Part shown: one piece after another, positions 1-39,773 of the stretch
Layout of the letters: every line of letters starts with the position of its first letter
Numbering within the stretch: position 1 is the first letter of the stretch
Assembly: GCA_029564025.1 (NCBI GenBank)
Contig: JAKQQT010000130.1
Location: forward strand, 1 to 39,773
DNA length: 39,773 nt
Direction of reading: 5' to 3'
Source: Armatimonadota bacterium
GTDB lineage: Bacteria > Armatimonadota > DTGP01 > JAKQQT01
Made by a program: the position numbers and the translations under genes
Notes under the pieces: model-generated
Told to the model about the DNA's origin: nothing
The model's input: only the letters and a program-made list of their open reading frames with translations
Database searches by the model: none

Positions 1-268
1 ACGACGTCAGCAACTGGCCGAAGGTGACAATCACCGAGACGAGGATGCTGTTCCAAAGGAAGTTTGCGAAGGGCACGGTGGTCCAGGCGTTCAGGTAGTT
101 CTCCCAGTGCATCCCGCTTGGGAACAGGCCGCCACTTTGCCGGAAAAACTCGGTTTTGTCGCGCAGTGACGCGGCGATCATCCAGAAGAACGGACCCAGC
201 ATGCTCAGTCCGACGAGAAGGAGAACGATGAAGGCGGCGCCGTCCGCGATATGGTTGCGTTTTCGCAT
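1..268 (-). CDS. Carbohydrate ABC transporter permease, MalG type (partial)
   Basis: This is the N-terminal 89 codons of an inner-membrane permease; the 3' part lies beyond the window edge. The translation starts MRKRNHIADGAAFIVLL, followed by a first membrane segment and a periplasmic stretch containing SLRDKTEFF and NYLNAW, then the start of a second membrane segment. The short N-terminus, one helix and the 'ASLR...E' pattern followed by 'NYLNAW' are usual for the second permease (MalG/AraQ class) of CUT1 sugar importers. The ATG overlaps the TGA of the upstream MalF-type gene by one base (TGATG), so the two are translationally coupled. The substrate cannot be read from sequence. Confidence 0.9.
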   Translation of the reverse strand, partial: MRKRNHIADGAAFIVLLLVGLSMLGPFFWMIAASLRDKTEFFRQSGGLFPSGMHWENYLNAWTTVPFANFLWNSILVSVIVTFGQLLTS

Positions 269-1218
269 CAGCTTCCCGTTGAAGCCCATCGTCGGGTGAT
301 CGCCAGTTGGCCGAGCGTGACGATCAGAATCACGATAAACAGCGCAAATGCCAACGCCGATGCGTAGCCCAGGCGGAAGTTCGTGAACGCCTGGGTGTAA
401 ATCTGGTACACGTAGACTTCGGTTTGGGGTGTCGGCAGGCCGGCCGTCATCATATAGATTTGCGTGAAGACCTGGAATCCGCCGATAACCGACATCGTGA
501 AGATGAACAGCGAGGTCGGTGACAACAGGGGCCAGGTGACGGCCCAGAACATCTGCCACGGTGTGGCACCGTCGATGCGGGCCGCTTCGTAGTAACTGGA
601 ACCGATGCCCTGCAGGCCCGCCAGGTAAAGAATGGCGTTGTATCCCAGGCCGGTCCAGACGCTCATGATGATGATTGCCGGCATGGCCCACTGCGGCGAT
701 CCCAGCCATCCGGGCGGATTGGTAATCAATGGCAGAAACGTGATGTGCCCGTTGGAAACCCACGGAATCTGCAAGGCCATCAGCATTTTGTTGATGAGGC
801 CGTGTTCCGGATTGTACAACAGGCGCCACACGATGGACAAAGCCACGATGCTGGTGACGCTGGGCAGGAAGAAGATGACGCGGAACGCCGCCATACCCCA
901 CAATTTCCGGTTCAGCAAAAGGGCAATCATCAGCGAAATAGCCATGCTCAGGGGAACCGTGGCGGCGGTGAAGTAAACAGTGTTCACCAGAACCCGTTTC
1001 AGCGTATCGCCTTTGGTCAGGTCCTCCCACAGCGTCACGTAGTTGGCCAGGCCGACGTACTTCGGCGGCGTCAGGATGTCCCACTGGAGAAGGCTGACAA
1101 CCAGGGCGCCGAAAATGGGAATCACCGAGAAAACAAGCAAGCCGATGAAACTTGGCGCCAGGAAAGCCGATGCTACCGCGGTGTCGCGCCGGACGATCCG
1201 GTTCGAGAAGGCGTTCAT
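268..1218 (-). CDS. Carbohydrate ABC transporter permease, MalF type
   Basis: A 316-residue inner-membrane protein with six hydrophobic segments, the usual length and architecture for the first permease of CUT1 sugar importers. The first helix follows a basic N-terminus (residues 1-12). The cytoplasmic EAA loop that docks the ATPase is visible as YYEAARIDGATPWQMFWAVT (about residues 208-227), the classical EAA...G signature. It follows the binding protein gene with an ATGA overlap (1215-1218) and precedes the MalG-type permease. No ATPase gene is adjacent; CUT1 systems often share one MsmX/UgpC-like ATPase encoded elsewhere. The substrate is unknown; sugar is inferred from the family. Confidence 0.95.
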   Translation of the reverse strand: MNAFSNRIVRRDTAVASAFLAPSFIGLLVFSVIPIFGALVVSLLQWDILTPPKYVGLANYVTLWEDLTKGDTLKRVLVNTVYFTAATVPLSMAISLMIALLLNRKLWGMAAFRVIFFLPSVTSIVALSIVWRLLYNPEHGLINKMLMALQIPWVSNGHITFLPLITNPPGWLGSPQWAMPAIIIMSVWTGLGYNAILYLAGLQGIGSSYYEAARIDGATPWQMFWAVTWPLLSPTSLFIFTMSVIGGFQVFTQIYMMTAGLPTPQTEVYVYQIYTQAFTNFRLGYASALAFALFIVILIVTLGQLAITRRWASTGS

Positions 1219-2531
1219 AATCCCGCCTCCTGCAATTTGTCGATTCTCCTTGCGGCCGAACGGAGCGTTTTCGCAACGTCCTTCTTCGCGGTGAACATCT
1301 GGACGATTTCCGCCCGCATCAACTCGCCAATTGCGCTGGAGTTGGGATTCAGTTCCAGCGGTCGGGCGTATTCGGCGGCCGTCAGGAACTGCCGGTCGTT
1401 ATCGGGCGGGTAATTCGGATCCAGGAAATCCGGCGAATTGGCGACGCTCACAAAAGACGGCATGTCTCGTCCGGTACGAGCCTGGTGTCTCTGTCCCTCC
1501 GGGCCTGTCAGGAACTGCATAAGTTTCCAGGCTTCCTCCAGGTTGGGGCCGTCGCGCCTCAACACGTAGGTGTTGGCGAACAGGACCGTGGCCTTCTGTT
1601 TTCTCATCGGAACGGGGCCCACGTCCCAATCCAGGGGCTTGCCGTCCATCCCCTTCGCGGTTCGGAAAAACAGCGAGCCCCAACGGCCCTGTATGAACAT
1701 CGCCTGCCGTCCGTTACGGAACATATCGCTTCCGCCGCCCAGGTCCTGGGCCTGGTCCGGCGAAGGGAAAACTTTGTACTTGTACTGGCAGTCCTGCAGG
1801 AATTGAACCGCTTCAATGGCCTCCGGGGAATCCAGCAGGCATTTCTTCATGTCCGGCGTGAAAGCGCGGCCGCCGTTTTGCCAGATCCAGTACATGATGC
1901 CGTCCATCTGGGTGGGCGCATCGCACCCGAACTGGTCAATCCGCCCGTCGCCGTTTGTGTCCTTGGTCATCTTCAGGCAGGCGTCCAGGAAGTCGTCCCA
2001 GGTCCAGCCTTCTCGCGGGAACGGCACACCGGCCTTGCGGAACATGTCCTTGTTGTAATACAGGCAGAAGGTGGTCCACCCGCGCGGCAGTCCGTAGAAC
2101 TCGCCCTTGTATTTCAAGGCCGGCGGGAGTTGGGGGAACATCTTGTCGACCGGGAACTTGTCGCGTTCGATCAGCGCATTCAGGGGGTGCAGGGTTTTCC
2201 GGTCCGCAAAGGTCGGCAACTGGTCATAAGCCAGTTGCATGATGTCGGGCGCGACACCCCCTGCGAACTGAATCTTGAGGCGCTGGTAATACTGGGTGCC
2301 GGGTACCTGTTGAACCTCGATATCGACGTTCGGATGCTGAGCCTTGTAGCGGTTCAGCAGTTTGGTCAGGCTCTCCATGCCCTCCGGGCCTTCCCAGCAA
2401 GCGAGCGTGAGCAGAACCCGGTCCGTACCGGCCGTCTTCCGGGCGCATCCGGCAAGCCCGAACGCGGCTGTCAACACGGCACAGCCTGCAAGAAACAGCC
2501 GGCATCCGGCAATCAGTTGAGCGTATCGCAT
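1215..2531 (-). CDS. Extracellular solute-binding lipoprotein, family 1 (sugar ABC importer)
   Basis: A 438-residue MalE-like periplasmic binding protein. The N-terminus has a hydrophobic stretch ending in FGLAGC, a lipobox with predicted lipidated Cys29 (an earlier LAGC at Cys17 is a weaker alternative). Family-1 hallmarks include an N-terminal LACWEGPEGMES strand/loop, KIQFAGGVAPDIMQL, and the hinge-region GLPRGWTTFCLYYNKDMF. A calcium-loop-like DTNGDGRID lies near the middle, common in this family. The ATG is preceded by GAAGG and lies 24 bases after the thiO stop on the same strand with no visible terminator, so it is probably co-transcribed with the thiamine genes. The real substrate could be a sugar or, given the context, something linked to thiamine supply; only the family is certain. 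Confidence 0.93.
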   Translation of the reverse strand: MRYAQLIAGCRLFLAGCAVLTAAFGLAGCARKTAGTDRVLLTLACWEGPEGMESLTKLLNRYKAQHPNVDIEVQQVPGTQYYQRLKIQFAGGVAPDIMQLAYDQLPTFADRKTLHPLNALIERDKFPVDKMFPQLPPALKYKGEFYGLPRGWTTFCLYYNKDMFRKAGVPFPREGWTWDDFLDACLKMTKDTNGDGRIDQFGCDAPTQMDGIMYWIWQNGGRAFTPDMKKCLLDSPEAIEAVQFLQDCQYKYKVFPSPDQAQDLGGGSDMFRNGRQAMFIQGRWGSLFFRTAKGMDGKPLDWDVGPVPMRKQKATVLFANTYVLRRDGPNLEEAWKLMQFLTGPEGQRHQARTGRDMPSFVSVANSPDFLDPNYPPDNDRQFLTAAEYARPLELNPNSSAIGELMRAEIVQMFTAKKDVAKTLRSAARRIDKLQEAGL

Positions 2532-2555
2532 AAGCGCCTTCCAGCGTATCGAGCG

Positions 2556-3650
2556 TCAGCGGTTTGGTGAGAACGCGGTCAGTTCCGGAGCAACGCTTCC
2601 CGACAACATCGAGCGTGCAAGCAGTTCGGCGGTGTACGGCCCGAGCAGGATTCCGTTGCGGAAGTGACCTGTCGCCAGCCAGACGGTGTCTTGCCCCGGG
2701 GCGCGCCCCATCAACGGCATCACGTCGGACGAGCCCGGCCTCAAACCGGCCCATACAGCGCTGACCTCTGCTTGTGCCACTGCCGGGACCATGCGCAGTC
2801 CGCCGCGTATCACGGTGGTAATGCCCTCCACCGACGTTCGGCTGTCATAGCCGACCTCGTCCTGCGTGGAGCCAAGTAACAGCGTTCCGTCCGGCCACGG
2901 CACGGCGTATCCCGTGTAGGAGTACAGCACGTGGCGCACAAATGTCGGCAAGCCCTTCAACGCGACGATCTGCCCCCGAACGGGAAAAACGCGCGGCAAT
3001 TCCGGCATGAACTTGCGGAACCGGGCGGACCACGCGCCGGCGGCAATGACCACGGCTTCCGCCGGAACCGTTTCACCGGCAAGGTGAACCGTCACACCGT
3101 TCGCTCCATCCGTTACGATATCGTGAGCCTCGGTCCCTTCCCGAATCAAGGCGCCACATCGAACAGCCCCGTAACGATAAGCCTGCACCAGTTGGCGCGG
3201 AACGACCTGGCCTTCCATCGGCGACAGGATGGCGCTGAGCACTTCGCCGCCCAGAGCCGGTTCTTCTTTTCGGGCCTCTTCGGCGGTCAGACGGGAGTAG
3301 GGGAGTTTCGCCAGTTCGTACATCGGCAATGCGTTGTGGAACTTGGCTTCGTCCTCTTCGGTGAAGGCAATGCGAAGGATGCTCCTTCGGTTGTAGCCGG
3401 TTGAGACACCCGATACGTCTTCGATTTCGTTGACGGCGCTTTCATACATCCGGAGGCCGGCAACCACGGCGTCCAGGAACGGGCCGGGCTGTTTGGCTTC
3501 CGCGATTGGAGCCAGCATCCCGGCGGACGCGCCCGTGGCCTCCTCGCCAATCCGACCGCGTTCGAGCAGGGTCACTTCGGCTCCGCCCTTCGCCAGGTAA
3601 TACGCCACGGCGCAACCGGCAATGCCACCTCCGATAACTACAACCTTCAT
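2556..3650 (-). CDS. thiO: Glycine oxidase ThiO
   Basis: A 364-residue FAD enzyme of the D-amino-acid oxidase/DadA family. It oxidises glycine to iminoacetate (dehydroglycine) with oxygen, supplying the glycine-derived unit for ThiG in aerobic thiazole synthesis. The Rossmann FAD motif GGGIAG is at residues 7-12, followed by LLERG at the end of the second strand. The C-terminal FAD-binding part contains WAGLRPGSSDVMPLMG and the conserved GHFRNGILLGP (about residues 330-340). Length fits ThiO. It lies six bases after thiS and in one operon with thiG and tenI, which separates it from generic glycine/D-amino-acid oxidases. Use of ThiO rather than the radical-SAM ThiH implies an oxygen-using host. 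Confidence 0.93.
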   Translation of the reverse strand: MKVVVIGGGIAGCAVAYYLAKGGAEVTLLERGRIGEEATGASAGMLAPIAEAKQPGPFLDAVVAGLRMYESAVNEIEDVSGVSTGYNRRSILRIAFTEEDEAKFHNALPMYELAKLPYSRLTAEEARKEEPALGGEVLSAILSPMEGQVVPRQLVQAYRYGAVRCGALIREGTEAHDIVTDGANGVTVHLAGETVPAEAVVIAAGAWSARFRKFMPELPRVFPVRGQIVALKGLPTFVRHVLYSYTGYAVPWPDGTLLLGSTQDEVGYDSRTSVEGITTVIRGGLRMVPAVAQAEVSAVWAGLRPGSSDVMPLMGRAPGQDTVWLATGHFRNGILLGPYTAELLARSMLSGSVAPELTAFSPNR

Positions 3651-3656
3651 GCCAAC

Positions 3657-3854
3657 CTAACCTCCCGCAACCATATGCGCCATTTGAAGCACATCACCGT
3701 CCTTCAGTGTCACCGTGTCCCATTCCGTGCGTGCAAGGATGCGGTCGTTGTATTCAACGACAATCAGTTTCGGCTCGAATCCGCGCTCGCGCAGGAATCC
3801 TTCAATCGTTGTCTGGGCCGTCTCGTATTTCTTGTCGTTTACGGTAATCGTCAC
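3657..3854 (-). CDS. thiS: Sulfur carrier protein ThiS
   Basis: A 65-residue ubiquitin-like sulfur carrier. It ends in MVAGG; the C-terminal Gly-Gly is the site that is adenylated and converted to thiocarboxylate before sulfur transfer to the ThiG intermediate. The internal pattern ITVNDKKYE, TTIEGFL, VVEYNDRIL and LKDGDVLQM matches the beta-grasp fold in order. The start is GTG, overlapping the tenI stop as GTGA. No thiF-like activating enzyme is in the window, so it must be encoded elsewhere. Length is typical. Confidence 0.95.
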   Translation of the reverse strand: MTITVNDKKYETAQTTIEGFLRERGFEPKLIVVEYNDRILARTEWDTVTLKDGDVLQMAHMVAGG

Positions 3855-4483
3855 GGTACGCCTCCAATCGCCTTTGCCAGTTCGGAAGTCGCGAGGCCGG
3901 GATCGGGAGCGTCAGATATGGAACGTATGACCGCCACTCCAGCCGCGCCGGCCGCCATGCACATAGCGGCGTTCGCCGGGGTGATTCCCCCTATTGCGAT
4001 GACCGGCAAAGGCGATGGGCGGGACTCGGCGGCGGTGCACGCGTGCTTAAGCCCGCGCAAACCGGCTACGGGACCGCCCGGATGCGATTCCGAAGAAAAA
4101 ACGGTGCCGAATACCACGTAGTCGAGTTCGCGCTCGCCCAAAGCACCGGTCACCAGGTCGTCCCAGTGAATGGAACGTCCGATAATGGCATCCGGACCCA
4201 GGACGTCGCGCGCCTCCTCGGCCCTCGTGCCACGCGCCGGGAGATGCACACCGTGTGCCCGGGCTCTGTATGCCGCCAACACGTCTCCATTCACGATGAT
4301 CGGCACCTCCGGCCAGAAGTCGCGGAATTCCTCAATCCAGGCGATGCGTTCCTGCGTGGAAGCGGTTTTGTCGCGGTATTGGACGCATGTAAGTCCGTTG
4401 CGGATCGCCGAGAGCAAAACGTACGGCGTCCCGTGCGAGGACATTTCTGTGACCAGCATCAGTGCCGGCAATTCCAGTTTCAA
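3851..4483 (-). CDS. tenI: Thiazole tautomerase TenI / ThiE-family protein
   Basis: A 210-residue TIM-barrel protein of the ThiE/TenI family. Motifs in order: VQYRDK (34-39), IIVNG (62-66), HGVHLPARG (77-85), IIGRSIH (100-106), DYVVFGTVF (121-129), VIAIGGITP (161-169). The VNG (not IND), HLP and GRSxH forms and the SHPGG loop look like B. subtilis TenI, which aromatises the ThiG thiazole product, more than true thiamine-phosphate synthase. The catalytic His of B. subtilis TenI (in FGHVF) is Thr127 here, so ThiE or a divergent function remains possible. I chose TTG at 4483: it overlaps the thiG TGA, has AGGA five bases upstream, and gives family length; a longer reading would run into thiG. 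Confidence 0.85.
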   Translation of the reverse strand: MKLELPALMLVTEMSSHGTPYVLLSAIRNGLTCVQYRDKTASTQERIAWIEEFRDFWPEVPIIVNGDVLAAYRARAHGVHLPARGTRAEEARDVLGPDAIIGRSIHWDDLVTGALGERELDYVVFGTVFSSESHPGGPVAGLRGLKHACTAAESRPSPLPVIAIGGITPANAAMCMAAGAAGVAVIRSISDAPDPGLATSELAKAIGGVP

Positions 4484-5283
4484 TTGCGTCCTATCACTCC
4501 GGTCAGCGGACTGCTGGCACTGGCATAGGCTTTCATATCGATGCGTCCGGCTTCCCACGCGAGACGCCCGGCTTCAACACCCATGGCGATGGCCTTGCCC
4601 ATCGCGGCCGGGTCTTTTGCCTCGGCGATGGCGGTGTTCACAAGGCAGGCATCCGCGCCGAGTTCCATGGCGAACGCCGCGTCGCTGGGCGCTCCGATGC
4701 CGGCGTCAACGACAACCGGTATGTGTGCGTTTTCCACGATAATGGCAATCTGGCGCCACGTCACCAGTCCCTGTCCGCTCCCGATGGGAGACGCGAGCGG
4801 CATCACGGTGTGCGTGCCCATCTCTTCCAGCCGTTTCGCCAGAATCGGGTCCGCATTGATGTATGGAAGAACGGTGAAACCTTCATCCAGCAGAACCTTG
4901 CAGGCTTCCAGCGTGCCGACCGGATCGGGAAGCAGGTACTTGGGATCGGGAATGACTTCCACCTTCACCCAGTCGCTGAGGCCCATGGCGCGCGCCATGC
5001 GGGCTGTTTTTATTGCTTCCTCAGCCGTTCGTGAACCGGCGGTGTTCGGGAGAATCCGGTATTTCGACCAATCAATGAAGTCGAGGAGGGTCTTTTTCGA
5101 TGGGTCATCCAGGTCCAACCTTCGCAAAGCCACGGTGATGATTTCGGCGCCGGATGCCTCGATGGCGGCGTTCATTTCCTCGTTGTTGCGGTATTTGCCC
5201 GTTCCGACCATCAAGCGGGATTTTAACTCGACGCCGTTGATGACCAGACGGTTTTGACCCCCGTTGCCCGTGTTGTTTTTCAT
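4480..5283 (-). CDS. thiG: Thiazole synthase ThiG
   Basis: A 267-residue TIM-barrel enzyme that condenses 1-deoxy-D-xylulose 5-phosphate, dehydroglycine and ThiS-borne sulfur into the thiazole phosphate. Diagnostic motifs are SRLMVGTGKY near the N-terminus, ILPNTAGSRTAEEA, WVKVEVIPDPKYLLPD (Schiff-base lysine region), PLASPIGSGQG, and VVVDAGIGAPSDAAFAMELG near the phosphate-binding end. The ATG at 5283 is preceded by GGAG at nine bases; a GTG five codons earlier lies before that site and is unlikely. This is the first gene after the TPP riboswitch and terminator, so it is the direct target of thiamine control. Its stop overlaps the TTG of tenI. Confidence 0.96.
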   Translation of the reverse strand: MKNNTGNGGQNRLVINGVELKSRLMVGTGKYRNNEEMNAAIEASGAEIITVALRRLDLDDPSKKTLLDFIDWSKYRILPNTAGSRTAEEAIKTARMARAMGLSDWVKVEVIPDPKYLLPDPVGTLEACKVLLDEGFTVLPYINADPILAKRLEEMGTHTVMPLASPIGSGQGLVTWRQIAIIVENAHIPVVVDAGIGAPSDAAFAMELGADACLVNTAIAEAKDPAAMGKAIAMGVEAGRLAWEAGRIDMKAYASASSPLTGVIGRN

Positions 5284-5298
5284 CGATAAAGTCTCCAC

Positions 5299-5334
5299 AA
5301 AAATATAAGGGCCGCGCGGGAATGCGCGACCCTT
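5299..5334 (-). terminator. Intrinsic terminator, expression platform of the TPP riboswitch
   Basis: On the minus strand an 11-bp stem (AAGGGTCGCGC pairing with GCGCGGCCCTT, one T-G wobble) closes a six-base loop and is followed by ATATTTTT. It lies between the TPP aptamer (ends 5348) and the ribosome binding site of thiG. This is the layout of a transcriptional OFF switch: ligand-bound aptamer favours the terminator. I did not work out the competing antiterminator pairing. Confidence 0.85.
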
Positions 5335-5347
5335 CTGCGGAATCGGT

Positions 5348-5435
5348 ACGCTTCCCTACGCCGGCATAACCCGGATCAGGTGCAAGGGGTCAGGGGTACC
5401 ACCCCCTCTCAGTCCCACCAGGACGCCCCCAGCGT
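5348..5435 (-). promoter_or_regulatory. TPP riboswitch (THI element)
   Basis: The minus strand contains the conserved THI-box segments: GGACTGAGAGG (CUGAGA core, about 5406-5416) and, downstream, ACCTGATCCGGGTTATGCC followed by GGCGTAGGGAAGC (about 5351-5381). P1 is formed by ACGCT (5431-5435) with AGCGT (5348-5352). This is a near-consensus thiamine pyrophosphate aptamer. It precedes the terminator at 5299-5334 and the thiG-tenI-thiS-thiO genes, so TPP should repress the operon by premature termination. Confidence 0.96.
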
Positions 5436-5442
5436 CATCCTC

Positions 5443-5451
5443 AGTATAGCA
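5443..5451 (-). promoter_or_regulatory. Extended -10 promoter for the thi operon
   Basis: The minus strand reads TGCTATACT, a TGn extended -10 followed by TATACT (five of six consensus bases). Transcription would start at about 5436, just at the 5' side of the riboswitch P1 stem. No good -35 hexamer is seen at 16-18 bases, which is acceptable for an extended -10 promoter. Confidence 0.65.
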
Positions 5452-5705
5452 ACGGCACACGGGGGTTCTTCTCTCATTTGGGCGTGATGCCGGCTCCGCC
5501 AGGTTCAAGTACGCACGCCGCATCCCCCGGCAATACCGCGTTTCTCTTCTTTTCGAGAAGGAGGGGTTGGGGTGGTTTTCGGGGGGATGTACATCGTTAC
5601 CACCCCTTGCCCCTCCTTGGTAAGGAGGGGCAAGGGTATGACCCTTTTACTGAGTTGTGTGCGCCGCTTGACCTATGGCGGTGGCGTTTCTTCTCTTAAG
5701 GCGAG
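5452..5705. other. Non-coding spacer between the thi operon and the 15-gene array
   Basis: About 250 bases without a supportable gene. The part next to the thi promoter (5452-5557) shows nothing recognisable apart from a CT-rich stretch with a small CTTCT/AGAAG hairpin near 5546-5560. The rest holds the repeat unit at 5558-5636. A 73-codon open frame on the plus strand exists here but has no ribosome binding site and largely translates the repeat, so I do not call it. Confidence 0.6.
5558..5636. repeat. Triple AAGGAGGGG inverted-repeat element
   Basis: Three copies of one motif lie in alternating orientation: AAGGAGGGGTTGGGGTGGT at 5558-5576 (plus), its near reverse complement at 5599-5618, and AAGGAGGGGCAAGGG at 5622-5636 (plus). 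The last two form a perfect 15-bp stem with a three-base loop (5604-5618/5622-5636). The first and second could pair instead, so two folds exclude each other. It lies downstream of the 5706 gene and may end or stabilise that long transcript, but neither strand has a T tract after the hairpin. A dispersed REP-like repeat is the alternative. Confidence 0.8.
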
Positions 5706-6095
5706 CTAGACCTGGCGAAACCCGTCGTTCTCGGTACCTTCCCACGTGATCGGACGTCCGCCTGCTCCGGCGCAGGTTACCCGGATCCGGCCTTCGGCAA
5801 CAGTCAGGTCCCTCGCCGGACCGTAGGCGCCTTCACACGCGAGAAGTTCGCGTCCGGAGCGGGGACCCATGCGGCAGACGCGTATCTCGCGCGCGGCCGG
5901 ATTCCACCAGGCTATCCAGACGTTGTTGTATTCGTCCGCCCGAATCATCGGCGCGGCGTCGTTCCCGCCGGTCGAAACCTGCAACTTCGGTCCGTCTTCT
6001 TTCTGTGTGTATACGAAGCGGGCGGGTGGTGTTCCCTCGCACCAGGTATGCCAGGCCGATCCGTCGGTGGTCACACAACATTCAGGCCTTGGCAT
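5706..6095 (-). CDS. Small protein with propeller-blade-like repeats, function unknown
   Basis: A 129-residue protein I do not recognise. It has repeated strand patterns typical of beta-propeller blades: GSAWHTWCEG, NNVWIAWWNPAAREIRVCRM and GRIRVTCAGAGGRPITWEG, spaced roughly 40-45 residues. The 'NVWIAWW' type motif is seen in BNR/sialidase-like and Kelch-like propeller proteins, but three blades are too few for a closed propeller. There is no signal peptide or membrane segment. Its ATG lies inside the end of the ADP-ribosylglycohydrolase gene (14-base overlap), so it is the last gene of the long minus-strand array and probably translationally coupled. It could be a degraded remnant or a partner of the hydrolase. 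Confidence 0.6.
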   Translation of the reverse strand: MPRPECCVTTDGSAWHTWCEGTPPARFVYTQKEDGPKLQVSTGGNDAAPMIRADEYNNVWIAWWNPAAREIRVCRMGPRSGRELLACEGAYGPARDLTVAEGRIRVTCAGAGGRPITWEGTENDGFRQV

Positions 6096-7416
6096 CGTGT
6101 TTCCTCAACCGTCGGTATTGCTTCACGGTTCGTTCCGCGAGGTCCGTGATGCGGCTGTTGTCGAAACCCATCACGTAACTACGGACTGTGTTGTTGAAAT
6201 CCCTGGTCCACTTGTCCGGTATCGCCCGGGCACCCAGCATTGCGCCGATGACGCTTCCGGCGGTTGCGCCGTTGCAATCCGTGTCATTTCCGCACCGAAC
6301 AGCGATGGAAATCGTCTTCCCAAAGTCCTTCTGACCGTACATCAGCGCGAGGACCACCCAAACGGCGTTGTTGATCGTGTGGACCCAGTGGTAATGCCCA
6401 TATTCCGCCTGGGCGCGTTCCCAGCATTCCTGCCAGATGGGGTATTCGACGCACCAGTCGAGTGCACCTCGGATGGCTGACGCGAGCCGGCTGGACGGAG
6501 GGATGCACGCCAAACCGGCCTCAATCGCCGCCCGAGGATCATCCAGCGAGAACGCCGACGCAATCATAGCGGCCGCCCACATTTCGCCGTAGATTCCGTT
6601 GGCCGTGTGCGAGAGCGACGCATCCCGGTACGCTATTTTGGCCGCGTCCAGCGGTCGACCGGCGTTCACGTAACCGAAAGCGTCGGCCCGGATTTGTGCG
6701 CCAATCCACTCCCGGAAGGGATTCCGGTACGTTGCCGTAAGAGGCGGTTCCAACCCGTTCACGATGTTGCGGTAGGCGACCCGTTCCGCCGTGAATACCT
6801 GACCGAACGGAAGCAGGGTCTGCCACTCCTGCGCGACATTTTCGGTTGTGAACCCGGGGCCGTATTTCTCGATGTAGTGCAGGCCGATGATGGCGTAGTC
6901 GATATCATCGTCGCGCTCAGCAATGCGGATATTCGGCCTGGTGCAACCGGAGATATTCGGATTCGTCAGCCACGTGCCGTCAAGTTGCTCCGGAAACGGA
7001 TCGGGCATGGGGAAGTAATCGGTCAGTTCCGTCTCGCCCACCAGCGAGAGGTACAGGTCAACGTAATTGCGCGGACGGCCTTCAACGGGCTTGCCGAGAA
7101 CGCAACCGGCGATTCGTCCCAGCCACGCTCCAAGCATGCGGTCCGCGATGTCGGTTTCGGCGACTGGAAGATCCGCCGCGGGTTCGGGTAACAACGCCAG
7201 GATCGCGTCCAGCGAGCTTGGCTCCGCGTCCGCATTGGGCGCAACGTACGATCCGTCGTACAGGCCATCGAAGGCTGAGCGCCAGGCCGACTCGTCGTCC
7301 GGATGGTTTTCGTCCAAGTCCTTCAACCGGTCGCGCCACGCGGATACTTCCGCTCCTTCCTCGGCGCGTTGCTGAATCTCCTGCCGAACGTGATCCCGTA
7401 TCTCGTGAAACTGCAT
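6082..7416 (-). CDS. ADP-ribosylglycohydrolase family protein
   Basis: A 444-residue protein with an ARH/DraG-type fold from about residue 92 on: DRMLGAWLGRIAGCVLGKPV (93-112) is the family's N-terminal helix, ERDDDIDYA (167-175) matches the Mg-binding 'TDDT' segment in degenerate form, and RCGNDTDCNGATAGSVIGA (374-392) is the C-terminal metal motif (GxDTD). Members remove ADP-ribose from proteins, nucleic acids or small molecules; the substrate is unknown. About 90 N-terminal residues with acidic helical character precede the domain and have no recognised family. The ATG at 7416 has AAGGAG four to five bases upstream; the much longer open frame above it merely overlaps the ABC permease genes. 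It follows the permease by 11 bases. Confidence 0.88.
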   Translation of the reverse strand: MQFHEIRDHVRQEIQQRAEEGAEVSAWRDRLKDLDENHPDDESAWRSAFDGLYDGSYVAPNADAEPSSLDAILALLPEPAADLPVAETDIADRMLGAWLGRIAGCVLGKPVEGRPRNYVDLYLSLVGETELTDYFPMPDPFPEQLDGTWLTNPNISGCTRPNIRIAERDDDIDYAIIGLHYIEKYGPGFTTENVAQEWQTLLPFGQVFTAERVAYRNIVNGLEPPLTATYRNPFREWIGAQIRADAFGYVNAGRPLDAAKIAYRDASLSHTANGIYGEMWAAAMIASAFSLDDPRAAIEAGLACIPPSSRLASAIRGALDWCVEYPIWQECWERAQAEYGHYHWVHTINNAVWVVLALMYGQKDFGKTISIAVRCGNDTDCNGATAGSVIGAMLGARAIPDKWTRDFNNTVRSYVMGFDNSRITDLAERTVKQYRRLRKHDAKA

Positions 7417-7427
7417 TTCTCTCCTTG

Positions 7428-8225
7428 TTAACTGCTGGCGCTTGTGTAGTAGCGGGTGGCGAAACGCCAGAAAAAACTGCTGACGCTGATGAACAATGCG
7501 GTCATGCCCAGGCCGATCAGCATCTCGTACGTTCGTTCCAATCCGATCAGGGTCTCCGCCGGAACGTGCGCGATGAACACCAGGGGAATGACATAGGTAA
7601 AGACCTTCATGGCCGCCGTGCCGTAGATATTCATCGGTGTGCGGGCCACCTGAAACACCGTCTCGCCAAGCGTCCAGAGGTTCTCGACCTTGATGAACCA
7701 GAAGGCGGTGGACATCAAAATCAGGTAGATTGAATAATAGATGCTCAATCCGCAGGCGACGAGAATCAAATATTCCAACACCGACAGAAACGTGACTTTG
7801 ATTCCTGCAAGAATAACGCCGTAGATGATCATCAGGATCGAAGCCGCCAGCGTTCCCACTTCCGTGTAGTTCAAGTAGCGCATGGAAACGAAGAACTGGC
7901 TGTTCACCGGTTTGACCACCGTGAAATCGAAGTTGCCGAACCGTATCTGGGTCGGCAGTTCGGCGAGATTCCTTGAGAAGAACACGTTCACAAGCCCGGA
8001 GGTCAGAGCGTAAGTGCCGAGCAGAAGGACCGACTGTCCTTGCGTCCAGTTTCCGACGGCCTGCGTGTTGGCGTAGATAATCTTGATAAACACAAAGTAG
8101 GCGCCGACCCAAACGATGTTTGTGAACACGCCCGCCCAGAAGTTGCCGCGAAATTCCATGTCGCGGACCAGGCAGGTTCGCGCAAATATGAAGAGCAACC
8201 GGGCGTAGCGAAGAAACGGCCTCAC
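7428..8225 (-). CDS. ABC-2 family transporter permease (second of pair)
   Basis: A 265-residue membrane protein with about six hydrophobic segments, for example NFWAGVFTNIVWVGAYFVFI near the N-terminus and LILVACGLSIYYSIYLILM in the middle. The N-terminal ...RTCLVRDMEFRGNFWAG and the conserved RFGNFDFTVVKPVN loop are typical of the ABC-2 (DUF990-type) permeases that occur as two adjacent genes with one ATPase. The GTG start at 8225 overlaps the TGA of the partner (GTGA), giving a compact N-terminus; the upstream ATG-less extension would overlap 75 bases of the partner. No ATPase gene is next to the pair. The transported substrate (efflux is usual for this family) is unknown. Confidence 0.85.
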   Translation of the reverse strand: MRPFLRYARLLFIFARTCLVRDMEFRGNFWAGVFTNIVWVGAYFVFIKIIYANTQAVGNWTQGQSVLLLGTYALTSGLVNVFFSRNLAELPTQIRFGNFDFTVVKPVNSQFFVSMRYLNYTEVGTLAASILMIIYGVILAGIKVTFLSVLEYLILVACGLSIYYSIYLILMSTAFWFIKVENLWTLGETVFQVARTPMNIYGTAAMKVFTYVIPLVFIAHVPAETLIGLERTYEMLIGLGMTALFISVSSFFWRFATRYYTSASS

Positions 8226-9031
8226 ATTCCCGTCCCCGTGTAGAGCCTTGAGCCGTACTTCCACCCGATGGCGCCGAGTACATACAGGACCGCCATCCAT
8301 ATCAACTGGATACCGATTCCCTGCAGTACCGCTTCACCCGCGAGCCGCCCGTTCAGGATGTCCAGCGGGAACGAGAGGGTGTAGCGGAACGGCGTCCATG
8401 CCGCCATCGTTTTCAGGATTGGCGGCAGGAGGTCGAACGGCGCCAACTGCCCGCTGAACACGGCCATCAGCATGTATTGCGTAAAGTAGACGGCGTGGAC
8501 CTCGATGAAGTAGAACGCCAGCATCCCCAGCGCCCAGGCGAAGAAGAAGGCTGTCAGGTGTCCGAGAATCAGCGCCACCCAGAACTGCCAGCCGATGTTG
8601 AGCGCGGCCAGGGTTTGCGCCCCGATCTGCGAATTGAATATTCCGAACCACAGCAAGGCGAAGGGAATGAACAGGAATACCCGCATCATACGCCAGGCGA
8701 TGTTGCCAAGATACTGGTACCGCATGTAACTGAACGGATAGAGCAGGAACTTGGATAACTGGCCGTCTTTCGCCGCGAACGCGATTTCCCACTGCAGGTG
8801 CGCTACCACGAAGTTGCTGAGAAACGTCATCGTGAGGTAGTACATCACGATCTGGCCGGAGTCGTAGCCGCCGATCTTGTCGCGCCCGTTCAGTCCCGCC
8901 ATCCAGACGAACGGCATGATAATCGCCGGGGCGATGTCGGTCAGCATCCACAAAACAGCCTGGCTCTTGTAAGCCAGGCTGTCCTGGACGAAAACTCCTA
9001 GGATTGTGGCGTATCTCCGAACGACGTTCAT
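8222..9031 (-). CDS. ABC-2 family transporter permease (first of pair)
   Basis: A 269-residue inner-membrane protein with six predicted helices and the ABC-2/DUF990 layout: an N-terminal amphipathic VRRYATILGVFVQDSLAYKS, then helices, the loop DGQLSKFLLYPFSYMRYQYL (about residues 89-108) matching the 'L..PLS....' loop of the family, and a C-terminal periplasm/helix region PFRYTLSFPLDILNGRL. It starts 21 bases after apt and overlaps the second permease gene by four bases (GTGA). Such pairs need a separate nucleotide-binding protein, which is absent here. Function beyond membrane export/import is not readable. Confidence 0.85.
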   Translation of the reverse strand: MNVVRRYATILGVFVQDSLAYKSQAVLWMLTDIAPAIIMPFVWMAGLNGRDKIGGYDSGQIVMYYLTMTFLSNFVVAHLQWEIAFAAKDGQLSKFLLYPFSYMRYQYLGNIAWRMMRVFLFIPFALLWFGIFNSQIGAQTLAALNIGWQFWVALILGHLTAFFFAWALGMLAFYFIEVHAVYFTQYMLMAVFSGQLAPFDLLPPILKTMAAWTPFRYTLSFPLDILNGRLAGEAVLQGIGIQLIWMAVLYVLGAIGWKYGSRLYTGTGM

Positions 9032-9052
9032 GCCGTCATTTTAACGCAATCA

Positions 9053-9565
9053 TCAGTATTGAATCAGCGACAGAACGTCGTAGCCTTCCAGGCGGTCGCG
9101 GCCGTTGAGCGCGAGGAGTTCAATCAGGAAGGCCAGGCCCATCACCTTGCCGCCCAGTTTCTCGATCAGTTCGATCGCGGCCTGCGCCGTTCCGCCGGTC
9201 GCCAGCAGGTCGTCCACGATGATGCACTTCTGGCCGGGCTTGACGGCATCTTCGTGCATTTCCACAACAGCTGTCCCGTACTCGAGGGCGTATTCGCACC
9301 GCACGGTCTTCCACGGAAGTTTTCCGGCCTTGCGTACAGGGACGAGGCCAAGCCGGCACGCCATGGCTACCGGAGCGCCGAACACGAATCCGCGGCTTTC
9401 GATGCCGATGATCACGTCGGCTTCCTTCTCCTCGGCGTAGTCCGCCATCAGGCTGATCACCTCGCGCATGGCCTTGGGATCGGCCAGCACGGGAGTGATG
9501 TCCCGGAACAGGATTCCCTTCTGCGGGAAATCGGGGATGGTGCGTATCAGGCTTTCCGCTATCAT
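9053..9565 (-). CDS. apt: Adenine phosphoribosyltransferase
   Basis: A 170-residue type I phosphoribosyltransferase converting adenine and PRPP to AMP. The PRPP loop CIIVDDLLATGGTAQAA (about residues 114-130) and the N-terminal PDFPQKGILFRDITPVLADP (11-30) are diagnostic for Apt, as is DVIIGIESRGFVFGAPVA. Length is exactly typical. The ATG has AAGGA nine bases upstream and lies 12 bases after the mtnA stop. Pairing with mtnA is meaningful: methylthioadenosine phosphorolysis releases adenine (the Apt substrate) and methylthioribose 1-phosphate (the MtnA substrate). Confidence 0.97.
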   Translation of the reverse strand: MIAESLIRTIPDFPQKGILFRDITPVLADPKAMREVISLMADYAEEKEADVIIGIESRGFVFGAPVAMACRLGLVPVRKAGKLPWKTVRCEYALEYGTAVVEMHEDAVKPGQKCIIVDDLLATGGTAQAAIELIEKLGGKVMGLAFLIELLALNGRDRLEGYDVLSLIQY

Positions 9566-9577
9566 GGGTGGTTCCTT

Positions 9578-10600
9578 TCAGGTGAAAAGGTACGGCGGGC
9601 GGTGCACGCCGCGTTCCGTTACAATGGCCGTTATCAGTTCAGCCGGAGTGACATCGAATGCCGGATTCCAGACCTTCACGTCATCGGGTCCGATGCTCTG
9701 ACCGCTGATCCAGGTGATCTCGGTGGGTGACCGCTCCTCGATTGGTATGGCGTCTCCATCGGACAGCGACGCGTCGATAGTAGACACCGGTGCCACCGCG
9801 TAGAATGGAACACCGTGCCGCTGCGCCACCACGGCCAGGTTGTATGTACCGATCTTGTTCGCGGCGTCTCCGTTGGCGGCGATGCGGTCGGCCCCGACCA
9901 GAACAGCGCTGACCAGGCCGCGTTTCATCAGCGAACCGGACGCGCCGTCGGGTATCACCGTTACGTCAAAACCATCGCGCATCATTTCCCACGCGGTAAG
10001 CCGAAGGCCTTGCAGGCGGGGCCGGGTTTCGTCGGCGAACAGCCGTATCGTTTTGCCCAACTCCCGTGCCGCGCGGAGTACGCCTAGCGCCGTGCCGAAA
10101 CCCGCTGTGGCCAGTGCGCCGGCATTGCAGTGGGTCAACACCGTGTCGCCGTCTCTTAACAGAGTCGCTCCGTGGTGGCCCATCGCCCGGTTGATCTCGA
10201 TGTCTTCCCGTTCAATGGCGCAGGCTTCATCCAACAGACGCACTCGCGCTTCGGCGGGCGAAAGGCCTTTGGCGGCGGCGCGCATACGGCGAACACCCCA
10301 CGACAGATTGACTGCCGTGGGGCGCGCGCTGTCCATTTCGCGGCAGGCGGCCTCGAAGTCGGAGTCGAAGGACGCATCCGGGGCATCCTTCGCCGCGAGA
10401 GCGAGGCCGTAAGCCGCCGCAACACCGATAGCCGGAGCGCCGCGAACCGTCATGTCACGGATCGCGGAGGCCACATCGCGCCAGTCCGCAAGAAGGACAT
10501 AGACCTCCTCGTGCGGTAGCCGGTTCTGGTCCAGCAGGCGAACGGCTGTACCGGCCCAGGAAACCGGCCGCAAGGCTTCGGGTTGCGGGATGGAGGTCAT
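9578..10600 (-). CDS. mtnA: S-methyl-5-thioribose-1-phosphate isomerase
   Basis: A 340-residue enzyme of the eIF2B-like family that isomerises methylthioribose 1-phosphate to methylthioribulose 1-phosphate in methionine salvage. Motifs: MTVRGAPAIGVAAAYGLAL near the N-terminus, VLTHCNAGALATAGFGTALG with the active-site Cys, ADETRPRLQGLRLTAWE, and LVGADRIAANGDAANKIGTY with the active-site Asp. These identify MtnA over eIF2B subunits. The ATG at 10600 overlaps the TGA of the upstream secreted-protein gene (ATGA); the longer frame upstream is out-of-frame overlap. Later salvage genes (mtnB, C, D) are not in the window. Confidence 0.95.
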   Translation of the reverse strand: MTSIPQPEALRPVSWAGTAVRLLDQNRLPHEEVYVLLADWRDVASAIRDMTVRGAPAIGVAAAYGLALAAKDAPDASFDSDFEAACREMDSARPTAVNLSWGVRRMRAAAKGLSPAEARVRLLDEACAIEREDIEINRAMGHHGATLLRDGDTVLTHCNAGALATAGFGTALGVLRAARELGKTIRLFADETRPRLQGLRLTAWEMMRDGFDVTVIPDGASGSLMKRGLVSAVLVGADRIAANGDAANKIGTYNLAVVAQRHGVPFYAVAPVSTIDASLSDGDAIPIEERSPTEITWISGQSIGPDDVKVWNPAFDVTPAELITAIVTERGVHRPPYLFT

Positions 10601-12669
10601 GGCTTCTTCGGTTCCATCAGGCTCACGATGCCGCTTTCGATGCCCAATGCACCGATGGACGAGACACCGAAGCGGTTGACCTGGGTGAACCAGTAGGTGT
10701 CTTCCGGGAACTGCTTCAGGTCTAGCACGCATTCGCGCGTGGCCGGGTTGAGAGTGGCAACCGGGAACCACGGACGGTCGTTCAGTCCGTTGTCACCGAT
10801 GCGGCGGTACACGCGGTATCCGCCCGGATTCTCGAGGTAGTGCTGTTCGTTCAGCACCGCCGGAGCATCCCAGGTCAGTTTGACGTGGTCGTTGTCGATC
10901 CATTCCGCCTTCACGTTGCGGGGCGGCAACGGCGAATCGATTGAGGGCCAGTCGGTCTTCAGCGGCAGTACGAAGCGGTCGCTTTCGCCGCGATACACGG
11001 CGGTCAGGAAGTCCGTCAATTCCAGCCAGAACCAGGTCGTGCGCTCGGCTTTCGTAACGCGGGCGAGCATCAATCCCCGGGCGCCAACCACGTTTACGTT
11101 TCCGAACGGATTGGGTGTGCGGTGATAGCCGTTTAGCGTTCGGACCTCATCAACCTTCCGGTTGGGAAGTTTCATCAGCCCGTCCGACCCCGTGGTGCCC
11201 ATGATTGTCGGAGTCGTGTCCATCGAATTGTCGAAGTTTCCGTCTTCGATGACAGAAGAGTACGAGACGGTACCGTCGGATGTGACCGGGCCGCTCTTAT
11301 CGATCCTGACGCCGCGCTGAAACAGTTCAACCTTCGCGCCCTCGATGCCGCGTCCGTTGATGTCGGTGATGCGGATGGCAGATTCCTTCGGAAGGCCGAA
11401 GTAGTAGTCGCCGAAATGGCCGCGCGGCATATCCCACGTCTTGTTCAGGTAACCGGCGTCGAGTTCCGACCACAGGTGAGGACCATGCCAGTGCATCATC
11501 GTGACCGGGTGGTTCTGGAAGTGGGTCACCTTGCCCCCGTTGTCCGGCCAGGTGTGAGTTTCGTAACCGCCGTCGTCGAGCGCATAATAGTCGACGAGGC
11601 CGAGTTGGTGGCCCAGTTCGTGGGGTAATGACCACTCGGTGGCGCAACGCCACTCGCGGTTCGTTTGGGCCCACTTTCCGGTCTTTTTCTCCTCCTCGCT
11701 GTCTGTCCATATCCAGCCGCCCTGGTGGTAGCCGATGCCGTCTGCCTCGGTCAGGATTTTCACGGATGCGTCCACATCATCGGCGTAAAGGATGCGGTCC
11801 AGGCGAACGCGGGCCTCAACTCCGTTGGGGGCGGAAGGATACTTGCTGGCTTCGAACAGGGTGTTCATGATGTCCACATGCCACCGGTAGTAGTCCTCGA
11901 AGCAGAACGTGCCGGAGGCTGTTCTCGTTTCATGCCACGCCTTGACGCGGCCCTTGCTGACCACGTAGAAATAAGAGAAGCCCCACAGGGGATCCGAAAT
12001 TTCGTTGTTGATAGTGGCGATTTCAGGTTGTTTGGTATCGATGCGGAAACCGGCGGTGTGCTTGCCGGACTGCCATTTCCATTTCAGCGGGAAGGATATC
12101 TCTTCCATTTCCTTCAACGCCTTGCCCTTAACCTTCTTGACCTCTTTCCCGTCGATCAGGAATGTTGCCTCGAAGGGTTTGGCGGTCGCGAATCCCACGT
12201 TCTTCACGTGCGCGGTAAGGGTCACCTCCTCGCCCTCTTTGTACTTGAGTTTGAGGTCGCCGACCATCTCTTCGGGATACAGGTACTTCCGGTCGCCGAT
12301 GTCCTTGATGGGTCCGCCGGGGCGCAAGGTGGGGCGGCCCAACTGGTCGTAATCCACTCGCCCGTGCAAGCCCGCCAGTTTCGGCGTCAACTCGATGTAG
12401 GTGACGGTCAGGTCGGGTTTGCTGGGCTTCACGTCCCAGGAATCATCGCGGTCGATCTTGAAGGTTTTCACCTGACTGCGCGGATAAGCAAGAGCCGGAC
12501 CGCCGACTTCCGACATATCGCGCCAGACAAGCAAGCGGATGCCTTCGTCGCGCAGATAGCAGTTGTTCAGGACGGTGCCGTCCTTGAGTTCCAGGGTGTC
12601 GGCGCGCGACACAGCCGAAAGCAGAAGGAAACCGGCGGCTGTTGCCGCCAGCAAAGCGATCTTTCGCAT
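10597..12669 (-). CDS. Secreted zinc-metalloprotease-like protein with CARDB-like and FN3-like domains
   Basis: A 690-residue exported protein. A signal peptide covers residues 1-23 (cleavage after SRA). About 24-75 resembles a small SH3-like bacterial 'LELKDGTVLNN' domain. Residues 85-225 look like a CARDB/APHP adhesion domain (VTLTAHVKNVGFATAKPFEATF). A central region contains HELGHQLGLVD (350-360), a metzincin-type HExxHxxGxxD zinc site with Asp in the third-ligand position, followed by a possible Met-turn VTMMHW (389-394). The C-terminus (about 590-690) has FN3-like text: PPRNVKAEWIDNDHVKLTWD and GGYRVYRRI. The ATG at 12669 has AAGGAG seven bases upstream. It sits between a DNA-repair gene and mtnA, an unexpected place. 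Peptidase activity is inference from the motif. Confidence 0.82.
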   Translation of the reverse strand: MRKIALLAATAAGFLLLSAVSRADTLELKDGTVLNNCYLRDEGIRLLVWRDMSEVGGPALAYPRSQVKTFKIDRDDSWDVKPSKPDLTVTYIELTPKLAGLHGRVDYDQLGRPTLRPGGPIKDIGDRKYLYPEEMVGDLKLKYKEGEEVTLTAHVKNVGFATAKPFEATFLIDGKEVKKVKGKALKEMEEISFPLKWKWQSGKHTAGFRIDTKQPEIATINNEISDPLWGFSYFYVVSKGRVKAWHETRTASGTFCFEDYYRWHVDIMNTLFEASKYPSAPNGVEARVRLDRILYADDVDASVKILTEADGIGYHQGGWIWTDSEEEKKTGKWAQTNREWRCATEWSLPHELGHQLGLVDYYALDDGGYETHTWPDNGGKVTHFQNHPVTMMHWHGPHLWSELDAGYLNKTWDMPRGHFGDYYFGLPKESAIRITDINGRGIEGAKVELFQRGVRIDKSGPVTSDGTVSYSSVIEDGNFDNSMDTTPTIMGTTGSDGLMKLPNRKVDEVRTLNGYHRTPNPFGNVNVVGARGLMLARVTKAERTTWFWLELTDFLTAVYRGESDRFVLPLKTDWPSIDSPLPPRNVKAEWIDNDHVKLTWDAPAVLNEQHYLENPGGYRVYRRIGDNGLNDRPWFPVATLNPATRECVLDLKQFPEDTYWFTQVNRFGVSSIGALGIESGIVSLMEPKKP

Positions 12670-12680
12670 CGTGTTACTCC

Positions 12681-13268
12681 TTAAGCGGCGATATTTGCCG
12701 CCGGCAGGCGCCGGGACAGAAACGGCGAGTCCCGGACACAAAACCGCCACGGACGGTCCACGGCCTGGGATATTCCGATACGGGCGGTTGCCGCGATGTC
12801 CTCATCGACCACGGTGCGACCCGGTTCCAGGCGAAGTTGACCAGTGGACAGATCCATTTCATTGTGCATCATTCCAATGCCCAAAGCGGAGCACAAGCGT
12901 CCGGGGCCCGCGCAGAGGAGAAGGGATTGACTGGTTTTCCGCCGTTCCGACATAAGGTCAAGTCCCTGTTCCGGTTCGAGCGCCCGGATCAACACCGCTT
13001 CACCAATGCCTGGAGGACGTGTGACAACGTTCACACAGAACCAGCGGTGGATGTGGTAAACGTAGGCATGCCCTGAAGGGCCGAACATAGCCCGATTGCG
13101 GGGTGTGCTTCCGCGCGAGGCGTGGCAAGCGGGGTCATCGGCGGTATAGGCTTCGGTTTCGACGATAATGCCCGAACAGCGGCCTTCCGGGGTGTCGCAC
13201 AACAGTCGCCAACCCAGGAGACGGCGTGCGGAAGCCAGTGTATCGCCGTCCAGCCAGTTCAGGTTCAT
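12681..13268 (-). CDS. DNA-3-methyladenine glycosylase (AAG/MPG family)
   Basis: A 195-residue base-excision repair enzyme that removes alkylated purines. Conserved features in order: ARRLLGWRLLCDT, GIIVETEAYTADDPACHAS (catalytic Glu in VETEAY), STPRNRAMFGPSGHAYVYHI, EAVLIRALEP, CAGPGRLCSALGI and a C-terminal RIGISQA..PWRF. This is a full family match at usual bacterial length. The ATG at 13268 overlaps the TAA of the zinc-ribbon gene (TAATG) with no clear Shine-Dalgarno site, indicating translational coupling; the longer frame upstream lies inside the neighbour. It acts in the cytoplasm and has no evident functional link to its neighbours. Confidence 0.94.
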   Translation of the reverse strand: MNLNWLDGDTLASARRLLGWRLLCDTPEGRCSGIIVETEAYTADDPACHASRGSTPRNRAMFGPSGHAYVYHIHRWFCVNVVTRPPGIGEAVLIRALEPEQGLDLMSERRKTSQSLLLCAGPGRLCSALGIGMMHNEMDLSTGQLRLEPGRTVVDEDIAATARIGISQAVDRPWRFCVRDSPFLSRRLPAANIAA

Positions 13269-14308
13269 TACGGCGTGTTTGCAGTGTTGGCCGTAGCCTG
13301 GGTGAGACCCGGTTTCCACCACTGGTCGGTCCACTGTAACGGAGGAGTATCTGCTTGCGGCCTGTCGAGAGCACCCCGAAACACTTGCTCCACGGTGGTT
13401 CCCGACGCCGATGTGACAGGCATAAGCACACGGGCCGCCGCCCCCTTCAGAGCAGTGTCGGACTGCAGGGCGATGCGGGTAGCGTAAAACGCGCCGGAGG
13501 AGATGTCTTCAAGCGTAGACTGCGACCAGGGAATGGCGGAAGCATTAAGAGTCAACACGGTAATCTGCTGTCGCTCATCGATCTGCACCTGACTGAGGGC
13601 GAGTCCGCGCCAGTGAATATCGATGGACTTGGACAGGATATGAGCCAGGTTGGCTTCACGCGGTGTTTGCAGTATCTGCACGGCCGGTGCCGGATTTCGG
13701 ACTTGCTCGACCGGTTTTTCTGGCGCGGTAGCGGGTGCACGGGTGGAAGTTGTCGGGCGTGCCGGTTCGGGTATCGGCGCGGATCCCTGCTTGAACCAGA
13801 AACCTACGCCGATAATACCCGCCAGGACAAGCGTACCGGCAAGAGCTATGACCCGGAGCGCCGAGAATCGTGACACGGGCGCCGCGGGAACTTCGGGCGG
13901 CGCATTCCTGGCATCAAGGCGGGCTTGCGCGACCTGCAGTTTGCGGGAGTCAGCCTGGTTGTCGGGATCAAGGTCCAAGGCCATCTGATACCACTGGACG
14001 GCTTCCTGGTATAACTGCTGGTCGGAATATATATCGCCGAGAAGCGAATGTCCGGTGGCGCTGTTCGGGAATTGTCGTAGAACTTCAACAACAGCGTCCT
14101 GGGCCGCTTTCCAGTCGCCGCGAAGACGCCGAAGGTTGGCGTGGGCCAGCGGAAGATAGGTCGGATCAGCGGCTTCAGGGGCGTCCAGCGAGTCTGCCAG
14201 CGCTTTCATCCGCGCTCCGCAACTGGGGCAGAAAGCCGCGGTCGGCGGAATGGGATTGAAGCACATCGGGCAGTCAGGCGGATTGGTTGAGTTGTTGTTC
14301 ACATCCAT
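13268..14308 (-). CDS. Zinc-ribbon, TPR and single-pass membrane protein, function unknown
   Basis: A 346-residue modular protein. An N-terminal zinc ribbon has CPMC (13-16) and CPSC (27-30). Residues about 50-130 form tetratricopeptide-like helices (GDWKAAQDAVVEVLRQFPNS, GDIYSDQQLYQEAVQWYQMA). A Pro/Ala linker leads to one membrane helix at about 151-172. The remainder (about 175-346) starts with a Pro/Thr/Ala-rich tether and then a domain I do not recognise. Topology is probably ribbon and TPR inside, C-terminal domain outside. It lies seven bases after nadC. Similar ribbon-TPR-helix proteins may scaffold membrane assemblies, but no partner is evident. Confidence 0.75.
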   Translation of the reverse strand: MDVNNNSTNPPDCPMCFNPIPPTAAFCPSCGARMKALADSLDAPEAADPTYLPLAHANLRRLRGDWKAAQDAVVEVLRQFPNSATGHSLLGDIYSDQQLYQEAVQWYQMALDLDPDNQADSRKLQVAQARLDARNAPPEVPAAPVSRFSALRVIALAGTLVLAGIIGVGFWFKQGSAPIPEPARPTTSTRAPATAPEKPVEQVRNPAPAVQILQTPREANLAHILSKSIDIHWRGLALSQVQIDERQQITVLTLNASAIPWSQSTLEDISSGAFYATRIALQSDTALKGAAARVLMPVTSASGTTVEQVFRGALDRPQADTPPLQWTDQWWKPGLTQATANTANTP

Positions 14309-14315
14309 GGCTGTT

Positions 14316-15146
14316 CTATTCGAAGTCCAGCGCGATATCCACTGCGGGCGCGGAATGGGTGAGGGCTCCGACCGAGATGAAGTCGACCCCTGTTTCGGCG
14401 ATTTCCCGTACGGTGTTCAGATTCACGCCTCCGCTGGCTTCGGTGCGCGCCCGGTCGCGACAGAGGGCAACCGCCTGCCGCAGAGTGTCTGTGTCCATGT
14501 TGTCGAGGAGGATGATATCGGCCCCCGCGATGAGGGCTTCTCGAACCTCGCTGAGCGTGGCGCACTCCACCTCCATACGAAGGAGATAACCGCCGTTTTC
14601 CTTGGCGGATTGCACGGCCTGGGTGACGCTTCCGGCGGCGACGATGTGATTGTCCTTGATGAGGATGCCGTCGTCCAGCGCGGTGCGGTGGTTGTGGCCG
14701 CCTCCGTCGCGAACCGCGGCCTTTGCCAGGTCCCGCATCCCGGGCGGCGTCTTGCGGGTGTCCACAATCCTGGCACCGGTTCCGTCCACGAGGTCGACAT
14801 AGGTTTTCGTGAGGGTGGCGATGCCAGAAAGGGCCTGCAGGAAGTTCAGCGCGGTTCGTTCGGCGGTGAGAACCGAACGCGCGGGACCCGTCACCATGGC
14901 GATGCGTTCGCCTTTCGGCAACACGGAAGCATCGAGGTGGAAAGGTTTGAAAACGATGGACGCATCGACCTGCCGGAACACCTCCTCGGCGGCCGACATA
15001 CCGGAAAGCACAAGAGGCATCCGGGCCACGATGCAGGCGATTGCCTGGGCGTCGAAGGGGACACAGCATCGGCTGGTGGCATCTCCGTGGCCGATATCTT
15101 CCGCAAGGGCAAGTTTCACCAGCGCACGTGATGTTTCACTTATCAT
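14316..15146 (-). CDS. nadC: Nicotinate-nucleotide pyrophosphorylase (carboxylating)
   Basis: A 276-residue cytoplasmic enzyme converting quinolinate and PRPP to nicotinate mononucleotide in de novo NAD synthesis. Diagnostic motifs: LAEDIGHGDATS, ERTALNFLQALSGIAT, VDTRKTPPGMRDLAKAAV, GGGHNHRTALDDGILIKDNH, and EASGGVNLNTVREIAETGVD with SVGALTHS at the C-terminus. Length is typical. The ATG overlaps the panC stop (ATGA). nadA and nadB are not in the window. Confidence 0.97.
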   Translation of the reverse strand: MISETSRALVKLALAEDIGHGDATSRCCVPFDAQAIACIVARMPLVLSGMSAAEEVFRQVDASIVFKPFHLDASVLPKGERIAMVTGPARSVLTAERTALNFLQALSGIATLTKTYVDLVDGTGARIVDTRKTPPGMRDLAKAAVRDGGGHNHRTALDDGILIKDNHIVAAGSVTQAVQSAKENGGYLLRMEVECATLSEVREALIAGADIILLDNMDTDTLRQAVALCRDRARTEASGGVNLNTVREIAETGVDFISVGALTHSAPAVDIALDFE

Positions 15147-16009
15147 AAGGTCTCCTCTTCACCGCTTCGCGAGAACAATGCGTTGTCAATCAGGCGCGTG
15201 CTCCCCATACGGCCGGCGACAAGGCACACAATCCGGTTCCAATCCTCGCGCGGTTTTGCGAGAGTGTCCGGATCGACTGCGACGAAATACTCATGAAGAA
15301 AATCGGGACAATTGTTGAAAACCTTACGTGCCTCGGCGGATATGGCGTCCGGATCGGCTTCTCCGGAGGCGATGGCGCGTCCCGCCGCGTCCAGCGAACG
15401 TCTCAAGACCACAGCCTGGGCGCGTTCCCGGGCGTTCAGATAACGGTTGCGTGAGGACATGGCGAGTCCGTCCGGTTCCCGAACAATCGGGTGGGCGAGG
15501 ATTTGAACCGGTAGATTGAGATCCTCTGCCATCTGGCGTACAATCAGGAATTGCTGATAATCCTTCTGCCCCATCACGGCAAAATCGGGATTCAGGATTG
15601 AGAACAGTTTGGCGCAGACCGTTGCGACTCCCCGAAAATGGCCCGGCCGCGCGGCGCCGTCCAGCACCTGCGCCATTGCTCCCGGTTCCACCATCGTCTG
15701 GAAGCCATCCGGGTACATCTCTGCCACCGACGGGGCGAACACGATGGAGACCCCCTCACGATCCAGCAGTTCCAAGTCGGCATCGAGGACGCGCGGATAC
15801 CGGTCGAAGTCCTCGTTCGGTCCGAACTGTGTGGGATTGACGAAAATGCTGACGGCGACAACATCGGCCTTCTTGCGCGCGCATCGAACCAGTTGCAGGT
15901 GTCCCTCGTGCAGTGCGCCCATCGTCGGCACAAAGCCGATACGGTCAGTCGTCGCTCGGACCGCCTTCGTCCAGCGGTTCGCTTCGCTTGTTGTCCGGAT
16001 AACGTTCAT
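15143..16009 (-). CDS. panC: Pantothenate synthetase
   Basis: A 288-residue enzyme that joins pantoate and beta-alanine using ATP. Motifs: GFVPTMGALHEGHLQLV (HxGH-type nucleotide site), SIFVNPTQFGPNEDFDRYPR, GHFRGVATVCAKLF, VMGQKDYQQ and REPDGLAMSSRNRYL (KMSKS-like loop). The ATG at 16009 gives the usual N-terminus MNVIRTTSEANRW and lies 65 bases inside the end of panB in another frame, with GAAGG 12 bases upstream. It forms the pantothenate pair with panB. Confidence 0.96.
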   Translation of the reverse strand: MNVIRTTSEANRWTKAVRATTDRIGFVPTMGALHEGHLQLVRCARKKADVVAVSIFVNPTQFGPNEDFDRYPRVLDADLELLDREGVSIVFAPSVAEMYPDGFQTMVEPGAMAQVLDGAARPGHFRGVATVCAKLFSILNPDFAVMGQKDYQQFLIVRQMAEDLNLPVQILAHPIVREPDGLAMSSRNRYLNARERAQAVVLRRSLDAAGRAIASGEADPDAISAEARKVFNNCPDFLHEYFVAVDPDTLAKPREDWNRIVCLVAGRMGSTRLIDNALFSRSGEEETL

Positions 16010-16862
16010 CGGCGTCCAGCCCTTCCAGTACAGTATGCTCAATCCGGACCGCGTGTTCGTGTGTTGGGAACTGAGCGCTGGACACGTCGAGCACGTAATT
16101 CGAGAGAGCTTCCCTGATAATGGTGTTCAAATCGGCGTACCGGCGCACGTGCCGGTACAGGTGTTCGGACAATCCGAGCACGTCGTGCCATATCTGCACC
16201 TGACCGTCGCAAGCCGGTCCGGAACCGATGCCGATGGTCGGGATGCTGATTGAGTTCGTAATCAATCCGGCCAGAGAAATGGGGACCAGTTCCAGCACCA
16301 CGGCAAAGGCTCCGGCCGACTGCAGGCGCCTGGCTCCGTCCAGAACATTCTGGGCCGTTTCCCTGTCGCGACCCTGAACGCGCGGTCCACCCAGCGCATG
16401 CACCGATTGCGGTGTGAAACCGACGTGCCCCATCACGGGAATTCCTGCATCAACTAGGCGTTCAATCACGTCAATCACTCGTCCCGCGCCTTCGAGTTTG
16501 ACCGCGTGTGCGCCGCCTTCCTTGACAAGGCGCACCGCGTTTGTCACAGCTTCATCCTCGCCGCACTGATACGAACCGAACGGCATATCAGCGATGACCA
16601 TCGCCCGTTTCGTTCCGCGTACGACGGACTGGGTGGCGCGGACCATGTCGTCCATTGTAACCGGCAGTTCGTCCGGCATTCCGAGAACGTTGCGCCCGAT
16701 GGAATCGCCAACAAGGATGGCATCGACGCCGGCTGAATCGGCGAGGCGGGCCGACGGGGTGTCGTAAGCCGTTATCATCGCGATGCGCCGGCCTTCCTGA
16801 CGGGCGTTCTTGAAATCCGCGATGGTGACAGGGCGCGAGGACGGAGTATCGTTTTCTTTCAT
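15945..16862 (-). CDS. panB: 3-methyl-2-oxobutanoate hydroxymethyltransferase
   Basis: A 305-residue TIM-barrel enzyme making ketopantoate from 2-oxoisovalerate and methylene-tetrahydrofolate. Motifs: IAMITAYDTPSARLADSAGV, ILVGDSIGRNVLG (metal-binding Asp), ADMPFGSYQ, AVKLEGAG, GHVGFTPQSVHALGG, and IGIGSGPACDGQVQIWHDVLG. Family members are about 260-275 residues; here a charged C-terminal tail of about 27 residues (rich in Asp, Glu, Arg) follows the usual end and overlaps panC. The ATG overlaps the J-protein stop (ATGA). FolK at the head of the array feeds the folate cofactor used by this enzyme. Confidence 0.96.
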   Translation of the reverse strand: MKENDTPSSRPVTIADFKNARQEGRRIAMITAYDTPSARLADSAGVDAILVGDSIGRNVLGMPDELPVTMDDMVRATQSVVRGTKRAMVIADMPFGSYQCGEDEAVTNAVRLVKEGGAHAVKLEGAGRVIDVIERLVDAGIPVMGHVGFTPQSVHALGGPRVQGRDRETAQNVLDGARRLQSAGAFAVVLELVPISLAGLITNSISIPTIGIGSGPACDGQVQIWHDVLGLSEHLYRHVRRYADLNTIIREALSNYVLDVSSAQFPTHEHAVRIEHTVLEGLDADERYPDNKRSEPLDEGGPSDD

Positions 16863-17944
16863 GGCCTTATCAGGTCTCCCAGAAACCAGCCGCCAAACGC
16901 GGCGAACAGGGTCCAACCGGGCAACCAGAGCAGTATATGCGGCATTTCGTGCGGATGAATAACCGCCACGACGATCGAGAGGAGGGGCGCAAGCAGAAAC
17001 GCGCCGGCCAAACCGGCTGACACACTGCCGCGCGTAAACCAGATGCCCAGAAACCAGGCTACCGCCAATAGGTAATTTAGCATGGCCATCGGGACCATCA
17101 CCAGTCCGGGGGCGGGCATGCGCGGCCTTGGGGCGAAAATGGCACAGGCGCGGTTTTCATTGTACAGAAGAAGATCGTCCAGTTGAGGCACCACTTCAGC
17201 CCACGCGGCAAGACAGGCGATGAATGCCGCTAAAGTCGTGGTTGCCAGTACGGCGTTCGCGGGTGTGGTTCCAATCAGGCTTTCCAACACGGGGAGCGGC
17301 GGCCCCACGGACGTCAGGAGATGCAGATACACAGGAAGTATGACGGCAATGCTGACGACTGCCGGCAGGAACCTTCTCCCTGGTTTCCTTTTTCGGCTTT
17401 TTTGCACCGGCTTTGTCCGGGCGGCTTCTGCCAGCGCCTTGTTCAGTTCCAGGCGGAGCGGCGAATCGGACGGATTGTGCTCCACACCGTAGTGAAGAAC
17501 CGTCAACCGGTCCTGCTTACGTCCGGCCGCGCCGAATACTTTCGCGAGAAGGAGCAGTGCTTTCGGGTGTTCCGGATTCCGCCGCAGAATCTCCGCCAGG
17601 GACTTGTGGGCCGTTCGAAGATTGCCTTCCCCGAGGTCGCGTTCAGCCTGGCGTATCCAATTATCGTCTGAGGGTGGTTGATGCTTCGGCTGTTCCGTAA
17701 TCGGCGCCGAACGGGCGGCCAGGCTGTTGTCGTAGCGGCGGCGTTCCTCCTCGTCGCTGAGAATTGCATAGGATTCCTGCAGTTGGATGAAGGCCGCGTG
17801 GGCATCCGCCTTGTTTCTTGATACGTCCGGGTGGATCTGGCGGACCCTCAACCGGTAGGCGCGCCGGATATCCGCCGGTTCCGCATCCCGGGAGACGCCC
17901 AGTGCGGCATAATGGTCCCGGGTATAGTCGCGTTCACGGGGCAT
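16859..17944 (-). CDS. Membrane-anchored J-domain (DnaJ-like) protein
   Basis: A 361-residue protein with an N-terminal J domain (about residues 6-72): DYTRDHYAALGVSRDAEPAD, a basic helix II, the HPD triad at 38-40 and YAILSDEEERRRYD. A TPR-like helical stretch follows (about 95-170). Then come a basic linker and several hydrophobic segments to the C-terminus (about 182-361), suggesting four to six membrane helices. There is no Gly/Phe region or zinc centre, so this is a class III J protein that would recruit DnaK to the inner membrane. It overlaps the GspF-like gene by 11 bases and panB by four. Client unknown. Confidence 0.85.
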   Translation of the reverse strand: MPRERDYTRDHYAALGVSRDAEPADIRRAYRLRVRQIHPDVSRNKADAHAAFIQLQESYAILSDEEERRRYDNSLAARSAPITEQPKHQPPSDDNWIRQAERDLGEGNLRTAHKSLAEILRRNPEHPKALLLLAKVFGAAGRKQDRLTVLHYGVEHNPSDSPLRLELNKALAEAARTKPVQKSRKRKPGRRFLPAVVSIAVILPVYLHLLTSVGPPLPVLESLIGTTPANAVLATTTLAAFIACLAAWAEVVPQLDDLLLYNENRACAIFAPRPRMPAPGLVMVPMAMLNYLLAVAWFLGIWFTRGSVSAGLAGAFLLAPLLSIVVAVIHPHEMPHILLWLPGWTLFAAFGGWFLGDLIRP

Positions 17945-19169
17945 CGTTCAGAAAAGGGTAGACCTGCGTCTGGACGGTTCCGCTGACTAAATGGACGATC
18001 AGGTATCCGAGGCCGGCCAGAACCACGAAAAGCACGACCATACCAATCAGCATCGGCGTCACGGAGCCGATGCGGTTGGCTTCTTCCCGTTGAAAAGCAA
18101 TTGCCTGCCGCAAGGATTCCGGTAGTTTGCCGGCCGCCTCTCCCGTCTGCGCCAGGTCCAGGGTACTGCGGTCATAAATTCCGGTTTGAGCCATCACTTC
18201 GGAAACGGTGGATCCTTTCAAAAGATTCGGTTTGGCGCTTAAAAGCCGTTTCCTTGTGAACGGTGAATCGGCCGCCTCCGAAGCCAGTTGCCAGGCCACG
18301 GCCACGGGGACTCCGGCGTCCAGGGCCGAGGCAAGCGAACCAAGCGTCTTCACGCGGTCCACACGTTTGCGCCGGGCTCCGAGGCCGGGCAGGGAGAAAG
18401 CGATGGATTCCAGCAACGCTCCAATCGGCGTAAACCGCAGGAGCCGAAACAACAGGGGAATCACCAGGTTGATGCCGACGAGCGCGACAAGTCCGGCAAC
18501 CAGAGTCTGAGAGAGCAGTCGGTCGATGGATGGCGTTGTGCCGGCAGTGATGTGTGGCATCACATTCCACAGCAACCACCCGATACCGGCCGCCATCGGG
18601 ATGACAAGGTAGCGGACGTACAACAGCATCCAGTTGAAACGTATGGCGGACTGAACGCCCCAATCCGCTTCGGCCTGGTTGGCGAGTTCGGCGAAAGCGC
18701 GGCCCAGCACGCCGCCTTGCTCCCCGGCCTGAATCATGCCGACGTGACCGGCGCTGAAGACGCGCGGGTGGCGCGCCATTGCCTCGCTCAGCGGTCGACC
18801 GGCGTTCACCGTGTCGAGCATGTCCTGCGTCGCGGTTCGCAGAAGGTAACCTCGCGCCATGCCGCGGATACGTACCAAGGCATCCGTGATGGGAACGGCG
18901 GAGTCCAGCAGTGTCGCCATCTGCCGGTAAAGCTGACCCAGCGAACGGGCATTGACGGCCACTGTCACATTAGCCTTCGGGGTAATCGGTCGCCGTTGAG
19001 CAGATGAGGTTCTGGAGGGCTTGATGTCCCTGACCACCTGCTCCACCAGTGTCGCCTGATAGCCCATTCCAAGCAGGCGGGTGCGAACCGCGCCTTCGGA
19101 GGATGCGTCCATCGAGCCCACAACGCTCTTGCCGTTACGGTCGGTCGCTTCGTAGTGATACATCGGCAT
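17934..19169 (-). CDS. Type II secretion/type IV pilus inner-membrane protein (GspF/PilC family)
   Basis: A 411-residue protein. It begins MPMYHYEATDRNGKSVVGSM, the usual start of GspF/PilC proteins. Two T2SF domains follow: the first around 75-190 (LYRQMATLLDSAVPITDAL, MIQAGEQGGVLG) and the second around 275-390 (TLGSLASALDAGVPVAVAWQ, LAQTGEAAGKLPESL). Hydrophobic segments occur after the first domain and at the C-terminus. The platform protein works with a GspE/PilB ATPase, yet none is in the window. The ATG at 19169 has GAGGA eight bases upstream and lies 35 bases inside the end of folK. Secretion and pilus roles cannot be distinguished. Confidence 0.9.
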   Translation of the reverse strand: MPMYHYEATDRNGKSVVGSMDASSEGAVRTRLLGMGYQATLVEQVVRDIKPSRTSSAQRRPITPKANVTVAVNARSLGQLYRQMATLLDSAVPITDALVRIRGMARGYLLRTATQDMLDTVNAGRPLSEAMARHPRVFSAGHVGMIQAGEQGGVLGRAFAELANQAEADWGVQSAIRFNWMLLYVRYLVIPMAAGIGWLLWNVMPHITAGTTPSIDRLLSQTLVAGLVALVGINLVIPLLFRLLRFTPIGALLESIAFSLPGLGARRKRVDRVKTLGSLASALDAGVPVAVAWQLASEAADSPFTRKRLLSAKPNLLKGSTVSEVMAQTGIYDRSTLDLAQTGEAAGKLPESLRQAIAFQREEANRIGSVTPMLIGMVVLFVVLAGLGYLIVHLVSGTVQTQVYPFLNDAP

Positions 19170-19605
19170 GGTCGGTTTCCTCGAGAAGTGCGCGGGCCGC
19201 TTCCGCGGCCTGCGGGGCAATCTCACGCAAGGGCACCATCACAAAGTCGCGTTCCAGCATGTGCGGATGCGGAATACGGAGAACGTCGGTCTGTACGCGC
19301 GTGTCACCGTACAAAAGGATGTCAATATCAATCAGCCTGGGTCCATAGCGCGGACCGGGGACGCGGCCCATGTTCCGCTCGATCTCTTTCACGGAGGCAA
19401 GCAGGTCGTTGGGTGTAAGGTCCGTGTCCAGCGCCACGGCCATGTTTAGAAACATCGGTTGCTGTACGCCGCCCCAGGGTTCCGTTTCGCGAATGGAAGA
19501 CGACAGCGCCACCGTGCCCAGTGCGGACAGCCGGCGAACCGCTTCCCGCAGACTGGCTTCGCGGTCGCCCAGGTTGGCGCCGATGCTCAGATACACGCGT
19601 GTCAT
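19135..19605 (-). CDS. folK: 2-amino-4-hydroxy-6-hydroxymethyldihydropteridine pyrophosphokinase
   Basis: A 156-residue folate-pathway kinase. Motifs: VYLSIGANLGDREASL (N-terminal), ETEPWGGVQQPMFLNMAVAL, GRVPGPRYGPRLIDIDILLY (catalytic Asp pair in DIDIL) and IPHPHMLERDFVMVPLREIA. Length is normal. It is the first gene of the long minus-strand array, divergent from tdh. Upstream of the ATG at 19605 there is no clear ribosome binding site; an extended -10-like TGATACCAT at 19615-19623 would start transcription two to four bases before the ATG, so the message may be leaderless. Confidence 0.96.
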   Translation of the reverse strand: MTRVYLSIGANLGDREASLREAVRRLSALGTVALSSSIRETEPWGGVQQPMFLNMAVALDTDLTPNDLLASVKEIERNMGRVPGPRYGPRLIDIDILLYGDTRVQTDVLRIPHPHMLERDFVMVPLREIAPQAAEAARALLEETDHADVSLRSDRP

Positions 19606-19614
19606 GTCAGTTCC

Positions 19615-19623
19615 ATGGTATCA
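19615..19623 (-). promoter_or_regulatory. Possible extended -10 for folK array
   Basis: Minus strand TGATACCAT: TGn followed by TACCAT (four of six). A TTGTGT lies 16 bases upstream as a weak -35. The predicted start would be at about 19608, just ahead of the folK ATG. This is the only promoter-like site I found for the 14-kb array; experimental support is lacking. Confidence 0.35.
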
Positions 19624-19674
19624 CCGAATAGACAGCACACAATCATCAGCCGTCCAATGAACGACTCACACGCC

Positions 19675-19680
19675 TATAAT
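19675..19680 (+). promoter_or_regulatory. Consensus -10 box for tdh
   Basis: A perfect TATAAT. Transcription would start at about 19687, leaving about 13 bases before the TTG at 19700, with GGGAG at the very 5' end. No convincing -35 is seen. The box overlaps the ATG at 19679, which argues against that ATG as the translation start. Confidence 0.6.
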
Positions 19681-19699
19681 GACGAGGGAGAAATATCAT

Positions 19700-20752
19700 T
19701 TGAAAACAACCATGCAAGCCATAACGAAGCCGGAGCGCGCTCCGGGCTTCCTGATTCGCGAAGTTCCGGTTCCGGAATGCGGCCCGGACGATGTACTGGT
19801 CAAGGTGCTGGCCGCCAGCGTGTGCGGAACCGATGTTCATATCTACACCTGGGACGACTGGGCCTCCGCCCGTCTGAAACCGCCGCTTACCATTGGCCAC
19901 GAGTTCGCCGGGATTATAGAAAAGGTCGGATCGAACGTTCGTCGTGTCAAGCCCGGCGACTTCGTCAGCGCCGAGTCCCACATCATATGCGGACGATGCC
20001 TTCAATGCCGAACCGGCCAGTTCCACACCTGCCAGAACGTCAAGATACTGGGCGTGGATACCAACGGCTGTTTCGCCGAATATGTAGCGGTTCCCGAGAA
20101 CAACATCTGGGTGAACGACCCGCACCTTCCGCCGTACCTGGCTTCGGCACAGGAGCCCCTCGGCAACGCCGTTTTCGCGACGCTGGTTGAACCCGTTACC
20201 GCCGCAAGTGTGGCGATTTTCGGGTGCGGGCCAACGGGCCTTTGCGCCGCCGCCGTTGCCAAGGCCGCGGGAGCCGCGCTTGTTGTCGCCATCGATGTGA
20301 ATCCTTACCGCCTGGACCTGGCCGCCCGTATGGGAGCCTATGTGACCCTCAATCCGCTGGAGGACGACGTTGTCGGTGAATTGAAGCGGCGAACGGACGG
20401 GAACGGCGTGGACGTGGTCATCGAAATGAGCGGCAATCCGCAGGCCATCAATCAAGGTCTGGAAGCCATTCGCCTCGGTGGCCGTTTCACGGCGTTCGGC
20501 CTGCCGTCGAAACCCGTGACAATCGACGTCGCCGAGAAGATCATCTTCAAGGGTACCCGTTTCCTGGGCGTCAGCGGACGGCGGATGTTCGAGACGTGGT
20601 ACCAGGTGGCCGCGCTTCTTCGCACGGAACGGCTGAACCTTGCCCCGCTGGTCACGCACAAGTTCCCGATGTCCGAAGTGGACGAGGCGATGCAGGTGAT
20701 GCAGTCCGGCCAGAGCGGTAAAGTCGTTTTGATGGTTGAACCGGCACATTAG
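19700..20752 (+). CDS. tdh: L-threonine 3-dehydrogenase
   Basis: A 350-residue zinc alcohol dehydrogenase that oxidises threonine to 2-amino-3-oxobutyrate. ASVCGTDVHIYTWDDW (40-54) is characteristic of Tdh. Catalytic zinc ligands: Cys42, His67, Glu68. Structural zinc cysteines lie in CGRCLQCRTGQFHTC (97-111). The NAD-binding Rossmann motif is GCGPTGLCAAA. The following kbl confirms the assignment over other medium-chain dehydrogenases. TTG at 19700 has GGGAG nine bases upstream; ATG at 19712 (four codons later) is an alternative, and ATG at 19679 overlaps the -10 box. It is the first gene of the plus-strand unit divergent from folK. Confidence 0.94.
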   Translation: MKTTMQAITKPERAPGFLIREVPVPECGPDDVLVKVLAASVCGTDVHIYTWDDWASARLKPPLTIGHEFAGIIEKVGSNVRRVKPGDFVSAESHIICGRCLQCRTGQFHTCQNVKILGVDTNGCFAEYVAVPENNIWVNDPHLPPYLASAQEPLGNAVFATLVEPVTAASVAIFGCGPTGLCAAAVAKAAGAALVVAIDVNPYRLDLAARMGAYVTLNPLEDDVVGELKRRTDGNGVDVVIEMSGNPQAINQGLEAIRLGGRFTAFGLPSKPVTIDVAEKIIFKGTRFLGVSGRRMFETWYQVAALLRTERLNLAPLVTHKFPMSEVDEAMQVMQSGQSGKVVLMVEPAH

Positions 20753-20794
20753 CGAATTATTACCAGAAACGGGGAGGAACACGGAACAGGAATC

Positions 20795-21982
20795 ATGTCT
20801 GCAGTTAATCACACCGATCCGCTGGCGTATCTGGCGGCGGAACTGGAACCAATCAAGGCGTCCGGTTGGAAACGCGCCCGAACGCTGAGGAGCGCGCAGG
20901 GGCCGGTTGCCGACTTCGACGGCAAGAGAGTTGTCAACCTCTCCTCCAACAACTACCTCGGCCTTGCCGACGATGAACGACTGAAGGAAGCGGCGGTCAA
21001 GGCCGTGGAACAATACGGCGCCGGATCCGCTTCGGTGCGTACCATCGCCGGTACAATGAGCCTCCATGTGCTTCTTGAAGAGCGCCTCGCCGCGTTCAAG
21101 AAGGTCGAGGACGTGGTCGTTTTCCAGAGCGGTTTCACGGCCAATGCCGGCACCGTGGCGGCCATTCTCGGAAAAGAGGACGTTATTGTTTCGGACCGGC
21201 TGAACCACGCCAGCATCATCGACGGCGCGCGTCTTTCGCGGGCTGAGATCAAGGTCTACGAGCACGCCGATATCGACAGCCTGCGCGCGAAACTGGAGGA
21301 AGCCAAAAGTCGCCGCACACTGGTCGTTACCGACGGGGTCTTCAGCATGGATGGTGACGTGGCCCCCCTTCCCGACGTAGTGGCGGCGGCAGAGGAGTAC
21401 GGCGCGATTATCATGGTGGACGACGCCCACGCGAGCGGGGTGATGGGAAGCAATGGGCGCGGCACGGTCGACCACTTTGGCCTCCACGGCCGAGTACACA
21501 TCCAGGTGGGCACCCTCAGCAAGGCATTTGGCGTCCTCGGTGGTTACGTGGCCGGGAGCAGGAACCTGATTGACTGGTTGCACGCCCGAGGCCGCCCGTT
21601 CCTGTTCAGCAGTAGTCATCCACCGGCCGTCGTGGCGGCGTGCCTTGCCGGACTCGACATCCTGGAGAATGAGCCGGAGAGAATCGAGCGCCTCTGGAGC
21701 AACACGCGTTTTTTCAAGGCGGGGCTGACAGCGCTGGGATTTGATACCGGCAAGAGCCAGACACCGATCACGCCGGTTATCATCGGCGGGGACACGGAAG
21801 CCGTCAAGTTCTCGGCGGACCTTTTTGACGCCGGCGTGTTCGCGCAGAGCATCGTTTTCCCAACGGTTGCGAAAGGGTCCGCGCGTGTCAGGACAATCGT
21901 AACCGCCACCCATACCGAGCAGGACCTGCAAGAAGCCTTGGACGCGTTTGAGAAGGTGGGGCGCGCTTCGGGAATCATCTGA
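20795..21982 (+). CDS. kbl: Glycine C-acetyltransferase (2-amino-3-ketobutyrate CoA ligase)
   Basis: A 395-residue PLP enzyme of the alpha-oxoamine synthase family, splitting 2-amino-3-oxobutyrate with CoA into glycine and acetyl-CoA. Motifs: NLSSNNYLGLADD (48-60), YGAGSASVRTIAGT (74-87), VDDAHASGVMG (208-218) and the PLP lysine K243 in GTLSKAFGVLGG. Sequence alone could fit 8-amino-7-oxononanoate synthase, but the position 42 bases after tdh makes Kbl the best call. Together they degrade threonine to glycine. An AGGA-type ribosome binding site precedes the ATG. Confidence 0.93.
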   Translation: MSAVNHTDPLAYLAAELEPIKASGWKRARTLRSAQGPVADFDGKRVVNLSSNNYLGLADDERLKEAAVKAVEQYGAGSASVRTIAGTMSLHVLLEERLAAFKKVEDVVVFQSGFTANAGTVAAILGKEDVIVSDRLNHASIIDGARLSRAEIKVYEHADIDSLRAKLEEAKSRRTLVVTDGVFSMDGDVAPLPDVVAAAEEYGAIIMVDDAHASGVMGSNGRGTVDHFGLHGRVHIQVGTLSKAFGVLGGYVAGSRNLIDWLHARGRPFLFSSSHPPAVVAACLAGLDILENEPERIERLWSNTRFFKAGLTALGFDTGKSQTPITPVIIGGDTEAVKFSADLFDAGVFAQSIVFPTVAKGSARVRTIVTATHTEQDLQEALDAFEKVGRASGII

Positions 21983-21987
21983 CAAGA

Positions 21988-22022
21988 CGAAGCGCCGGTC
22001 CCGGTTCCGGGCGGACGCTTCG
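21988..22022 (+). other. Stem-loop between kbl and the secreted protein gene
   Basis: CGAAGCG (21988-21994) pairs with CGCTTCG (22016-22022), and inside it CCCG/CGGG closes a GTTC tetraloop (22000-22011). There is no T tract, so it is not a clear terminator; it could be an mRNA processing or stability element between the two genes. Its right arm ends 17 bases before the next ATG. Confidence 0.5.
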
Positions 22023-22038
22023 CAGTAAGGGGCTGTTT

Positions 22039-23550
22039 ATGTGGTTTCGTTTATTACCTGTTCTGATTCTGGCCGTATCCCCGGCGCTCGCCGCCGATAC
22101 CCCGAAATCCGCCGCGGTTGACACGCCGTACCGGCCTCTGACCTGGACGAACAACACGAATCGTTCGGTTCAGCACGATATCACAGCCGAACAGGCCGCG
22201 GTGATGAAAGGCGGTGAACCGGTTGTCGTCCAGCTGGGCCGCAACGATGCCCCCTACCGTTTCTGGGCGCCTTTACGGACGAAAGAAGCGTTTCAAGTGA
22301 CCGTTCCGCCGAACTCGAAGGTGGAACTGTGGTCGCGCGCGGAGTTGGCAAAGCATCCGAATCACCAGTACGCGCAGGCGGCCAGGCACGGAGCCCTGCC
22401 CATCGTGGTTCTCGGTCCGTATGCCGAGGAGGCCGGAAAGACGGCGGACGCGCCGCGCACGGAGATTGCACCGTGGCGCACAGGTCCCGCATCATTCCGG
22501 TCATATCCGATGGGCAAGATCCCGGTTACGGTGCGTATCACGAACGACGGAACCTCCAACTGGTCGAAGCCCCGTGCCCGTCTGTTCGTTCCCGAGAACT
22601 GGAAAGTCGAACCGGTCGTTGCGGACATCAAGACCGTGGAAGGAAAATCGCTATCAAAGGGTGTTCTCAAGAGGAAACAGACGGGTATCGCATCTTTTAC
22701 TGTCACAGCCCCGAAGGGGACGATTCTGGGACTGGAATCGCCGGTGTTCGCGTTCGTGCGTTTCAATCTCGGCAAGAACAGCGTCACGGTTCGCAACTCC
22801 GTGGATGCCGTGATGCAGGAGCCCATCGTTCGGCGATACGCGATGGATGAGAAGGGATCCAGGTTCATCGTTCGGCTGATTAATCCGTTCGCACCGGCGA
22901 AGTTGGGAACTCCCACGGTTGAAGTGCGACGGCCTTCCGGCACCGAGTGGACCGTTGAAGCGCCCAAGCCTGTGGAGGTCCAGAAAGATATCAGCGCCAT
23001 CGCCCCTGTCAACCGCATCGGCTCCACACCGGGACAGGTTGCGGTGCCGGTGGTCGTGACACTCAACGACTTCCGCATGGGTTACACGCCGGTTGTGCAG
23101 GCCGCGTGGCGTTCGGGTGCGCGAAGGTCGGAAAGCGGGGGGCTTGTGAGGATTGGCGAGAGCCAGGACGGTCCGGCCGGATCGCCGGACGGACTTCTGC
23201 CGGAAACGGTGGGCAACTCCCGCGTGATGGCCTTCACGGTTCCAGCCCGTTTTGCCGTTTCCGATCCGAACGAGTTCGTTTCGCCGACCTGGGTAACGGT
23301 GAAAGCGGTGTTGAAGGGCGCCAACCGAGTGCGTCTTGAATACGACGCGTACGATACCAAACGCCCTTCCATAGCCGGCGATTATGAAGTCCTTTCGTCC
23401 GACGAACCGCAAACACTGTCGTTCCTGCTGGCGGACGCGGCCTTCCAGAAACGGCTCGAGGCAGGCGCGGACCTCCGCCTGGTGTTCGACGGCGGAGAGG
23501 CGTACGTTCGTGAGGTGAAGGTTTCCAAGTGGAATCCCGAAGCCCGATAG
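22039..23550 (+). CDS. Secreted beta-rich protein, function unknown
   Basis: A 503-residue exported protein I do not recognise. A signal peptide covers residues 1-19 (WFRLLPVLILAVSPALA). The mature part is strand-rich with no membrane segment or cysteine motif. A segment near 165-190 (GKIPVTVRITNDGTSNWSKP) resembles bacterial Ig-like/CARDB-type 'NxGxxxW' domains, and the C-terminal 120 residues (RLEYDAYDTKRP, RLVFDGGEAYVREVKVS) resemble a carbohydrate-binding jelly-roll, but I would not name a family. ATG start with AAGGGG about nine bases upstream. It lies 56 bases after kbl and ends just before a bidirectional terminator. A role in cell-surface or polymer binding is only inference. Confidence 0.75.
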   Translation: MWFRLLPVLILAVSPALAADTPKSAAVDTPYRPLTWTNNTNRSVQHDITAEQAAVMKGGEPVVVQLGRNDAPYRFWAPLRTKEAFQVTVPPNSKVELWSRAELAKHPNHQYAQAARHGALPIVVLGPYAEEAGKTADAPRTEIAPWRTGPASFRSYPMGKIPVTVRITNDGTSNWSKPRARLFVPENWKVEPVVADIKTVEGKSLSKGVLKRKQTGIASFTVTAPKGTILGLESPVFAFVRFNLGKNSVTVRNSVDAVMQEPIVRRYAMDEKGSRFIVRLINPFAPAKLGTPTVEVRRPSGTEWTVEAPKPVEVQKDISAIAPVNRIGSTPGQVAVPVVVTLNDFRMGYTPVVQAAWRSGARRSESGGLVRIGESQDGPAGSPDGLLPETVGNSRVMAFTVPARFAVSDPNEFVSPTWVTVKAVLKGANRVRLEYDAYDTKRPSIAGDYEVLSSDEPQTLSFLLADAAFQKRLEAGADLRLVFDGGEAYVREVKVSKWNPEAR

Positions 23551-23566
23551 ATTCCCGCAAATAAAC

Positions 23567-23608
23567 AACAGGGGGATTCAGTCAATCAACCGGCTGAATC
23601 CCCCTGTT
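23567..23608. terminator. Bidirectional intrinsic terminator
   Basis: A perfect 15-bp stem (AACAGGGGGATTCAG at 23567-23581, complement at 23594-23608) with a 12-base loop lies between two convergent genes (stops at 23550 plus and 23621 minus). On the minus strand it is followed by GTTTATTTG; on the plus strand only by TTTCC. It serves both the tdh unit and the SurA-like gene. Confidence 0.85.
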
Positions 23609-23620
23609 TCCATGTTGCTG

Positions 23621-24601
23621 TTACTCAGGCCTTGGTACGTCCGGAGCAGGGCGCTGTTGCGCCTGATTGGGGGTGGGCGCCAGCACTTCCGGCTTGGCCA
23701 GGTCGGTGAACTGCGGGATTTTGATCTCCAACTTCGCGTCCTTGGCGAGTTTCTGTATGATCTCTTCAACCGGCTGTACCTGCTTGTTCCGGGAAGCGAT
23801 TTCATACTCGATGAGAGGCTGAACGCTAGCCAGTTCAATCTTGGCGGACGGCACATCGGCGAAGACCTTGATGACGGCATACTGCGGAGACGGCGCCAGA
23901 GAGATGACGGGCGAAACCTTGTCCGCACCTGTTTTCCTGATGGCATCCGTAATCGCCGGCATGTTGATCGGCTGACCGCGTTCATTCAATACATAGTCTT
24001 TGGTAATTGCGAACCAGTCCCTTTGCGGACCGGCGGATTTCGCCATCGACGAAGCGAGTTCGCCAAACACAAGCGCGTAGTCCTTGTTTTCGGCCAGCAA
24101 CTTGGCGGCTTTCTGGGCGGACGTTTTGTCATCGGTGATAAGGATGCCGGCCTGTTTCCATTGAGGTTTCGTAAACCGGTCAATATTATCGTCGTAGAAC
24201 TTCTGAACCGAATCCTGGCTGATGGGAACGCCCTTCAACGCGATACTGCGCAGGGCAATCTGCTTCCGGGCTTCCTGCCGAATGGCCGATTCCGGTGTGT
24301 CCTTAAGGTACCTCTCCTCGAAACGTCCAGGCGGCAACTGGTCCTTCTGCAACTGGATGAACTGGTTGACCTGTTCATCGGTGACCTTGATGCCCTTGTT
24401 TTCGGCTTCCTGCAGAATCAGCCGTTCCAAAATCAGGTCTTTGAGTGCGTTCTTGCCGACGGGGGATTCGATGAGCCGTCCGGCGAGGTCCTCGCGGGTG
24501 ATTGCCTTGCCGTTCACTGTGGCCACGTTGCGTGTCGAGGGCGCGCATCCTGCGACTGCCAGAGCTACCGCCGACACCAGAACCAATCTCTTATGATTCA
24601 T
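23621..24601 (-). CDS. SurA/PrsA-like peptidyl-prolyl isomerase lipoprotein
   Basis: A 326-residue lipoprotein. The signal ends in LAVAGC with lipidated Cys19. Residues about 27-150 match a SurA N-terminal chaperone domain (VATVNGKAITREDL, LKDLILERLILQEAENKGI, VTDEQVNQFI). A parvulin-like region follows at about 155-265 but is divergent: PPIC landmarks such as ARHIL are replaced by KQAGILI, and catalytic activity is uncertain. The C-terminus is helical, ending in a Gln/Pro-rich tail. The ATG at 24601 has AAAGGA five to six bases upstream. The likely role is periplasmic folding of outer-membrane proteins, in keeping with bamA/skp/tamB nearby, though transcribed separately. Confidence 0.82.
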   Translation of the reverse strand: MNHKRLVLVSAVALAVAGCAPSTRNVATVNGKAITREDLAGRLIESPVGKNALKDLILERLILQEAENKGIKVTDEQVNQFIQLQKDQLPPGRFEERYLKDTPESAIRQEARKQIALRSIALKGVPISQDSVQKFYDDNIDRFTKPQWKQAGILITDDKTSAQKAAKLLAENKDYALVFGELASSMAKSAGPQRDWFAITKDYVLNERGQPINMPAITDAIRKTGADKVSPVISLAPSPQYAVIKVFADVPSAKIELASVQPLIEYEIASRNKQVQPVEEIIQKLAKDAKLEIKIPQFTDLAKPEVLAPTPNQAQQRPAPDVPRPE

Positions 24602-24636
24602 ATCTTTCCTTTCAACCGGGGCCGTCATTGGCCACG

Positions 24637-24666
24637 GAAAAGCCGGATCGGTATTCCGGTCCGGCT
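24637..24666 (-). terminator. Intrinsic terminator after the sigma factor gene
   Basis: On the minus strand an 11-bp stem with one C-A mismatch (AGCCGGACCGG pairing with CCGATCCGGCT) closes the loop AATA and runs into TTTT. It lies 12 bases after the sigma factor stop (24679) and upstream of the SurA-like gene, so it should separate the two genes. Confidence 0.75.
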
Positions 24667-24678
24667 GTTTTCATGCGG

Positions 24679-25449
24679 TCACCCGCGCGGTACAGCGTCA
24701 TCCTTAAGGTTTTTTCGAAGTCTGCGAATCGCTTGAGCGTGCAACTGGAATGCCCTTGACTCGGATACGCCCATGGCCTGACCGACATCCTTGAACGTAA
24801 GCCGGTCCAGGTAGTATAACGACAGAACATGCCTTTCGCGTTCTGGCAGGCAGTCAATGGCTTCCGCCAACCTTGTCCGATCGGCATCCAGTTCCATGGA
24901 TGACGTTACAGAGGCATCCGGATCCGCAAGTGCGTCACTTAACGGAACGCCGTCACCATCATCGCTACCCAGCATCGCTTCATCCAGGGAGACCACCGTC
25001 GTTCTGGCGGATTCACTCAGCGTCTTCAGGTAACGTTCCACCGGCCAGCCGAGTTCCTCGGCGATTTCGAATTCGTCCGGGGGATGCCCGAGACGTGTTT
25101 CGAGTTCGGCCATCGCGCGGTCCACGCGTTTCAGTCGGTCCCGCACACTGCGAGGCACGAAATCGTGTTCTCTCAGCATTTCCAGTATGTGGCCGCGTAT
25201 CAATGCGATGCCGTATGTTTCGAACTTGACTTCACGGTCCAGGTCAAACTGGTCGACGGCCTTGATGAGTCCCACGATACCCGCGCCCAGAACATCTTCC
25301 CATTCAAGCGTGGCGGGTTGGTTGAGAACAACGCGACCAGCGGTGATTCGCACGAGATAGGCATAGCGGCTGATCAACTCCTCACGAGCCGTCAGGTCGT
25401 GATGGATTTTGTACCTCTGCCACATATCAAAATGAGCCGGTCTGACCAT
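24679..25449 (-). CDS. RNA polymerase sigma factor, FliA/WhiG (sigma-28) family
   Basis: A 256-residue sigma-70 type factor with regions 2, 3 and 4. Region 2: SRYAYLVRITAGRVVL, WEDVLGAGIVGLIKAVDQFD, KFETYGIALIRGHILEMLRE, then DFVPRSVRDRLKRV, the hallmark of the FliA/WhiG/SigF group. Region 3: LETRLGHPPDEFEIAEELGW. Region 4 helix-turn-helix: LPERERHVLSLYYLDRLTFK and MGVSESRAFQLHAQAIRRL. The ATG at 25449 follows GGGAGG by about ten bases; a TTG further up would include that site in the coding sequence. It lies 52 bases after a polysaccharide export gene with no flagellar genes near, so envelope, motility or development control are all possible. Confidence 0.93.
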   Translation of the reverse strand: MVRPAHFDMWQRYKIHHDLTAREELISRYAYLVRITAGRVVLNQPATLEWEDVLGAGIVGLIKAVDQFDLDREVKFETYGIALIRGHILEMLREHDFVPRSVRDRLKRVDRAMAELETRLGHPPDEFEIAEELGWPVERYLKTLSESARTTVVSLDEAMLGSDDGDGVPLSDALADPDASVTSSMELDADRTRLAEAIDCLPERERHVLSLYYLDRLTFKDVGQAMGVSESRAFQLHAQAIRRLRKNLKDDAVPRG

Positions 25450-25491
25450 GGTTAGGTGCCCTCCCAATGGGATGCATCGGGGCGGATGAGA

Positions 25492-25497
25492 ATAATA
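25492..25497 (-). promoter_or_regulatory. Possible -10 for the sigma factor gene
   Basis: Minus strand TATTAT between the export gene stop and the sigma start, giving a start near 25485 and a leader of about 36 bases containing GGGAGG. No clear -35 is present, so read-through from the export gene is equally likely. Confidence 0.3.
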
Positions 25498-25501
25498 AGG
25501 T

Positions 25502-26635
25502 CTACCTTCTGAACAACGATACCAGCACGGCGAGCGCGCTCAAACCGGAGCTAATATAATCCTTGGCTGGGTTGCGCCGTTTTTTTGTCACTTCGATGTA
25601 GTCGTTTTCCTTCAACTGGTAGTCGCGTCCGGCCTCTGTGCGCATGTCGACGATAGTTTCTTTCGTCTCGCCCGAAGGATCGGTGCGCCGAATCTTGACG
25701 CGGCCCATGTCCGCTTCGGGGGCCAGGCCGCCGGCCCAGTTGATGGCATCGGCAAGCGTGTCACGATAACCGGGAAGGAATCGGTGCGGTCCCGGGCGTA
25801 CAACCTGCCCGGTGATAAAAACGGGAATACTCCGAACGTCCGCCGAATCGACCTTGATGATATCGTCCGGGCGGAGGGGAATGTCTTTGTCGGGATCGGC
25901 AGTGATGTCGCGAAGATTGGCAATAATCGTCTCGGGGCCTCGGAGTATCTGGACCTTCTCGACGTCAGCGCCTTCGCGGGTACCGCCGACGGCGGCGAGA
26001 GCCTGCATCAATGTGGTTCCGCGGCGAAGCGGTTGGGGACCCGTGCCGGCGACGGAACCGACGAAGGTGATGAGGCCTTTGTCAATGACGAGCGTGTCGC
26101 CGGCCTTCAGCGGAAGGTTCTTGTCCGGATCGCCTTTCAGCGCGGCTTCGAGGTCCACGGGGATTGACACTCCGTCGCGAAGGATCGTCGCCTTCTTATC
26201 GTTGGCTGTCTGCTCCAGGTCGCCCGCCGCGACAATGGCTTCCATCACGCGTATGCCGGTAATGTAGTTGTAGGTGCCCTGCCGGTTGACCGGCCCCGAG
26301 ATGTAGAACTTCTCTCCGACCGCCGACTGGAGCGTTACGGTCACTTTGGGCTGTTTGAGAATACGCGAGAACCCGATTTCAAGTTTGGAGGCAAGGGAGT
26401 CGGGGGTCTCTCCAACGACGTACATCTCGCCGATAACAGGTACGGCAACTTTGCCGTCCGGGCGTACGGTGAGCGAGGAAACGTCAAATTCCTTGTAGCC
26501 CCACACGCTGATGCCGAACTGGTCGCCCTCGCGGAGTTTATAATCTTTGTTGGAAGCGTCCGATTGGGCCGAACAGGCGGACAGAACACAGAAAAATGAA
26601 AGAAGCGTTGCCGAAACCAGATTCTGGTAGCGCAT
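25502..26635 (-). CDS. Polysaccharide export lipoprotein (Wza-like, SLBB domains)
   Basis: A 377-residue outer-membrane polysaccharide export protein. The signal peptide ends in CVLSAC with lipidated Cys21. A Poly_export domain (about 30-110) shows LREGDQFGISVWGYKEFD, LTVRPDGKVAVPVIGEMYV and LKQPKVTVTL. Three SLBB-like units follow: GEKFYISGPVNRQGTYNYI, ITFVGSVAGTGPQPLRRG and PVFITGQVVRPGPHRFLPGY, each with downstream ILRDG/ILRGP-type strands. A C-terminal hydrophobic segment (YISSGLSALAVLVSLF) may span the outer membrane as the Wza helix does. The ATG at 26635 has AGGAG ten bases upstream. Polymerase, flippase and tyrosine-kinase partners are not in the window. Confidence 0.92.
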   Translation of the reverse strand: MRYQNLVSATLLSFFCVLSACSAQSDASNKDYKLREGDQFGISVWGYKEFDVSSLTVRPDGKVAVPVIGEMYVVGETPDSLASKLEIGFSRILKQPKVTVTLQSAVGEKFYISGPVNRQGTYNYITGIRVMEAIVAAGDLEQTANDKKATILRDGVSIPVDLEAALKGDPDKNLPLKAGDTLVIDKGLITFVGSVAGTGPQPLRRGTTLMQALAAVGGTREGADVEKVQILRGPETIIANLRDITADPDKDIPLRPDDIIKVDSADVRSIPVFITGQVVRPGPHRFLPGYRDTLADAINWAGGLAPEADMGRVKIRRTDPSGETKETIVDMRTEAGRDYQLKENDYIEVTKKRRNPAKDYISSGLSALAVLVSLFRR

Positions 26636-26669
26636 ATTTAGGAATCTCCTAGGACCTTCCGTTGGGGTC

Positions 26670-26699
26670 ACTATAACACAAGTTGACACATGTAGCCAA
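26670..26699 (-). promoter_or_regulatory. Sigma-70-type promoter for the polysaccharide export gene
   Basis: Minus strand TTGGCT (26694-26699) and TATAGT (26670-26675) with an 18-base spacer. Transcription would start at about 26663, giving a 28-base leader containing the AGGAG site of the export gene. Confidence 0.5.
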
Positions 26700-26899
26700 G
26701 GGACTCAAGCAAAAAAAAGTTAGGGTGGTAATCAAATTGCCACATTTTTCTTGCGAGTCACCGTGTCGTCGTCAAGGCATGTCTGCGGGCGCTTCCCCGG
26801 CTTGGGGGAGCGAGCGCCGTCAGGCCGGGTACTTTACCATATCATTATGTTCGACTCCCGACATAACGGAGGACGACACCTGAACAGGCCGGGGTTCCT
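26700..26899. other. Divergent intergenic region upstream of tamB
   Basis: About 200 bases with no gene. It contains an A8 run (26711-26718), a GC-rich stem-loop around GGCGCTTCCCC/GGGGGAG..CGCC (26789-26817), and the left arm of the tamB start inverted repeat. A GGAGG at 26869-26873 is followed by a stop, not a start. I could not identify a convincing plus-strand promoter; a perfect TTGACA at 26683 has no -10 at the right distance. Confidence 0.5.
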
Positions 26900-26911
26900 G
26901 TGATGTCGGGA
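26856..26911 (+). repeat. Inverted repeat spanning the tamB start
   Basis: TCCCGACAT (26856-26864) is the exact reverse complement of ATGTCGGGA (26903-26911), which begins with the likely tamB start codon. In mRNA it would put the start codon in a 9-bp stem with a 38-base loop. It may be chance or translational control. Confidence 0.5.
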
Positions 26912-29900
26912 ATCCGTATGCGTTCGATACTCCTGACGCTTGCGTTGTGCCTGTTCGCCTTCATCGCGTGGAAGGGCGGTATCGCCTTGCGCGACACGGC
27001 AAGGGACGCCATGGCGCACCTGGAGGGCCCAGCGGCCGAGTTGTTGTCGGAAGCGATGGGTCGCGAGGTTGTGCTGGAACGCCTGGACGCATCGAAAAGG
27101 GGACGGATCGAACTAAAGGACCTTCGAATCGCCTCGGAAGACCTGCTGAAGAACGGAGCCGTGATTGAAGCTCCGCGCGCGGTGGCGGTGTACGATCCCG
27201 ACCGGCTGTTATCCTCCCTCTCAAGTCCTCTTGATGCCTTGACGTCTATTGACCTCTACTCGCCGTATCTGCTGATCGAGCGAGACCGCGAAAACAAGTT
27301 CAACCTTCAAAGGCTGTTAAAGCGCAAGCGCCCACCCGCCAAACCGGTGACATTCCGGGGTGTCGCGCGTGTCCACTCCGCACGCGTTGAATACCGGGAT
27401 TTCAACGTGCGCGCCTTGCCATCCCCGCAAAGCAATCTCGCGACAATCAGCGCTACCATCGACGGCAGTTCGTCTTCGGCTCTGAGAATCGCGGCGAGAG
27501 GCATAGGCGACGGATACCGGGTTGGTCCGGCGGAGTGCGAGGGTTCTTTTGTCGCCGAAACGGGCGCGTTGCGGCTTCGTATCGGGGTGGATTCGCAAGA
27601 CGGCCCGTACTGGTTGAGGTTCTTCTCCAACCTTGCCGATCCGCGCATCGAACGAGGCACTGCCCACGCTACGATCGATGTCTGGAAGGCGAAAAAGAAC
27701 GACTTTCTGACGGCCTCGGTAAACGTTGCCGTGAAGGACGCGACGGTGCGGACGGCGATGTCGCGGGAGCCCATCAAACGCGTACGAGGCAATGTGGTTT
27801 TGCGGACCGGGTATCCCATGCCGTTTCTGATGGATCTCAGCGGTGACCTGGCCGGCGTTGATACCCGCCTGTTCGGCAGTCTGTTCGTTCATCCTGAGAC
27901 AGGGCTCAGGGGCGCGCTGACCGCCTCGACGAGCAAACTGACGCCCGCTGGATTGCGCCGTATCGTTCCCGAAAAGTCGATCCCTTCGTTCCTGATTCCG
28001 GACGCCGCAATTGCACTGAAGGTGTGGGCTTCGGTTTCGGACGGCCATTGGAGCACCTCGCTCAAGGTTGCCACGAACTCGATGAAAGTGATGTCACTTC
28101 CCATGAAGACCGTGCGCGCGGAAGCAAGGTACCAGGACGGAATCTTGACGGTTCCGCGCGTGGAAGCGCTTCTGGCCGGATCGAAACTGCACGCCGGTGG
28201 AATCATGAACACCCGCGCAGACACGCTTCGCTGGATCGTGGACGTGCCGCCTACCTCCGCGCGTGCGTTGACGCAGTCCAGGGTTCCCGTTGATGCGAAG
28301 GTTTCCGGACGTATACTCGTTCAGGGGCGGACCTCCAGGCCTGTTACGGAAGCCATTGTGATGACGGCAGGTGGGAGGTACGAGGGCATATCGTTCCGGG
28401 ATGTTGTGGCCGAGTTGGGTCTGCAGAACGGTCGGGTGCAGATCAAGCGGGCGCAAGGCACTGTCGCGGGTGGAGACGCCTTTATTGCCGGCGCGGTGGG
28501 CCTGGATGGTTCTTCCGACCTGATGGGATTTGTGCGTGGAGTTGACCTGAAACAAGTTGGCAAGGCCGTCGCCGCAGGTGGGTTGGAGGGATCGGGATTC
28601 GCGGACGTTCGCGTCACGGGGCCGATTCTGGATCCCAAGGTGCGTGCCGAGTTCCAGATCCTGGGAGGTGCGTTCAAGCCGTGGACTTCGGACATGATCA
28701 GCGGAAAGGCTCTTTGGAACAACAATATCCTGGCTCTCAGCGACGTTCTGGTTGCCCGATATCCCGCACAGGTTGCTCTGGGTGGTTTTGCCGCCCGCGG
28801 CAAAGATGGTGTTTTTGACCTGAACTTCGAAGCCGAAATGCAGACAGGACGTCTGGAACGCCTGCTTGCGGACGGCGGAGCCGAAAACGTTCCCCTGACC
28901 GGTCTGGTCGCCGGTCGCATCCAGGTCACGGGCAACACCAAGTCCCCCACTGTTGTTGGCGATGCCCTGGTAACCGATGCCATGGCAAGCGGGTTTCCGG
29001 TCGATCGCGCTTCCGGAACCTTTTCCTACGAGAACGGCGTCCTTCGTGTTCCATATGCGGATGCCGAAGGAGAGAACATTTTCGTTCGCGGGTCGGACTT
29101 CATGCTGACCGAAGGGAAGCTCAACGGGCGGTTCGAAGCCGACAGCATTGCCTTCACGCGTTCGTGGCAACCCCTGGCGCCGTATGCCAGCCTGGAAGGC
29201 TGGCTCGCCGTATCGGAAGGCGAGGTGAGCGGCACCACGAAAGCGCCTGTGTTGGCGGCAAAGGTGTCGGGCGATGCCTTGCGCGTCAACGGCCTGGAAA
29301 TGGATACCACCCGTGCCAGCGTTGCCTGGGACGGCGAGACCCTGCGTGTTGAAAATGCGGAGTTCAAGCGGCACGGCGAGGCGGTGATTTCCGCGCCGAT
29401 GGTGGCCTGGAGAACCGGTTCGGAGTCGTTGGATGCCGATATCCGTACGGACGGCCTGCAGATTGCCGACGTGCTCGGCGCTCTTTCCCGCAGTCCCTGG
29501 ATCCAAACCGATCCCAAGGCGCAGGCCGTGCGGCAGGCCTTGCTCCAGTTGCCGGAGAACCTGGGCGGAGCCATCACGATACGCACGAAAACAACAGGCG
29601 ACCTCAAGGACGTTTCGCTGGATGCGGATCTCAGCATCGCAGACGTTCGATTCGGCGACCAGAAACTGGACCGGGTGGCTTTATCCGGCCACGTGAAAAA
29701 CGCGTTGTTTGACAAGGGCCAGGTGCGCGACGCCCTGGTTGAAGTTCCGCCGGACGGCCTGGTGGTCGAAAGCGGAGATATGTACGTCTCCGGCGAATTC
29801 AGGGGGCGGTGGTCCGGAAACATCGAAGCCGCGTCTTTGAACGCCGTTAACGTTCCGATGGCGATTGCGTCAGCATTTCTACCGGAACGCTTCCGGGGTG

Positions 29901-31654
29901 TCGACGGAATGACGACCGCGTTCATTTCCGCCGAGGGACCGATGCGAGCCCCGGTGATCCGGGCTTCACTGGAAAGCGATCATATCACGTACAACGGAGC
30001 GGAACTGATCGACCGCCTGGCGACCCAGGCGATTACCGTGGCGGAACACAAAATCGATGTGAACGGAATCCAGATGAACGCCCACGGACAGACGGTGGAA
30101 GCGGAAGGGGAGATACCATTCCGGTGGTCTCCCATCGGCATTCCACAGGATGAACCAATCCGGGTGTCCGCCAGCATGGAACCCCAAAGCCTGGCGGTTC
30201 TGCAGGCGATCGCCCGCGCCGCCGGGAAGGGGACGCCGGGTGAGGCGACAGGAAAGGTGGAGGGAAGCCTCACAGCGGGCGGAACCCTTCTGGATCCGAA
30301 ACTCAACGGCTATGTGGAATTGAAGGACGCGGGCATCGGCGTAAAGGGCCTCCAGAACAGGTTTGAAGGGATTCACGCGAGGGTGGATTTCAGCGGCGCC
30401 GGAGCAACCATCTCCGACCTCCAGATTCTTACTCCCCCGGGTACGGGTTCGCTGAAAGCCGTGCCGGACTCGCGAATTTCGGTGCGGACAGGTCCGGACG
30501 GGAAGATGCAGGTCAATGCCAACGTTGGATTGGTGCTGGATAACTTCCTGCTGGACGAACAGCGGAACGCATTGGATATGGGCGAGCGTTTCAAGGGCCT
30601 CGTCTCCGGCAAGGTGACTATGCGGGGAGATGTCAGGGCTCCTCTCATCTCCGGCGACATCGAGATCAACGAGGTCGATTTCGCACCACCAAGTATGGTT
30701 AACGCCGCTATGGTGGCTGAAAGGAAGCTGTCCACCGATCCGCGATTTGACCTGAGCTTAACGGCGGGTCGTAATGTACTTGTGCGGAGTTCGCTGTATC
30801 GTGTTCGGGTGGACGATCGGGCTCCTGTTGCGGACAGGCGGATCAGGTTGAGCGGAACGCTGTCGGACCCGGTGATTCAGGGAGCCATGACGTCCAGAGA
30901 GGGTGTGGTGTATTACCCGACCGCCCGTTTCCGTTTGAAGGAAGCCCGGCTGGACTTGCGTTACCCGCCGCTTTCAACCGGAACCGATCAGACAGCATCG
31001 GCCTTTCGCATCACGGCCAAGGCAGAAACGCGAGTAACAGCCCAGGTGAACGGGCGCAATCGACCGGTTAACGTAGAATTAAGCGTTGATGGTCCCAACG
31101 ACGGTTTCGGCCAGATGCCGGGAATCGAGGCCGAGGTGCCGTTCCGAATGGTTCTCAGATCTTCGCCGTCATTGCCGGAGCGACAACTGCTGGCGTTGTT
31201 CACACGCGAGGAATCCTTGACCCAACTGGCATCTGGCGGGACGACCGCCGAACAGGTTCTGTGGAAGGAAACAGTCAACGTTCTGCGCTCCTCGGTACTA
31301 CCGCAAGCGTTGAGCGGGGTGGAATCAGTGTTTGGCCGTTTGCTGGCGCTTGAAGACCTGACTCTGGACTACGCGGAGCAGGAACGGGCGCTGTCGGTCA
31401 GCGCTTCGAAGAGATTGACGAAAAATCTTGTGGTCACGTATTCACAACCCTTGAATGCCGTCGGCGAGTCGGCATCTTACGATTTGACTCTGAGTTATGA
31501 ACTGACCGGCAACCTGAGATTGTCACTTTCGCACCAACAAGGTCCTTATCTGATTTCCAAGGTTGGCATGGCGGGGCCGACCCGTTCGGTATCATCCGCC
31601 CAATCGACTTTGCGGGATACATCCCTTCTGCTGGAAGGAAGCCTGAATTTCTGA
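26903..31654 (+). CDS. tamB: Translocation and assembly module protein TamB (DUF490/AsmA-like)
   Basis: A 1583-residue envelope protein. An N-terminal signal anchor (about residues 8-25) is followed by AsmA-like beta repeats; residues about 85-135 (SIDLYSPYLLIERD, FNLQRLLKRK, HSARVEYRD) are typical. The long middle is a series of amphipathic strands expected to form a beta-taco groove. The C-terminal 300 residues form the TamB domain: TSREGVVYYPTARFRLKEAR, PGIEAEVPFRMVLRSSPSLP, RQLLALFTREE, and strands ending EGSLNF. TamB-like proteins bridge inner and outer membranes and act in lipid transport and outer-membrane protein assembly. Starts possible: GTG 26900, ATG 26903, ATG 26918; none has a strong ribosome site. 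It lies 56 bases before bamA and is probably cotranscribed. Confidence 0.92.
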   Translation: MSGIRMRSILLTLALCLFAFIAWKGGIALRDTARDAMAHLEGPAAELLSEAMGREVVLERLDASKRGRIELKDLRIASEDLLKNGAVIEAPRAVAVYDPDRLLSSLSSPLDALTSIDLYSPYLLIERDRENKFNLQRLLKRKRPPAKPVTFRGVARVHSARVEYRDFNVRALPSPQSNLATISATIDGSSSSALRIAARGIGDGYRVGPAECEGSFVAETGALRLRIGVDSQDGPYWLRFFSNLADPRIERGTAHATIDVWKAKKNDFLTASVNVAVKDATVRTAMSREPIKRVRGNVVLRTGYPMPFLMDLSGDLAGVDTRLFGSLFVHPETGLRGALTASTSKLTPAGLRRIVPEKSIPSFLIPDAAIALKVWASVSDGHWSTSLKVATNSMKVMSLPMKTVRAEARYQDGILTVPRVEALLAGSKLHAGGIMNTRADTLRWIVDVPPTSARALTQSRVPVDAKVSGRILVQGRTSRPVTEAIVMTAGGRYEGISFRDVVAELGLQNGRVQIKRAQGTVAGGDAFIAGAVGLDGSSDLMGFVRGVDLKQVGKAVAAGGLEGSGFADVRVTGPILDPKVRAEFQILGGAFKPWTSDMISGKALWNNNILALSDVLVARYPAQVALGGFAARGKDGVFDLNFEAEMQTGRLERLLADGGAENVPLTGLVAGRIQVTGNTKSPTVVGDALVTDAMASGFPVDRASGTFSYENGVLRVPYADAEGENIFVRGSDFMLTEGKLNGRFEADSIAFTRSWQPLAPYASLEGWLAVSEGEVSGTTKAPVLAAKVSGDALRVNGLEMDTTRASVAWDGETLRVENAEFKRHGEAVISAPMVAWRTGSESLDADIRTDGLQIADVLGALSRSPWIQTDPKAQAVRQALLQLPENLGGAITIRTKTTGDLKDVSLDADLSIADVRFGDQKLDRVALSGHVKNALFDKGQVRDALVEVPPDGLVVESGDMYVSGEFRGRWSGNIEAASLNAVNVPMAIASAFLPERFRGVDGMTTAFISAEGPMRAPVIRASLESDHITYNGAELIDRLATQAITVAEHKIDVNGIQMNAHGQTVEAEGEIPFRWSPIGIPQDEPIRVSASMEPQSLAVLQAIARAAGKGTPGEATGKVEGSLTAGGTLLDPKLNGYVELKDAGIGVKGLQNRFEGIHARVDFSGAGATISDLQILTPPGTGSLKAVPDSRISVRTGPDGKMQVNANVGLVLDNFLLDEQRNALDMGERFKGLVSGKVTMRGDVRAPLISGDIEINEVDFAPPSMVNAAMVAERKLSTDPRFDLSLTAGRNVLVRSSLYRVRVDDRAPVADRRIRLSGTLSDPVIQGAMTSREGVVYYPTARFRLKEARLDLRYPPLSTGTDQTASAFRITAKAETRVTAQVNGRNRPVNVELSVDGPNDGFGQMPGIEAEVPFRMVLRSSPSLPERQLLALFTREESLTQLASGGTTAEQVLWKETVNVLRSSVLPQALSGVESVFGRLLALEDLTLDYAEQERALSVSASKRLTKNLVVTYSQPLNAVGESASYDLTLSYELTGNLRLSLSHQQGPYLISKVGMAGPTRSVSSAQSTLRDTSLLLEGSLNF

Positions 31655-31710
31655 CGGGCAAAACGACTTCCCACGATTCGACGCACAATGAGGCAAACAG
31701 GAAACGCTAG

Positions 31711-33651
31711 ATGAACATCCAAGTTACGAAACACCTGTCGCGGCTATGGTTGTTGCCGTTCATACTTCTGACGCTTCTGATAATGGGCGACGCAAGGGCT
31801 CAGGCGCCTGTCGTCGGGGATATCGCCGTTGTCGGTATGGCCAACATCTCGCGTGAAGCGATCCTGGCTGTCTCTTCGGTGCGAGTCGGACAACCGTTTT
31901 CGCAGGACATTGTCAACCGGGACGTGGCCGCCATCCAGAACATGGGCTACTTTCAGCGCGTGACCTCGCGCACGGAACAGACCCCTTCGGGGCTTCGCGT
32001 AATATACGAAGTCGTCGAGAATCCGAAGATCACAAGCATCAACATCACCGGCAACACACTTGTGCCGACGGACAAGCTTCTGGATGCCATGCGCACAAAA
32101 GCCGGAGACGTTCTGAACACCGACCGGATCGGCAAGGACTTCGATGCGATTCAGCAGTATTACCAGGACCTTGGCTATCTGGCCTTTATCAACACAAGCG
32201 TCACCGATGCAGTAACCCCGGAAGGCGTGATGAACCTGCCGATCATCGAGGTACGCATCGAAAAGTTCACGGTGACGGGCAACAAGAAGACCCGAACGGA
32301 CGTTATACTGCGTGAACTGACCACGAAGCCGGGCGATCCCTACAACAAGAACACATTGACCGAGGATATGTATCGGTTGTCCAACCTCGGCTATGTCGAA
32401 CCGCAGACCTACAAACCTCTGCAAGGTTCCGCGCCGGACAAGATCATCATCGAGATTGAAGTCGCTGAAAAACGTAGCGGTCAACTGGAGGTCGGCGCCG
32501 GCTACTCATCACAGCAGGGTTTGATAGGCCGCGTTGCCGTTTCTGAGTCAAACATCAAGGGAAGCGGGAAACTGGTAAGCGCTTTCCTGGAAATCGCCGG
32601 ACGTTACCGGAACGACGGAGTACCGCCTGTCAGCGCGGACCTGACGTATTACCAGCCCTGGATCGGCAAGAAGAAGATGGGGCTGTCCGCCAGCATCTAC
32701 AACAAAACAACCTACCGCTTCAGCAGTTCGGTTGTCGGCACATCCTCCAGCGATTCGGATGCGTACGAGGTCCGACGCGGCTTTTCACTGGGTCTTTCGC
32801 GGCCGCGCAATAAAAAAGTCAGTCTGCAGACGTCCTTCCGACTGGATTCGATTGACACCTTCTCGGGCAAAAATGAATCGGCGACGGCTTTGTACCAGAT
32901 TGACGCGGAGCGCAATTCCACCGTGGCGGCGATGGGTATCAGTCACGTGGTCGATACGCGCGACACGATTCAGGACGCGTCCCGCGGCCAGTATGTGTCT
33001 CTCGGATCAGAACTCGGACACACGAACCTCAGCGGCGACTTCAACGACCTGGGGTACGGCAGTGAGGGCAGAAAAGGCTTCTTCGCCAAGCCGGCCGCTG
33101 AATACCGGCGATTCTTTGCACTTGTTCCGAGGAAGGACTTCCGGTCGACAACCCGGGTGCTCGCCTTTCGCGTGAAAGCGGGTGCATCCTCCGGCCCGAT
33201 TACCTTCTTTGACCAGTATTTTGTCGGTGGCGCAGACAGTCTGCGCGGATTCGGGGAGGACAGGTTCTGGGGCAAGAACATGCTGTTGGCGAACCTGGAA
33301 CTGCGATATCCCATCCCGAAAACCGATGCGGTTCAGGCGGTTTTGTTCATGGACGCAGGTGACGCCTGGGGGTCGGAGTTGCGTGGAGATCCGAAACGCT
33401 ACGCGGATTATCTCAACTGGAGCACGCACGACGGTGACATCAACGGCGACGGCATCAAGGATCCGCCTCCCGCGCCGTACAGCATCTATGACGCATACGA
33501 ATACCGCTGGCCCCAGCACGACAAATTCAAGATGCATTTCGGCGCCGGTATCGGCATTCGGGTGAAAACACCCATTGGCCCGATCCGGTTGGACTACGCG
33601 GGGAGCAAGGAAGGCAATCGCGTTCACTTCAGCATTGCCCAGATGTTCTAG
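31711..33651 (+). CDS. bamA: Outer membrane protein assembly factor BamA
   Basis: A 646-residue Omp85 protein. A signal peptide ends near residue 32 (GDARAQA). Three POTRA domains follow at about 35-105, 106-182 and 183-254 (VGMANISREAIL, INITGNTLVPTDKLLDAM, FTVTGNKKTRTDVILREL), fewer than the five of Proteobacteria. The 16-strand barrel (about 257-646) has the L6 motif LRGFGEDRFWG (511-521) and ends in a Phe (FSIAQMF), the outer-membrane insertion signature. Between late strands an inserted loop carries DGDINGDGIKD (574-584), an EF-hand/dockerin-like calcium loop. It inserts beta-barrel proteins. It lies between tamB and skp. Omp85 paralogues such as TamA are the alternative, but bamA-skp-lpxD order supports BamA. 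Confidence 0.94.
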   Translation: MNIQVTKHLSRLWLLPFILLTLLIMGDARAQAPVVGDIAVVGMANISREAILAVSSVRVGQPFSQDIVNRDVAAIQNMGYFQRVTSRTEQTPSGLRVIYEVVENPKITSINITGNTLVPTDKLLDAMRTKAGDVLNTDRIGKDFDAIQQYYQDLGYLAFINTSVTDAVTPEGVMNLPIIEVRIEKFTVTGNKKTRTDVILRELTTKPGDPYNKNTLTEDMYRLSNLGYVEPQTYKPLQGSAPDKIIIEIEVAEKRSGQLEVGAGYSSQQGLIGRVAVSESNIKGSGKLVSAFLEIAGRYRNDGVPPVSADLTYYQPWIGKKKMGLSASIYNKTTYRFSSSVVGTSSSDSDAYEVRRGFSLGLSRPRNKKVSLQTSFRLDSIDTFSGKNESATALYQIDAERNSTVAAMGISHVVDTRDTIQDASRGQYVSLGSELGHTNLSGDFNDLGYGSEGRKGFFAKPAAEYRRFFALVPRKDFRSTTRVLAFRVKAGASSGPITFFDQYFVGGADSLRGFGEDRFWGKNMLLANLELRYPIPKTDAVQAVLFMDAGDAWGSELRGDPKRYADYLNWSTHDGDINGDGIKDPPPAPYSIYDAYEYRWPQHDKFKMHFGAGIGIRVKTPIGPIRLDYAGSKEGNRVHFSIAQMF

Positions 33652-33724
33652 ACCCCAATTCCGTGAGCCGGCACTGACCGGTAACATCACTCGATACAGG
33701 TGAAACAAGGAGAAAGACCGTTCC

Positions 33725-34387
33725 ATGAAGGTATTCAAGGTTGGTGTGATTGCTGTTGGTGTTCTGCTGGCATTTGCCGGGGCCGGCGTCCAGGCCCAGG
33801 CGCAATCGTCCATTGGTTGGGTGGACGTGGAAAGCGTGTTCAACAAGTGCGCCGCCCGTGAAGCGGGTGACGCGCAGTTGACGCAAACCGGAAATGCCCT
33901 GCGCCAACGCCTCGCCGTTCTGCAGGATTCTGCCCGGCTTCCCACCTCGGTCTGGACGGAACTGAGGACGCTTCTCGAAAAGGCAACCCCGACGGAAGCG
34001 GATAAAACCCGCCAGGCGGCTATCCAGAACCAGGCGAGAGCGCTGGATGACGAACTGAAGACGCTTCAGCAGACGCCTTCTCCCACAGAGGAACAGAAGC
34101 GGCGTATCAACGACCTGAGCGGTAACGTTGCCGCCAATTCGGGTAATCTGCAGGATGTCGCCGGCGATTACGATCGGCAAATAGAGGAACTGAGCGCCAA
34201 GTTGCGCGACGGCATCGTGGCCAGTATCCAGGCGGCCGCCGCACAGGTGATGAAGCAGAAAAACGTCGGCATCGTTTTGAACAAGTCGGTGAACATGGGC
34301 GAGGCCGCTTCGCAGATGATTGTCGTTGCCGGCGGGATTGATCTGACGGATGACGTTCTCAAGCAAGTCAACTCCGCGAAGAAGTAA
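33725..34387 (+). CDS. skp: Periplasmic chaperone Skp/OmpH
   Basis: A 220-residue exported protein. A signal peptide covers about 1-26 (GAGVQAQAQ). IGWVDVESVFNKC (30-42) is the OmpH-family opening (the 'vD.q.vf' strand), followed by long helical arms rich in Gln, Glu, Lys and Arg (about 55-165), and a C-terminal strand region KNVGIVLNKSVNMGEAASQM (about 180-199) with VAGGIDLTDDVLKQV. This is the trimeric 'jellyfish' Skp plan, although the arms contain more Thr/Pro than usual. It catches unfolded outer-membrane proteins for BamA, encoded 73 bases upstream. AAGGAG lies 12 bases before the ATG. It overlaps the next gene. Confidence 0.88.
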   Translation: MKVFKVGVIAVGVLLAFAGAGVQAQAQSSIGWVDVESVFNKCAAREAGDAQLTQTGNALRQRLAVLQDSARLPTSVWTELRTLLEKATPTEADKTRQAAIQNQARALDDELKTLQQTPSPTEEQKRRINDLSGNVAANSGNLQDVAGDYDRQIEELSAKLRDGIVASIQAAAAQVMKQKNVGIVLNKSVNMGEAASQMIVVAGGIDLTDDVLKQVNSAKK

Positions 34388-35450
34388 CCTCGCGGTTGTT
34401 GGTTTTTTACTGCTTCTGGCGGGAGGGTGCGCGCGAAATCCGGAAAAGGTGAGCGCGCCCCCTCTCGTTTATGTGTCGACCGACCGCCTGATAAAGTCAC
34501 ACCCTCAGTGGGACGACGTGCTGATGTTGGAACGCGAGATGCGATCTCTCGTCAACGACCGTCCTCCGGATTCCATCTCCCGCTTCGAAGCCGCGGCGCC
34601 CCTGATCCTTCCGGAGCCTGTTTCGCGCGACGTGGACACCATTGCGTTGCAGGCATCCATCTCCAGACAACTGCAGGCAGTTCACGATCGCCTTCTGGAA
34701 CAACGAGAACAGCGGTTGCAACGAACCTCCAGGCTGGACTTCACGACCATCGGCGCCCAACTGGCGTTGGTGCGGGCACAAGCGGCTGAAGATGCAGACA
34801 GACAGAGAGCCGAGGTCGACGCCGAATATGAACACCGCCTTGTCAACCTGAGAACGTGGCGGGAGTACGTGGCTTCTTCCATTCGCCTGCGCCCTGAATG
34901 GGCCAGGCTCGGTCTGGACGAAGACCTCGCCGCCGTTGACGCATTGATCACCGAGATTGCCTTTGAACGCGACGGGCGCATCGCATTCATCAACCAGAAG
35001 GCTCTGCAAGCCGGTCGCGACGCGGCCGCAAAACTTCGCGAGGAGTCCAACCAGCGGCTGGAAGCCGAACGGACTCGTATGGAAGAGGCGCTGAACGCCC
35101 AGTTGGCGGAACAGAGACGTGTTCTTTACGCCTCGCTTGCAAACTCCGGCCCTCGGTGGCACGACGAGATTCGTGCTCGAGAATGGGATGGTGCATCCCG
35201 CGCCACTCTTCGAATAGAACCTACCGTACGGCTGGAGCGGCACGATCTTCTTGCTACTCTGGCCGAGCGACGAAAGAAGCTTGTGAATTATATCCGGCAG
35301 GACACCAGGGCCATCGTGAAAGCACGCGCGGATCGGCTGGGAGTCCGGATTTCATTCGACACCCCACCGTCTCCGGCTGACGATGCCACCGAAGGATACC
35401 GTAGCGATGTATCGGGTGGTGGCCGGGTGCTATCCGTTCCCGAACTGTAG
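34350..35450 (+). CDS. Coiled-coil lipoprotein, Skp-like, function uncertain
   Basis: A 366-residue predicted lipoprotein. A basic N-terminus and hydrophobic segment lead to a lipobox-like LLAGGC (Cys about 27). After it comes PPLVYVSTDRLIKSHPQWDD, reminiscent of the OmpH opening strand, then long helices: QASISRQLQAVHDRLLEQRE, LRAQ-type heptads, REESNQRLEAERTRMEEALN. A C-terminal strand pattern ARADRLGVRISFD resembles the Skp end. It overlaps skp by 38 bases in another frame and ends seven bases before lpxD. It could be a membrane-tethered Skp paralogue. I do not know a named family. Confidence 0.75.
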   Translation: MTFSSKSTPRRSNLAVVGFLLLLAGGCARNPEKVSAPPLVYVSTDRLIKSHPQWDDVLMLEREMRSLVNDRPPDSISRFEAAAPLILPEPVSRDVDTIALQASISRQLQAVHDRLLEQREQRLQRTSRLDFTTIGAQLALVRAQAAEDADRQRAEVDAEYEHRLVNLRTWREYVASSIRLRPEWARLGLDEDLAAVDALITEIAFERDGRIAFINQKALQAGRDAAAKLREESNQRLEAERTRMEEALNAQLAEQRRVLYASLANSGPRWHDEIRAREWDGASRATLRIEPTVRLERHDLLATLAERRKKLVNYIRQDTRAIVKARADRLGVRISFDTPPSPADDATEGYRSDVSGGGRVLSVPEL

Positions 35451-35456
35451 ACTACG

Positions 35457-36467
35457 ATGCTGTTATCTGAAATCGCTGAAAAATTGGGTTTGGAAACGCG
35501 GGGTGGCGATGTCGATATCCTTCGCCCTTCGCTTGTTGAGGACGCCGGAAGCGGATGTTTGTGCCTTGCGACCTCGGCCAAATACGCCAGGCAGGCCGAG
35601 TCCGCGGGAGTGGCCGCGTTGCTGACGTCGGACGACGTATCCACCCCTCTTCCGGTGATCGTATCGCCCAAGCCTCGCTTGGCATTTGCGGGCGTGCTCG
35701 CGTTGTTCGATCACAGACCCGGAGTACCGGTCGGCGTCGATGCAACCGCGAACGTCAGCCGGTCGGCCAGCATCGATCCAACCGCGGCCATCGGTCCCAA
35801 TGTCTGCATCGAAGAAAATGTACGGATTGGAGCAGGCGTGGAAGTCTGCGCCGGCTGTTTCATCGGAGCGGGGAGCGTGCTCGGCTCGGAGACCCGACTC
35901 GGTCCAGGCGCAGTTGTATATTACAATTGCCTGATTGGCGAACGGGTCCGGATACAGGCAAACACGGTGATCGGTTCCGAGGGATACGGCTACGAATTTG
36001 ACGGGGAACGCCACGTTCCGGTGCCGCATATCGGCCGTGTGATTATCGAGGACGATGTTGAAATCGGCGCCAATTGCTGTGTGGACCGCGCCAAGACAGG
36101 CGCCACCGTCATCGGCGCGGGATCCAAGATCGACAACCTCGTTCAGGTTGGTCACGGGGTGGTAATCGGCCCCGGAACTCTGCTTGCCGGCCAGGTGGGA
36201 ATAGGCGGATCAACAAAGATAGGCGCGTTCAGTATCCTCGCCGGTCAGGTGGGTGTGGCAGACAACACAGCCCTCGGCGACAGAACCATTGTTACAGCAC
36301 AGTCCGGTGTTGTATCGGAACTGGAAGGCCGGGAAATGTATATGGGTACACCTGCGCGTAAGGTTTCCGAGATGCGCCGTATTCTGGCGGCTCTGACGCG
36401 CCTGCCGGATCTTGTCCGCCGGGTCCGGGCGCTGGAACAGGGCGGGAACGAAAGCAAGAATCGGTGA
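35457..36467 (+). CDS. lpxD: UDP-3-O-acylglucosamine N-acyltransferase LpxD
   Basis: A 336-residue trimeric left-handed beta-helix acyltransferase adding the N-linked acyl chain in lipid A synthesis. The N-terminal uridine-binding domain covers about 1-95 ([24 protein letters not shown]). Hexapeptide repeats run 97-300: [40 protein letters not shown] (160s-190, the conserved loop) and [20 protein letters not shown]. The catalytic His is H233 in [12 protein letters not shown]. The C-terminal helix (about 305-336) is present. It sits between the Skp-like lipoprotein and lpxC, as in many diderm genomes. Confidence 0.96.
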
Positions 36468-36513
36468 ACGGTCGGCTTACGGTCCTGTTAGAGGATACTT
36501 GATCCCGTATCAG

Positions 36514-36522
36514 TGCTATCAT
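36514..36522 (+). promoter_or_regulatory. Possible extended -10 upstream of lpxC
   Basis: TGCTATCAT (TGn plus TATCAT, five of six). Transcription would start about 36529, immediately ahead of the ATG at 36531, giving a leaderless lpxC message. Without a good -35 this is speculative. Confidence 0.3.
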
Positions 36523-36530
36523 CCAAAGAG

Positions 36531-37361
36531 ATGCAAGGCTTATCGCAATACACGCTTGCGGCGCCTGTGACGCTGGAAGGGATTGGACTGCACACGGGTC
36601 AACCGGTGCGCGTCGTGATTTCGCCCGGCCAGGATCGGCACATATCTTTCGTACGGGACGGCACGCGTATCCGGGCGGACCTGGATCACGTGGAGCAAAC
36701 GTCGCGTTGCACGTCGCTCGGACACAACGGAGCCGGTGTGGCCACCGTGGAGCATCTGATGGCAACGTTGTCCGCTTTCGGGGTGACATCCGCCGATTTG
36801 TGCGTGGACGGCCCTGAAGTGCCTATCATGGACGGAAGCGCCCGCGAGTTCGTGCGTTCGTTGCGGGGTGTGGGCTTGCTTGGTCTCTCCGGTTCCCGGC
36901 GTGTTCTGCGTCTTTCGTCGCCGGTCTGGCTGGAGGAAAACGGAAGTCATCTGCTGGCCGTGCCGAGCGACCGTTTTCGTGTGACCGCGGCAATCCGGTT
37001 TGAACATCCGCTGGTGGGCACTCAGATATCGGACGTATTGGTAGACGCAGGCACGTTTGAACACGAACTGGCGTCGGCGCGCACATTTGGTTTCGAAAGC
37101 GAACTGGAGGAACTGGCGCGTCGCGGACTTGCCCTGGGTGGATCTCTGGAGAATGCCGTGGTGTTCTTCAATGACAAGACATCCACACCTTTGCGGTATC
37201 CGGATGAACCCGTTCGTCACAAGGCTGTCGACCTCATCGGGGACCTGGCTTTGCTGGGCGCCATGCCGCAAGCGCATATTTTTGCACTGAGACCCAGTCA
37301 TCGACTGAATATAGAGTTCGCCAGACGGCTTCGACAGAACGGAGTCGTCTCCGAGGCGTGA
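36531..37361 (+). CDS. lpxC: UDP-3-O-acyl-N-acetylglucosamine deacetylase LpxC
   Basis: A 276-residue zinc enzyme for the committed step of lipid A synthesis. Zinc ligands by motif: H75 in TVEHLMA, H230 and D234 in RHKAVDLIGD; catalytic Glu74; H257 in ALRPSHRLNIEFA. EGIGLHTG (16-23), VPIMDGSA (98-104) and ARTFGF (183-188) also match. Length is at the short end of the family. ATG at 36531 gives the standard short N-terminus but lacks a spaced ribosome site; GTG at 36513 is the alternative start. In some phyla LpxC is fused to FabZ; here they are separate genes. Confidence 0.96.
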   Translation: MQGLSQYTLAAPVTLEGIGLHTGQPVRVVISPGQDRHISFVRDGTRIRADLDHVEQTSRCTSLGHNGAGVATVEHLMATLSAFGVTSADLCVDGPEVPIMDGSAREFVRSLRGVGLLGLSGSRRVLRLSSPVWLEENGSHLLAVPSDRFRVTAAIRFEHPLVGTQISDVLVDAGTFEHELASARTFGFESELEELARRGLALGGSLENAVVFFNDKTSTPLRYPDEPVRHKAVDLIGDLALLGAMPQAHIFALRPSHRLNIEFARRLRQNGVVSEA

Positions 37362-37401
37362 GAAATCCGGGCGTTTGTCCGGAGCATATCGACATCCAGG
37401 C

Positions 37402-37470
37402 CCGCGCGCGATGACGCGCGGTTATCAGCGTTCCGTGCGCGATGGCGCACCCGCATACGGTTGTATGCGG
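37402..37470 (+). other. Three tandem stem-loops in the lpxC-fabZ spacer
   Basis: Three perfect hairpins in a row: 37402-37421 (7 bp, loop CGATGA), 37435-37450 (6 bp, tetraloop GATG) and 37451-37470 (8 bp, CCGCATAC/GTATGCGG, tetraloop GGTT). The second and third abut with no spacer and could stack. They end 27 bases before the fabZ ATG. There is no T tract, so it is not a plain terminator. A structured leader or mRNA-processing element is likely; no known family was recognised. Confidence 0.7.
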
Positions 37471-37497
37471 CAAGAACGAGAAAGAGAGTATCTTTCC

Positions 37498-37944
37498 ATG
37501 CTGGACACGGAGCAGATTCGCCGTATCCTACCGCATCGTTACCCCTTCCTGCTGGTCGACCGCATTCTTGAAATCGATCCCGGCAAAAGCGCCGTCGGAT
37601 TGAAGAATGTGACCTGCAACGAACCCTTCTTCCAGGGGCACTGGCCTCACAAGTCTGTCATGCCTGCCGTCCTTCTCCTTGAATCGATGGCGCAGGTGGC
37701 CGGGGTGATGCTCCTTTCAATGGACAATAACGCCGGAAAGAATCCCTACTTTGCCGGAATCGACAAGTCCAGATTCCGCAAGCCGGTGGTGCCGGGCGAC
37801 ACGCTGATCATCTCCACAAAGGTTCTCCGATTGAAGACCACCTTCGGACGTGTTTTCGTGGAAGCACGTGTTGAAGGTGCAGTAGTCGCCGAGGCCGAGA
37901 TGATGTTCGCGCTGGCGCCGGATGAGTTGGAGGTCGCAAAATGA
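37498..37944 (+). CDS. fabZ: (3R)-hydroxyacyl-ACP dehydratase FabZ
   Basis: A 148-residue hot-dog-fold dehydratase of type II fatty-acid synthesis. Motifs: ILPHRYPFLLVDRI (10-23), NEPFFQGHWP with catalytic His48, LLLESMAQ with catalytic Glu62, YFAGIDKSRFRKPVVPGD and a final AEMMFAL. The usual 'PGVLI' is PAVLL here (Gly to Ala). The ATG at 37498 gives the standard N-terminus; the open frame extending to 37375 crosses the hairpin region and is not expected to be translated. It overlaps lpxA (ATGA). Hydroxyacyl-ACP is shared between FabZ and LpxA/LpxD, explaining the clustering. Confidence 0.96.
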   Translation: MLDTEQIRRILPHRYPFLLVDRILEIDPGKSAVGLKNVTCNEPFFQGHWPHKSVMPAVLLLESMAQVAGVMLLSMDNNAGKNPYFAGIDKSRFRKPVVPGDTLIISTKVLRLKTTFGRVFVEARVEGAVVAEAEMMFALAPDELEVAK

Positions 37945-38750
37945 CAAACGTACATCCAAGCGCCATGGTCGATCCTTCCGCCCGTCTGGGCGATAACGTG
38001 GAGATAGGCCCCGGATCCATCATCGGTCCGGACGTCGATCTTGGAGAAGGCACCATCATCGGACCGCACGTGGTCATCAAACGCTGGACACGATTGGGCA
38101 TCAACTGCCGCGTGGAAAGCGGTTGCGTACTCGGCGGGGAGCCGCAGGACTTCAAATACGCGGGCGAGCGGACTTACCTTCTCATCGGCAACAACAATAT
38201 CATCCGCGAGTTCACCACCATCCACCGCGCCACAGGCGAAGGCATGGCTACCGAGATTGGCGACAACAACCTTATCATGGCGTACTGCCACATAGGCCAT
38301 AACTGCAATATCGGCAGTCGCGTGACGATGGCCAATATGGTCGGCATCAGCGGCCACGTGGTCATCGAGGACAGGGTGGTGTTTGGAGGGATGGTCGGTG
38401 TTCACCAGTTTGTCCGTTTCGGGCGTCTGGCGATGGTGGGCGGATTCAGCAAGGTGGTGCAGGACGTGCCGCCGTATATGATGGCGGACGGAAGACCGAG
38501 CCGCGTTTACGGACTGAACGTGCTCGGCCTGAGGCGCGCCGGTGTGATGACCGCCACAAGGGCGGGTTTGAAGCAGGCGTACAAGTTCATCTACCGGTCG
38601 GACATGAATCTGAGCCAGGCGATTGAGGCTATCGAGACCGAAGTCGATCCGAGTGACGAGCGCGACTACCTGCTCGATTTCCTTCGAAATGTTCGCCTCG
38701 GTTTCGGAGGGCGGCAGTTGGATCCGAACCGTCCTCAATCCCGTGAGTAG
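37941..38750 (+). CDS. lpxA: UDP-N-acetylglucosamine acyltransferase LpxA
   Basis: A 269-residue left-handed beta-helix enzyme for the first step of lipid A synthesis. Hexapeptide repeats from residue 3 on (VHPSAMVDPSARLGDNVEIG). The catalytic His is H120 in AYCHIGHNCNIG (H117 also conserved), GVHQFVRFG (153-161) and VVQDVPPYMMADG match the acceptor loop and signature. The C-terminal helical domain (about 190-260) is present, with NVLGLRRAG. Length 269 is typical. It overlaps fabZ by four bases and is followed by lpxB. Confidence 0.97.
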   Translation: MTNVHPSAMVDPSARLGDNVEIGPGSIIGPDVDLGEGTIIGPHVVIKRWTRLGINCRVESGCVLGGEPQDFKYAGERTYLLIGNNNIIREFTTIHRATGEGMATEIGDNNLIMAYCHIGHNCNIGSRVTMANMVGISGHVVIEDRVVFGGMVGVHQFVRFGRLAMVGGFSKVVQDVPPYMMADGRPSRVYGLNVLGLRRAGVMTATRAGLKQAYKFIYRSDMNLSQAIEAIETEVDPSDERDYLLDFLRNVRLGFGGRQLDPNRPQSRE

Positions 38751-38776
38751 CGGTCGGGTGGCGGCAAGCCGGTCCG

Positions 38777-39773
38777 ATGTGTGATGTTTTCTTCATCACC
38801 GGCGAGGCATCCGGCGATGCCGTTGCGGCCGGCATCTCGGAGGAATTACGAGTCCGGCGCCCCGACATCGCGCTGGAGGGTGTGGGTGGCCGGCGGATGC
38901 GATCCGCGGGCGTTTCTTTGCTGGCGGATTCCAGTCACTGGGGAGCCATCGGTGTTGCCCAGGCGCTTCCGCTGGTCAGAAAAATACTGACGACTGCCAG
39001 GGCTGTCAGGGCGCACCTGAAAACCCAGCCGCCCGGGGTTCTTGTTCCGATTGATTTTGGCGCGTTCAACACACGGATGGGCCGTTGGGCTCGAAGGCAG
39101 GGGATTCGCGTCGTTTATGCCATGCCGCCGGGTTCCTGGAGGCGAAATCCGAAACCGGAGCGTCTTCGGAACCTTGCCGGTTGCGCGGACGTGTTCCTGA
39201 GTCCCTTCCGCTGGAACGCCGATAATCTGGCGAACGCCGGCGCTGTTGCCCACCACATCGGCCACCCGGTGCTGGATATGATCGCACAGCGGCAGGACCG
39301 TCCGGTGATTCGGGATCGTTACGTCTCCGGATCCGGAAGGCTGATTGCCCTTATGCCGGGCAGTCGGGCGCACGAGGTTGGCACGCTGTTGCCGCGCATG
39401 CTGGAGGTGGCGAAAGGCTGGCTGTGCGACGACGACCGATGGGTGATCGTGAAGGCTCCGTCCGTGGGGACCGACTGGCTTTCCCGAATCCTGGCAGATA
39501 GTGGAGCCCGCAATGTGGGCGTCCATGAAGGCCGGTCGGCTGATGTTCTGGCCGCCTGCGACGCGGCGGTTGTCTGCTCGGGAACGGCCACGCTGGAAGG
39601 CGCGGCGCTAGGCACGCCCATGGTGGTGGTGTATGATGGTTCAATGGTGCTCAGAGCCGAGTACCGTCTGCGCAAGCGTGGAATCGCGACACCGATGGTG
39701 GCGATGCCGAACATCATTCTGAACCGCATGGCCGCCCCGGAGTTGTTGATGGACAACGCGACGGCCCGGAACA
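38777..39773 (+). CDS. lpxB: Lipid-A-disaccharide synthase LpxB (partial)
   Basis: The first 332 codons of a GT19 glycosyltransferase; the 3' end is outside the window. It starts MCDVFFITGEASGDAVAAGI, the LpxB N-terminal nucleotide-loop signature, then GVGGRRMRSAGV, VPIDFGAFN, LMPGSRAHEV and SGTATLEGAALGTP, all standard landmarks. The usual 'PSVWAW' segment reads MPPGSWRRNP here, seen also as a variant in some non-proteobacterial LpxB-like proteins. ATG at 38777 is the first in-frame start after the lpxA stop; the ribosome site is weak. It joins UDP-diacylglucosamine and lipid X. Position directly after lpxA supports the name. Confidence 0.9.
   Translation, partial: MCDVFFITGEASGDAVAAGISEELRVRRPDIALEGVGGRRMRSAGVSLLADSSHWGAIGVAQALPLVRKILTTARAVRAHLKTQPPGVLVPIDFGAFNTRMGRWARRQGIRVVYAMPPGSWRRNPKPERLRNLAGCADVFLSPFRWNADNLANAGAVAHHIGHPVLDMIAQRQDRPVIRDRYVSGSGRLIALMPGSRAHEVGTLLPRMLEVAKGWLCDDDRWVIVKAPSVGTDWLSRILADSGARNVGVHEGRSADVLAACDAAVVCSGTATLEGAALGTPMVVVYDGSMVLRAEYRLRKRGIATPMVAMPNIILNRMAAPELLMDNATARN

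Follow-up and report, generated by a model that had tools for sequence, protein, structure and literature searches.

The 136-nt spacer between lpxC and fabZ of an uncultured Armatimonadota bacterium contains four perfect hairpins in close succession. This clustering of hairpins is genuine and unusual, although a few such places are expected per whole genome. As far as the compared genomes show, it appears to be private to this lineage. We tentatively read it as a lineage-specific intercistronic hairpin cluster, a putative mRNA decay barrier or partial terminator that would limit initiation at fabZ.

Gene order and hairpins between lpxC and fabZ

The window, the whole 39,773-nt stretch of DNA analysed, is contig C53 of a 3.87-Mb uncultured genome in 756 contigs, which its assembly rating gives as 92% complete and 6.39% contaminated. 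Given this contamination, part of the 507 kb analysed below may be foreign. The plus strand carries lpxD, lpxC, fabZ and lpxA in this order, and all four families were confirmed by profile search. The features of the junction are as follows.

36513..37361, plus strand, lpxC (UDP-3-O-acyl-GlcNAc deacetylase); TIGR00325, 216.6 bits against a cutoff of 187.25
37362..37497, plus strand, lpxC-fabZ spacer of 136 nt that holds the hairpin cluster
37366..37383, plus strand, weak extra stem-loop, 7 pairs including one G-T, loop of 4, 5 nt past the lpxC stop
37402..37421, plus strand, hairpin 1, arms 37402-37408/37415-37421, 7 bp perfect, loop CGATGA (6 nt)
37429..37478, plus strand, possible closing helix CGTTC/GAACG round hairpins 2 and 3 (three-way junction), from the MFE fold
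37435..37450, plus strand, hairpin 2, arms 37435-37440/37445-37450, 6 bp perfect, loop GATG (4 nt)
37451..37470, plus strand, hairpin 3, arms 37451-37458/37463-37470, 8 bp perfect, loop GGTT (4 nt)
37480..37496, plus strand, hairpin 4, arms 37480-37485/37491-37496 (GAAAGA/TCTTTC), 6 bp perfect, loop of 5
37498..37944, plus strand, fabZ with ATG start at 37498; TIGR01750, 177 bits against a cutoff of 155.15
37941..38750, plus strand, lpxA, first 4 nt shared with fabZ; Shine-Dalgarno sequence GGAGGT

The lpxC stop is the TGA at 37359-37361. Its start is uncertain, with GTG at 36513 giving the longest frame and ATG at 36531 being possible. The 4-nt overlap of fabZ and lpxA, together with the short or overlapping lpxC-fabZ junctions of most of the 67 relatives described below, speaks for one operon. 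Read in the fabZ frame, the spacer scored -0.18 per codon, compared with +0.22, +0.21, and +0.08 for fabZ, lpxA, and lpxC, respectively, and it looks non-coding. Consensus scans of 37362-37497 found no G+C-rich stem followed by a U run on either strand, the mark of a classical intrinsic terminator, and a simple scan limited to the sigma-70 type found no promoter.

A preliminary description of this DNA had reported three stems of 7, 6, and 8 bp, the last two abutting, in non-coding DNA between lpxC and fabZ. The arms of hairpins 1 to 3 were recovered exactly and the placement held. Hairpin 4 is additional to these three, with a single base between its end and the fabZ ATG. The hairpins are separated by 13, 0, and 9 nt, and hairpins 1 and 2 start 41 and 74 nt past the lpxC stop, respectively. 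An in-frame ATG at 37465 lies inside the 3' arm of hairpin 3. The four hairpins comprise 27 pairs, every one of them Watson-Crick.

Folding in a 1-kb context gave pair probabilities of 0.99-1.0, 0.98-1.0, and 0.97-0.99 for hairpins 2, 3, and 4, respectively, and of about 0.6 for most pairs of hairpin 1. The closing helix reached only 0.08-0.3. The stem-loop at 37366-37383 appeared in the fold of the spacer alone and had pair probabilities of 0.0 in the 1-kb context.

Hairpin 4 covers the purine-rich stretch at the expected Shine-Dalgarno position, so that the purines upstream of the fabZ ATG are paired. fabZ has no canonical Shine-Dalgarno sequence, the longest match to the consensus being 4 bases (AAAG). 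Matches of at least 5 bases preceded 97 of 266 starts of the genome, compared with 142 of 2000 random places, a moderate signal. As the other 169 starts had matches of at most 4, the weak fabZ site alone is unremarkable.

Hairpins 1 and 2 resemble each other. Positions 37402-37417, in hairpin 1, and 37433-37448, round hairpin 2, are identical at 14 of 16 bases. This direct repeat was reached in none of 400 shuffles, whose maximum of 13 occurred in 8. One compensated pair separates the two stems, 37405 C-G 37418 in hairpin 1 and 37436 T-A 37449 in hairpin 2. The unpaired C and A of hairpin 1 (37409/37414) correspond to the C-G pair 37440-37445 of hairpin 2, and hairpin 2 lacks an equivalent of the two outer pairs of hairpin 1. 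This pattern suggests a local copy in which the stem was kept or improved, for which the single compensated pair is slim evidence.

Hairpin frequency by chance and across the genome

Perfect hairpins were defined by a stem of at least 6 bp and a loop of 3-8 nt, and their number was compared with 20,000 dinucleotide shuffles. Four hairpins in the spacer (37362-37497) were reached in 0/20,000 shuffles and three in 10/20,000, while the segment 37402-37470 alone gave three in 4/20,000; the site was chosen by eye, which discounts these statistics. Folding energy depended on the stretch. The one tested first, 37380-37490, had a z of -1.55, with 14 of 200 shuffles folding at least as well. The whole spacer and 37398-37497 had z values of -3.0 and -3.5, with 6 and 4 of 1000 shuffles as good, respectively. 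The opposite strand folds as well (z -3.5). Ten simulated 39.8-kb windows of order-1 random sequence contained one cluster of three hairpins within about 75 nt, and some are accordingly expected in a whole 3.9-Mb genome.

The survey of the bacterium's own genome covered 507,249 bases, window included, with 176 spacers. Elsewhere in these 507 kb, three hairpins fell within about 100 nt at four places, three of which are wholly or mostly coding. With gene calls from a custom codon-usage script, a non-standard gene finder, the lpxC-fabZ spacer ranked first in hairpin density among 120 same-strand spacers 50-500 nt long, with 29.4 hairpins per kb compared with 13.0 for the runner-up. Three other same-strand spacers also contained four hairpins, but over 316-457 nt. 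The observed numbers of perfect hairpins were 72, 21, and 16 in same-strand, convergent, and divergent spacers, compared with 26.6, 6.5, and 8.0 after shuffling, respectively. The larger excess in same-strand and convergent spacers than in divergent ones points to use at RNA ends or boundaries. Non-coding DNA held 2.98 perfect hairpins per kb and coding DNA 1.53, as divided by an ORF script that missed fabZ.

The survey also recorded hairpins of other kinds. Those of the GGGGCAC...GTGCCC type recur in the genome, at L105:14763-14790, L215:2444-2464, and L214 near 2983-3003. The exact pattern GGGGCACN{3,12}GTGCCCC was present in 2 of 222 loci of the genome, and L214 has a shorter arm. They may form a dispersed family of their own, unrelated to the cluster between lpxC and fabZ. 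In another same-strand spacer, L214:2984-3079, several hairpins succeed one another, and the final one (GGCCCTGAAGGGCC) follows AAGGAG and stands right at an ATG. The window also has a perfect hairpin of 15 bp at 5604-5636.

Relatives, copies and known families

FabZ matches were found in 97 other genomes, and one upstream stretch each was taken from 88 of them (29 + 59 loci), with 9 genomes omitted. An extra stretch from G073 belongs to a second FabZ of an already counted genome and brought the total to 89. In 67 of the 89 stretches, lpxC lies upstream of fabZ, with a median spacer of 21 nt. Perfect hairpins were absent from 61 of these 67 spacers, single in 4, and at least two in number in 2 (L169 and L174). 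Neither was accepted as a comparable leader. In L169 the spacer is 508 nt long and an acetyltransferase-like frame separates lpxC from fabZ, and the 303-nt spacer of L174 holds a tandem-repeat-like frame on the same strand as lpxC. A comparable hairpin leader was thus found in none of the 67 phylum relatives with lpxC upstream of fabZ. The acetyltransferase-like frame (L169:494-969) belongs to genome G067, and another genome of that genus, G096 (L162), has an equal 508-nt gap.

In the only genome of the same family, G001, the spacer measures 40 nt, contains AGGAGG ahead of a TTG start and lacks any perfect hairpin. Among 46 loci from named genomes, lpxC was in line with fabZ in 17, and none of these 17 showed a perfect spacer hairpin. 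Ten of them overlap by more than 400 nt and were taken as fused lpxC-fabZ.

The leader was compared with known RNA families and with other DNA. No Rfam family reached its threshold in the spacer, in agreement with the preliminary description, which knew of no matching family. A search of 37330-37520 at E up to 10 returned one sub-threshold match, IRES_n-myc, at 10.8 bits against 40. The sole window match above threshold is a TPP riboswitch elsewhere (RF00059, 5336-5440, minus strand, 79.5 bits with a threshold of 54.3), which lies shortly upstream of the frame 4480-5298 on that strand. The alignment behind covariance model R1 consisted of one sequence entered twice (effective number 0.6), which makes it a single-sequence model. 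Within the own genome, with E values allowed up to 10, this model found the window only. Across 291 phylum genomes, with E no higher than 0.01 and with stricter filters, it found only the window's genome and none of the 290 others. The regulatory RNA or processing site proposed earlier thus fares unevenly, as the hairpins exceed chance but any sign of a conserved structured regulatory RNA is missing from the 67 relatives and the 290 genomes.

BLAST of the leader against the own genome found no second copy. The lone other match with E below 0.25 (C357:5653-5696, E 4.6e-4, 80% over 44 nt) lies inside a methyltransferase-like frame, and further matches were shorter, with E of at least 0.25. The 12-mer core GYGCGATGRCGC occurs at 9 places in the genome, 2 of them in this spacer, compared with 1 for the reversed control. 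Inspection of the other 7 places revealed no hairpin array. REP/BIME-type repeats are neighbouring palindromes in intergenic space. The cluster resembles them in having neighbouring intergenic palindromes, two of them alike, but it differs in being single in the genome. A dispersed palindromic (REP-like) repeat, an outcome that would have counted against the preliminary description, was rejected, as BLAST, the core search and the covariance model gave no such repeat. A mobile origin was also rejected, with no leader match in plasmids and phages at E 0.01.

ANTAR targets are dual hairpins whose two loops each have 6 nt and share conserved positions 1 and 4, which are A and G in the RNA tested (PMC3369931). 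Our cluster likewise has two adjacent hairpins with similar loops, and the loop of hairpin 1 has 6 nt. However, the loops CGATGA and GATG do not fit that description, and this assignment was rejected. Our literature search found no paper on an RNA element in an lpxC-fabZ spacer; one paper, PMC3087551, mentions lpxC-fabZ.

Possible origins and roles of the cluster

Several explanations compete for the cluster. Nearly as likely as a role at the boundary between the two genes is a neutral by-product, in which template switching or slippage in an unconstrained spacer would have created functionless palindromes, with hairpin 1 or 2 being copied. The perfect Watson-Crick arms and the equal folding of both strands are compatible with such a DNA-level origin. 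The 14/16 repeat, the absence of the cluster from all relatives examined, a spacer above their 21-nt median, and the roughly twofold hairpin density of non-coding over coding DNA also favor it. However, it requires four separate stems of unlike sequence within 100 nt, and both the compensated pair between the two similar hairpins and the smaller hairpin excess in divergent spacers, which points to RNA ends, argue against it. Unlikely by comparison is a cluster acting mainly as a U-less intrinsic terminator that ends the lpxC unit, leaving fabZ-lpxA to read-through or an unrecognized promoter. According to Gupta and Pal 2021 (PMC8355165), hairpin clusters can serve as intrinsic terminators with stems of 2-10 bp, less than 15 nt apart and usually at most 80 nt from the stop, and a U-trail is unnecessary. 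The genes here are co-oriented, the three gaps are all below 15 nt, and hairpins 1 and 2 both start within 80 nt of the stop. Like those clusters, ours has several 6-8 bp stems close after a stop, with no U-tract. On the other hand, that study examined inter-operon regions, whereas the lpxC-fabZ cluster lies inside an apparent operon. The spacer scans gave neither a U-tract terminator nor a sigma-70-like promoter for such an arrangement, and the fabZ/lpxA overlap and the lpxC-fabZ order, kept with short or overlapping junctions in most of the 67 relatives, speak for one operon.

Some explanations assign the spacer a more specific activity. A recent, lineage-private leader, where hairpin 4 and a three-way junction formed by hairpins 2 and 3 would jointly control the fabZ start and so balance lipid A against fatty-acid synthesis by RNA at the lpxC-fabZ junction, is quite improbable. 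Still less credible is a cis-regulatory switch (riboswitch, protein-bound leader or RNA thermometer) that would sense acyl-ACP or lipid status and open hairpin 4 for fabZ. Sensor RNAs normally show sequence conservation, unlike this element, which has no Rfam match above threshold, no second genome copy, and no match in the 290 other phylum genomes. The possible three-way junction would suit a switch, but its closing helix is weak in the 1-kb context. The paired purines before the fabZ ATG also fit, as does the E. coli background, where LpxC and FabZ compete for one substrate and their balance matters, according to PMC4651636. Least probable of all is that hairpins 1 and 2 form a double-stranded DNA operator pair or that the spacer encodes an N-terminal FabZ extension. 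The two palindromes are near-identical and 31 nt apart, yet the sigma-70-type scan offered no promoter-like site to control, and the core GYGCGATGRCGC occurs elsewhere in the genome without a hairpin array. No stop interrupts the fabZ frame in the spacer, but its codon score there is negative and FabZ of the same-family genome begins at nearly the same residue.

A decay barrier or partial terminator is inferred from the hairpin excess in same-strand and convergent spacers and from the spacer scans, which showed neither a U-tract terminator nor a sigma-70-like promoter. The shuffle results (0/20,000 for four hairpins, z of -3.0 to -3.5) and pair probabilities of at least 0.97 for hairpins 2-4 favor this role. 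Weighing against it are the absence from the relatives examined, the first z of only -1.55, and the weaker pairing of hairpin 1 and the closing helix in context. In this mechanism, the genes lpxD-lpxC-fabZ-lpxA would be transcribed together, and the cluster would separate the fates of the lpxC and fabZ parts. It could stop 3'-5' exonucleases and preserve the lpxC 3' end, end a share of transcripts after lpxC, or both, while hairpin 4 would restrict ribosome loading on fabZ. The expected outcome is an LpxC:FabZ ratio unlike that of a plain two-gene operon, and sensing of a signal would be unnecessary.

Such a role has a counterpart in E. coli. There, stable hairpins without a U-tract bound operon segments that decay differentially, for example malE-malF, as reported in PMC5927463. 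The lpxC-fabZ spacer likewise holds stable hairpins and no U-tract, between operon genes possibly needed in unequal amounts. Many of the E. coli protective hairpins in that source are conserved and many lie in coding sequence, whereas our cluster is absent from the relatives examined.

We offer as a proposal that the cluster may control the LpxC/FabZ balance. If it does act at this boundary, a plain hairpin cluster would adjust the output of two substrate-competing enzymes in a little-studied lineage, a finding of modest weight. It would gain greater importance only if related strains keep the stems under selection or if the stems respond to lipid state.
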